The notes under the pieces were generated by a model, which saw only the letters and a program-made list of their open reading frames with translations, ran no database searches and was not told the DNA's origin. Made by a program: the position numbers and the translations under genes. From a virus, in the IMG/VR virus record IMGVR_UViG_3300043419_003048, positions 1-44,294 of that record: a stretch of 44,294 nt of DNA; one strand, given 5' to 3'. The first letter of the stretch is position 1. Each line of letters begins with the position of its first letter. Positions 1 through 44,294 of the stretch are shown in pieces.

Positions 1-957
1 ATGGCAGGAAACAGCAACGAAGTGTGCGCGGTAACGCCGGTGATGGGCGGGCGCGAATGGGTGATGCTACTCGCACTGTCAGTGCTTTGGGGCGGGTCGT
101 TCTTCTTCAACGGCGTTGCTGTGCGCGAACTGCCATCGCTCACCATCGTCCTCGCCCGCGTCGGCATCGCCGCCGTCGTGTTGTGGGCCGTCCTGGCGGT
201 CGTTCGCGTTCGGATGCCGCGCGTCCCGGGTCTTTGGGCCTCCTTCCTCGGCATGGGGCTACTGAACAACGCCATCCCCTTCGCACTTTTCGTATGGGGT
301 CAGCACCACATTGCCAGCGGGTTGGCTGCCATCCTAAACGCCACTACGCCGCTCTTCACGGTCGTGGTCGCGCACCTGCTCACACGCGACGAGCGGCTCA
401 CGGCGAGGAAGGCGGCGGGCGTAGTGGTGGGCCTCGCGGGCGTCGCCGTGATGTTGGGCGCGGACCTGCTGGGGGGCCTCGGCACTGAGCTTGCCGCACA
501 ACTCGCCTGCCTCGCAGCCGCGCTGTCATATGCATTTGCGGGCGTGTTTGGCCGCCGTTTCAAACGCATGAGCGTGCCGCCGCTCGCCACTGCGACGGGG
601 CAAGTGACAGCATCCACGCTCGTCCTCCTGCCGCTCGCGCTGCTAGTCGAGCAGCCCTGGACGCTGCCAGCGCCGAGCCTCGCGGGCTGGAGCGCGCTGC
701 TCGGCATCGGCGTGCTCTCGACCGCACTGGCTTACGTCCTCTACTTCCGCATCCTCGCTGCCGCAGGCGCGACCAATCTCCTGCTCGTAACCTTCCTAAT
801 CCCGGTGAGCGCCATCCTGCTCGGCGCGCTGGTGCTGGGCGAGCGGCTGGAGCCCAAGCACTTCGCTGGCATGGCCATGATCGGCGCGGGCCTCGCGCTG
901 ATAGATGGGCGGCTGCCGCGCCGGCTCCTCGCGGGAAAGGCGCGCGAGGCCGCGTGA
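1..957 (+). CDS. EamA/DMT-family membrane permease (drug/metabolite transporter)
   Basis: The 318-residue protein is almost entirely hydrophobic, with about ten predicted membrane segments in two halves, the two-EamA-repeat layout of the DMT superfamily. The N-terminal WGGSFF segment and the second-half motif with conserved Gly and Pro near ALAYVLYFRIL fit the family. It would sit in the inner membrane and export a small metabolite; the substrate cannot be told. The ATG is base 1, so an upstream start is possible; an internal Met (residue 15) just before the first membrane segment is another choice. It looks like host chromosome rather than phage, and stands outside the leftward recombinase operon. 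Confidence 0.85.
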   Translation: MAGNSNEVCAVTPVMGGREWVMLLALSVLWGGSFFFNGVAVRELPSLTIVLARVGIAAVVLWAVLAVVRVRMPRVPGLWASFLGMGLLNNAIPFALFVWGQHHIASGLAAILNATTPLFTVVVAHLLTRDERLTARKAAGVVVGLAGVAVMLGADLLGGLGTELAAQLACLAAALSYAFAGVFGRRFKRMSVPPLATATGQVTASTLVLLPLALLVEQPWTLPAPSLAGWSALLGIGVLSTALAYVLYFRILAAAGATNLLLVTFLIPVSAILLGALVLGERLEPKHFAGMAMIGAGLALIDGRLPRRLLAGKAREAA

Positions 958-1193
958 CGGGCCGGCCCCGCCTCGGTCTTTGAGTGGCGGCGTGCAGAAC
1001 GAGCCTACCGCCCCGATGAATCTCGGGAGCACTGCTTCGCTTGGCGCCTTGCACCGCCAGTGGCAGATCGCCCAGTCCGCTGCGTAGCCCGCATCGTTAA
1101 TGGCGCGTCGGTCTTGCCGTGCCGGCGTAGCTCATCAACTGTCGCCGAACTCGGGTGCCGAGAAGACACTTTCCTTCAATTTCGCGGACCTGC
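958..1193. other. Spacer between host permease and recombinase operon; likely holds the left prophage junction
   Basis: No convincing gene is seen in these 236 bases. Short open frames here have no recognisable domain and no good ribosome site. The stretch lies between an intact host-type gene and the last gene of the leftward integrase operon, so the left attachment site is expected here. Serine recombinases exchange at a very short core, so the site cannot be identified without the other end or an empty-site genome. Confidence 0.4.
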
Positions 1194-1573
1194 TTACCCG
1201 AACACCTTCTGCGGCTGTCGATCCCATGGCAATTCCGCGACCGCCATCAGGTCATTGATCGGTATCGCCAGAGGGCGCCGGGCAATGACCAGCGCCTCCA
1301 GGACGCTCGGGGCCAGGTAAGCCAACCGGATCATCCGCCCTACGAATCGGTCCGATACGTTCTCCGCCACGGCGATGTCCTGAATGGTGGGTACGGTGCC
1401 GCTTTCCAGCTGCCGCCGCCACTTCCACGCCCGCGCGACGGCACGAAGCACATGCGGGTCCTGCGTCCGGCTCTCGCGCGCGCAGTGGTCCTCGGGCGGC
1501 AGGATCTTCGGCCGCCCGTTGCGCTTGCGGATGCTCAGCGGGATGACGACCCGGATTGTGTTCGACGAACCGC

Positions 1574-1577
<4 letters not shown>
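1194..1577 (-). CDS. Small HTH protein, last gene of the recombinase operon
   Basis: A 127-residue basic protein. Residues about 62-105 (TIQDIAVAENVSDRFVGRMI and the following LAP..LEALV segment) look like the helix-turn-helix of KorB/ParB-type proteins: a short DNA-binding helix pair followed by a helix that often reads LAPSVLEAL. The N-terminal part is Arg/Lys rich. Its ATG overlaps the recombinase stop by four bases (ATGA), so the two are translationally coupled. I infer a DNA-binding accessory to the recombinase, perhaps a directionality or regulatory factor; the function is not established from sequence. Confidence 0.7.
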
Positions 1578-2907
<1,330 letters not shown>

Positions 2908-2911
<4 letters not shown>

Positions 2912-3423
2912 CGCGGATCCCTCCCGACCTCACGAAGCCCGAAGAAACGGTAGCCGTTCCATTGCGTGCCAGTGATTGCCCGCGCGACCGCCGACAGCGA
3001 TTTGAACCTACGCCCCTGCCAGTCAAAGCCATCGCGCAGCACAGTGACGGTATGCTCGACGCCATTCCATTCACGCACCAGCCGCGTGCCTGCGACGGGG
3101 TTGCGACCGTCTTCAATGATGGCTTTTCGACCCAGCTTCCCGTCGATTTCATCGGCGAGAAGATCGAGCATTCGCCGTGTCTCGCGCGACAGGCCGCCGA
3201 GCATCAGTTCCTGGATCCGGTAGCCGAGCCGCAGTTCGAGGTAGCTGCGGCTGTTGTTTGGCGCCGGCGAGCGAAAAAGGCTCTCCCACTTTGCCTTCAA
3301 TTCCCCGACCGACATCTGCTTCAGCGCTGCAAGCTGCGCCACCGCGCTCGCGTCTGAGGCGGCGCTTTCACGCGGCCGCATCGGCGCATCGTCCATCTTC
3401 TTCCTGGCAACTGCCATCATCAC
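2908..3423 (-). CDS. DUF2924 family protein
   Basis: 171 residues. The C-terminal half carries the family signature: PVAGTRLVREWNGVEHTV, then FDWQGRRFKSLSAVARAITG and TQWNGYRFFGL. DUF2924 proteins are almost always found next to a large serine recombinase in Alphaproteobacteria, as here; their biochemical role is unknown. The repeated short beta segments and Arg/Lys content suggest nucleic-acid contact, which is inference. The start at the first of three consecutive Met codons overlaps the upstream stop; the downstream end overlaps the recombinase start (ATGA). Confidence 0.88.
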
Positions 3424-3641
3424 CCTCCAACTCGGTTGTTCGGTTTGCGACGACCAACACGGCGTTTGAGGGCGAGAATGTCGAATGAACTCTCTCCGCC
3501 TGGCGCAGATAAAGAACTCGACTGTTCCGAGAGAATACGCCTCAGGCCAACAGCCAGAATGCGCGCGACTTCATTGAGCCGGGCATCCGCCGGAAGGCGT
3601 TCCGCAGCGATGGGGTTTGGGCCGGAGAGCGCTGTGTGCAT
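3420..3641 (-). CDS. Small conserved protein heading the DUF2924-recombinase operon
   Basis: About 73 residues. The pattern of a short helix with ILAVGLRRIL, a Ser-rich linker (SEQSSSLSAPG), ESSFDILA and a basic end matches the small unnamed proteins usually encoded just before DUF2924. Its stop overlaps the DUF2924 start. I chose the ATG at 3641; a TTG five codons upstream (3656) is the alternative, and neither has a strong ribosome site. No function can be given. The 176 bases between it and the repressor gene are relatively AT rich and probably hold the operon promoter. Confidence 0.68.
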   Translation of the reverse strand: MHTALSGPNPIAAERLPADARLNEVARILAVGLRRILSEQSSSLSAPGGESSFDILALKRRVGRRKPNNRVGG

Positions 3642-3817
3642 GGAGACCGTTCGCAATCAAATTCGCCAAGCAAACGCTTAGTCACGAACGGAAAATACGC
3701 AATATAAATCAGCAGCTTATCAGGTTTCTGCGGAGTCATTAGAAGCGGTGCGCAGGTTCTTGCTCCGGCCGGCAACTCAGAGCGGACGGCGCCCGCGGAT
3801 GATGGAATCGCTCACTC

Positions 3818-4483
3818 TCATATCTCTCTGCCAAACCAACGGATACGGCCGATGATTTTGATCTCGTCAGCGGTGCGCTCATAGGGCGTATAGAAAGTGT
3901 TATCCGAGATCACTCGCACGCGGGGCGGGTCGGAGTTGGGAATGTGCTCCAGCCGTTTGGCGACGAGGCCCATCCCATCGAAGAGCACGAAAATGCCCGG
4001 CGGTGTCGGAAGAGAGCGCGCAAGATCGACAAGAACAACGTCTCCATCCTGAAGGGTCGGCATCATGCTGTCGCCTTCGACATGCATGATCCTCAGGTTT
4101 GCTGGATCGGCGCGCAGGCGACGAGTGATCCATGAGTTCTTGAAGTGGTAGGGCTCGCCGTCTTCGATCTCATCGGAGACGATCTGACCTCCCCCCATGG
4201 ATGCGGTGATCTCGACGGAGGGGATGGCAACGAAAGCGTCAACTTCTGCCATCTCGGGCTCGTCACCCTCGACCTTTCCCTTGCCTTTCAGCAGCCATTC
4301 ACGGTCGACCTTAATGGCCCGAGCCACCTTATCGAGCTTCTCTAGGTTGGGGTGCTCGGAACGCCCGCGCATGATGTCATAGACGAACGACCTGTTGACG
4401 CGTGCTTGCTCCGCTACCTCCCTCGCGTTCATGCCGAGTTGCCGTGCGCGGGCTCTGAGCCTTTCGGCCAATGTGGTGTCCAT
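3818..4483 (-). CDS. CI/LexA-like repressor (XRE HTH plus S24 peptidase domain)
   Basis: 221 residues. Residues about 5-65 form an XRE-type helix-turn-helix (AREVAEQARVNRSFVYDIMRG). Residues about 85-215 form an S24 signal-peptidase-like domain with the catalytic pair Ser139 (VEGDSMMPTL) and Lys176 (LVAKRLE). A clear Ala-Gly cleavage pair is not obvious in the hinge (ITASMGGGQIV), so self-cleavage is uncertain. The gene is transcribed leftward, divergent from the early region, with a good ribosome site (GGAG) before the ATG. This is the expected lysogeny repressor, acting on the adjacent 112-base control region. Confidence 0.92.
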   Translation of the reverse strand: MDTTLAERLRARARQLGMNAREVAEQARVNRSFVYDIMRGRSEHPNLEKLDKVARAIKVDREWLLKGKGKVEGDEPEMAEVDAFVAIPSVEITASMGGGQIVSDEIEDGEPYHFKNSWITRRLRADPANLRIMHVEGDSMMPTLQDGDVVLVDLARSLPTPPGIFVLFDGMGLVAKRLEHIPNSDPPRVRVISDNTFYTPYERTADEIKIIGRIRWFGREI

Positions 4484-4498
4484 ATGCTCCGTCCGATA

Positions 4499-4525
4499 TG
4501 TGGACTGTGTGGATATTGTGGATAA
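4499..4525 (-). promoter_or_regulatory. Three tandem 9-mers in the repressor/early-gene control region; one is a perfect DnaA box
   Basis: On the plus strand TGTGGACTG, TGTGGATAT and TGTGGATAA lie head to tail with no gap. Read on the minus strand the last (4517-4525) is TTATCCACA, the consensus bacterial DnaA box; the middle one is ATATCCACA (one mismatch) and the first is weaker. They sit 16 bases upstream of the repressor start. They could be host DnaA sites, repressor operators of 9-bp period, or both. Confidence 0.6.
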
Positions 4526-4532
4526 GAGAGGA

Positions 4533-4561
4533 TTGCGCCGTCCGCGTCAAGGGGCTAGAAC
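4533..4561 (+). promoter_or_regulatory. Candidate rightward early promoter (PR-like)
   Basis: TTGCGC (4533-4538) and TAGAAC (4556-4561) are separated by 17 bases, a plausible sigma-70 pair. Transcription would begin near 4568 and read the early regulator starting at 4596. The pair lies directly beside the three 9-mer repeats, so a protein bound there could control it. The call rests on position and spacing only. Confidence 0.4.
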
Positions 4562-4595
4562 ATAAAGTGAACTTCAAACGGGCGAGCGTGCGGAA

Positions 4596-5285
4596 ATGGC
4601 CACAATCGAGAAGGATTACTTCACGCTGGATGAGCTTGAGGACCGCTGGGGCGTCCCCCACCGCGACCTCGTCTATCTCGCGGAAAACGGGCTCCTGAAG
4701 GTATCCGTTCGCCTTTTCGCCGTTCGCCTAGAGCAAGGTTGCTACGAGGAGGTGGACGATGGCCAATGGTTCAGCATCCCCGAAGAACAAGGCCTCTTTC
4801 ACGGGCTGCAGGACCTCCGCCCGCAGGATGCCTATCGGCTCTTCCACGAGGGCGCAGCACGGATCGAGCGTTTTGAGGCGCCGGAGCACCGCTACTGCGT
4901 CGTGCTGCGACCCAAGAATGGGATCCTGATCAAAGCGGACGAACTCGTCGTTCGACGGGTTGAGCGCGATCGCGCGGAAAGCCGTCATGGGCTTGGCGGA
5001 ACACAGCGCACAGTTCAGACCGTGTTCGAGCAAAGGCACGATTTCAGCGAGGTAATCCTCGGCGACCGGACCTATTTCCTCGGATCCATCCAGGCCCGCG
5101 TAGTTCGTATCCTCCATGAGGCTGCAGCCACCGGCAGACCGTGGCAGCACGGCAAAGCAGTGCTTGCGAAAGCCGGTTCGTCCTGTACGCGGCTATCCGA
5201 TCTCTTCAAGACGCAGCCGGACTGGCGCAAGCTCATCCAGTCCGATCGACGCGGGCGTTACCGGCTGAACATGAAGTTCTCCTGA
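4596..5285 (+). CDS. Probable early phage regulator with an N-terminal MerR-like HTH
   Basis: 229 residues. The N-terminus (FTLDELEDRWGVPHRDLVYLAENGLLKVSV) has the pattern of a MerR/excisionase-like winged helix that reads a pathway rule by position: helix, turn, recognition helix, small wing. The rest is unrecognised; the middle is acidic, and the end contains a segment resembling a second helix-turn-helix (ARVVRILHEAAATGRPWQHGK ... RLSDLFKTQPDWRKLI), as seen in phage proteins that sense or bind DNA. It is divergent from the repressor and first in the rightward transcript, the place of a Cro or early activator. Specific function is inferred from position. Confidence 0.7.
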   Translation: MATIEKDYFTLDELEDRWGVPHRDLVYLAENGLLKVSVRLFAVRLEQGCYEEVDDGQWFSIPEEQGLFHGLQDLRPQDAYRLFHEGAARIERFEAPEHRYCVVLRPKNGILIKADELVVRRVERDRAESRHGLGGTQRTVQTVFEQRHDFSEVILGDRTYFLGSIQARVVRILHEAAATGRPWQHGKAVLAKAGSSCTRLSDLFKTQPDWRKLIQSDRRGRYRLNMKFS

Positions 5286-5455
5286 TCCCCCTGCGCATGG
5301 TCCTGTCATCCCGAGCTTTAATCGGTCGGGGGTTGGTGCGCATCCCCCAGGCATCCCCCTCCCTATCCCCTCGTCACAGCGAAATTCGCTCGATTTCATC
5401 CCCTTCTGATCCACTTCTCATCCCGACGACGCCATACTGATCCTTCGTCATCCTC
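5285..5455. repeat. Array of short ATCC motifs spaced about one helical turn
   Basis: The 206-base spacer 5286-5491 is C rich and carries repeated CATCCC or GATCC words. The A of the motif falls at about 5285, 5308, 5342, 5353, 5365, 5398, 5409, 5420, 5440 and 5450. Within clusters the step is 10-12 bases, so the copies would face one side of the helix. This suits a cooperative operator or an iteron-like origin segment. The ribosome site (AGGAG, about 5480) of the next gene follows. Confidence 0.5.
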
Positions 5456-5491
5456 TCCGCAGGTTTTCGTCAGAGACCCAAGGAGACTCAG

Positions 5492-5713
5492 ATGGCTACG
5501 AAACATCTCAACCAGATTGACCTGGCTGCGCGGTGGAACATCAGCCACCGCACGCTGGAGCGGTGGCGGTGGACGGGTGAAGGCCCGCGCTTCGTCAAGC
5601 TCGGTGGTCGCGTCGTGTACCGCCTCGAAGATGTTGAGGATTACGAGCGGGAGCAGATCCGCGCGAGCACCACGGACAATGCGGAACGCGCCGCTGCGTC
5701 GGGGGCGCGCTGA
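5492..5713 (+). CDS. Small HTH protein, AlpA/excisionase-like
   Basis: 73 residues with the canonical helix-turn-helix of the AlpA/MerR-17 group: QIDLAARWNISHRTLERWRWTGEGP, then a beta wing FVKLGGRVVYRLEDVEDYER. The Trp-Arg-Trp in the recognition region and VVYRLEDVEDYE are family hallmarks. Such proteins act as excisionases or as activators of integrase and early genes. A strong ribosome site (AAGGAGA) precedes the ATG. It lies right after the phased motif array, which is a natural candidate for its binding site. With a serine integrase at the left end it could be the excision directionality factor, but that is a guess. Confidence 0.8.
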   Translation: MATKHLNQIDLAARWNISHRTLERWRWTGEGPRFVKLGGRVVYRLEDVEDYEREQIRASTTDNAERAAASGAR

Positions 5714-5715
5714 TC

Positions 5716-6186
5716 ATGATCCCCAACGCCCCCACCCTCGACCAGCTGCGCACGATGCCGATCGGCGACATCGTCACGATGCCATCCGAAGTGCTGGCTG
5801 TCCTCCAAGAGGACGCTGACGCCGCGCTGAAGAGCGCGAAGTCGATGAAGGACTGGCTCGACGGCGCCATCGCCCAGAAGTTCGCTGATCGTGCACGTGA
5901 AGCCCGTGCCGCCATCGCCAAGGACACGGGCATCGTCCGCTTTACCGATGGCGCAATCACTATCGTCGCCGACCTGCCGAAGAAGGTGGACTGGGACCAG
6001 GCCAAGCTCGCTGCGCTCGTCGAGACCATTCGCGGCTCTGGCGAAGACCCCGGCCAATACATCGAGATCAGCTTTTCGGTCTCGGAGCGCGCCTACGGCG
6101 CGTGGCCCGACGCGATCCGCCGCGCATTTGAACCGGCTCGGACGCTCAGGACCGGCAAACCGACCTTCCGCCTCCTGCGCGACTGA
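5716..6186 (+). CDS. Unrecognised early phage protein
   Basis: 156 residues, starting two bases after the previous stop. The first 60 residues are helical and acidic (LAVLQEDADAALKSAKSMKDWLDGAIAQKFADRA); the rest looks alpha/beta (GIVRFTDGAITIVADLPKKVDWDQAKLAALVETIRGSGEDPGQY). No catalytic motif is seen. Proteins of this shape often precede Sak4-like ATPases in alphaproteobacterial phages, so a role in recombination or replication is plausible, but the function is unknown. Confidence 0.75.
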   Translation: MIPNAPTLDQLRTMPIGDIVTMPSEVLAVLQEDADAALKSAKSMKDWLDGAIAQKFADRAREARAAIAKDTGIVRFTDGAITIVADLPKKVDWDQAKLAALVETIRGSGEDPGQYIEISFSVSERAYGAWPDAIRRAFEPARTLRTGKPTFRLLRD

Positions 6187-6196
6187 GAGGAAACCC

Positions 6197-6520
6197 ATGT
6201 TCACGTTTGGCAAATCCAAGCCCGATGCCTCGCTGTCTGCGCTCGAAGCGCTGCGCAAGGCTCATTACAGCCTGTCCTCGCTTCCTGATGCGATCCGGAT
6301 CCCGGCCATGCCTGGGCACGACGAAATCGCAGCCAAGCCCATCTCCGAGGCGACGATCGATGATCTCGCCTTCGCGATGCGGGGCTTGGAAGCCGAGTTC
6401 AACGACGTCGCCGACAAGATGCAGGCGCTGCGCAAGCTCAGCCAGATCGCTCGCGATGCCGGTGGTCTCGGTGCTGATCGGGCCGTCGACCTCGCCGCTC
6501 GCATCCAGTCGGAGCGCTGA
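6197..6520 (+). CDS. Small helical early phage protein
   Basis: 107 residues. The ATG at 6197 has a good ribosome site (GAGAGG, 6185-6190); a longer reading from upstream would overlap the previous gene and lacks a ribosome site. It is mostly helical: a first helix around ALEALRKAHYSLSSL and a long amphipathic helix pair from TIDDLAFAMRGLEAEFNDVADKMQALRKLSQIA. No known domain. Its stop is two bases before the Sak4-like gene, so they are co-translated. Function unknown. Confidence 0.75.
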   Translation: MFTFGKSKPDASLSALEALRKAHYSLSSLPDAIRIPAMPGHDEIAAKPISEATIDDLAFAMRGLEAEFNDVADKMQALRKLSQIARDAGGLGADRAVDLAARIQSER

Positions 6521-6522
6521 TC

Positions 6523-7413
6523 ATGGCGCTCCCCATCATCTCAGCCGATCAGCGCATGGCCGAAGTGCGTGGCGTCAAAGGCTGCATCTTCGGTAAGTCC
6601 GGCATCGGCAAGACGAGCTTGCTTTGGACGCTTGATCCCAAGGTCACGCTCTTCATCGACCTGGAAGCCGGCGATCTCGCTATCGAAGGCTGGCCCGGCG
6701 ACAGCGTGCGTCCCCGCACATGGCCCGAATGCCGCGACCTTGCGGTCTTCATCGGCGGCCCCAATCCGGCGCTGCGCGATGACCAGGTCTACAGCGAAGC
6801 CCACTACGCCGCCGTGTGCGAACGCTTCGGCGATCCAGCTTCGCTTGATCGCTATCAGACCGTCTTCATCGACTCGATCACGGTTGCTGGGCGTCTGTGT
6901 TTCCAGTGGTGCAAGGGCCAGCCGGAAGCCTTCTCCGACAAGACAGGCAAGCCGGATATTCGCGGCGCCTATGGATTGCACGGCCGCGAGATGATCGCGT
7001 GGCTTACGCAACTGCAGCACACGCGGGCGAAGAACGTCTGGTTCGTCGGGATCCTCGACGAGAAGCTGGACGACTTCAACAGGCGGATCTTCCAGCCGCA
7101 GATCGATGGTTCCAAGACCGGCCTGGAGTTGCCCGGCATCGTCGATGAAGTGCTGACGATGGCGGAGATCAAGGACGACGCCGGTGCGCCGTTCCGCGCC
7201 TTCGTCTGCCAGACGATCAACACCTGGAACTACCCCGCGAAGGACCGTTCCGGTCGGCTGGATCCGATCGAGGAGCCTCACCTCGGTCGCCTCATGGCGA
7301 AGATCCGCAGCCCTGCAAAACCCGCGTCAGAGCGCCTGGCCTATCGCAGCCCGCCTGCCGCTGCGCCGCCTGCATCGCCTGCCGTTGCCCCCATCCATCC
7401 CGAAAACGACTGA
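6523..7413 (+). CDS. Sak4-like phage recombination ATPase (AAA_24, RecA-fold)
   Basis: 296 residues. The Walker A motif is GKSGIGKTS (residues 24-32) and Walker B is VFIDSIT (Asp117). The fold and length match the phage nucleotide-binding proteins called AAA_24 or Sak4, small RecA-like ATPases that assist single-strand annealing and homologous recombination. The last 30 residues are Pro/Ala rich and disordered. The next gene encodes a possible ssDNA-binding partner, then a helicase and a nuclease, so it belongs to a phage recombination/replication cluster. Sequence support is strong for the ATPase and moderate for the exact role. Confidence 0.85.
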   Translation: MALPIISADQRMAEVRGVKGCIFGKSGIGKTSLLWTLDPKVTLFIDLEAGDLAIEGWPGDSVRPRTWPECRDLAVFIGGPNPALRDDQVYSEAHYAAVCERFGDPASLDRYQTVFIDSITVAGRLCFQWCKGQPEAFSDKTGKPDIRGAYGLHGREMIAWLTQLQHTRAKNVWFVGILDEKLDDFNRRIFQPQIDGSKTGLELPGIVDEVLTMAEIKDDAGAPFRAFVCQTINTWNYPAKDRSGRLDPIEEPHLGRLMAKIRSPAKPASERLAYRSPPAAAPPASPAVAPIHPEND

Positions 7414-7429
7414 CAAGGAGACCCCAGCC

Positions 7430-8017
7430 ATGACTGGTTCCTGGAACGACTTCAACGACGCCAAGCAGAACAGCAACATCATACCGAAGGGCACGCTCGC
7501 CAAGGTGCGCCTGACGATCCGCCCCGGCGGCTATGACGATCCGGCGCAGGGCTGGACCGGCGGCTACGCCACGCGTGGCGCCACCGGCTCGGTCTACCTC
7601 TCGGGCGAGTTCACGGTGCTTGAGGGACCCTACGCCCGCAGGAAGATCTTCACGTTGATCGGGCTTTACAGCCCCAAGGGCCCGGACTGGACGAACATGG
7701 GCCGCAGCCTCATCCGCGGCATGCTGAACTCTGCGCGCGGCATTTCGGACAAGGACAATTCGGCACAGGCGCAAGCGGCGCGGCGGATCTCGGGCTTCAC
7801 CGATCTCGATGGGCTGGAGTTCATCGCCAAGATCGACGTCGGCACCGACACCAACGGGGAAGAGAAGAACGAGATCCGCACGGCGGTGACGCCGGATCAC
7901 AAGGAGTACGCGGCGCTCATGGGGATGGCCGGCGCGGCGGCGCAAGCCACCGCTCAGCCCCGCGCTTCCCAGCCCTCCATGCCGAAGCCGGGCGTTCGCC
8001 CGTCCTGGGCACAATAA
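7430..8017 (+). CDS. Possible phage ssDNA-binding protein, partner of the Sak4-like ATPase
   Basis: 195 residues; ATG 7430 follows AAGGAG. The core is beta rich (TLAKVRLTIRPGG ... GSVYLSGEFTVLEGPYARRKIFTLIGLY), suggesting an OB-like barrel, then a helix with GRSLIRGMLNSARGI, and a segment ISGFTDLDGLEFIAKIDVG that recalls DUF669-type phage proteins. The tail is Ala/Pro/Gln rich and ends in PSWAQ, like flexible tails of ssDNA-binding proteins. Position directly after a Sak4 ATPase supports an SSB-type role; this is inference, not a motif-based proof. Confidence 0.6.
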   Translation: MTGSWNDFNDAKQNSNIIPKGTLAKVRLTIRPGGYDDPAQGWTGGYATRGATGSVYLSGEFTVLEGPYARRKIFTLIGLYSPKGPDWTNMGRSLIRGMLNSARGISDKDNSAQAQAARRISGFTDLDGLEFIAKIDVGTDTNGEEKNEIRTAVTPDHKEYAALMGMAGAAAQATAQPRASQPSMPKPGVRPSWAQ

Positions 8018-8027
8018 GGAGGGCGCC

Positions 8028-9731
8028 ATGCTTTTGCGTCCCCGCCAGAAGCAGTTCGTGGAGCGCAGCATCCATGCGCTCGACGAACACGGAAACACCC
8101 TTGCGGTCGCCCCGACAGGTGCAGGCAAGACGATCATGCTCTCGGCCGTCACCGGACGCATGATCGGCGAGCCTGCAAAGGGCACGGGCGGCAAGGCGTG
8201 TGTCCTTGCCCATCGCGATGAGCTGACCGGTCAGAACCTCAACAAGTTCGGCCGGGTCAATCCCCAGCTCACTACGTCGATCGTTGACGCCAAGGAGAAA
8301 TCCTGGCGCGGACAGGTGACCTTCGCGATGGTCCCGACACTCGCGCGCAAAGACAATCTCGATCAGATGCCGGCCATCGACCTTCTGGTGATCGATGAAG
8401 CACATCACGCCGCAGCCGACAGCTATCGCCGGATCATCGACACCGCGCTTCACCGCAATCCAATGTGCCGGATCTACGGTGTCACGGCGACGCCGAACCG
8501 GGCCGACAAGCGCGGGCTTCGGCCTGTCTTCTCTAACGTCGCAGACCAGATCCGCATCGGTGAGCTGATCGCATCCGGCCACCTCGTTCCCCCACGCACT
8601 TTCGTCATCGATGTCGGCGTGCAGGATGAACTCAACAAGGTGCGTCGCACCGCCGACGACTTCGACATGGCGGAGGTGGATGCCATCATGAACCGCTCTC
8701 CGGTCACGGAAGCGGTGATCCGTCACTGGCGCGAAAAAGCCGGCGAGCGTCAGACCGTGGTGTTTTGCTCCACGATCAGTCACGCGCGCAATGTCACGGA
8801 CGCATTCAATGCGGCTGGCGTCGCGGCAGGCTTCATCCATGGCGAAATGGCTGATGCGGATCGCAAGGCGACGCTGGCGGCCTACGCCAGCGGCAAGCTG
8901 CGGGTCATCGTCAATGTTGCGGTGCTGACCGAGGGCTGGGATCACCCGCCGACAAGCTGCGTCGTGTTGCTGCGGCCCAGCTCCTACAAGTCGACCATGA
9001 TCCAGATGGTGGGCCGGGGCTTGCGCACCATCTCGCCCGAAGAGCATCCGGGCGTCATCAAGACCGATTGCATCGTGCTTGATTTCGGTACCTCGACCTT
9101 GCTGCACGGATCGCTGGAACAGGACGTCGATCTGAACGGTCGTGAGCCGGGCGATGAAGCCCCGACAAAGGACTGCCCTGAGTGCGGCGCCGTCGTCCCG
9201 CTCGCGACCACCGAATGTCCGCTGTGTGGGCATGTCTGGGACCGCGCCGATGCCGGCGAGATCGCTCCGCTCGGCGACTTCATCATGTCCGAGATCGACC
9301 TTCTCAAGCGATCGAGTTTCCGCTGGTGCGATCTCTTCGGTGATGATGCGGCGCTGATCGCGAATGGCTTTAACGCCTGGGGTGGCGTGTTCTTCCTGAA
9401 CGGTCGCTGGTACGGCATCGGCGGGCTGCAGAAGCAGCGGCCGCATCTCCTGGCCATTGGCGAACGCACCATCTGCTTAGCGGCAGCCAACGACTGGCTC
9501 AACGAGCACGAAAGCGATGAGACGGCGCACAAGACCCGCCGCTGGCTGAACCAGCCGCCGACCGACCGGCAGCTCGCTTTCCTGCCCACCGAGTATCGCC
9601 AGGATTTCGGGCTGACCCGCTATCAGGCCTCCGCGTTGCTCGCCTTCCGTTTCAACCGGGACGCCATTCGCTCCCTGGTCTTCGGGGCAGCCGACGCCAC
9701 TCCCGAGACCATCGTCGGGAGGGCGGCATGA
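8028..9731 (+). CDS. Superfamily 2 DEAD/DEAH-box helicase
   Basis: 567 residues with the complete SF2 set: Walker A APTGAGKT (28-35), LAHRDEL (motif Ia), DEAH (123-126), VTATPNR (motif III) and, in the second RecA domain, VVFCSTISHA, VNVAVLTEGWDHP (motif V) and MIQMVGRGLR (motif VI). A four-Cys zinc ribbon follows at about 383-402 (CPECG ... CPLCGH). The C-terminal third is alpha/beta and specific to phage homologues. It would unwind DNA during phage replication or recombination. A strong ribosome site AAGGAGG precedes it. Confidence 0.93.
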   Translation: MLLRPRQKQFVERSIHALDEHGNTLAVAPTGAGKTIMLSAVTGRMIGEPAKGTGGKACVLAHRDELTGQNLNKFGRVNPQLTTSIVDAKEKSWRGQVTFAMVPTLARKDNLDQMPAIDLLVIDEAHHAAADSYRRIIDTALHRNPMCRIYGVTATPNRADKRGLRPVFSNVADQIRIGELIASGHLVPPRTFVIDVGVQDELNKVRRTADDFDMAEVDAIMNRSPVTEAVIRHWREKAGERQTVVFCSTISHARNVTDAFNAAGVAAGFIHGEMADADRKATLAAYASGKLRVIVNVAVLTEGWDHPPTSCVVLLRPSSYKSTMIQMVGRGLRTISPEEHPGVIKTDCIVLDFGTSTLLHGSLEQDVDLNGREPGDEAPTKDCPECGAVVPLATTECPLCGHVWDRADAGEIAPLGDFIMSEIDLLKRSSFRWCDLFGDDAALIANGFNAWGGVFFLNGRWYGIGGLQKQRPHLLAIGERTICLAAANDWLNEHESDETAHKTRRWLNQPPTDRQLAFLPTEYRQDFGLTRYQASALLAFRFNRDAIRSLVFGAADATPETIVGRAA

Positions 9732-9737
9732 CGAGGC

Positions 9738-10142
9738 ATGTCCGTGACCACCTCATCTTCCGAGCGTCTGCGGCTCTGGCATCCGCGTGGCGAACTCTGC
9801 GCAGTCTGCCGGCGACCGACACGTGGCTTTGGCTGGTTCGACCCGGTGCGGTCGAAGCAGCCGCGCCCGTCTGCGTGGTTCTGTTCGATGGCCTGCCAAG
9901 GCTTTTGGTCGCGATCAGCCCGGGGGTCATCGGCCGTGGTTGACCTCACCGAACAGGAACAGGCTGCCATCCGTGCCGCCATGAAACCGGTGGCCGAGAT
10001 CATGGAAGAGATCGGCTGGGAGGTGCGCCTGATCGATCTGTCCGAGGCGCAGGTCTGCACGCTCATCGAGGTCGCCGTGGGCGGCTTTCAGGACGCCATG
10101 CGCGCGACGGCGCAAAGCGCAGATGCGGAGGTTCCGCTGTGA
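9738..10142 (+). CDS. DUF6511-like zinc-binding phage protein
   Basis: 134 residues. The N-terminus LRLWHPRGELCAVCRRPTRGFGWFDP plus a second pair at WFCSMACQGFW gives two CxxC-type pairs, a probable treble-clef zinc site, as in DUF6511. The C-terminal half is helical (LTEQEQAAIRAAMKPVAEIMEEIGW). The ATG at 9738 is chosen; an overlapping ATG at 9728 is in another frame that does not encode the family pattern. It ends by sharing bases with the GTG of the next gene. Biochemical role unknown. Confidence 0.78.
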   Translation: MSVTTSSSERLRLWHPRGELCAVCRRPTRGFGWFDPVRSKQPRPSAWFCSMACQGFWSRSARGSSAVVDLTEQEQAAIRAAMKPVAEIMEEIGWEVRLIDLSEAQVCTLIEVAVGGFQDAMRATAQSADAEVPL

Positions 10143-10540
10143 TCAAATCTTGCATCAGGTGCAAAGAGGAAAAGCCCGCGATGGAATTTGGCGCGCGGCA
10201 GCGCAGCCTGGATGGCCTGCAGGCGTGGTGCCTCGATTGTTGCCGTGAATATCAACGCGAGTATGCGCGACTGAATCGCGACCCCGCTCGTCATCGTGAA
10301 AGTCAAAGCCGCTATCGTGCCAGGCATCGCGAAAAGCTGCATGCGCATGAATTACTGCGCAGCGTAGTGCGGTCAGGTCGGATGGTAGTTCCAATTTGGT
10401 GTCAACGCTGCGGCTGCGTCACCAAGCTTGAAGCGCACCACAGTGACTACAGCAAACCACTCGCAGTCGATTGGCTGTGCTCGATTTGCCATGGGCTTGC
10501 GCACCGCTCTGGAAATGGAAAAAAGCATGTTAGACTATAA
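10139..10540 (+). CDS. Small double zinc-finger protein, HNH-like
   Basis: 133 residues, GTG start overlapping the previous stop. Zinc site 1 is C5/C8 with C31/C34; site 2 is C88/C91 with C114/C117 next to H118. Between them lies a very basic helix (REYQREYARLNRDPARHRESQ). The stretch LEAHHSDYSKPL has the AHH and downstream Cys pattern seen in HNH-type and related phage nucleic-acid proteins. Residues needed for HNH cleavage are not all obvious, so it may only bind DNA. Its base composition is somewhat more AT rich at the end than its neighbours. Confidence 0.7.
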   Translation: MIKSCIRCKEEKPAMEFGARQRSLDGLQAWCLDCCREYQREYARLNRDPARHRESQSRYRARHREKLHAHELLRSVVRSGRMVVPIWCQRCGCVTKLEAHHSDYSKPLAVDWLCSICHGLAHRSGNGKKHVRL

Positions 10541-11294
10541 TCGACGCGCCACATGCGCCGACCAGATCAACGCGCTCATCGATGCCGCTATCGAGACCGA
10601 GCGCGGCGCCGCGTCTGCGCGAACCTATCTCGGCGGCTCACGTCTTGGCGTGGCTTGCGAACGCGCGCTGCAATTCGAGTTCACGGGCGCGCCGAAAGAC
10701 GAGGGCTCTCACTTCAAGGGCCAGACGTTGCGCATCTTCGAGATCGGTCACGCGCTTGAAGACCTCGCAATCCGCTGGCTGCGCGCCGCAGACATTGATC
10801 TCTATACCCGCAAGGGCAATCGCCCCGATGGCGAGCAATTCGGCTTCGCCGTCGCCGGCGGGCGTATCCGTGGACATGTCGATGGCATCATCGCCTCAAC
10901 ACCAGGTGCGATCGGACTTGCCGTCCCCGCACTCTGGGAATGCAAGACGATGAACGCGAAGAACTGGCGCGAGACGGTTGCCCGGGGCGTGGTCGTAGCA
11001 AAGCCCGTCTACGCCGCGCAGATCGCGCTCTACCAAGCCTACATGGAAGCGCAGGTGCCGGGCATCTCGCAGAGCCCCGCGCTGTTCACGGCCATCAACA
11101 AGGACACCGCGGAGCTGCACCATGAGCTCGTGCCGTTCGACGCAGCACTGGCGCAGCGGATGAGCGATCGCGGTGTGCGCATCCTGCAGGCGACCGACGC
11201 GGGCGAATTGCTGCCGCGCATCGCCACGAGCCGCGACTTCCATGAATGCCGGATGTGCGCATGGGCAGATCGGTGCTGGGGGCTGCCCACATGA
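10527..11294 (+). CDS. Cas4/AddB-like PD-(D/E)XK nuclease with a predicted Fe-S cluster
   Basis: 255 residues from ATG 10527 (ribosome site GGAAA eight bases upstream; an earlier in-frame ATG at 10515 is possible). Nuclease residues: Asp119 (GHVDG), Glu138 and Lys140 (LWECKT), and Gln165 with Tyr169 (QIALYQAY), the RecB-type motifs. Cys44 plus Cys241, Cys244 and Cys250 (CRMCAWADRC) give the four-Cys Fe-S arrangement of Cas4, AddB and related exonucleases. It probably resects DNA ends for the Sak4/SSB recombination pathway. It overlaps the preceding gene by 14 bases and the next by four. Confidence 0.87.
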   Translation: MLDYNRRATCADQINALIDAAIETERGAASARTYLGGSRLGVACERALQFEFTGAPKDEGSHFKGQTLRIFEIGHALEDLAIRWLRAADIDLYTRKGNRPDGEQFGFAVAGGRIRGHVDGIIASTPGAIGLAVPALWECKTMNAKNWRETVARGVVVAKPVYAAQIALYQAYMEAQVPGISQSPALFTAINKDTAELHHELVPFDAALAQRMSDRGVRILQATDAGELLPRIATSRDFHECRMCAWADRCWGLPT

Positions 11295-13579
11295 GCGAGA
11301 GCAACATCGTCTCCCTAGATGCGTGGCGCGATTTCAACGACGCGGCTCCGCTAAGCGACCCGTTCAACATCGAGCCGGATCCCGAGCAGATCGCGATCTT
11401 TCTCGACGTTGTCTTCGGCTACTGCGAAGGCTGGGCTCCCCTGCGCGGGTTCGTCGACAAGGGCCAGGGGATTGCAGGCCGTCCGCACAATGTATGGGTC
11501 GAAGTCGATGGCAGCCTTCTTGAGAAAGCCATCTCCTTCGCCGGCTGGGCTGCGCGCGAAGGCGCAGCGTTCTACGTGGTGCCGGGCACGGTCGTTGATG
11601 CCGGCAAGGCGAAGGCCGCCGATGTCCGCCAAATGCAGACCGTGCTGGTCGATCTCGATGCGGGCGACATCCCCGCAAAGCTGGACCACCTCATACTGCA
11701 TCTTGGCGAGCCGACGCTGATCGTCGAGAGCGGCGGTCGCACCCCCGATGGCATCGACAAGCTGCATGTCTGGTGGCGGCTGAGTGAGCCTGCGGAGGCG
11801 GAGGATATTGCGTTGCTCTGTCGGCTGCGCGGCGACATCGCCGTGAAGGTCGGAGGCGACACGCATTTTCGCTCAGCGCACCAGCCGATCCGACTGGCGG
11901 GCTCCGTCTATCACAAGGGCGGATTTACACGCCTCGTCACCATTCGTCGCCACAGCCCACAGGCCGAAGTCCACCTGCGTGAGTTTGCAGAGCTGGTGGA
12001 CGCCATGCCGCCGTTGGCCGGCGTCGGGTGTGAGCCTGGTCCCGCGTCCGAGAAACCCTCGATCAAAGACATCCTGACCACGCCGGTCCGTGAAGGCGGC
12101 GAGGATGACTGGACACGTTTCCAGGGGGCAAGCGCCGCGATCGGTCATTACGTGCGCATGGCCCACGAGGGCCGCATGAGCCGTGACGAAGCCTGGGAGG
12201 CCATCTGCCAGTACAATGCCGCCCAGCTTCGCCCGTGTTGGCCCCTGGAGCGCCTTGCGAGCGAAGCCCAACGGCTCTGGCGGCTACACGAGGAACGCCA
12301 CGGCCCGGCCCTGGAGCGGCTCTCGGCTCCCCCTATGTCGGCTTTGCCGACCTTCACGCTCGGCGCCCTGCTCGACGACAGCAGCCCCATGCCGGACGAC
12401 ATCATCGCGCCGCGCCTGCTGACGCCAGGCGGGATGCTTGTGCTGGGCGGCGCGCCCAAGGTCGGCAAGAGCGACTTTCTGATCAGCCTGCTCGTGCACA
12501 TGGCGGCGGGCGTGCCGTTCCTGGCCTTCGCGCCAAGCCGCCCGCTTCGGATCTTCTATCTGCAGGCCGAGATCCAGTACCACTACCTGCGCGAGCGCCT
12601 CCAAGCGATCCGGATCGATCCCGCGCTCATGGCGGCAGCACGCGACAATCTCGTCGCGACGCCGAAGGTCCGCATGCTCTTGGACGCAGGCGGCGTTGCG
12701 CTGACCATAGCCGCCGTCCGCGCACATTACGGCCACAGCGCCCCAGACATCCTGTGCATCGATCCGATCCGAAACCTCTTCGATGGTGGAGCGGATGGCG
12801 GCGGCGAGAACGACAACACGGCGATGCTCTTCTTCCTGCAGGCACGGATCGAAGCGCTGCGCGATGCGGTTGCGCCCGATGCCGGCCTGATCCTGTGCCA
12901 CCACACCCGCAAGATCACTAAGAAGCAGCTCATCGAGGATCCGTTCATGGCGCTCTCTGGCGCAGGATCGCTCCGCAGCTTCTACACCTCCGGCATCATC
13001 ATGCACCGGCCTGACGAGGACCGGCCCGAGCGGATGCTGCATTTCGAGCTGCGCAACGGGCCGGGCATCGAGCCGATCACCATCGACAAACCCAATGGCC
13101 GCTGGATCGAGATTGACCGATCCAATGAGCGGCTCGTGCGCAAGGCCATGGGCGACAAGCTCGATGCAGAGCGCGTGCGCAAGCACGACGTCATTCTCGG
13201 CGTGTTGCTGGATGAGGCGCTCGAAGGACGCCTCTACACCATCAACCAGTTTGCTGAAGCCTTCGAGAACCGAGGCGGCCTGGGCGGCAAGGACACGATC
13301 CGCGACCGGTTGAACGTCCTCGCCACGAAGGGCTTCGTGAAGTTCCTGCGCGACGGCACGCCCTATGGCCTCGGCTCGTCTCGATCCCGGTTCGGCTTTC
13401 TGTGCGTCGAAGGGATGGCTGCTCCCACAGGCGCGGAGGCCGTCGATCCCGATACCGGCGAGGTTATCCCGGCCACCATCGCCGTGCTGCCGACCCACTA
13501 CAAATCGCCCCAGACCGGCGCGCTGCTCGAGGTCGAGAACCCGCAAGTGTGGGTCTATCCGGAGGGTGAGCAGCCATGA
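11291..13579 (+). CDS. Phage primase-helicase (RepB-type primase plus RepA/AAA_25 helicase)
   Basis: 762 residues from ATG 11291 (overlaps the previous stop, ATGA). The N-terminal part (to about 260) resembles RepB-like DNA primase: VLVDLDAGDIPAK, a segment with LHVWWRL, and DTHFRSAHQPIRLAGSVY. From about residue 365 follows a RecA-fold hexameric helicase of the RepA/AAA_25 type with Walker A GGAPKVGKSD, Walker B DILCIDPI and LILCHHTRK. A C-terminal winged-helix-like part follows. It can provide both priming and unwinding at a phage origin. The repeat-rich spacer just downstream is a natural origin candidate. Confidence 0.88.
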   Translation: MSESNIVSLDAWRDFNDAAPLSDPFNIEPDPEQIAIFLDVVFGYCEGWAPLRGFVDKGQGIAGRPHNVWVEVDGSLLEKAISFAGWAAREGAAFYVVPGTVVDAGKAKAADVRQMQTVLVDLDAGDIPAKLDHLILHLGEPTLIVESGGRTPDGIDKLHVWWRLSEPAEAEDIALLCRLRGDIAVKVGGDTHFRSAHQPIRLAGSVYHKGGFTRLVTIRRHSPQAEVHLREFAELVDAMPPLAGVGCEPGPASEKPSIKDILTTPVREGGEDDWTRFQGASAAIGHYVRMAHEGRMSRDEAWEAICQYNAAQLRPCWPLERLASEAQRLWRLHEERHGPALERLSAPPMSALPTFTLGALLDDSSPMPDDIIAPRLLTPGGMLVLGGAPKVGKSDFLISLLVHMAAGVPFLAFAPSRPLRIFYLQAEIQYHYLRERLQAIRIDPALMAAARDNLVATPKVRMLLDAGGVALTIAAVRAHYGHSAPDILCIDPIRNLFDGGADGGGENDNTAMLFFLQARIEALRDAVAPDAGLILCHHTRKITKKQLIEDPFMALSGAGSLRSFYTSGIIMHRPDEDRPERMLHFELRNGPGIEPITIDKPNGRWIEIDRSNERLVRKAMGDKLDAERVRKHDVILGVLLDEALEGRLYTINQFAEAFENRGGLGGKDTIRDRLNVLATKGFVKFLRDGTPYGLGSSRSRFGFLCVEGMAAPTGAEAVDPDTGEVIPATIAVLPTHYKSPQTGALLEVENPQVWVYPEGEQP

Positions 13580-13628
13580 TCTCGGGCGCCACGAACATCC
13601 CGCAGAACTGCGCTCTGCCCAGTTTAAA

Positions 13629-13832
13629 CCAGATGGGGCGCAGCGCCGAAACTGCTCCGACATGGCCGCTCAGCGCTTCGCTCTGGTCCGCTGTGATCAG
13701 ATTGGGCGGGTTTCCGAAACTACCCCGTCAGAATTGCGCGCTGACCAGTTTGGCTTCGCTCCAACCAGATTGGGTCGATACGGCGTTTCCAAACTGCCAA
13801 AACTGGAAATTCCTCAATCCGATCAATGCGCT
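13629..13832. repeat. Three imperfect repeats at an exact 68-base step
   Basis: The word CCAGAT(T/G)GGG or its one-base variant TCAGATTGGG begins at 13629, 13697 and 13765. Copies one and two match over about 23 of the first 31 bases, including CCGAAACT. The third diverges but keeps TTCCAAACTGCC. AACTGG/CCAGTTT words also recur around them (near 13619, 13740 and 13790). This iteron-like pattern lies next to the initiator-type primase gene. Confidence 0.5.
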
Positions 13833-13862
13833 ATCGGGTGGTTCAAGTTTAGGGGGTGAAAG

Positions 13863-13919
13863 CCACCCCCTTCGGGGGTGGGGAGACCGCCGAAGGCGGG
13901 GTCTCCCATTCCCACCCCC
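13863..13919 (+). other. Mutually exclusive strong hairpins upstream of the RuvC-like gene
   Basis: Hairpin A pairs 13863-13870 (CCACCCCC) with 13874-13881 (GGGGGTGG), an 8-bp perfect stem with a TTC loop. Hairpin B centres on GAA (13892-13894) with CCGCC/GGCGG and flanking GGAGA/TCTCC. An alternative long fold pairs GGGGGTGGG (13874-13882) with CCCACCCCC (13911-13919), enclosing hairpin B and destroying A. No U tract follows. It lies 70 bases before the RuvC-like start, so it could be an attenuator, an mRNA-stability element or an origin structure. Confidence 0.6.
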
Positions 13920-13989
13920 AGGGGCTTCGCGCGCGCGTGGCCTGCATCTCCACCCCTCGACCGTCCGCCTACCCCAGGGATCGACCCCC

Positions 13990-14523
13990 ATGAGCACGCA
14001 AGTAGCACCCGTCACCATGCCCAGCCTTCATCAGCCGACACCACCGACCATCCCGGCAGACAGGACCATCCTCGCGCTCGACCTCGGGACCACGACCGGA
14101 TGGGCCAGCCTCGTCCAGGGGATCGTGCATAGCGGCACAGTGACGTTCCGCACCGGGCGCTACGACGGCGGCGGCATGCGCTACCTGCGCTTCCAGACCT
14201 GGCTTGAGGGACTGGGCGAAGACACGGGCGGCGTGGCGGCGATCTACTTCGAGGAAGTCCGTCGGCACATCGGCACCGATGCCGCCCACATCTACGGCGG
14301 CTTCCTGGCGACACTGACCGCGTGGTGTGAGCGCAAGGGCGTGGCCTACCAGGGCGTCCCTGTCGGCACCGTGAAGCGCTTCGCCACGGGCAAGGGGAAT
14401 GCCGACAAGCAGGCAGTCCTGGCAGCGATACGCAGTCGCGGTTTCAACCCCGCCGACGACAACGAGGCTGATGCGCTCGCGATCTTGCTCTGGGCGATGG
14501 AGACACGAGGAGGCGTGCTGTGA
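13990..14523 (+). CDS. RuvC-like Holliday junction nuclease
   Basis: 177 residues from ATG 13990. The RNase H-fold signature is clear: first strand with Asp31 (ILALDLGTTTGWA), Glu in AAIYFEEVRRH, and the C-terminal acidic pair in PADDNEADALAILLWA; GKGNADKQAV corresponds to the loop before the last helix. These match phage RuvC-type resolvases that cut recombination junctions before packaging. Longer upstream starts would translate the repeat spacer and are rejected. Its stop overlaps the GTG of the next gene. Confidence 0.85.
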   Translation: MSTQVAPVTMPSLHQPTPPTIPADRTILALDLGTTTGWASLVQGIVHSGTVTFRTGRYDGGGMRYLRFQTWLEGLGEDTGGVAAIYFEEVRRHIGTDAAHIYGGFLATLTAWCERKGVAYQGVPVGTVKRFATGKGNADKQAVLAAIRSRGFNPADDNEADALAILLWAMETRGGVL

Positions 14524-14717
14524 AGTGGACGCCACCTGGTTATGGCGGCAAGCGCCGCACACCCGATGAGATCAAACGCGAAGGCTGGCGTGACCAGCGT
14601 GTGTTGGCGGTCTCGCTCGACGATGCCCGGCTGACCTGGCCGGAGCGGGAACTGATCCGCCAGCTTGGCGAGAAGCTCTATGGCGATCGATCCAAACGCA
14701 AGGGGGTTCAGCAATGA
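14520..14717 (+). CDS. Small basic phage protein
   Basis: 65 residues, GTG start overlapping the RuvC-like stop. It is Arg/Lys rich with a conserved look (GYGGKRRTPDEIKREGWRDQ, LTWPERELIRQLGEKLYG) but no domain that I recognise. It ends overlapping the DUF6362 start by four bases, so it is part of one tightly coupled block. Small proteins of this type in the same place are usual in related prophages; function unknown. Confidence 0.7.
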   Translation: MKWTPPGYGGKRRTPDEIKREGWRDQRVLAVSLDDARLTWPERELIRQLGEKLYGDRSKRKGVQQ

Positions 14718-15148
14718 CTGAATGGACGCCGAGCCTCGTCGAGGAACGCCTGTCTGAGGCCGCCTTCGTGCTGAAGCGCCTGCCGGCGGAGCGCCGTCGC
14801 GGCTACTTCAACGTCTGGCCGCAGATCGTGCACGACTTCGCCGACAAAGTCGGACAAGAGCCAAGACCGATGCGCGTGCTGCCTTCGCCCGCTGCGATCA
14901 GCCGCATGGAGGAGACGCTGAGCTGGACGGTCGGGCTTGATCCGATCGACGGCAAGATCGTCTGGATGCGCGCGCATGGCGAACGGTGGAAGGCGATCTG
15001 CTGGTCAGTCGGCATGCAGCGTTCTGCGGCGCATGAGCACTGGCTCTACGCGCTTTGCGTCATTGCATTTCGCCTTAATGGTCGGCGGCTCAACCGCAAT
15101 CATTCGAAGCGTCACGTGATCGCGCAGGCTGAATCGGCGAAGCGGTGA
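14714..15148 (+). CDS. DUF6362 family protein, possible late regulator
   Basis: 144 residues. The family pattern is visible: VEERLSEAAFVLKRLPAERR, GYFNVWPQIVHDF, SPAAISRMEETLSW and a C-terminal helix-turn-helix-like part (WKAICWSVGMQRSAAHEHWLYALCVIAFRLN). The last 50 residues look like a sigma-4-type DNA-binding module, so a role in switching on later genes is plausible. This is inference from the fold pattern and its place at the end of the early block. Confidence 0.75.
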   Translation: MTEWTPSLVEERLSEAAFVLKRLPAERRRGYFNVWPQIVHDFADKVGQEPRPMRVLPSPAAISRMEETLSWTVGLDPIDGKIVWMRAHGERWKAICWSVGMQRSAAHEHWLYALCVIAFRLNGRRLNRNHSKRHVIAQAESAKR

Positions 15149-15492
15149 GAAGGCAAGCGAATAGTGTCGTGCGGACACTTTTCGAACGGACAAAAACAGC
15201 GGATTGGGCTAGGTTTTCTGCCATCCTCGCGAGACGAGCGCGCTGGCGTCGCACGAGCGCAAGAGCCCGGGTCCTTCCGGGCGCCTGCGCAATGCTGGCG
15301 GGCGACGCGCGAAACATCGCTAGCGTCAGGGTCGGTTTTTGGGAAGCCAGCCACCCGGCGCCGCAGCGCCAATCGCTGCAAGCCCCGACAAACCGCTGCT
15401 TTTTTCGACCGCGCATCGTGGCCGCTGGACCCCGCATGGAGTCCAGGATCCGGACCCCGCGCGGCATCCACGAACCTGGACACCCGCCCTTC
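15149..15492. other. 344-base leader before the methyltransferase; no gene identified
   Basis: Two long overlapping frames are open here (one running in from a GTG at 15145, one 15164-15496), which is common in GC-rich DNA. Neither shows a domain, and both are rich in Arg, Ser and Pro. A hairpin GCCCGG-GTCCTT-CCGGGC lies at 15265-15282. It may be an untranslated leader, a small RNA or a degraded gene; I cannot tell which. Confidence 0.4.
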
Positions 15493-16815
15493 ATGATGCT
15501 GAGCTTCGCCCCCGAGCGGATCGAGACCTGGCCGCTGGCCAAGCTGGCGCCCTATGCCGCTAATCCGAAGGCCCATGATGACGATCAGGTGGCGAAGCTC
15601 GCCGCCAGCATGGCGGAGTTCGGCTGGACGGTGCCTTGTCTTGTCGCGGAGGATGGCGAGCTGATCGCCGGACACGGCCGGGTCCTGGCCGCCACGCGGC
15701 TTGGCTTGACTGAGGCGCCCGTCATCGTCCTCGGCCATCTGAGCGAGGCTCAGCGGCGCGCCTACCGGATCGCCGACAACAAGCTTACGGAACTCGGCAG
15801 CTGGGATCAGGCGCTGCTCTCCGGAGAGCTTCAAAGCCTGCTGGCCGATGATTTCGACCTATCGCTAGTCGGGTTTTCCGACGGCGAACTCGACAAGCTT
15901 CTCGCCTTCGATCCTGAAGCGGCCGAGGGAGGCGCGCAGGCCAGTGGGTCGACGCCGCCGCTGACGATTCCCGAGCCGCCCCGCAATCCGGCATCGCGCA
16001 CGGGCGATCTTTGGATCCTCGGCGACCACCGGCTTCTTTGCGGTGACAGCACCAGCCACGCTGATGTGCGCCGCCTGATGAATGGCGAGCGCGCCGTGCT
16101 GTTCGCAACCGATCCGCCCTATCTCGTGGACTATGATGGCTCGAACCATCCGACCCGGAACAAGGACTGGTCGGAGTCCTACGGCGTGACGTGGGACGAC
16201 AGTTCTCAGGGCGCCGAGCTCTATGACAATTTCATCGCAGCGGCTGTTGCTGAAGCAATCACCGATGACGCCGCCTGGTACTGCTGGCACGCATCACGGC
16301 GGCAAGCCATGCTGGAGGCGTGCTGGGAGAAAGCCGGCGCCTTCGTCCATCAGCAGATCATCTGGGTGAAGGACCGTGGCGTTCTCACCCGGTCGCATTA
16401 CCTGTGGAAGCATGAGCCCTGCTTCATGGGCTGGCGTCGCCCGAACCGTCCGCCGAAAGTGGCGGAGGAGACGCTGCCATCGACCTGGGAGCTGCCGAGT
16501 TTCGCGAGAGACGAGCGCCCGGACCACCCGACGCCGAAACCGCTCGACGCCTTCGGGATCCCGATGCGCCAGCATGTGGCGCGTGACGGGCTCTGCTACG
16601 AACCATTCTCCGGCTCCGGCTCGCAGATCATGGCCGGTGAAGCGAATGCTCGCCGCGTCTTCGCGATGGAGATCAGCCCGGCCTATGTCGATGTCGCCGT
16701 GGAGCGGTGGCAGGCGCAAACGCGCGGCACCGCGATCCTTGAAGGTGACGGACGAAGCTTCGACGTCATCAAGGCCGAGCGGCTTGGCGCAAACCCGACA
16801 ACGGATGCGGCATGA
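15493..16815 (+). CDS. ParB-like domain fused to a beta-class DNA amino-methyltransferase
   Basis: 440 residues from the first of two consecutive ATGs at 15493. Residues 1-120 match the ParB/Srx N-terminal fold (LAPYAANPKAH, DGELIAGHGRVLAATRLG, RAYRIADNKLTELGSWD). The methyltransferase follows, with catalytic DPPY at 207-210 and the AdoMet-binding FSGSG at 372-376. Catalytic motif before AdoMet motif defines the beta class (N6-adenine or N4-cytosine). No restriction enzyme is adjacent, so it is an orphan enzyme, probably protecting phage DNA or regulating genes. The target site cannot be predicted. Confidence 0.9.
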   Translation: MMLSFAPERIETWPLAKLAPYAANPKAHDDDQVAKLAASMAEFGWTVPCLVAEDGELIAGHGRVLAATRLGLTEAPVIVLGHLSEAQRRAYRIADNKLTELGSWDQALLSGELQSLLADDFDLSLVGFSDGELDKLLAFDPEAAEGGAQASGSTPPLTIPEPPRNPASRTGDLWILGDHRLLCGDSTSHADVRRLMNGERAVLFATDPPYLVDYDGSNHPTRNKDWSESYGVTWDDSSQGAELYDNFIAAAVAEAITDDAAWYCWHASRRQAMLEACWEKAGAFVHQQIIWVKDRGVLTRSHYLWKHEPCFMGWRRPNRPPKVAEETLPSTWELPSFARDERPDHPTPKPLDAFGIPMRQHVARDGLCYEPFSGSGSQIMAGEANARRVFAMEISPAYVDVAVERWQAQTRGTAILEGDGRSFDVIKAERLGANPTTDAA

Positions 16816-17054
16816 AGCAGTCTCGACACATGTCGCTGGTGGAGTCGCTTGCCAACGTCGCTGTCGGCTACGGCATCGCCGTGCTGGCCCAGATCACAGT
16901 CTTTCCGTTTTTCGGGCTCCACGTGTCGCTCGCCGACAATCTCGTGATGGGCGCGGTGTTCACCATCGTCTCGATCGCAAGGTCGTTCACGTTGCGCCGC
17001 GTGTTCGAGGAATTGCGTGTGAGGTCTGAACGAAGAAGCGCCGCCAAGCTTTGA
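16812..17054 (+). CDS. Small two-helix membrane protein, DUF7220-like
   Basis: 80 residues, ATG overlapping the methyltransferase stop. Two hydrophobic segments (VAVGYGIAVLAQITVFPFFG and LVMGAVFTIVSIARSFTL) and a basic tail (RRVFEELRVRSERR) match the small phage membrane proteins of the DUF7220 type. It is not next to the lysis genes, so a holin role is unlikely, though not excluded. It is the last gene of the rightward early block, before a hairpin between converging genes. Confidence 0.75.
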   Translation: MKQSRHMSLVESLANVAVGYGIAVLAQITVFPFFGLHVSLADNLVMGAVFTIVSIARSFTLRRVFEELRVRSERRSAAKL

Positions 17055-17071
17055 TGCCAGACGGCGCTTCT
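17034..17071. terminator. Hairpin between converging genes, possible bidirectional terminator
   Basis: AGAAGCGCCG (17034-17043) pairs perfectly with CGGCGCTTCT (17062-17071), a 10-bp stem around an 18-base loop. It sits at the converging ends of the rightward early block and the leftward DUF3489 gene. There is no clear U run on either side, so termination is inferred from position. Confidence 0.45.
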
Positions 17072-17081
17072 CGTTGATGCG

Positions 17082-17621
17082 TCATTCGATCCTGTAGACC
17101 CGCCCCCGACCGTCGATCTTCTCCGAGGTCACTTCAAGACCCAGCTTCTTCTTGAGAGCGCCGGCAATCGCGCCGCGCACCGTGTGCGCCTGCCAGTCGA
17201 ATGCTGCGACGATCTCCTCGATGCTGGCGCCTTCGGGACGCCGGAGCATTTCGATGAGCTTGGCCTGCTTGCTGTCTCCGCGCGTGCGCGTTTTGGCTGT
17301 GCGGTCAATCTCAGGGGCCGTGTGCGGCTTGGGTTCCTCGCCAGCCTCGCTGTGGGCGTTCTCCGGCTCGATGCCAATGGCGGCAAGCCCTTGCTCGGTG
17401 ATTGCGAGGGTGACGCCATGGCCGTCGCCGGTTTTGCGCCAGACCGGTTCGCCAATACGCGGGTCAGCGTCGATTTCTTCGAGCAAGCCCTGCTTGAGCA
17501 GCGAAGAAACAACTTTTTGTGCCGCGCCGCCCTTGAGGTTCTGCGGCAAGGGTAGCGCGAGCAAGTTCGCGCGCTGGGCAGCGGCGGTGAGAATGACGAG
17601 CTGCGTGTCGGAAAGCTTCAT
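17082..17621 (-). CDS. DUF3489 family protein
   Basis: 179 residues. The C-terminal 70 residues (SKQAKLIEMLRRPEGASIEEIVAAFDWQ, HTVRGAIAGALKKKLGLEV, GRGRVYRIE) are the DUF3489 signature, a winged-helix-like fold often found in plasmids, phages and conjugative elements. The N-terminus (MKLSDTQLVILTAAAQR) is a second family hallmark. The middle is a charged linker. A DNA-binding role is likely from the fold; no specific function is known. It is transcribed opposite to its surroundings, as an accessory gene would be. Confidence 0.85.
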   Translation of the reverse strand: MKLSDTQLVILTAAAQRANLLALPLPQNLKGGAAQKVVSSLLKQGLLEEIDADPRIGEPVWRKTGDGHGVTLAITEQGLAAIGIEPENAHSEAGEEPKPHTAPEIDRTAKTRTRGDSKQAKLIEMLRRPEGASIEEIVAAFDWQAHTVRGAIAGALKKKLGLEVTSEKIDGRGRVYRIE

Positions 17622-17681
17622 GGTGGGATCCTTCTGGTCTGGGCGGCGTCCGCGACCATCGCGCCGCTGCTAGGACCCCAA

Positions 17682-17727
17682 GCCCCGCCGGCGATGCCGG
17701 TCGGGGCCGAGAGCGCGCTGGGCGCTC
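17682..17727 (-). terminator. Two adjacent GC-rich hairpins after the small accessory gene
   Basis: 17682-17692 pairs with 17696-17707 (GCCCCGCCGGC, three-base loop, one bulged T), and GAGCGC (17711-17716) pairs with GCGCTC (17722-17727). They lie just downstream of the leftward 73-residue gene and upstream of DUF3489. Terminator or RNA-processing site are both possible; no U tract is seen. Confidence 0.35.
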
Positions 17728-17728
17728 G

Positions 17729-17950
17729 TCAGTCGGCGTATTCGCCTTCCTTGAAGGCGCTGTCGGTGATGCGCTTCAGCAGCTCTGCGTAATGGGCAAG
17801 GGTTCCGACATGCCCCCAATGGATCTCCTCAGGGGCGTAGTCGAAATGGTCATCGCTGAGCGCCTGCAGGCGTGCGAGCGCTGCGTCGATTTCGGCCTTC
17901 CTGGCGAGGAAGGCGTCGAGGGCGGTCTGCTTGGCGGCGGTCTTGGTCAT
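17729..17950 (-). CDS. Small conserved accessory protein
   Basis: 73 residues from ATG 17950, chosen for its GGAGAG ribosome site; a longer reading from 18001 lacks one. It begins with a Lys/Ala helix (MTKTAAKQTALDAFLARKAEIDAALARLQAL) and continues with HFDYAPEEIHWGHVGTLAHYAELLKRITD. Proteins like this are commonly encoded beside DUF3489 genes. No domain or catalytic motif is recognised, and the role is unknown. Confidence 0.7.
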   Translation of the reverse strand: MTKTAAKQTALDAFLARKAEIDAALARLQALSDDHFDYAPEEIHWGHVGTLAHYAELLKRITDSAFKEGEYAD

Positions 17951-18084
17951 GGCGCTCTCCTGCGCTTGATTGTGGCTCCATACAGGCTCTGATCGACGCA
18001 CCTAGCAAGGCGATAAGCACATCATTTCATTGCTTTTTTGGCTGCCAACAGCCCGAATGGCAGTGGTCGCCTGGGTGTTCGGCC

Positions 18085-18113
18085 TTGCCAAATTTTGCCA
18101 AAGCGCCTATCTT
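18085..18113 (+). promoter_or_regulatory. Promoter and direct-repeat operator of the ParD/ParE module
   Basis: TTGCCA (18085-18090) and TATCTT (18108-18113) are 17 bases apart. Transcription would start near 18120, which is the ATG of the antitoxin, so the message may be leaderless. Two copies of TTGCCAAA begin at 18085 and 18095, one helical turn apart, overlapping the -35 region: a good autoregulatory operator. Confidence 0.6.
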
Positions 18114-18119
18114 GCCGGC

Positions 18120-18359
18120 ATGAGCACGATGAACATTTCCCTGCCGGAATCGCTCAAGTCCTTCGTGGACGAGCAGGTGACCACGCGCGGCTTTGGGACG
18201 AGCAGCGAATATGTGCGCGAGCTCATTCGCAAGGACCTCGATCGGCAGCGTCTGCGTGGCTTGTTGCTGCAAGGCGCCCAGTCGGCGCCGGCTGCAACGG
18301 CAGATGACGGCTATTTCGAGGGTCTGCGCGCCAGGGTCCGCAGCAATCGAGCGACGTGA
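18120..18359 (+). CDS. parD: ParD-like antitoxin (type II addition module)
   Basis: 79 residues. The N-terminus MNISLPESLKSFVDEQVTTR followed by GFGTSSEYVRELIRKDL is the ribbon-helix-helix domain of the ParD/CC2985 family; the C-terminal half (residues 50-79) is the flexible toxin-binding part. It would bind DNA as a dimer, repress its own promoter and neutralise the toxin encoded next. ATG 18120 is used; a second Met three codons on is possible. Its stop shares bases with the toxin GTG, so expression is coupled. Confidence 0.9.
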   Translation: MSTMNISLPESLKSFVDEQVTTRGFGTSSEYVRELIRKDLDRQRLRGLLLQGAQSAPAATADDGYFEGLRARVRSNRAT

Positions 18360-18685
18360 CCGCCAAGCCGGTCATTCCGCGCGAGCTTGCCAACCAGGAC
18401 ATCGAAGAGGCGCTCGACCACTATCTCGACCAAGGCGGTGAAGCCGTCGCCTTGGGGTTCGTCGACGCTTTGGAGCGAGCCTACCAGCATGTCGGTCGGC
18501 ACCCCGCAAGCGGCTCCAACCGCTATGCCCATGAGCTCGATTTGCAGGGCCTCAAGTTCTGGCCGCTGAAGCGCTATCCCTATCTCGTGTTCTACATCGA
18601 GCGCGAGACCCACATCGACGTCTGGCGCGTGCTCCATGCCGAGCGCGACATCCCTGCCTGGATGAAGGATCCGGACGTCACCTGA
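18356..18685 (+). CDS. parE: ParE/RelE-family toxin
   Basis: 109 residues, GTG start overlapping the antitoxin stop. It has the ParE pattern: N-terminal helices with DIEEALDHYLDQGGEAVALGF and LERAYQHVGRHPASGSNR, then beta strands GLKFWPLKRYPYLVFYIERE, HIDVWRVLHAERDIP. ParE proteins usually target DNA gyrase; RelE relatives cut mRNA; the sequence favours ParE. In a prophage it can stabilise the element or act against competing phages. It is placed between the early and packaging regions. Confidence 0.9.
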   Translation: MTAKPVIPRELANQDIEEALDHYLDQGGEAVALGFVDALERAYQHVGRHPASGSNRYAHELDLQGLKFWPLKRYPYLVFYIERETHIDVWRVLHAERDIPAWMKDPDVT

Positions 18686-18700
18686 CGTCAGGACCTATCC

Positions 18701-19264
18701 ATGAAGGGCATGAGCGAGCGCCAATACGCGGCCCATGTCGGGCTGTCGCGTGGCGCGATCCAGAAGGCCAGGCTCGCAGGCCGGCTTGTTCTGCTACCAG
18801 ACGGCTCGATCGACGCGGCGGCCAGTGACGCGCGCCGCGCTGCCATGACGGACCCGTCGAAGCAACGTTCAACGCCGAGCGCCACGAAGCTGAGGCCTGT
18901 CCCGGATGCCGCCCTCTCGGCGGTTGGCGACACGCTGCGGGAGAATGGCATCGCGACCCCGTCCAACGGTGGCGGGACGACCTTCCTGCAAGCCAAGACC
19001 GCCAATGAGGTGCTGAAGGCGCAAGAGCGCCGCCTCAGGCTTCAGAAAATGAAGAACGAGGTGGTCGACCGGTCACGAGCGACTGCGCTGGTGTTCCGCC
19101 TCGCGCGCGAGGAGCGCGACACATGGGTGAATTGGCCCGCGCGCATCGCAGCCCTGATGGCGGCCGAACTCGGCGTCGAGGCGCATCCAATGCAAAAAGT
19201 TCTGGAGACGCATGTCCGCGCCCATCTCGCCGAGCTTGCCGAGCTCCGACCCGAATTCCGCTGA
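18701..19264 (+). CDS. terS: Terminase small subunit (Nu1-like)
   Basis: 187 residues. The N-terminus MSERQYAAHVGLSRGAIQKARLAGRLVLLPDGSIDA is a winged HTH of the lambda Nu1 type that recognises the packaging site. The centre contains a long charged helix (TANEVLKAQERRLRLQKMKNEVVDRS) for oligomer formation, then the conserved LVFRLAREERDTWVNWPARIA segment. It pairs with the GpA-type large subunit whose start lies 52 bases inside this gene. First gene of the late rightward block; its promoter is not obvious. Confidence 0.85.
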   Translation: MKGMSERQYAAHVGLSRGAIQKARLAGRLVLLPDGSIDAAASDARRAAMTDPSKQRSTPSATKLRPVPDAALSAVGDTLRENGIATPSNGGGTTFLQAKTANEVLKAQERRLRLQKMKNEVVDRSRATALVFRLAREERDTWVNWPARIAALMAAELGVEAHPMQKVLETHVRAHLAELAELRPEFR

Positions 19265-21254
19265 CGCGGACCTTCGGTTCGTTGAGGCTTTCGCCTTCGA
19301 AGGCGCTGACGAGCTTTGGAGATCATGGCGCGACGGGCTTACGCCCGATCCACTTCTCACGGTTTCGGAATGGGCTGACCGCCATCGCTTTTTGAGCCCA
19401 CGTGCTTCGGCCGAGCCCGGGCGCTACAGAACAGATCGCACGCCCTACATGCGCGCGATCATGGACGCACTATCGCCGTCCCATCCCGTGCGGCGCATCG
19501 TCTTCATGAAGGCGGCGCAAGTCGGCGCGACGGAAGCAGGAAACAACTGGATCGGCTATGTCATCCATCACGCACCGGGGCCGATGCTCTCGGTGCAGCC
19601 GACGGTGGAGCTTGCCAAACGCTTCTCGCGCCAACGCATCGAGCCGTTGATCGCCGAAAGCCCGAGCTTACGCGAACGGGTCAAACCGTCCCGCGCGCGT
19701 GACGCCGGCAACACCGTCCTGTCGAAGGAATTCCCGGCGGGTCTTTTGGTCATCACCGGCGCGAACAGCGCCGTGGGCCTGCGCTCCATGCCGGCGCGCT
19801 ATTTGTTTCTCGACGAGGTGGACGCCTATCCGCCCTCGGCTGATGAAGAAGGCGATCCGGTTGCGCTTGCTGAGGCGCGCACCAGGACCTTCTCGTGGCG
19901 ATCGAAAGTGTTTCTCGCTTCGACGCCGACGATTCATGGCGTGTCTCGGATCGAGCGCGAGTTCGATGCGTCCGATCAACAGCGTTTCTTCGTGCCATGC
20001 CCGCATTGCCAACACCGGCAATGGTTGCGGTTCGAGAGGCTGCGCTGGGACAAGGGCAAGCCGGAGACGGCGCACTATATCTGCGACGCCTGCGATACAC
20101 CGATCGAAGAGCATCACAAGATCGCAATGCTCGAAGACGGCGAATGGCGTGCGACCGCCGAGGCGACGGATCCCGGTACGATCGGGTTTCACCTCTCGGC
20201 GCTCTACTCCCCGGTCGGCTGGATGAGCTGGGCGATGATCGCCCGCATGTGGGAAACCTCGCAGTCGAGCGACGAAGCCAAGCGCAGCTTCAAGAACAGC
20301 GTTCTGGGCGAGACCTGGATCGAGACCGGAGACGCGCCGGACTGGCAGCGGCTCTATGAGCGCCGCGAGGATTGGCAGATTGGCACTGTGCCGAGCGGCG
20401 GCTTGTTTCTCACCGCCGGCGCCGACGTGCAGAAAGACCGGATCGAGGTTTCGATCTGGGCTTGGGGACGGGATCTGACGAGTTGGCTCGTCGATCACAT
20501 CGTCATCGATGGCGGACCCGATAACCCAAAATGCTGGTCGGAATTGGCTAGCCTCTTGGAGCGAACTTGGCCTCACGCGCATGGCGCAAGGCTCGGCCTC
20601 GCCAAACTCGGGATCGACACGGGTTACGAGGCGTCTGCCGTCTATTCCTGGGCGCGTGCCATGGGACACGGACAGGTGGCGCCGCTCAAAGGCGTTGAGG
20701 GCTTCAATCGTGCCGCGCCTGTCGTCGGTCCAAGCTTTGTGGATGTGACGGAAGCGGGCAAAAGACTGCGCCGTGGCGCCCGGCTCTGGACCGTCGCGGT
20801 CGCTACCTTCAAGAGCGAGACCTATCGTTATCTGCGCCTTGCGCGGCCGACTGATGAGGACGTTCTCGCAGGCGCGCGCCATCCGGCCGGTTATGTGCAC
20901 TTGCCGCGCGGACTTGAAGCGGAATGGGTCAAGCAGCTCGTCGCGGAGCAGCTGATCAGCGTGAAGACCCGTCGCGGGTTTCAGAAGCTCGAATGGCAGA
21001 AGCTCAGAGAGCGCAACGAGGTGCTCGACTGCCGGGTCTATGCGCGCGCAGCGGCTTGGATCGCGGGCGCCGATCGCTGGACCGATGAGAAATGGCGCGA
21101 CCTGGAGGATCAGGTCGGGCCCGTGCCCGAACAGATACTGGATGTGAAACCCGACGCATCGATCGCAGCCGGTGTGCTGGCGCGTGCGCCCTCCATGGGT
21201 GGCAAGCGCCGGTCTGACTGGCTCTCGGGCGTCGACAAAGGATGGCTGCGATGA
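19212..21254 (+). CDS. terL: Terminase large subunit (lambda GpA family)
   Basis: 680 residues, the usual size for GpA. The ATPase part has the adapted Walker A KAAQVGATEA (100-109), Walker B YLFLDEVDAYP (Asp201/Glu202) and a coupling motif around STPTIHG. A zinc-like CPHC ... CDAC pair follows at about 262-300. The nuclease domain carries the acidic residues expected (GADVQKDRIEVSIWAWG; GIDTGYEA; SETYRYL). It would cut concatemeric DNA and drive it into proheads through the portal. The ATG 19212 overlaps the small subunit; translation by coupling is likely. Confidence 0.95.
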   Translation: MSAPISPSLPSSDPNSADADLRFVEAFAFEGADELWRSWRDGLTPDPLLTVSEWADRHRFLSPRASAEPGRYRTDRTPYMRAIMDALSPSHPVRRIVFMKAAQVGATEAGNNWIGYVIHHAPGPMLSVQPTVELAKRFSRQRIEPLIAESPSLRERVKPSRARDAGNTVLSKEFPAGLLVITGANSAVGLRSMPARYLFLDEVDAYPPSADEEGDPVALAEARTRTFSWRSKVFLASTPTIHGVSRIEREFDASDQQRFFVPCPHCQHRQWLRFERLRWDKGKPETAHYICDACDTPIEEHHKIAMLEDGEWRATAEATDPGTIGFHLSALYSPVGWMSWAMIARMWETSQSSDEAKRSFKNSVLGETWIETGDAPDWQRLYERREDWQIGTVPSGGLFLTAGADVQKDRIEVSIWAWGRDLTSWLVDHIVIDGGPDNPKCWSELASLLERTWPHAHGARLGLAKLGIDTGYEASAVYSWARAMGHGQVAPLKGVEGFNRAAPVVGPSFVDVTEAGKRLRRGARLWTVAVATFKSETYRYLRLARPTDEDVLAGARHPAGYVHLPRGLEAEWVKQLVAEQLISVKTRRGFQKLEWQKLRERNEVLDCRVYARAAAWIAGADRWTDEKWRDLEDQVGPVPEQILDVKPDASIAAGVLARAPSMGGKRRSDWLSGVDKGWLR

Positions 21255-21460
21255 GCTGGACGACCACTGAACTCGATGCCCTGCGGCGCGCCTATGCCTC
21301 CGGCACGCTGCGTGTCAGCTACGAGGGCAAGACCGTCGAATACGGATCTGCCGCCGACCTGCTGTCGCGGATCCGCACGATTGACCGCGAATTGGCCGGG
21401 ACTGCGATCGACCGCGCTCCCGTGGCCGGTCTTGCCGGTTTCGCGCGCGGGGATCGCTGA
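21251..21460 (+). CDS. gpW-like head-tail joining protein
   Basis: 69 residues from ATG 21251, sharing ATGA with the terminase stop; a start at 21242 is also open. It is a small two-helix plus beta-hairpin protein (LDALRRAYASGTLRVSYEGKTVEYGSAADLLSRIRTIDREL), the gpW pattern, and sits exactly where lambda W lies, between terminase and portal. gpW seals the filled head and provides the site for tail attachment. Its stop and the portal ATG overlap. Confidence 0.85.
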   Translation: MSWTTTELDALRRAYASGTLRVSYEGKTVEYGSAADLLSRIRTIDRELAGTAIDRAPVAGLAGFARGDR

Positions 21461-22947
21461 TGGGCCGCGTGACCTGGCTTGATCGCGCTATCGGCTCGGT
21501 CGCGCCACGCACGGCGCTCAGACGGGTCCAGGCACGCGACAGTCTCGATGCCTTGGTACGCGGCTATGATGGCGCAGCCAAGGGACGACGGACAGATGGC
21601 TGGCGGAGTGCCGGCACATCCGCCGATAGCGAGATCGGGACCGCCGGCGCCCTGCTCCGGGATCGCATGCGCGACCTGGTGCGAAACAACCCGCACGCTG
21701 CAAAAGCGGTGTCGGTTCTCGTGAACAACATCATCGGCTCGGGGATCATTGCCCGTGCTGCGAGCGGCAATGACAAGCTCGACGCGCAGGCAACGGCCCT
21801 CTGGGAAGCATGGTCGACCCGCTGCGATGCTGACGGGCAGCTCGACTTCCTGGGGATCCAGACGCTCGCCTGTCGACAGATGGTCGAAGCGGGCGAAGTT
21901 CTGATCCGACGCAGACCGCGACGGGCAAGTGATGGGCTCGATGTACCGCTGCAATTGCAGCTCCTCGAAGCCGACATGCTGGATGCGGCCCGCAACGGCG
22001 ATCTCGTCGATGGCGGGCGGATCGTGCAAGGCGTCGAGTTCAATGGGCTGGGCCAACGGCGAGCTTATTGGCTGTATGCGCAGCATCCGGGCGATACTGT
22101 CGTGACCACAAGGCGCCGGCTCGACAGCCTGGCGATCCCGGCGAGCGACATTGCCCATCTCTACGAGAAACAGCGTACCCAGGTCCGGGGCGTGCCGTGG
22201 GGCACGTCGGTGATGCGAGCGCTCCGCGATCTCGACGACTGGACGCAGGCAGAGCTCGTTCGCAAGAAGACCGAAGCCTGCGTGGTTGGGATCGTGCTTG
22301 GCGCCGATGAAGGCGAACAGGGCATTGCACCATCGGTTGTCGATGCCGACGGGAACCGGGTCGAGCAATTCGAGCCTGGCCTCATCGCCTATGCGCGCGG
22401 CGGCAAAGACATTCGCTTCAATCAACCGGCGACCACAGCCGGGGTCTCGGAATGGCTCCGGGCGCAGCTGCATATCGTGGCGGCGGGCTTTCGCATGCCC
22501 TACGAGCTGCTGACCGGCGACCTCAGCCAGGTAAACTACTCTTCCATTCGCGCTGGGCTCGTCGAGTTCCGCCGTCTGATCGATGCGGTGCAATGGCAAA
22601 TCATCATCCCGATGCTCTGCCAACCCAGCTGGGACTGGTTCACCGAACAAGCCTGGGCGGCAGGTAAGCTGCCGCAGCCCCGCATTCCGGTCGAATGGTC
22701 GCCACCGCGCTTCGAGGCGGTCGATCCGCTCAAAGACGCCATGGCGGATCTTCTCGCCATGCGCTCGGGCACCATGACGCTGGCGCAGGCCATCGCCCGG
22801 CAAGGCCACAACCCTGACGCGGTGCTGGCGGAGATGGCCGCCATGAACGCCAAGCTCGATGCGCTTGGGCTCGTTCTCGACAGCGATCCGCGCCGCGTTA
22901 CCAAGACCGGTGTGATGCAAGCCGATCCGGCTTTCACCTCTACCTAA
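21460..22947 (+). CDS. Phage portal protein (lambda GpB family)
   Basis: 495 residues. Typical lambda-family portal pattern: RDLVRNNPHAAKAVSVLVNNIIGSGI near the start, DADGQLDFLGIQTLACRQMVEAGEVLIR, then HLYEKQRTQVRGVPWGTSVM and the adhering segment RMPYELLTGDLSQVNYSSIRAGL. Twelve copies would form the ring through which DNA enters and leaves the head. Length and order (gpW, portal, protease-capsid) match lambda-like heads. Confidence 0.95.
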   Translation: MGRVTWLDRAIGSVAPRTALRRVQARDSLDALVRGYDGAAKGRRTDGWRSAGTSADSEIGTAGALLRDRMRDLVRNNPHAAKAVSVLVNNIIGSGIIARAASGNDKLDAQATALWEAWSTRCDADGQLDFLGIQTLACRQMVEAGEVLIRRRPRRASDGLDVPLQLQLLEADMLDAARNGDLVDGGRIVQGVEFNGLGQRRAYWLYAQHPGDTVVTTRRRLDSLAIPASDIAHLYEKQRTQVRGVPWGTSVMRALRDLDDWTQAELVRKKTEACVVGIVLGADEGEQGIAPSVVDADGNRVEQFEPGLIAYARGGKDIRFNQPATTAGVSEWLRAQLHIVAAGFRMPYELLTGDLSQVNYSSIRAGLVEFRRLIDAVQWQIIIPMLCQPSWDWFTEQAWAAGKLPQPRIPVEWSPPRFEAVDPLKDAMADLLAMRSGTMTLAQAIARQGHNPDAVLAEMAAMNAKLDALGLVLDSDPRRVTKTGVMQADPAFTST

Positions 22948-22957
22948 GGACAATCAC

Positions 22958-24907
22958 ATGCATGGCACGATCGAACTGCCGGCCCTGCGCCGCGCAGCCG
23001 ACCTGTTGCCGGCCACGATCGATGAGCAGGACCGCTCCATCGAAGTGGTCTGGTCGACGGGCGCAAGGGTCCGAAGGCAGCCGTTGTTCGGCGAGCCTTT
23101 CGACGAAGAGCTCAGTATGGATCCTGGCAGCGTGCGGCTCGACCGACTGAACGCCGGCGGCCCGCTGCTTAAGGTCCACGATACCCGAACGCTTGATGCG
23201 GTCATCGGGTCGGTCGTGCCCGGCTCCGCCCGGATCGATCAGGGGCGCGGCGTCGCGCGCGTGCGCTTCAGCGAGCGCGAAGATGTCAGCGCCATCTGGG
23301 CCGACGTCCAAGCGGGCCATCTGCGTGCCGTGTCCATTGGCTACCAGGTCCACCGCTTCGAGGTCAGTCGACCCGCCAATGCGCCCGAAGTCTGGCGCGC
23401 GGTTGATTGGACCCCATTCGAGATTTCCGCGGTCCCGGTCGGGGCCGATCCGGCGGCCGGCTTCCGTTCGGTTGACCCGCTGAGCCCTTGCGTCGTGGAC
23501 CGGGACGACGCCTCCACCAAAGAGAGGATTTCCATGGACGAGACCAGTGTGACCACGACGGCGGCGCAGTCGGCGCCCGAACCCGTCACCCGTGCAGCCG
23601 AGGCCGCGCCCGATACCAAAGCCATCATTGCGCAGGCGCAGAGCGCCGAACGGGAAAGGGTCGGGACGATCTATGATCTTGCCGGTCGCCTGGGCTTGGA
23701 GCGCAGCATGGCCGAGGACCTTGTCACCCGGGGTGTCGCTATCGACGAGGCGCGGCGCATCATCCTCGACAAGGTCGCGGACGCGGCTGAACAGTCGCGG
23801 ACCTTCCCGCATGTTTCCGTACCCCTTGGCGGACGCGATGAGCGCCTGACGCGCCGCGAGGCCGTTGCCAATGCGCTCCTGCATCGCTACAGCCCGACGC
23901 TGTTCGCACTCAGCGATCCGGCACGCGAGTATCGCGGGATGACACTCCTGGAGCTGTCGCGGGAGTTTCTCGCTTCCTCTGGTGTCAATGTGCGGGGTAT
24001 GTCGCGGGACGAGATCGCGACCCGCGCTCTGCACTCGACCTCGGACTTTCCCGAAGTGTTGTCAGCGGTCACCAACAAGACACTGCGCCAGGCTTACGAC
24101 GTATATCCGCGCACTTTCACGCCATTCTGTCGCCAGGTTCTGGCAACCGACTTCAAGGCGATGCATCGTGTGCAGATCGGTGAGGCGCCGCAGCTGCTCA
24201 AGGTCAGCGAAGGCGGCGAGTTCAAGCGCGGCACCATCGCTGAATCGAAGGAAAGCTATCGCATCGAGACCTATGGTCGGGTGGTTGCGATTACGCGCCA
24301 GGTCCTGATCAATGACGACCTCGACGCCTTCACGCGCATTCCGGCGATGTACGGCACGGCAATCGCCACGCTTGAGAGCGACGTGGTCTGGGGCATCATC
24401 ACCGCCAACGCCGCGATGGCCGATGGCGTGACCTTGTTCCATGCGACCCACAAGAATCTGGCCGGTACAGGGGCAGCGCTCAGCGTTGCGGCGATCGGCG
24501 AAGGTCGCGCCTCGATGGCCAAGCAGACGGGGCTCGACAAGAAAACGGTGCTCAATATCCGGCCGAGCTATCTCATCGTGCCGGCGGCTCTCGAACTTGC
24601 GGCTGAGCAGCTCGTCGCTCAGAACCTTCTGCCGGCGAAGACGCTCGACGTCGTTCCCCAGTCGATCCGCACGATCACGCCAATCTCCGAGCCGCGTCTC
24701 GACGCGGTCAGTGCGGGAGCATGGTATCTCGCAGCCAATCCCGCGCAGATCGACACGATCGAATACGCCTATCTCGAAGGCCAGCAAGGCGCTTACATCG
24801 AGACGAGGAACGGCTTTGACGTCGATGGCGTGGAGATCAAGTGCCGCCTCGATTTCGGCGCCAAGGCAATCGACTGGCGCGGTCTCTACAAGAACAACGG
24901 CGCCTGA
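22958..24907 (+). CDS. Prohead protease fused to major capsid protein
   Basis: 649 residues. Residues 1 to about 180 form a prohead protease with the catalytic His74 (LKVHDT) and Ser126 (AVSIGYQV) expected of the HK97-type U35 family. A 40-residue Ala/Thr/Glu linker with an internal Met (MDETSV, about 193) leads to a capsid part (about 215-649) resembling Mu gpT-type shell proteins (HSTSDFPEVL, DVYPRTFTPFCRQV, YGRVVAITRQVLINDDL). Fusions of this kind are known in alphaproteobacterial phages. Cleavage would release the shell protein. Strongly supported as a single uninterrupted frame. Confidence 0.92.
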   Translation: MHGTIELPALRRAADLLPATIDEQDRSIEVVWSTGARVRRQPLFGEPFDEELSMDPGSVRLDRLNAGGPLLKVHDTRTLDAVIGSVVPGSARIDQGRGVARVRFSEREDVSAIWADVQAGHLRAVSIGYQVHRFEVSRPANAPEVWRAVDWTPFEISAVPVGADPAAGFRSVDPLSPCVVDRDDASTKERISMDETSVTTTAAQSAPEPVTRAAEAAPDTKAIIAQAQSAERERVGTIYDLAGRLGLERSMAEDLVTRGVAIDEARRIILDKVADAAEQSRTFPHVSVPLGGRDERLTRREAVANALLHRYSPTLFALSDPAREYRGMTLLELSREFLASSGVNVRGMSRDEIATRALHSTSDFPEVLSAVTNKTLRQAYDVYPRTFTPFCRQVLATDFKAMHRVQIGEAPQLLKVSEGGEFKRGTIAESKESYRIETYGRVVAITRQVLINDDLDAFTRIPAMYGTAIATLESDVVWGIITANAAMADGVTLFHATHKNLAGTGAALSVAAIGEGRASMAKQTGLDKKTVLNIRPSYLIVPAALELAAEQLVAQNLLPAKTLDVVPQSIRTITPISEPRLDAVSAGAWYLAANPAQIDTIEYAYLEGQQGAYIETRNGFDVDGVEIKCRLDFGAKAIDWRGLYKNNGA

Positions 24908-24938
24908 CGCCTATCCCCATCAACATCCGAACGAGAAC

Positions 24939-24998
24939 GGGCGGCCCCTGCGGCGGCAGCCGCAAATCTCTACGACCGCCCGCCCTTCGTCTTTTGGA
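24939..24998 (+). terminator. Nested hairpin with T-rich tail between capsid and decoration genes
   Basis: GGGCGG (24939-24944) pairs with CCGCCC (24976-24981), enclosing GCGGC/GCCGC (24950-24954, 24959-24963). The tail (TTCGTCTTTT) is T rich. It may be a partial terminator that tunes expression after the abundant capsid protein, or an mRNA-end stabiliser. The next gene's ribosome site GGAGAGGAG follows at once. Confidence 0.4.
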
Positions 24999-25010
24999 GA
25001 GGAGTTTTCC

Positions 25011-25346
25011 ATGAAGAACTATGTGCAGCCCGGCAAGACGATCACACTTGCGGCGCCCTATGCCGTCTCTGCAGGAGATGGTCTGCTGGTCGGCGCCATC
25101 TTTGGCGTGGCGACGGCAAGTGCCGCTATCGGCGAAGCGGTCGAAGCCGCGCTGGTTGGTGTCTTCGACCTCAAGAAGGCCGCATCCCAGGCATGGGCCG
25201 TCGGCGACAAAGTCTACTGGGACAACACGGCGAAGGAGACCACCAAAACAGCGACCAGCAATACGCTGATCGGTGTGGCGGTCGAGGCCGTCAGCAATGG
25301 CGCCAGCGACACCGTCGGCCGCCTGCGGCTGAACGGCAGCTACTGA
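25011..25346 (+). CDS. Capsid decoration protein (DUF2190-like)
   Basis: 111 residues from ATG 25011, after a strong GGAGAGGAG. It is a small beta protein (TITLAAPYAVSAGDGLLVGAIFGVATASAA; VGVFDLKKAASQAWAVGDKVYWDNT; LIGVAVEAV ... VGRLRLNGSY) of the DUF2190 group, found just after the capsid gene. These trimers cap the shell surface and stabilise it, like lambda gpD. Family and position agree. Confidence 0.85.
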   Translation: MKNYVQPGKTITLAAPYAVSAGDGLLVGAIFGVATASAAIGEAVEAALVGVFDLKKAASQAWAVGDKVYWDNTAKETTKTATSNTLIGVAVEAVSNGASDTVGRLRLNGSY

Positions 25347-25368
25347 GTAAGCGCGACCGCGATTGATC

Positions 25369-25671
25369 ATGGCGCCCCCAGAAGAAAGCGATCCACCCGA
25401 TTTGCACTGGACCATCGACCGTCGCATTCCGCTTGCGCTCATCACCACGCTACTCGTGCAGTTCGGCGGGTTCGTCTGGTGGTTCTCGTCGGTCGAATCC
25501 CGCCTGACGGTGAAAGAGCAGCGGCTGGCGCGCGTCGAGCAGCGTCTCGATGAGGACCAGCGGGCGATCTCAGCGATCGTGGAGCGACTGGCGCGCATTG
25601 AAGAACGTGCAAACGCGCAACTCGAGCTGCTCAGGCGGATCGATGGGCGTCTGCAGGAGCGTCGGCAATGA
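25369..25671 (+). CDS. Small phage protein with one membrane segment and a coiled coil
   Basis: 100 residues from ATG 25369 (a TTG two codons upstream is also open). It has a hydrophobic segment (IPLALITTLLVQFGGFVWWF, about 20-40) followed by a long heptad-rich coiled coil (VKEQRLARVEQRLDEDQRAI ... LARIEERANAQLELLRRI). It lies between the decoration and connector genes. This layout is seen in alphaproteobacterial siphoviruses; the role is unknown. It could be a membrane-anchored assembly or spanin-like protein, but no lipobox or lysis partner is adjacent. Confidence 0.7.
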   Translation: MAPPEESDPPDLHWTIDRRIPLALITTLLVQFGGFVWWFSSVESRLTVKEQRLARVEQRLDEDQRAISAIVERLARIEERANAQLELLRRIDGRLQERRQ

Positions 25672-25982
25672 CGGCTTTCGACACCGCACTCGGGAGCCTC
25701 TTTGCTGACGACAACCTTGCCCAGTCCGGGATCTGGCGTAGTGGGGGTCAGATAGCGGGACATCCTGTGCGGATCCAGCGCGTGCAACCGCAACCGGTGT
25801 TCGAGATCAGCGGCGCCAAGCTTGTCCAGGACGCTACACTCTTCGACATCCGCGCTGAAGAAGCTTCAGAGATTGCCGAGGGCGACACGCTCGAAGTGTC
25901 GGGCGTCATCTATCGCGTGCAAGCGCCGCCGGTATCCACGATGGATGGCCGCATCCTGCGGCTTGATGTGGTCGTGCTATGA
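25668..25982 (+). CDS. Head-tail connector protein (gpFII-like)
   Basis: 104 residues, overlapping both neighbours by four bases. A compact beta protein (AGHPVRIQRVQPQPVFEISG, LFDIRAEEASEIAEGDTLEVSGVIYRVQAPP, RILRLDVVVL) that fits the small head-tail joining proteins found after the decoration gene in lambda-like phages. I infer the connector role from fold pattern and position. Confidence 0.7.
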   Translation: MTAFDTALGSLFADDNLAQSGIWRSGGQIAGHPVRIQRVQPQPVFEISGAKLVQDATLFDIRAEEASEIAEGDTLEVSGVIYRVQAPPVSTMDGRILRLDVVVL

Positions 25983-26680
25983 GGCTTGACCTCCAGATCG
26001 AGGGGGATCTGAACAAGATCCTTGGCGATGAAGCTCGTGTCGCGGAGGCGGCTGTCACGGCGGCCGTCCGAAAGGCGGGCGAGAGTTTAAAGAGCGAGTT
26101 GCGCGCGCAGGTCGCGGGCGCAGGCCTTGGACGACGCCTCGCAAACGCCTTGCGCTGCAATGTCTATCCCGAACGTGGTGAGAGCCTCAGCGCGGCAGCG
26201 TGGGTCTTTGCCCGCCCCGGTAAGGGCGGGCGCGGTGGCGCGGCCGATATCATCGCAGCCTTCGAGGAAGGCACGCTGATCCGGCGTAGCGGCGGACGTT
26301 ATCTCGCCATCCCGACCGAAAACGTGCCAATGAAGGGTGGCGGGCGCCGGATGACGCCGAACGACATGCAGAGTGGGACGAAGTTCGGCGGTTTTGGTCG
26401 CGATCTCGAAGTCGTCCCGACCAACCGCCCCGGCGTGCTGTTGCTTGTGCTGCCAGTCGTTCGTGCCATGAACGGCCGAACGCTGCGGCCGGCAACCGGT
26501 CGCCGCATCAAGGCAGGCCGCAACGTCGAGTGGGTTCCGATGTTCATCCTGGTGCGCCAGGTTCAGATGCCACGCTTGCTGGATTGGCGTGGACCAGCGG
26601 AAAGCTGGGTGAACCGGCTGCCGGATCAGGTCGTGCGGGAGTGGGAGGCGCGTGATCGCGCGAGCCGAGATGCCCAGTAA
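25979..26680 (+). CDS. DUF6441 family protein, probable tail completion
   Basis: 233 residues. The N-terminal helix (AAVTAAVRKAGESLKSELRAQVAGAGLGRRLANALR) and the core (AAAWVFARPGKGGRGGAADIIAAFEEGTLIR, YLAIPTENVP, GVLLLVLPVVRAM) match DUF6441, a group similar to lambda gpZ/HK97 gp10-type tail-end proteins. It would help join the tail tube to the head. The assignment is good to family, moderate to role. Confidence 0.78.
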   Translation: MRLDLQIEGDLNKILGDEARVAEAAVTAAVRKAGESLKSELRAQVAGAGLGRRLANALRCNVYPERGESLSAAAWVFARPGKGGRGGAADIIAAFEEGTLIRRSGGRYLAIPTENVPMKGGGRRMTPNDMQSGTKFGGFGRDLEVVPTNRPGVLLLVLPVVRAMNGRTLRPATGRRIKAGRNVEWVPMFILVRQVQMPRLLDWRGPAESWVNRLPDQVVREWEARDRASRDAQ

Positions 26681-27092
26681 ACGCGAACTCGTGCTCCAGG
26701 CCCTTCATGCCCGATTGACTGCTGTTCCTCTCGCCAAGGTTGAACGGAACCGTCTGCGACCGGAGAGGATCCCGCCAGAGGGGCTGATCATTCTGCGCGA
26801 CGGCGAGATCGGCGAGCCTGAGGTTCTGCTATCGCCGCTTAGCTACATCTGGACCCATGCGGTGCGCCTTGAGGTGTTCTCGGCATCCGGGGATCCCGAC
26901 GCGCATCTCGACACGTTGCTCACGTCCATCGCCACCGTCCTCGGCGTTGATCCCGCCTTGGGCGGAGAAATCGATCAGATGGAGTTTGGTGCGCCGGACT
27001 TTGACGGCGCCGCGCCGGAAGGCGGGCCCGACGTCAAGGCTGCTATCGTTCCCATCCGCCTCGTCTACGAGACGAGCAATCCGCTGACCTGA
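26670..27092 (+). CDS. Minor tail protein (gpU-like tail terminator)
   Basis: 140 residues from ATG 26670, which overlaps the previous gene by 11 bases; a GTG at 26652 is also open. The fold pattern is helix, beta strands and helices (KRELVLQALHARLTAV, PEGLIILRDGEIGEPEV, LSYIWTHAVRLEVFSASG, LDTLLTSIATVLG), as in tail terminators. Its place between the DUF6441 gene and the tail tube gene supports a terminator that stops tube growth. Not proven. Confidence 0.65.
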   Translation: MPSKRELVLQALHARLTAVPLAKVERNRLRPERIPPEGLIILRDGEIGEPEVLLSPLSYIWTHAVRLEVFSASGDPDAHLDTLLTSIATVLGVDPALGGEIDQMEFGAPDFDGAAPEGGPDVKAAIVPIRLVYETSNPLT

Positions 27093-27150
27093 CGCGTCTG
27101 CCTCCCAGACGCAGTTCCCAAAACTTTGAACCAGAAAGAGGAGACCCGGC

Positions 27151-28101
27151 ATGGCGCTTGGTTTCGGTGCAAATGCGCGCCTGATGGCAGCCTATGAGAC
27201 GACCTACGGAACACCACCGTCCGATGGCTATCACCGGCTTGGCTTTTCGCGATACGGGCTATCCGCCCGCCAGCCCCTGCTCGAAAATGATCTGCTTGGT
27301 GAGGGACGCGATCCCGCGCCCGCGGTGCTTGGCGCTCTTACCTGCGACGGAGAAGTCGCAGTGCCCTGCGATGCGCGGCAGATCGGCTTCTGGCTGAAGG
27401 CGCTGCTGGGGGAGCCGACCACGACGGGCACGACAAATTTCACGCATAGCTTCCAGTCCGGCGGCGCTACCATCCCAAGCCTGTCGCTTCAGGCGATCAA
27501 CCCGGATGTCCCGCTGCGGCGCACGCATTTTGGCGCCCGCGTTGATAGCTTCACGCTGCCGCTCCGCCGCGACGGCCTAACCAGCGCCACCCTATCCCTC
27601 ATCGCGCAGGGAGAGAGCACGGACAATGTCGATCGCGACCTGACGCCGGTGAGTTACAACGCACTGCGCTTCGGCTCCTTCCAGGGAACGATCCGGCGCA
27701 ATGGCACAGCCATGGGGCGCGTTGTCTCAGCAGAGATCGTCTATCGCAATGGTCTCGACCGTATCGAGACGATCCGTTCTGACGGGCTGATCGACAGCGC
27801 TGAGCCGACGGTCGCCGCCTGCACAGGTAATATCGTGGTCCGCGTGGACGGGACGACGCTGATCGATGCTGCGACGGCAGGAACGCCAATGGAGCTCGAT
27901 TTCGGTTATGTGCGCGACGCCAATACGAGCCTGATTTTCACCGTTCATGAGGCGGTGCTGTCGCGCCCCTCAGTGCCGATCGAAGGCCCGTCCGGCATCC
28001 AAGTCACCTTCGAGTTTCGCGGCGCCAAGGATCCAACGCTCGGACGCATGCTAACTGCCATCCTCAAGAATGATGTCGCCGCCTATGGAGCCACGCCATG
28101 A
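27151..28101 (+). CDS. Major tail tube protein
   Basis: 316 residues, strong GAGGAGA ribosome site. It is beta rich and fits phage tail tube proteins: ARLMAAYETTYGTPP at the start, GEVAVPCDARQIGFWLKALLGEP, VDSFTLPLRRDGLTSATLSLIAQG, then a C-terminal second beta repeat with VTFEFRG. It would stack as rings along the tape measure. Location directly before the chaperone pair and tape measure is diagnostic. Confidence 0.88.
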   Translation: MALGFGANARLMAAYETTYGTPPSDGYHRLGFSRYGLSARQPLLENDLLGEGRDPAPAVLGALTCDGEVAVPCDARQIGFWLKALLGEPTTTGTTNFTHSFQSGGATIPSLSLQAINPDVPLRRTHFGARVDSFTLPLRRDGLTSATLSLIAQGESTDNVDRDLTPVSYNALRFGSFQGTIRRNGTAMGRVVSAEIVYRNGLDRIETIRSDGLIDSAEPTVAACTGNIVVRVDGTTLIDAATAGTPMELDFGYVRDANTSLIFTVHEAVLSRPSVPIEGPSGIQVTFEFRGAKDPTLGRMLTAILKNDVAAYGATP

Positions 28102-28460
28102 TCCGCCTTGGTCTCAAAGCCGAGCCCTATTGGCTCGATCTGCTGCCTGGTGTGCGGCTCAAGGTCCGTCCATTCGGGACGGCGCTCTTCTTTGCCGCCC
28201 AATCCGCCATGGTGCGGGTCGATACCGAGGGCGAGACGGCCAGCGAAGTCATCGACGCTCTGCGCGGCGTCGCCTTCATCAAAGCGCTCGCCCGGCTCTC
28301 AATCATCGATTGGGAGGGGATCGCCGACGATAAGGGCGCCCCGGCGCCGGTCACCCCTGACGCCGTCGAAGCTTTGATGGAGATCTGGCAAGCGGCCGCC
28401 GCTTTCGAGCGGATCTATGCACGCCCGATTGCGGAGATTGAAGCCGAAAAAAACGCCTGA
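28098..28460 (+). CDS. Tail assembly chaperone, short form (lambda gpG analogue)
   Basis: 120 residues. A small alpha-helical protein with a beta start (IRLGLKAEPYWLDLLPGVRLKVRPFGTALFFAAQ), typical of phage tail chaperones of this location. It shares ATGA with the tail tube stop. The last codons carry the slippery heptamer, so this is the 0-frame product of a frameshift pair. Confidence 0.8.
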   Translation: MIRLGLKAEPYWLDLLPGVRLKVRPFGTALFFAAQSAMVRVDTEGETASEVIDALRGVAFIKALARLSIIDWEGIADDKGAPAPVTPDAVEALMEIWQAAAAFERIYARPIAEIEAEKNA

Positions 28461-28783
28461 GCGCCCGCGCCGAATGGCATTTCGGCGGCGGGCCCACCTA
28501 TTGCTCAGCTTGCCCCGGGCGCTGCCCCGAATGTCCCTATGAACGCGATCAACCAGCCACCGCTGAGGGCTGGGAAGTCTGGGACCTTCTGGAACGTTGC
28601 ACAGGGCAACTTCGTATGGGGCCTGCGGGCCCTGTTGGGCTCGATTTCGGGGCCGTATTTCTCATGGGTGATGCGCTCGGCGTAAGCCGACCAGCGCTCG
28701 CCGAACTCCTGCCCGCAGCCGAAGCCGGCCTTATGCGTGGCCTCACAAAGCGAAGCGACAAGAGCGAGGATGGCGAACCGTAA
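28098..28783 (+). CDS. Tail assembly chaperone, long frameshift product (lambda gpGT analogue)
   Basis: A -1 shift at 28448-28454 joins the first 119 residues to a 109-residue extension read from 28454 to a TAA at 28781-28783, giving about 228 residues. The extension has no usable start codon of its own near its beginning. It reads as a real protein: a cysteine cluster (CSACPGRCPEC) then GWEVWDLLERCTGQL and ALAELLPAAEAGLM, the pattern of T-type extensions in alphaproteobacterial phages. The short and long forms coat the tape measure in a fixed ratio until tube assembly. It overlaps the tape-measure start by 14 bases. Confidence 0.85.
28448..28493 (+). promoter_or_regulatory. Programmed -1 ribosomal frameshift site
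   Basis: The heptamer A AAA AAC (28448-28454) sits in the frame needed for a -1 slip. After an 8-base spacer, GCCCGCGCCGA (28463-28473) pairs with TCGGC-G-GCGGGC (28482-28493), an 11-bp stem with one bulged G and an 8-base loop. The 0-frame stop is the TGA at 28458-28460. Slippery site, spacer and stem all match the classical signal of tail chaperone genes. Confidence 0.88.
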
Positions 28784-31700
28784 CATCTCGGTCCGACTGC
28801 AGGTCGATGGCGGGCGCTTTAAGGCCGAATTGGTCGAAGCGGGTCGTACCGGCCAGCAGGCGCTCAAGACCATCGAGACGGCGGCGCGCGATGCTGGCAA
28901 TGCTCTCGAGCGGACCGGCGCCTCCGCGCAAAAGGCGGACCGGGAACAGGAGAAGCTCGCCCGTTCCGCCGAGCGCCTAAAGCGTCAATACGCCGAGGGC
29001 TATCAGGCAGCCCAGGAACAGGGCCGCGCAAGCGCCCTGCTCGGCAAAGGGCTGCTGACGCAGGGCGAGTATGCCAGCGTCGTTGAGGGCATCGGGCGCA
29101 AATTCACCGCTGCCGGCACGCAGGCGCGCAGCTTTGGCCAGGCTGTCGAGACACAGGGCCAGCAGGCCCGCATCACAGCACGGCAGTTGGCTCAGCTGCA
29201 GCCGCAGCTGAACGATATCTTCACGACGCTGACGACGGGCATGAGCCCGTTGACCGTGGCCCTACAACAGGGTCCGCAGATCACCCAGATCTTTGGTGGG
29301 ATCGGGGCGACGTTCCGGGCAATCCCGCCGGTGGCGCTTGGCGCGGCGGCTGCCTTGGCTGCGGTCGGCATTCCGCTCGCGATCATTCTCTCTCGCGCGA
29401 CCGATCTTGCGGCCGAAAGCCGGACCTTCAACGTCGCGCTTGCCGCCATGGGGCGCCAGGGCCAGACGACTGCCGGGCAGCTCAACGAACTCGTCGAGAA
29501 GCTGCGCGATGTCGGCGTCGCGCGTGATGAAGCACGCTCGGCAGTCTCGACCCTCGTTCGCACGCCGAACCTTCCGGGCGCGGAGATCCCGCGTCTGGCG
29601 AGCATGGCGCCGGATCTGGCGGCAGCGATGGGGACCGGCGCCAGTGACGCGGCTCGCCAACTCGGCGAACTAGCCACGGGCGGCTATGACGCAATCATCA
29701 AGCTGGATCGGGCGCTGAATGGGTTCCTGAACCCTTCCCAGCGCGAGAATATCCGCCTTCTCGCTGAGCAAGGCGAGAAGTCACGCGCCTATGGCATCGC
29801 GATTGCAGCGCTGCAGGAGCGCATCCGGGGACTGAACGAGCAGTCGCTTTCGCCCACCGAGAAGTCGATCAACGACATCAGCCGTGCCTGGGACCGCCTT
29901 GTCGACAACCTGGCGCGCGGCGCAATCGGCCGGATCACGCTGCAGGTCGTCGAAGGCGCGATCTCCGGCGCAGCCAATCTGCTTGCCCCATCCCAGCCGC
30001 GTGTACGCGATCCCCTCGCTGAAGCTGAGGATGCGCTGCAGATGGCGGTAGAGCGGCTCGACCGCTTCAACCGCGAGACCCGGCTCTACAGAGACCCGAA
30101 TGCAGAAGTGGTCATTCCGGGCTTTGGCTACGGGTCCCCCAATGCCGTAAGGCTTCAAGTCCAGGAGCAGGTCGAGGCCGCACGTGCGGAGTATGAGCGG
30201 CTTCGGCAAGCTGCTGAACAGGCGCAGGCCCGCGCTCAAGCGCAAGCCCAGTCGCCCGTGGTTGCAGGTTCTGCCGCTAATGCGCCACAGCCCCTGGCGA
30301 TCGGCGAAGAGACCGCACGCCAGATCGCCGATCTCGAACGACGCCAACGGATCTACAACGCAGCGCCCGCCCGCCGCCCTCTTGTGGAGGCGGAGATCCA
30401 GGCGGAGATCACGGCGCGCGAGCGGAATCTCAATGCGCTGGAGGCGGAAGCGCTCAAGCGCCGCATGGTTGCTGACGCGGCGGCCCAGCAGCGCCAACAA
30501 TACCAGGACCAGACACGCGAACTGGAGATCCAGAGCCGCTCTACGCTCGCCGTGGCGGATGCCTATGGGCAAGGCCAATCGGCAGTCATCCGTGCCGAGG
30601 CGGCCCGGCAGGCGGCAGTCGAGGGCTATCGCAACGGGATCAATGAGACGGCGAGAACGGAGGAAATCCTCCGGACCCGCGTCCTCGAAACTGTCGAAGC
30701 GCAGGCGCGTGCGGCCTTCCAGGCGGAACTGTCCGCCCAAAGCGCACGCAGGCTCGCGGAAGCCGAGGCACAGGGTACTGCAGCCGTCCAGCGCGCAGAG
30801 GTGGCCGAGCGCTCCTTGGCGGCAACGCGTGACGCGCGCGCGGCCCTGTCTCTTGCCACGGGCGCCGCCGAAGAACGCCTGCGCGCATCGATTGAAGCAA
30901 CGACCCGTGCAATCGAAGCGCAGGCCGCAGCTGAACGCGCACGCGCGTTGGCCCGCGAGCGACGCACATCGACCAATGACCGGGACATCGCGGAACGGGA
31001 GGCGCAAGCCGCCCGCCTCAGCGATCCTGCCGAGCGACGCGCTGCGGAACTCGCCATCGAACGTGAGCGTCGCATGCAGAACATGCGTGAGCGTCTTGGT
31101 GGCGTCGACGAACAGGTGCTCCAAGCGCAGGACGCTGCTGCTGCGTTTCGCGAGCAGGCGCGCTACTTCAACGATATCCGCGATCAGGCAAAGAGCCTGT
31201 CGAGCGATATATCGAACTTCCTGGTCGACGGCTTCGCCAATGCAGGTAAAGCCGGAAAGAGCGTCTTTGCCAACCTTGCCGAAGGGGCGGTCGGCTTGTT
31301 CCGACGCATGGCTGCACGCATTGCTGCGACGCTGATCGAGCAAAAATTCATCTTGCCGATCACCACGCAAATCGTGGGCGCATTTCCGAGCCTATTCGGA
31401 GTGGTGGCGCCGCAAGCCGCTGCGCAGGCAGGTGCAGGCGCTGCTGCTGCAAGTACTGGCGGTGGGTTCTTTGATGGGATCTTCAATTGGATCTCCGGCC
31501 TCTTCGGCGCTGCGCATGCCGGTGGCCTGGTCGGTATAGCGCCATCCCATACCCGGTTGGTGGCGCTCGGCGCCTTTGCGGGAGCCGAGCGCTTCCACGC
31601 AGGCGGCATGTTGGGTTTACGGCCAGATGAGGTGCCCTTCGTAGGTCTGCGCGGCGAGGAGGTTTTGACGCGTAGCGACCCGCGTCACCGCTGGAACGCT

Positions 31701-31940
31701 GATCGTCTCGATCGAATGCGGATGCCGACGCCAGCGAATGATGTGCAGGTCAATGTCTACGACATGCGCATCGGTCGCGATCAGCCGCCTGCGCGCACAG
31801 AGCAGCGTCGCGGGGCCGACGGTAAAAGGGAAATCGCGGTCTTCATCGAAGACAAGATCGATGAAGCAATCCGAAGCGGTCGCCTCGATCGGGCGCAAGG
31901 CGAGACCTACGGCTCGCGGCGCATGACCAAGCGGGTGTGA
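28770..31940 (+). CDS. Tail tape measure protein
   Basis: 1056 residues from ATG 28770 (a GTG at 28737 is also open). It starts with the usual small beta motif (NRNISVRLQVDGGRFKAELVEAG), then long helical repeats rich in Gln, Ala, Arg and Glu, hydrophobic segments (about 185-210), a central coiled coil (about 480-790) and a C-terminal region with SLSSDISNFLVDGFANAGKAGKSVFANLAEGAVGLFRR, the lambda tape-measure C-terminal mark. It sets tail length and probably enters the host envelope during DNA ejection. At about 0.15 nm per residue a tail near 160 nm is expected. Confidence 0.92.
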   Translation: MANRNISVRLQVDGGRFKAELVEAGRTGQQALKTIETAARDAGNALERTGASAQKADREQEKLARSAERLKRQYAEGYQAAQEQGRASALLGKGLLTQGEYASVVEGIGRKFTAAGTQARSFGQAVETQGQQARITARQLAQLQPQLNDIFTTLTTGMSPLTVALQQGPQITQIFGGIGATFRAIPPVALGAAAALAAVGIPLAIILSRATDLAAESRTFNVALAAMGRQGQTTAGQLNELVEKLRDVGVARDEARSAVSTLVRTPNLPGAEIPRLASMAPDLAAAMGTGASDAARQLGELATGGYDAIIKLDRALNGFLNPSQRENIRLLAEQGEKSRAYGIAIAALQERIRGLNEQSLSPTEKSINDISRAWDRLVDNLARGAIGRITLQVVEGAISGAANLLAPSQPRVRDPLAEAEDALQMAVERLDRFNRETRLYRDPNAEVVIPGFGYGSPNAVRLQVQEQVEAARAEYERLRQAAEQAQARAQAQAQSPVVAGSAANAPQPLAIGEETARQIADLERRQRIYNAAPARRPLVEAEIQAEITARERNLNALEAEALKRRMVADAAAQQRQQYQDQTRELEIQSRSTLAVADAYGQGQSAVIRAEAARQAAVEGYRNGINETARTEEILRTRVLETVEAQARAAFQAELSAQSARRLAEAEAQGTAAVQRAEVAERSLAATRDARAALSLATGAAEERLRASIEATTRAIEAQAAAERARALARERRTSTNDRDIAEREAQAARLSDPAERRAAELAIERERRMQNMRERLGGVDEQVLQAQDAAAAFREQARYFNDIRDQAKSLSSDISNFLVDGFANAGKAGKSVFANLAEGAVGLFRRMAARIAATLIEQKFILPITTQIVGAFPSLFGVVAPQAAAQAGAGAAAASTGGGFFDGIFNWISGLFGAAHAGGLVGIAPSHTRLVALGAFAGAERFHAGGMLGLRPDEVPFVGLRGEEVLTRSDPRHRWNADRLDRMRMPTPANDVQVNVYDMRIGRDQPPARTEQRRGADGKREIAVFIEDKIDEAIRSGRLDRAQGETYGSRRMTKRV

Positions 31941-31943
31941 AGG

Positions 31944-32300
31944 ATGGCCAATATCGTCTGGCCCTCGAGCCTCCCGCAGCGCCCGACCGTCGGCGGGTAC
32001 CAGGAGCGCTTTGCTGACACGGTCTTGCGCACGGCCATGGAAACTGGGGCCGCCAAGACCCGGCGCCGCTTCACGGCAGCGCCACGCCAGATCGAGGTGA
32101 CCTTCCGCGTCAACGCGGCGCAGGCCTCCACCCTGAAAACCTTCTTCGAAGACACGACCGCCGGTGGCGCCTTGCCCTTTGAATGGGCGCACCCGCGCGA
32201 GGGGACGTCAGCGGAGTTTCGTTTCGTCGAAGCGCCCCGCGTTTCGGCTGTCACGGGGACGCTGTTTTCGATCGCGATCAAACTGGAGCAGATGCCGTGA
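31944..32300 (+). CDS. Minor tail protein (lambda gpM-like)
   Basis: 118 residues. A compact beta protein (IVWPSSLPQRPTVGGYQERFADTVLRTAMETG; KTRRRFTAAPRQIEVTFRVN; LPFEWAHPREGTSAEFRFVEAP) at the place of lambda M, directly after the tape measure. It would form part of the tail tip. No enzyme motif. The assignment rests on order and the fold pattern. Confidence 0.72.
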   Translation: MANIVWPSSLPQRPTVGGYQERFADTVLRTAMETGAAKTRRRFTAAPRQIEVTFRVNAAQASTLKTFFEDTTAGGALPFEWAHPREGTSAEFRFVEAPRVSAVTGTLFSIAIKLEQMP

Positions 32301-32764
32301 GGACGATATCGCCCGAAGCACGGTCGGCGGCGCATGCCGAATCCTCCGACAAGGCCTGGCTCGTCCTGCTTGAAATCACGGCGACAAGTCTTTCAACGCC
32401 CATCCGTGTCGCCAATGACAATGTCGATGTCATTCATCAAGGCTGGACCTTCATTGGCTATCCCTTCGAGGTGGAACTGCCGCCCGAAAGTCAGGACCGC
32501 CCGATGATCGCGCGCATCCGCATCGACAATACGGAGCGGCTGATCGTGAACGAAGTCCGCACCATCAGCGAGCCTCCAAGCGTGACGCTTCGCGTGGTCC
32601 TGGCCGACCAGCCCGATGTGATCGAGGTCGAATATGCGGGCATGCGGCTGCGCAATGTCACCTGGGACGCCGGTGAGATCTCGGGCGACCTGGTCTACGA
32701 GGACATCCTCTCCGAGCCTGTCTGCGAGCAAATGACGCCGGCGCGATTTCCGGGGGCGTTCTGA
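32297..32764 (+). CDS. DUF1833 family minor tail protein (lambda gpL-like position)
   Basis: 155 residues, GTG at 32297 overlapping the previous stop; a longer frame upstream only covers the previous gene. Beta-rich with the DUF1833 look: LVLLEITATSLSTPIRVAND, NVDVIHQGWTFIGYPFEVELP, ARIRIDNTERLIVNEVRTI, and an ending with DLVYEDILSEPVCEQMTPARFPG. It is a tail-tip component; family evidence is good. Confidence 0.82.
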   Translation: MRTISPEARSAAHAESSDKAWLVLLEITATSLSTPIRVANDNVDVIHQGWTFIGYPFEVELPPESQDRPMIARIRIDNTERLIVNEVRTISEPPSVTLRVVLADQPDVIEVEYAGMRLRNVTWDAGEISGDLVYEDILSEPVCEQMTPARFPGAF

Positions 32765-33180
32765 TGACGGAATTGCCCGACTGGGTCTCCGCCTATGTCG
32801 GCCTGCCCTTCAAGGAGGGTGGGCGCAATCGGGACGGGCTCGACTGCTACGGGCTGCTGCGGCTCGTCATCAACGAGCGCTTCGGCGGCGCCGTGCCGGA
32901 ATACGAGGGCATTGCCTACCGACCCGGCGAGGACAGTAGCCTGCTTGCCGCGCTGATGGATGAACGGATCCGCCTCTGGCGCCCGATCGCCATCGGGGAG
33001 GAGCAACCCGGCGACGGCGTTCTGCTGCGCGTCATGGGGCGCCCCATTCATGTCGGCGTCGTCGTGGCGCCCGGCTTCATGCTCCACATCGAAAAGAACT
33101 GCGACAGCATCCTCGAACGGTTCACGACTGCCTCCCGCTGGGAAAAACGCCTCCTTGGGTTCTACCGCCATGCCGCTTGA
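32764..33180 (+). CDS. NlpC/P60-type tail-tip peptidase (lambda gpK-like)
   Basis: 138 residues. The cysteine-peptidase triad is visible: Cys28 in RDGLDCYGLLR, His96 in RPIHVGVVV and His108 in MLHIEKN. The enzyme family cleaves gamma-D-glutamyl-diamino acid bonds in peptidoglycan. In the tail tip it would open a path through the wall during DNA entry. It shares a base with the gene before and overlaps the J-like gene by 11 bases. Confidence 0.9.
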   Translation: MTELPDWVSAYVGLPFKEGGRNRDGLDCYGLLRLVINERFGGAVPEYEGIAYRPGEDSSLLAALMDERIRLWRPIAIGEEQPGDGVLLRVMGRPIHVGVVVAPGFMLHIEKNCDSILERFTTASRWEKRLLGFYRHAA

Positions 33181-36100
33181 TGCCACGCAGTTCGATACGC
33201 AGCTGCGCTGGACACTTGTCGCGCGCCCCTTTTCCACCGAGCGGGAGGAGCGCTTTGCGCCGGTCGGCCTCAGCCTTGCGCAGATGCTCGAAGCCTCGGA
33301 CCTGCCGCAGCGCTACTGGCCCTATCTGCAGGTCTTTGTCGATGACGAGGAGGTACCGCGCGATTGGTGGGCCCGAGTTCGCCCCAAGCCCAATGCGCGG
33401 CTCTTTGTACGGGTCAACGCCATGGGCGGCGGTGGCGGTGGAGGCAAGAACCCGCTCGCTATCATCGGCGCCATTGCGGTCATCGCCTTTGCAGCCTGGG
33501 CAGCGCCAGCGCTCACGGCGGCGCTCTTTGGCGTCAACGTTGCTGCCGTCAATGCGGCAGGCGTCTTTACCGCCATGGGGCTCACCAAGCTCGTCATCGC
33601 CGGCGCCATCACCATGGTGGGCTCGCTGCTGGTCAATGCGATCGCGCCGACGCCCAATCCATCCCTGCGCGGCAATGATGCAGGGCTTTCGACACCGACC
33701 TACGCCATCACGGGGACGACCAATCGCCTCAACCCTTACGGCCCAATTCCCCGCGTCTATGGCACACGGCGGCTTTTCCCAATCCTGGCCGCAAAGCCCT
33801 ACACCGAGACCATCGGCAATGAGCGCTACATGCGCCTGCTCTTGCTCGTGGGTTATGGCCCCCTCAAGATCGAAGATATCCGGATCGGGTCAACGCCGCT
33901 CTCGGCCTTTGATGGCGCAGAAGTCGAAATCCGTGAGGGCTGGCCGAGCGATCAGCCGATCACCCTCTACACACAGCGTATCGAGGAGGACGCAGTCTCC
34001 ATCGCGCTGACAGCCTCGGGCGGCTGGCGCACCATCACCTCAAGGCCTGATGCGCGCGAGATCAATCTCGACCTTTCCTTCGATCGGGGGCTCGCCTTTT
34101 TCAACGATCAGGGCGGGCGTTCCAACGCGACGGTGGAATTCGATGCGGAATACCGCGAAGTCGGCGCCGCGGGTTGGCAGCCGATCCCCTGGAAAGCCGG
34201 TGGTGATGCGGGCTTTGAGACCGCCGGCAAGATTACGATTGTCGATTCCTCTTCCTCCCCGGTACGACGGGGTGGACGCTTTGACACGCCGGAGATCGGC
34301 CAATACGAAATCCGTCTGCGCCGGACCACGGCGGACGCCACCAACCCACGGCTGATCGACACCGTCACGCTCTCGGCGCTGCGCACCATCACCAACGACG
34401 CGCCCGTCACCATGACGGGTCTCGCCATGGTGGCGCTGCGGCTCAAGGCCTATGAGCAGATCAACAACCAGCTGCAGCAGATCAGCTGCCTTGCGAGTTC
34501 TTACCTGGAGGTGTGGAACGGCTCGAATTGGTCCTGGCAACTGACCCGCAATCCTGCCTGGGCCTATTGCGACATGCTGCGCCGGCGCGGCAACACGCGG
34601 CTTATCGGCGATGAGCGCATCGATCTGACTGCAATCCGCGCCTGGGCGGAGGCCTGTGAGACGCCAGCGCAGGATGGGCAGCCGAAATGGACTTTTGATG
34701 GCATCGTCGAAGGCGGTTCCGTCGTCGAGGCGCTGCGAGACATCGCCTCCCATGCGCGTGCGCGCTACGGCATTCGCGACGGCAAGCACTCCGTGGTGCG
34801 CGATATTCCGCAGAGCGTGCCGGTGCTGCACGTAACGCCGCGCAATTCATTCAACTATGTCGGCCGCAAGCAGTTCATTGACCTGCCGCATGCGCTGAAG
34901 GTCCGCTTTATCAATCCGGACAAGGATTGGCAGGAGGATGAGCGGATCGTCTATGCCGATGGCTATAGCGCCGAGAATGCTGCGCGCTTTGAGACCGTCG
35001 ACATGATGGCCTGTACACGCGCCGAACAGGCCTGGCGCGAGGGGCGTTATCATCTGGCAGTGGGTCGCCTTCGGCCAGAGACCCATGAGGTCTATCAGGA
35101 CGTCGAGGCGCTGCGCGCCACCGATGGCGACCTCGTCATGTTCGCCCATGACGTGATCCTGGTCGGTCTGGCGAGCGGGAGGATCAAGGCGCGGATCCTT
35201 GCCGAAGGGCTGGTGACGGGTCTGCTGCTCGATGAACCCGCGCCCATGGAGGCCGGTAAGAATTATGCGCTGCGGGTGCGGCGCGTGGACGGGGCGAGTC
35301 AGGTGCTACCGCTGAACACGGCGCCGGGTGATGCGCGGAGCGTCACGCTGGCCACGCACCTTCCCGAGACATTGGCGCCTGAACCCGGCGACCTCTTTCA
35401 GTTCGGCGAAGCGGGGCGCGAGGCGGCGCCCATGCTGGTCAAAGGGATCGAACCGGGCCCTAACCTTTCCGCCAAGCTGATCCTGATCCCAGCCGCACCC
35501 GGCGTTCACCAAGCCGATACCGGCCCAATCCCGGCATTCGACAGCTACATCACCCGCCCGGCGCAAATTGAACTGGTGCGCCCAGCGCCGCCGGTGATTT
35601 GGACCACCATTTCCGATGAGACCGTGCTGGTGCGCGGGCCCGATGGCAGGTCAGCGCCGCGCATTCTGGTCCGGCTCTACCCCCCTGGCTCCGATGCCAC
35701 CAATGCGCCAGACGGGATCGAAATCCGCTACCGGGAGACCGGCAATACCGGTCCATGGGGCTCAGTGCCGACGCAGCCCGCCGATACGCTGACCGTCGCC
35801 ATTCAGCCGGTCGAGGATGGCAAAAGCTACGATCTGCGCCTGCGCTTTGTGGCTCGGAACGGGATCGCCTCCGACTGGACAGAGGTGCTGGCGCACCAAG
35901 TTGTGGGACGCACTACGCCACCGGCAGATGTCGGCGGCTTTGCCGCGGAACGGCGAGCGGACGGTGTCCAGCTATCATGGGAGCCGGTCTCGGCGCTCGA
36001 TCTTGTCGGCTACGAAATCCGGATGGGCGCATCCTGGGATACCGGGACCATTGTCACCACCCGCCATCGCGGCACGACGCTCTTTGTCGCCCTAGCCGAT

Positions 36101-37291
36101 GCTGGAGAGCGGGTGTTTCACATCAAGGCCGTCGACGAAATCGGCCTTGTGAGCCCTGCGGCCAGTAGCGTCGCGGCGGCCGTCGCACCACCCGACAATG
36201 TGGCGGCGTTCGATGTCATCCCGCAGGGTGACCATGTCCGGGCCTCCTGGGAGCCGGTCGAAGGAACGGGCATCGAATACGAACTTCGCGCAGGAACGAC
36301 CTGGGGCACGGGACGCTTCGTTGGACGGGCCGCCGGCAACCACCTTGTTGCCCTTTGGCCCATCCGCGAAGCGACGGATGAGACCTTCTGGCTCAAGGCC
36401 ATCTCCTCAGCCGGGCTCTATAGCGAGGGCGCCGCCTATGCGACGACAAGGCTGGCGCCGCTCACCGGACGCAACGCCGTGCTGGTTAGCGATCGCCAGG
36501 CGCTGGGATGGCCAGGCGTCACGCAGGGCATGGAGATCATCGGCGGCAATCTGCTCGCCCTTGCGCGCAGCGGCTCGACGACCATCGCGCGCGGCGAATA
36601 TGTCTTTCCCGTCTCCTTCGGGCGGACATGGCGGGCGCGAAACTGGATCGAAGCGCATGTCGGCACGACGCCGGCTGACGACCTGATCTGGGACACTGCG
36701 GGCTTCGCCTGGCAGGATCCGGAGGCCTCGTCTGCTTGGCTGCCACTTGGCGACGTGGACGGGGCGACGCTCCGCAGCCAAATCGCGGTCGAGGCGCCCC
36801 TTGCCAACGATCTAATCGAAGGCTTTCGGCTGGCAGGCGCGCTGACAGGCACACGCGGACAGAACTCGGCGCAGGCACAGAACCTGGCCTATGCGCCGGC
36901 GCGCTTTGATCAGGGGCTGAAGGTCGGAGGTGGGACCAAGGCTGGCTGGTCGATCGCCATCCCCTCGGAATTCTCGACCACCTTCGATGTTCGGCTTGAC
37001 CAGATCCTTGACGAGCCGACCGTCTATCTCGCGCTGACTGGCACTGCCGGCACGCTGCGGCTGATCTGGTCGCCCGAGGATAGCGCCTTTGCGCTGGAGG
37101 ATGATCACGGCCAGCGCGTGACCGCAGCCCTGCTCCGCCGCTCGGGTGACATCATCACCTTCGGTATCTGTCAGACACCGACGACGCGCAGGCTCTTTGT
37201 CGCCTCAGCCCAGACCGGGCTTATCGCATCAGGTGCGGCGCCGCTCGCACCGCTTGGCGCCTTTACCGGCGCGCAGCTTCACCCCGCATAG
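33170..37291 (+). CDS. Host-specificity / tail tip protein (gpI-gpJ-like fusion)
   Basis: 1373 residues from ATG 33170; an upstream in-frame extension is rejected because it lies inside the peptidase gene. Residues 1-85 form a beta-grasp-like part similar to lambda gpI, then a Gly run (GGGGGGG) and a hydrophobic segment (about 94-165), then the J hub (PYGPIPRVYGTRRLFPILAAKPYTE). FnIII-like repeats lie at about 918-1005 and 1006-1097, and a beta-rich end of about 270 residues probably meets the host receptor. In lambda J also carries FnIII repeats. It decides adsorption together with the distal fibre genes that follow. Confidence 0.9.
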   Translation: MPLDATQFDTQLRWTLVARPFSTEREERFAPVGLSLAQMLEASDLPQRYWPYLQVFVDDEEVPRDWWARVRPKPNARLFVRVNAMGGGGGGGKNPLAIIGAIAVIAFAAWAAPALTAALFGVNVAAVNAAGVFTAMGLTKLVIAGAITMVGSLLVNAIAPTPNPSLRGNDAGLSTPTYAITGTTNRLNPYGPIPRVYGTRRLFPILAAKPYTETIGNERYMRLLLLVGYGPLKIEDIRIGSTPLSAFDGAEVEIREGWPSDQPITLYTQRIEEDAVSIALTASGGWRTITSRPDAREINLDLSFDRGLAFFNDQGGRSNATVEFDAEYREVGAAGWQPIPWKAGGDAGFETAGKITIVDSSSSPVRRGGRFDTPEIGQYEIRLRRTTADATNPRLIDTVTLSALRTITNDAPVTMTGLAMVALRLKAYEQINNQLQQISCLASSYLEVWNGSNWSWQLTRNPAWAYCDMLRRRGNTRLIGDERIDLTAIRAWAEACETPAQDGQPKWTFDGIVEGGSVVEALRDIASHARARYGIRDGKHSVVRDIPQSVPVLHVTPRNSFNYVGRKQFIDLPHALKVRFINPDKDWQEDERIVYADGYSAENAARFETVDMMACTRAEQAWREGRYHLAVGRLRPETHEVYQDVEALRATDGDLVMFAHDVILVGLASGRIKARILAEGLVTGLLLDEPAPMEAGKNYALRVRRVDGASQVLPLNTAPGDARSVTLATHLPETLAPEPGDLFQFGEAGREAAPMLVKGIEPGPNLSAKLILIPAAPGVHQADTGPIPAFDSYITRPAQIELVRPAPPVIWTTISDETVLVRGPDGRSAPRILVRLYPPGSDATNAPDGIEIRYRETGNTGPWGSVPTQPADTLTVAIQPVEDGKSYDLRLRFVARNGIASDWTEVLAHQVVGRTTPPADVGGFAAERRADGVQLSWEPVSALDLVGYEIRMGASWDTGTIVTTRHRGTTLFVALADAGERVFHIKAVDEIGLVSPAASSVAAAVAPPDNVAAFDVIPQGDHVRASWEPVEGTGIEYELRAGTTWGTGRFVGRAAGNHLVALWPIREATDETFWLKAISSAGLYSEGAAYATTRLAPLTGRNAVLVSDRQALGWPGVTQGMEIIGGNLLALARSGSTTIARGEYVFPVSFGRTWRARNWIEAHVGTTPADDLIWDTAGFAWQDPEASSAWLPLGDVDGATLRSQIAVEAPLANDLIEGFRLAGALTGTRGQNSAQAQNLAYAPARFDQGLKVGGGTKAGWSIAIPSEFSTTFDVRLDQILDEPTVYLALTGTAGTLRLIWSPEDSAFALEDDHGQRVTAALLRRSGDIITFGICQTPTTRRLFVASAQTGLIASGAAPLAPLGAFTGAQLHPA

Positions 37292-37300
37292 GAGAACATC

Positions 37301-37792
37301 ATGAAGATCGGCTTTGCCGAGCTTCTGGCCCGTCTGGGCCGGAAAGCCGGAACGGACGGCTTTTGCCTGCATGGACGCCTGGAGGCACGGCTCACCAAAC
37401 CCGACGGCTCCGTCATCGTCCGGGTCAAAGACAACCTCATCGTCAATGCGGGCTTTAGCTTCATCGCGCAGTCGGTCGGTCTTTCCACCGGGCGCCCAGG
37501 CGTGATGAGCCATATCGCGGTGGGCACAGGCACGACGGCGGCCGCTGCGGCAAACACCGCCCTGGTGACTGAGCTTGCGCGCAAGGCAGCAACCTTCAGC
37601 CATACGGCGGGCACCAAGGTGTTTCAGTTCGAGGCGACCTTCAATGCGGGTGAGGCAACGGGCGCCATCACTGAGGCTGGCGTGTTCAACGCGGCCAGTG
37701 CCGGCACCATGCTGGATCGCGTCGTTTTCGCGGTCATCAATAAGGGTGCCGACGATACGCTGACGCAGCGCTTTACCTTCACGATGAGCTGA
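37301..37792 (+). CDS. Tail-fibre-associated structural protein
   Basis: 163 residues, good AGGAGA ribosome site. The core VRVKDNLIVNAGFSFIAQSVG and SHIAVGTGTTAAAAANTAL plus GAITEAGVFNA resembles the short phage tail/collar proteins that hold a fibre or contain a conserved GTGTTA motif. It is beta rich without enzymatic motifs. It lies between the host-specificity gene and the lectin-like gene, so a virion role is likely; the exact role is unknown. Confidence 0.7.
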   Translation: MKIGFAELLARLGRKAGTDGFCLHGRLEARLTKPDGSVIVRVKDNLIVNAGFSFIAQSVGLSTGRPGVMSHIAVGTGTTAAAAANTALVTELARKAATFSHTAGTKVFQFEATFNAGEATGAITEAGVFNAASAGTMLDRVVFAVINKGADDTLTQRFTFTMS

Positions 37793-37795
37793 TGC

Positions 37796-38977
37796 GTGCC
37801 GGTCACGATCACCACAACACCAGGTACGGCCTATGTCTGGGCAAATGCGGCCTTCAGCTGGGACGCGACCGAGGCCGGTAAGGCTTGGCAGGACGCCAGC
37901 GCCACAAGCTTTCTCGCTGAAGAAAGCGATGGTTTTCTGCTTGCGCCGTTGGAAGCACGCCTGCCAGTCATCAGTGACAGCGAGAGCCTTGGTCTTGCCG
38001 ATGCGGATGCTTTCGCCGCCACAGCCAGCGTAGCGGAGTCCCTCTCTCTTTCCGAGACCTACATCGATCTCATCGCGTTCATTCTGACGGCTGGGGAGTC
38101 AATCGGCATCGGCGAAACCGCACCGCGCCAAATCACTCAGTCGCCCTTCGCTGAGCTGCTCGGGCTGGTCGACAGCGTGTCAAAGAACCCCATCACTATT
38201 ACCAATGAGACATGGAGCACGCTCGAACAGGATGCCGCCTTAATAGGGCAAGCCATCGCTGAGAGCGCGGAGTTTATTGAACAATCCGCACACGATGCGG
38301 CTACACCCCGAAGCAGCACGCTCACGCTCGGAGAGCTTCGTGGCGCTGAGGCGATCCAGAGCAGCCTTCGCAGCCTCGCCTTCGCGGAGACCTACACTGA
38401 TCTGATTGCCTTCGTCGCGCAGATAGCCGAGCAGATCGCAATTGCAGATGCGCGCGGCAACGTAACCACCAAGCTGTCGTTCGAACAGCTAGCGTTGCTG
38501 GACCGGATCCTTCGCGCCTCAGGGGCCGTCATCGCAGACCTCGCGTTCCGGACCACGGCACTCGATGACGAAGGTTTTGCGGCTCTCATCGCCGAGGCAC
38601 GTCCTCTTGGGTTCAGCGCTTTTCGCGACCTGACACCTGGTGACTACGAATACGCGAATGCGCTTATTCGTTTGGCGCTCGCAGCGCCCAGCACATCGAC
38701 CAGCCGGATCGCGCTGACCGATGCAAAGTTCATCGTGGATGTTCCGGATATCCGGGATCGCGGCACGGTTGCGGTTCCTATCGGCGGACTGACGGTCGCC
38801 TTCAGCCAGCCATTTAATGCACCGCCTGAAGTCCAGGCGACGTTCAAGGGCGGCGCGACCATCGCTGTGCCGCAGATCGGCACGATCACGACGAGCGGGT
38901 TCCAGCTGACCCTCATCAATCCTGCAACCCAATCCTCTGTGGCCGGCAACGCCAGCTGGGCCGCTGAAGGCTACTGA
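37796..38977 (+). CDS. Distal tail protein with an internal duplication and a lectin-like end
   Basis: 393 residues, GTG start. Two copies of a segment (SLSLSETYIDLIAF ... GESIGIGE, about 81-107; SLAFAETYTDLIAF ... AEQIAIAD, about 193-218) lie about 110 residues apart, showing an ancient duplication. The last 70 residues (AFSQPFNAPPEVQATFKGGA, VPQIGTITTSGFQLTLINPA, ASWAAEGY) resemble the H-type lectin domain seen on phage fibres, which binds sugars. It probably helps recognise the host surface. The lectin call is by pattern only. Confidence 0.7.
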   Translation: MPVTITTTPGTAYVWANAAFSWDATEAGKAWQDASATSFLAEESDGFLLAPLEARLPVISDSESLGLADADAFAATASVAESLSLSETYIDLIAFILTAGESIGIGETAPRQITQSPFAELLGLVDSVSKNPITITNETWSTLEQDAALIGQAIAESAEFIEQSAHDAATPRSSTLTLGELRGAEAIQSSLRSLAFAETYTDLIAFVAQIAEQIAIADARGNVTTKLSFEQLALLDRILRASGAVIADLAFRTTALDDEGFAALIAEARPLGFSAFRDLTPGDYEYANALIRLALAAPSTSTSRIALTDAKFIVDVPDIRDRGTVAVPIGGLTVAFSQPFNAPPEVQATFKGGATIAVPQIGTITTSGFQLTLINPATQSSVAGNASWAAEGY

Positions 38978-38988
38978 CCGAGGACCGC

Positions 38989-40053
38989 ATGGCCCAGACC
39001 TATCCCGATATCCCATCGACCAAGGCGGTCCGTGATAGCCGGCAGGATATCCTTGATCGTGACGAGGCGATCCGCTCGGCTTTCTCCGGCACGACCTTTC
39101 CCAGTACCAACTTGGTCGCCGGCATGCTCTGCTTTCGGACCGATTTGGGCCAGCTCTATCAGCTGACCATTGCCTCGCCCGTCACATGGACGCGCGTCCC
39201 GCTTGGTGTGCCTGTTCCGATCTCGCAGGGCGGCACCAACGCAACAGACGCCGCGACAGCACGCAGCAATCTTGGCTTGGCGGCGCTTGCCGTCAAAAAC
39301 ACGGTCGCGGCTTCCGATATCGATAATGCCGCCGTCCAGACCGCCAAGGTCCAGGACGGCGCCGTCACGACGGCAAAGATCGGCGACGCACAGGTCACCA
39401 CGGCCAAGATCGCTGATGCGCAGGTAACGACGGCCAAGGTCGCCGACGGCGCCATCACCAGCGCAAAAATCACGGATGGCGCGATCGCAACAGGTGATCT
39501 TGCAAGCCAGACTATTGCCGACATTCGCGCCGGCGTTGATCTCGGAAGCCGTGTCGCCAAGTCGGGCGATACCATGACCGGAACGCTGACTGCGCCCGGA
39601 CTGGTCTCGACCGGCTCAGTGCGTTCCGGCGCCACCGGCGACAATGCGCGCGCGACCGGGTTCATAATCGCCGACGGGACAGATATCGGCGAGCTCAACC
39701 GCAGCAACCAGTACTACGACGACCGCGTCAACAACTGCTCCGGCTATCTGCCGAACGGCAATTGCTTCGGCAATGGGCTCTGGACACCGCCCAACGGTAA
39801 TTGGTGGACATGGGGATTGGGCTTTAGCCCCGGTAATCCCAGCGGCTTCGATTTCGCGGGCGGCTCCAGCGTCGTCTACCAGGCGGTATCTGTCGGCTTC
39901 GTTTATGCCGGCTACAATCTCGCTGCAGATGAAATCGGCGGCGGTGAGTATCGGCGCAACTTCAACAACTGCAATTGCGGCGGCTTCAACTGCTACTCGA
40001 ACTGCAATTGCAACTGTAATTGCGATTGCAACTGCGCCTGCGGTGACGGCTGA
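38989..40053 (+). CDS. Tail fibre protein with decapeptide repeats and an Asn-Cys-rich C-terminus
   Basis: 354 residues. Residues 79-97 (SQGGTNATDAATARSNLGL) carry the GGT-A-ARxNLGL mark of phage tail fibres. Residues 111-170 are six decapeptides of the form xxDGAVTTAKI, likely a trimeric beta shaft. A globular part follows, with Trp/Gly-rich 260-290. The last 27 residues hold ten Cys (328, 330, 335, 339, 341, 343, 345, 347, 349, 351), eight preceded by Asn; Cys250 and Cys259 are also preceded by Asn. Two radical SAM genes follow, so this tail is the likely substrate. Disulphides or metal binding are alternatives. Confidence 0.85.
   Translation: MAQTYPDIPSTKAVRDSRQDILDRDEAIRSAFSGTTFPSTNLVAGMLCFRTDLGQLYQLTIASPVTWTRVPLGVPVPISQGGTNATDAATARSNLGLAALAVKNTVAASDIDNAAVQTAKVQDGAVTTAKIGDAQVTTAKIADAQVTTAKVADGAITSAKITDGAIATGDLASQTIADIRAGVDLGSRVAKSGDTMTGTLTAPGLVSTGSVRSGATGDNARATGFIIADGTDIGELNRSNQYYDDRVNNCSGYLPNGNCFGNGLWTPPNGNWWTWGLGFSPGNPSGFDFAGGSSVVYQAVSVGFVYAGYNLAADEIGGGEYRRNFNNCNCGGFNCYSNCNCNCNCDCNCACGDG
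39319..39498 (+). repeat. Six 30-base units coding the fibre shaft decapeptide
   Basis: The repeats encode (V/I)xDxxVTTAK-type units in residues 111-170 of the tail fibre: IDNAAVQTAK, VQDGAVTTAK, IGDAQVTTAK, IADAQVTTAK, VADGAITSAK and ITDGAIATGD. The DNA copies (GACGGCGCCGTCACGACGGC and variants) are similar enough for recombination to change shaft length. Confidence 0.85.
39961..40041 (+). repeat. Asn-Cys repeat tract ending the tail fibre
   Basis: The coding stretch is built on AACTGC/AATTGC, each coding Asn-Cys. Asn codons alternate AAC and AAT and Cys codons TGC and TGT, so the codons are mixed although the protein is regular; this fits selection at the protein level. It ends in GDG and a TGA stop at 40051-40053. 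Confidence 0.85.
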
Positions 40054-40064
40054 GGAGCTAGATC

Positions 40065-40949
40065 ATGATCAAGCCATTCACCCGGCACTTCTTCGATCTG
40101 CCTTTGCCGATCCTCGTGCTTGTGCGTCGGGATCGTCGCAAGGTGACCTGTCGAACATTCCGCGAGCTCTCGGCCGATGTGGAGCACGCCAATCCGATCA
40201 CGCGGCAGGAAGCTGAGCGTCTCTTGACTGAGCACGCTGATGTGGGACCCGGCGCCATGTTTCGCCGCCGTCCCATCACCGGTCGTTTCCTGTCATCGAC
40301 GCTCGATGCGCGCATCTTCGAGGAGCTTGGCGGCGTGTGTCTGGATCTGGATGGCACGCTCGGCAAAGGCGAATGGTCCGACCGTTCAAACTGGGTTTTT
40401 CCGCTCGATCACGCAGGCACGCCGCAGGTTCCTTTCAACCGCTTCGTCATGACGCGCGACACCAAGGCACGGACACCAAGATTGCTCGCGACGGCAGGCA
40501 AAAACTGCGCGCTTCAGATCTATGTTCCCTTTGCAAGCTGCGACTTCGACAGCAGCAGTTTCAGTGTCGCACTGCATCGTGATTTCGGCTTAGTCGGCAA
40601 TCTCGATCCCGGCGCCGAGGTGACCTATGCGGACGTCCTCGGGGGCGCTCAGAAGCCCTTCGCAGACATTGCTCTGTCGACTGATGCAATCGACCTGGCG
40701 CCCGATGCCTATGGCACCGTCACGGCGCAGCTCGTGGATGGTGCGGGTAAGGCCATCAGGGATGCAGAGGCGGAGCTTTTCATCGAAGCCACTGGCGGAT
40801 ACCTGCCACAGCAGCGGGCGATGACGAGCAAGGGTAAGACGCAGTTCCGCATCAGCGCGCTTGGCCTCGCTGCCGGTGAGAGCTTTCGGGTCAAGATCGG
40901 CTTTCGGCACTTCAGCAGCGTCGCCGAAGTGAAGGTTCAGGTGGTCTGA
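40065..40949 (+). CDS. Unrecognised protein with an invasin/Ig-like C-terminal domain
   Basis: 294 residues, strong GAGGAG ribosome site. Residues about 1-190 match nothing I recognise; RFLSSTLDARIFEELGGVCLDLDGTLGKG is a conserved-looking segment. The last 85 residues (AYGTVTAQLVDGAGKAIRDAEAELFIEA, GYLPQQRAMTSKGKTQFRISALGLAAGESFRVKI) follow the Big_1/invasin-type Ig pattern. It lies between the Asn-Cys fibre and the first radical SAM gene and is in the same reading frame as that gene, with only a TGA and one codon between. It could be a fibre partner, chaperone or leader-binding protein. Confidence 0.72.
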   Translation: MIKPFTRHFFDLPLPILVLVRRDRRKVTCRTFRELSADVEHANPITRQEAERLLTEHADVGPGAMFRRRPITGRFLSSTLDARIFEELGGVCLDLDGTLGKGEWSDRSNWVFPLDHAGTPQVPFNRFVMTRDTKARTPRLLATAGKNCALQIYVPFASCDFDSSSFSVALHRDFGLVGNLDPGAEVTYADVLGGAQKPFADIALSTDAIDLAPDAYGTVTAQLVDGAGKAIRDAEAELFIEATGGYLPQQRAMTSKGKTQFRISALGLAAGESFRVKIGFRHFSSVAEVKVQVV

Positions 40950-40952
40950 GCC

Positions 40953-41975
40953 TTGCTCAACATCTTCCTCGGCTATGCGTGCAATTTCTCATGCAGCTAC
41001 TGCCTTCAAGAACTCGATGCGCCCGATGCCGTGCGGCAGCGTCACCCGATCGAGCCCTTCATCGAACGCGTCGTCCCATTCGTCCGGGAGAATGGAATCA
41101 AGCGGATCGACTATTGGGGCGGCGAGCCGCTGCTCTATTGGCGCGAGATCAGCGCCATTCATACGGCGTTTGAGCGCGCGGGGCTGGCTTTCGACTTCGT
41201 GCGCATCACGACCAACGGTAGCCTGCTAGCGCCGGATTTCGTTGGGCCGATGAACGACTGGAACTTCTACGTGGTCGTAAGCGACCATGGCGAGTTCGGC
41301 CAGCCGGCATGGGACATGGTGCGCAGGGTCAAGCGGTCGAGCATTTCGTTTTTGTTCACCGCCGAGAACCCGTTCATCTGGCCGCTTTTCGAAAAGCTCG
41401 ATCGGCTTGAAGCGGACTACGGTCGACCGTTCTGGCCCTATGCCCATTGGGTCCGCACGACCAGGGGGTGCGCGCCGAGATACTGGTTCACGCCTGAGAG
41501 CCTTGACCGCCATGTCGAGCATCTCTGGGAGCTGGCGCGGATGCGGCTTTCTGGACACCGTCATGCCAGCCTTTTCTTCGACGGTCATCTCGATGAATGG
41601 CGTCGCGGCTTGGCGCGCGCAGCAGCTCCCGTGGAGCCGCTGTGCCACAGCGCCAGCCATTTGTCGGTCGATCTCGCCGGCAACCGCTATGCCTGCCACC
41701 ACAGTGTGAAACGCAGCTTCCGGACGGGGCATCTCTTCGACGAGACCGGGCCGCGCGATCAGGGCGAACAAGAAGCTCTCGATCACTCCTGGCGCTGGGT
41801 GAGAAGCGCCGAGTGCCAGGCCTGCCCGGTGCGCTCCTGGTGCCGCGGCAATTGCCATCTGTCGCAGACCCACGAACTCGACTGCAGGCTGTCCCGCGAG
41901 AAGCATCGGGTTTTTGCCTGGCTCGACCAACAAGAGAACGGCGCGCTCGCGCGCAATCAGATCAAGGTGCCCTGA
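40953..41975 (+). CDS. Radical SAM/SPASM protein, first enzyme of the fibre-linked pair
   Basis: 340 residues, TTG start four bases after the previous stop. The AdoMet-binding cluster motif is C10-x3-C14-x2-C17 (YACNFSCSYC), followed by the GGEP motif (DYWGGEPLLYW). The SPASM domain is complete: Cys231-x11-Gly-x4-Cys248, then Cys288-x2-Cys291-x5-Cys297-x3-Cys301 and Cys311, for two auxiliary Fe-S clusters. SPASM enzymes act on peptide side chains: sactionine and other thioether links, formylglycine, or crosslinks. The adjacent Asn-Cys fibre end is the obvious substrate. There is almost no N-terminal extension, so no RRE-type recognition domain. Confidence 0.9.
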   Translation: MLNIFLGYACNFSCSYCLQELDAPDAVRQRHPIEPFIERVVPFVRENGIKRIDYWGGEPLLYWREISAIHTAFERAGLAFDFVRITTNGSLLAPDFVGPMNDWNFYVVVSDHGEFGQPAWDMVRRVKRSSISFLFTAENPFIWPLFEKLDRLEADYGRPFWPYAHWVRTTRGCAPRYWFTPESLDRHVEHLWELARMRLSGHRHASLFFDGHLDEWRRGLARAAAPVEPLCHSASHLSVDLAGNRYACHHSVKRSFRTGHLFDETGPRDQGEQEALDHSWRWVRSAECQACPVRSWCRGNCHLSQTHELDCRLSREKHRVFAWLDQQENGALARNQIKVP

Positions 41976-41976
41976 A

Positions 41977-43350
41977 ATGACCGAAACCCTCGAATACCGG
42001 CTCGCGATGGCGGGCCGGAACGGATACGCACGCGCGCTGCTCTACCGCCCGCACAGCTCAGAACTTCGTTGGGAAGATACCGGCGAGCCCGTCGATCTGC
42101 GGGCGGTCGGCACAAATTACGATCCATCGCCACCCGACTGGACGCCTGCGGAGCCCGTGTCTCCAGCCAATCCGGGTCGCAAAAGCCGCGATATCCGCGT
42201 GCTGAAGATCCAGATGGGGCTCAAGTGCAACTACGCCTGCACCTACTGCAATCAGGCGTCCCAGCCCCATGAAATCCAGGGTGACATGGGCGACGTCCAA
42301 TCCTTCCTGCGCCGCCTCCCGACCTGGTTTGACGGCGGCAAGGAAGGCGATGGCAGCGGCGTGCGCATCGAGTTCTGGGGCGGCGAGCCTCTGGTGTACT
42401 GGAAGACGTTCCGCGTCCTCGCTGGCGCGCTGCGATCGGCCTATCCCAAGGCTCGCTTCAATGTCATCACCAACGGCGCGCTTATCGACGACGACAAGAT
42501 CGAGTTCTTGGACAAGCTCGGCTTCGGCGTCGGCATCAGCCATGACGGCCCGGCCATGCGCTATCGCGGGCCGGACCCGCTCGACGATCCGGACCAGCGC
42601 GCCGGGATCCGCAAGCTCTACGACCGTCTGCGCCCCTGGGGTCGGATCGGGTTCAACTGCGTGCTGCACAAGCACAACATGTCGCTGGTCGCAGTGCGGC
42701 GCCACATTGCCGAGCGCTTGGGCGTGCCGGTCGACGACATTCCGCTCTCCACCGAGGAAATACTGCTGCCCTACGATCAGGGCGGTATCGCTCTCTCGCC
42801 TCAGACCGAGAGCGAGCATCGCGCCTATTTGGAGGCGGTGTTCTGGGAAGCTGTACGCGGTGAGAGCATGCCGATCTCGACCCTACGTTCGAAGATCGAC
42901 GAGTTCTTTCGCTCCATCGCACAGGCACGCCCCGCATCGTCTCTTGGCCAGAAATGCGGCATGGACCGGCCGACCGATCTGGCCGTCGATCTCAAGGGCA
43001 ATGCCCTGACCTGTCAGAATACGAGTGCGGCCACCAAGCACCGGATCGGTTCGATCGAGGCGTTCGAGGACATCCGTCTTACAATGGCCCACCACTGGTC
43101 GACGCGCGTCGAATGCCGGAGCTGCCCGGTGCTGCAGCTTTGCCAAGGCGCCTGCCTCTTCCTCGAAGACGGCCTGTGGCGGCAGGCCTGCGACAACAGC
43201 CTCACCCACAATCTCGCGGTCCTTGCGGCATCCCTCTACTGGCTCACCCGACTCGTCCTCGTTGAAATCGAGGGGCCGGTCATGCGCCGTGACGGTCTGC
43301 CGAACCGTATCCCCGTGATCACGCTGCCGGCGGAACTCGCCGCAGCCTGA
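41977..43350 (+). CDS. Radical SAM/SPASM protein, second enzyme of the fibre-linked pair
   Basis: 457 residues from ATG 41977, one base after the first enzyme's stop. A 70-residue extension (GNxYDPSPP-type, residues 30-65) precedes the cluster motif C84-x3-C88-x2-C91 (LKCNYACTYC). GGEP (FWGGEPLVYW) and VITNGALI follow, then a full SPASM domain: Cys327-x13-Gly-x4-Cys346, Cys380-x2-Cys383-x5-Cys389-x3-Cys393 and Cys405. It clearly belongs to the anSME/RiPP-maturase branch. Two different enzymes imply two steps, two positions, or a working heterodimer. The N-terminal extension may bind substrate. Confidence 0.92.
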   Translation: MTETLEYRLAMAGRNGYARALLYRPHSSELRWEDTGEPVDLRAVGTNYDPSPPDWTPAEPVSPANPGRKSRDIRVLKIQMGLKCNYACTYCNQASQPHEIQGDMGDVQSFLRRLPTWFDGGKEGDGSGVRIEFWGGEPLVYWKTFRVLAGALRSAYPKARFNVITNGALIDDDKIEFLDKLGFGVGISHDGPAMRYRGPDPLDDPDQRAGIRKLYDRLRPWGRIGFNCVLHKHNMSLVAVRRHIAERLGVPVDDIPLSTEEILLPYDQGGIALSPQTESEHRAYLEAVFWEAVRGESMPISTLRSKIDEFFRSIAQARPASSLGQKCGMDRPTDLAVDLKGNALTCQNTSAATKHRIGSIEAFEDIRLTMAHHWSTRVECRSCPVLQLCQGACLFLEDGLWRQACDNSLTHNLAVLAASLYWLTRLVLVEIEGPVMRRDGLPNRIPVITLPAELAAA

Positions 43351-43392
43351 CCTCGCCGCCATTGCTGCGGCATTCATCCCAGGAGAACGACC

Positions 43393-44058
43393 ATGACTGC
43401 CTCGATCGCTCGAGGCCGCGCGCTTCCGCGCGGCATTCGCAACCACAATCCCGGCAATCTGCGTCGGTCGGCTGATCCTTGGCAGGGGCTGGCTGCAACC
43501 CAGCCCGACGCGGAGTTCTTCCGGTTCATATCGGCCAAGTGGGGCATCAGGGCGCTCGCCCGAACCCTCATCGCCTACCAGGACCGGGTCGGGCTGCGGA
43601 ACATCAAGCAGATGATCGGTCGCTGGGCCCCACCCGTCGAAAACGACACAGGCGCCTACGTCCGCGTCGTAGCAGCGGCCGTCGGGGTCGGCGCAGAAGA
43701 GCGGATCGACGTGCATGACTACGCTGTCCTCCGACCATTGGTCCTGGCCATCATCAAGCACGAGAACGGACAGCAGCCCTACACGGATGCCGTGATCGAT
43801 GCAGGGTTGGTTCTGGCAGGTGTCGAGCCGCCGCAGCGTCCGCTGGCAAAGACGCGCACCGTCCAGGGCGGCCAGGTAGCGGCAGGCGCCACGGTCCTCG
43901 GACTAACGGCTGAGGCCGTCCGGCAGGTTGAACCCGCAATCCCCTTGCTGCAGTCGCTGCTTCAGGTGGCGCCGTGGGTAGTTGGCGCCGCCGCGCTGGC
44001 GGGTATCGCCTACATGATCTGGGCCCGGATCGACGATCGACGCAGGGGGCTCCGATGA
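43393..44058 (+). CDS. Phage muramidase-like protein with C-terminal membrane segment
   Basis: 221 residues. The N-terminal 110 residues show the known pattern of phage structural/lysis muralytic proteins: RGIRNHNPGNLRRSADPWQGLA, EFFRFISAKWGIRALARTLIAYQ, IGRWAPPVENDTGAYV. The C-terminus has one strong hydrophobic segment (APWVVGAAALAGIAYMIWA, about 197-215) with a basic tail. Either a virion-attached wall-degrading enzyme or a membrane-anchored endolysin fits. It lies between the radical SAM genes and the spanins. No separate holin is seen; the membrane segment might serve part of that job. Confidence 0.78.
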   Translation: MTASIARGRALPRGIRNHNPGNLRRSADPWQGLAATQPDAEFFRFISAKWGIRALARTLIAYQDRVGLRNIKQMIGRWAPPVENDTGAYVRVVAAAVGVGAEERIDVHDYAVLRPLVLAIIKHENGQQPYTDAVIDAGLVLAGVEPPQRPLAKTRTVQGGQVAAGATVLGLTAEAVRQVEPAIPLLQSLLQVAPWVVGAAALAGIAYMIWARIDDRRRGLR

Positions 44059-44294
44059 TCGCGATCCTCGGCCGACTACTCGCTCCCTATGCCCTCAAGC
44101 TCGCGGGACTCTTCGCAATCATCGGGGCCGTCACCGCGATCCTGCTCGGGGCGCGCCAGGCCGGGCGCAACGCGGAGCGTGTCGAGCGGATGCGCAGAAC
44201 TATTGAGGTGCAACGTGAACAACTGGATGCCGCGTCTCGCCGTCCTCGTGATCGCGACGAGCTTGCTCGCCGGGTGCGCGACGGCTCGTTCTGA
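44055..44294 (+). CDS. Rz-like inner-membrane spanin
   Basis: 79 residues, ATG sharing ATGA with the previous stop. An N-terminal membrane segment (about 12-33, YALKLAGLFAIIGAVTAILL) is followed by a charged helix (AERVERMRRTIEVQREQLDA), the Rz pattern: inner membrane anchor with a coiled coil reaching into the periplasm. It spans the inner side of the lysis spanin bridge. The stop is the last three bases of the window. A lipoprotein frame is embedded in its end. Confidence 0.78.
   Translation: MIAILGRLLAPYALKLAGLFAIIGAVTAILLGARQAGRNAERVERMRRTIEVQREQLDAASRRPRDRDELARRVRDGSF
44215..44294 (+). CDS. Rz1-like outer-membrane lipoprotein spanin, partial, embedded in the Rz frame
   Basis: Reading in a different frame from GTG 44215 gives N-N-W-M-P-R, a hydrophobic signal (LAVLVIATSL) and the lipobox LAGC, followed by ATARS, with no stop before the window end. 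This is a clear lipoprotein signal inside the C-terminal coding part of the Rz-like gene, the arrangement of lambda Rz/Rz1. The protein is cut off at the window edge. Confidence 0.78.
   Translation, partial: MNNWMPRLAVLVIATSLLAGCATARS

Follow-up and report, generated by a model that had tools for sequence, protein, structure and literature searches.

The window, the whole 44,294-base stretch of a virus record, carries a tail-fibre gene whose product ends in a cysteine-rich tail, with genes for two radical SAM/SPASM enzymes a short distance downstream. The fibre protein, P0001 (354 aa; 38989..40053, + strand), matches PHROG tail-fibre families over residues ~93-210 (phrog_892, E=1.7e-13) and is encoded downstream of genes for a tape-measure protein and a gpJ-like tip protein; both its fibre homology and its position in the tail module identify it as a phage tail fibre. 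Directly upstream of the fibre gene lies P0006 (393 aa; 37796..38977, + strand), a conserved protein whose family is found upstream of the tail gene in 52 loci, and downstream follow, all on one strand, P0002, P0003, P0004 and an endolysin-like gene. The fibre shaft contains a 30-bp tandem repeat with VTTAKIADAQ-type units (39364-39448). No homologues of the fibre head were found in a search of phage records, and promoter and terminator scans gave no signal exceeding chance.

The P0001 protein terminates in ...NNCNCGGFNCYSNCNCNCNCDCNCACGDG, and the X-Cys tail proper, NCNCGGFNCYSNCNCNCNCDCNCACGDG, is encoded at 39967..40050 (+ strand). The Cys residues of P0001 are located at positions 48, 250, 259, 328, 330, 335, 339, 341, 343, 345, 347, 349 and 351, so that Cys accounts for 10 of the final 32 residues, compared with 1.4% of codons over the 17 ORFs of the window. 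The regular alternation of Asn and Cys with mixed codons, first noticed in the bare sequence, is real: Asn precedes 8 of the 10 tail Cys, and the tail uses six AAC and three AAT codons for Asn and nine TGC and one TGT for Cys. Since the remaining two pairs are Asp-Cys and Ala-Cys, “Asn-Cys” is a good, inexact label for this tail. The pattern exceeds chance; when the last 60 residues of P0001 were shuffled, the seven-step alternation recurred in 1 of 100,000 shuffles, as did the eight Asn-Cys pairs. Just before the tail lies the motif DEIGGxEYRRxxN (39928..39966, + strand), which is kept in most relatives with the P0001 head type and is a possible recognition segment for the enzyme.

Tandem Repeats Finder detected no clean hexamer repeat in the tail, and only imperfect 12- and 18-bp arrays with 75-83% matches. 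In the closest relatives (L004 and L005), the tail amino acids are identical and the DNA changes are silent only. An alignment of homologous fibre ends had been proposed as the check for selection on the protein, and it gave the expected result: in 53 DNA versions of NCNCGxxNCxxNCNCxC, Asn and Cys do not change, apart from the last X (Asn in 50 of 53), while AAC/AAT and TGC/TGT alternate silently at every Asn and Cys site, which establishes, at the sequence level, that selection acts on the protein. Among 155 distinct tails, a set in which a few antisense or chance ORFs remain, identical adjacent Asn-Cys hexamers numbered 117 of 396, against 143 +/- 7.5 expected from random codon assignment by codon permutation. 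With one tail per 75% cluster, the figure was 54 of 186 against 64.5 +/- 5.2. The first-pass annotation had argued that the tail is not a simple slippage product, and both permutation sets bear this out, with hexamer identity below expectation. Such a deficit is the opposite of what slippage would leave and hints at selection against perfect repeats.

Across the homologues, the tail consists of a proximal motif, NCNCGxxNCx(S/T)NCNCNC, followed by a looser (XC)n part, and the alternating run is 3 to 11 steps long. The residue before the tail Cys is mostly Asn (916), then Ala (152) and Asp (84), with C, G, Q, R, S and T among the rarer residues alongside Tyr (19). In about 90% of tails, Asn occupies positions 1-3 of the alternating run; further along, Asn, Ala and Asp are mixed. 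In the bodies of the tail-bearing fibres, 155 of 233 Cys residues (66%) follow Asn, compared with 26 (11%) expected, and in 816 other proteins from the same loci, taken as a control, Asn precedes Cys in 3.5% of cases against 3.7% expected. In L102 and L183, whose loci match the enzyme family weakly, Cys-Gln-x repeats with Cys at every third residue (CQTCQGCQSCQ) stand before the NC tail.

The first-pass annotation had further pointed to two Asn-Cys pairs in the globular part of the fibre and suggested that Asn-Cys itself, rather than the repeat, may be what the enzyme recognizes. These pairs, Asn249-Cys250 (39733..39738, + strand) and Asn258-Cys259 (39760..39765, + strand), were confirmed, each being present in every aligned homologue that covers the site; Cys250 and Cys259 are conserved in all complete homologues, every one of which also bears the tail. 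Given that Asn-Cys is enriched in tails and bodies but not in the control proteins, a recognition preference is supported, whereas an absolute rule is rejected. Tails with AC, DC, QC and SYC exist, and Cys stands in other contexts beside the enzyme, the very case named beforehand as speaking against a strict rule, in L046, L050 and L216 (SYC-SYC-SYC-TYC or a shorter form) and in L253 (ACACAC).

The core enzyme of the locus, P0004 (457 aa; 41977..43350, + strand), belongs to phrog_1802 (E=7.5e-52). Its ORF was listed with a TTG start at 41914, within P0003, and the ATG at 41977 suits the family better. In a comparison of 31 diverse enzymes, the Cys residues of the radical SAM motif (CxxxCxYC; C84, C88 and C91) are invariant, as are C327, G341, C346, C380, C383, C389, C393 and C405, which correspond to the SPASM pattern Cx9-15Gx4C ... 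Cx2Cx5Cx3C ... C. The AF2 model of P0004 (pLDDT 93) is nearest to CteB (5why, E=7e-13), as expected for the fold of this class, with anSME (anSMEcpe), ChlB, TigE and SuiB among the further top PDB matches. The NCBIfam neighbours are Cys-peptide maturases (nif11, PapB, QhpD-type and SCIFF). No cut-off of the NCBIfam maturase families (PapB, ScfB, nif11, QhpD and anSME) was reached, the best score being 65.9 against 518.7 bits and that for PapB 58.9 against 340, and the P0004 family is therefore left unnamed. Plasmid matches to P0004 are distant maturases, with at most 27% identity among the matches listed. No RRE or winged-helix domain was found at the N-terminus of the P0004 model, where a small beta element is predicted; since many RiPP systems have no RRE, this absence is not decisive.

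The second radical SAM/SPASM enzyme, P0003 (340 aa; 40953..41975, + strand), matches PF04055 (E=2.8e-8) and the SPASM family TIGR04085 (39.5 bits against a cut-off of 27), and its best family match is PapB-type, well under the cut-off of that family. By their sequences, both enzymes look intact and of peptide-maturase type. P0003 is optional: P0003-like ORFs occur in 25 records, and the close relatives L006, L007 and L204 have none. Tails from loci with P0003 tend to have an acidic residue following the final Cys (11 of 12, compared with 28 of 113), a post hoc and clade-biased comparison.

To describe the association of tail and enzyme, we used three separate searches, with the enzyme as query, with only a DNA pattern of NCNCNCXC, and with only the fibre head; the counts share ancestry, and the contigs come from metagenomes and are in many cases fragments. 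The enzyme query yielded 80 viral and 80 bacterial genome loci that were kept, the latter including Limnohabitans, Thalassobacter, Magnetospirillum, Burkholderia paludis and Bradyrhizobium. In the tail-pattern scan, for which the enzyme was not a query, the genuine C-terminal tails followed by at least 3.3 kb of sequence numbered 38, and all 38 had a P0004-family enzyme on the same strand within 6 kb. The head-domain scan placed the enzyme within the 4-kb flank in 14 of 17 cases and 4-6 kb downstream in the other three, and the fibre-head homologues that no contig end truncates were all tail-bearing. Antisense reading artefacts aside, the tail loci without an enzyme are contig ends or have too-short flanks, and a contig that stops within about 1.5 kb of the tail is uninformative for pairing. 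A protein of ~40-80 aa with KNCNCNCHC from other viral contigs (L095-L098, L103, L113 and others), which has the DNA pattern and no enzyme, is unrelated and was set aside. Thus, wherever the downstream sequence suffices, the gene pairing is strict and without counterexample.

In the reverse direction, a recognized tail was found at 136 of the 152 enzyme loci with at least 4.5 kb upstream. Among the 16 tail-negative loci, L278, L115 and L262 have tails missed by the automatic test, L253 holds a small peptide instead, and about a dozen have neither a recognized tail nor a nameable alternative substrate. Ten records were examined, and none holds a radical SAM gene beyond the one or two of the P0004/P0003 type. 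The tails form ~77 clusters; the fibre heads that carry them differ, and the hosts of these phages and prophages span many Proteobacteria. The tail is fused either at the C-terminus or ahead of a Hint domain, and in L082 and L306 a single locus holds two or three tail-bearing fibre genes in tandem.

Several further families adjoin the tail. P0002 (294 aa; 40065..40949, + strand) is encoded directly downstream of the tail gene, as is its family in most loci examined, and family members are found in 179 loci; its AF2 model (pLDDT 94) has a C-terminal Ig-like domain, and in fold searches the N-terminal domain and the full length match uncharacterised phage proteins only. Several unrelated 2-oxoglutarate oxygenase-like families adjoin the tail in many loci, most with weak Pfam matches. 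Of the relatives without P0003, L006 and L204 were examined and carry such a gene, and in L248, a tail-less relative, a match to the Asp/Asn beta-hydroxylase family PF05118 adjoins the enzyme. A Hint (intein-like) domain is fused directly after the Cys tail in L022, L033, L045, L084, L117, L190, L217-L220, L249 and L278, and could trim or activate the fibre C-terminus. The locus L253 (8004-9968, a MAG contig) encodes a P0004-family enzyme, a PqqD-like protein that scores below its family cut-off, and a 62-aa peptide ending in ACACACGGPCY, an arrangement that looks like a stand-alone RiPP locus; no relatives of this peptide were found in viral contigs. Beside a tail-region protein made up of HxD/HSD/HAD repeats, L085 (Thermus phage Cumys, 3997-6287) encodes a radical SAM protein of another kind whose own end has similar repeats, possibly a second pairing of a repeat tail with a radical SAM enzyme.

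Given that an alternating Cys tail is encoded beside enzymes of the kind that cross-link Cys peptides, the virion tip is probably chemically rebuilt after synthesis. It is very likely that the Cys tail is the substrate of the radical SAM/SPASM enzyme, and we favour, with moderate confidence, a RiPP-like, radical-SAM-crosslinked tip on the virion fibre. The fibre would be synthesized with an unmodified Cys tail as the ribosomal substrate of the adjacent enzyme or enzymes. P0004, together with P0003 where present, would bind the fibre, possibly through the conserved pre-tail segment, and would abstract hydrogen from a backbone or side-chain carbon of a residue next to or near Cys; that carbon would then be joined to the Cys sulphur. 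In the product, thioether rings (sactionine/ranthionine-like) would form a ladder at the distal fibre end and give a rigid, disulphide-free tip that may resist oxidation and proteases. Asn would be favoured in the first repeats, with Ala and Asp tolerated farther out. In related phages, the 2-oxoglutarate oxygenases may hydroxylate the tail and the Hint domain may trim it. The tip would most likely serve receptor contact or envelope penetration, and a role of the modified tip at adsorption is, in our view, reasonably probable.

The chemical nature of the product is a more evenly balanced matter, and we give a thioether about an even chance. As in RiPP systems, the putative substrate is ribosomal, adjacent to the enzyme and ends in a conserved repetitive C-terminal core, as seen throughout the tail-pattern scan. 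Two other RiPP hallmarks, a small precursor with a cleavable leader and an RRE or PqqD-like domain, are represented in L253 only, by its small peptide and its PqqD-like protein, and the substrate elsewhere is a fibre, of 354 aa in P0001. The crosslinked-tip reading is less certain because we know of no thioether system with strict every-second-residue alternation and P0004 has no RRE, and likewise because of the tail-less enzyme loci and the maturase cut-offs that were not reached. For the tailed-phage group as a whole, a RiPP-like tip built as a Cys thioether ladder, sometimes hydroxylated or Hint-trimmed and acting as a stiff needle or a covalent receptor-binding device, may be right about as often as wrong.

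Alternatively, the enzyme may alter the X residue and form no cross-link, by D/L epimerisation or by oxidation, possibly with Asn beta-hydroxylation by the 2-oxoglutarate oxygenases. Alternating D/L helices (polytheonamide-type beta-helices) need strict every-second-residue placement, which the tail would provide, and the oxygenase families adjoining the tail, with the PF05118 match at L248, fit as well. We nevertheless consider this unlikely: the folds closest to P0004 belong to thioether and formylglycine enzymes, the epimerase EpeE matches it less well (6e-8 vs 7e-13), and Cys is invariant while X is variable, so that Cys is the constrained partner.

Less probable still is a metal-threaded needle, in which inward thiolates of the fibre trimer hold a line of iron or zinc and the radical SAM enzyme is an accessory or has another target. 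Stacked metal sites have been described in phage fibre tips, as in the HxH tip of T4 gp37 (PMC11705849), and strict alternation suits a beta strand whose Cys side chains all face inward. Yet HxH fibres have no reported need for a radical SAM enzyme, while here one is present at every adequately covered tail locus; moreover, the proximal motif NCNCGxxNCxTNC interrupts the alternation, the run varies in length as given above, and Asn at X is much more constrained than expected for a solvent-facing residue.

Oxidation of Cys to formylglycine by an anSME-like reaction, leaving a row of aldehydes that might attach covalently to the cell surface, is very improbable. The anSMEcpe structures 4k37 and 4k39 are among the best fold matches and one phage homologue is annotated as an anaerobic sulfatase-maturating enzyme, but the sulfatase maturase score is 46.7 against a cut-off of 349 bits, and C/S-x-P/A-x-R, the pattern recognized by anSME, is absent. 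Finally, an Asn-Cys string produced by hexamer slippage, with no meaning for the protein, can practically be dismissed: the weak 12- and 18-bp periodicity speaks for it, but codon permutation rejects it, the amino acids are fixed while the codons vary silently, and the tail is strictly linked to the enzyme gene.

Radical SAM peptide maturases have been described for small antibiotics, for signals and for a small number of enzymes. We found no account of radical-SAM-modified phage fibres in the open-access literature; the enzyme class is known, and its application to a virion protein appears to be new. Here such maturases are linked to what is probably the receptor-facing end of phage fibres, across many differing heads. 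Should the proposed tip exist, many phages of fresh and marine waters may recognize their hosts through a chemically rebuilt structure that is unreadable from sequence and beyond ordinary structure prediction tools, and the tip would represent a class of virion post-translational modification not described before. The tails also offer ready natural repeat substrates for enzyme study, with phage JWF available as an isolated phage.

Among known systems, the CteB/ScfB-type SPASM maturases (SCIFF ranthipeptides, PDB 5WHY) and PapB are the best fold and near family matches, sharing the radical SAM core and the seven-Cys SPASM domain, a substrate with a Cys-rich C-terminus and adjacent genes. They differ in that the phage substrate is a tail fibre with alternating X-Cys rather than a small leader peptide, and the phage enzyme has no recognized RRE and scores under every NCBIfam equivalog cut-off. 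QhpD/PeaB, the quinohemoprotein amine dehydrogenase maturase, is among the family matches of both P0003 and P0004, and likewise belongs to the SPASM enzymes; it forms its thioethers in a functional protein and not in a secreted peptide. Its target is an enzyme subunit with Cys-Asp/Glu links, whereas the phage target would be the open-ended Cys tail of a virion protein. P0004 is included in PHROG 1802, a family of phage radical SAM domain-containing proteins, for which PHROGs give neither function nor tail substrate. The fibre tip of T4, gp37, in which HxH motifs hold seven irons and whose motif has been proposed in other phages, similarly places alternating residues of metal-ligand type in a phage fibre (PMC11705849); the alternating residue in T4 is His, compared with Cys in the P0001 tail, and gp37 is not known to have a dedicated modifying enzyme and has no string at the extreme C-terminus. 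A parallel in an isolated phage is Achromobacter phage JWF, in which gp28, a Hom_end-associated Hint protein, carries the tail NCNCDCNCNCSC followed by the Hint domain, and a P0004 homologue is encoded two genes beyond; JWF differs from the present locus in having a single radical SAM gene and no P0003, and its annotations name only a Hint protein and a sulfatase-maturating enzyme.
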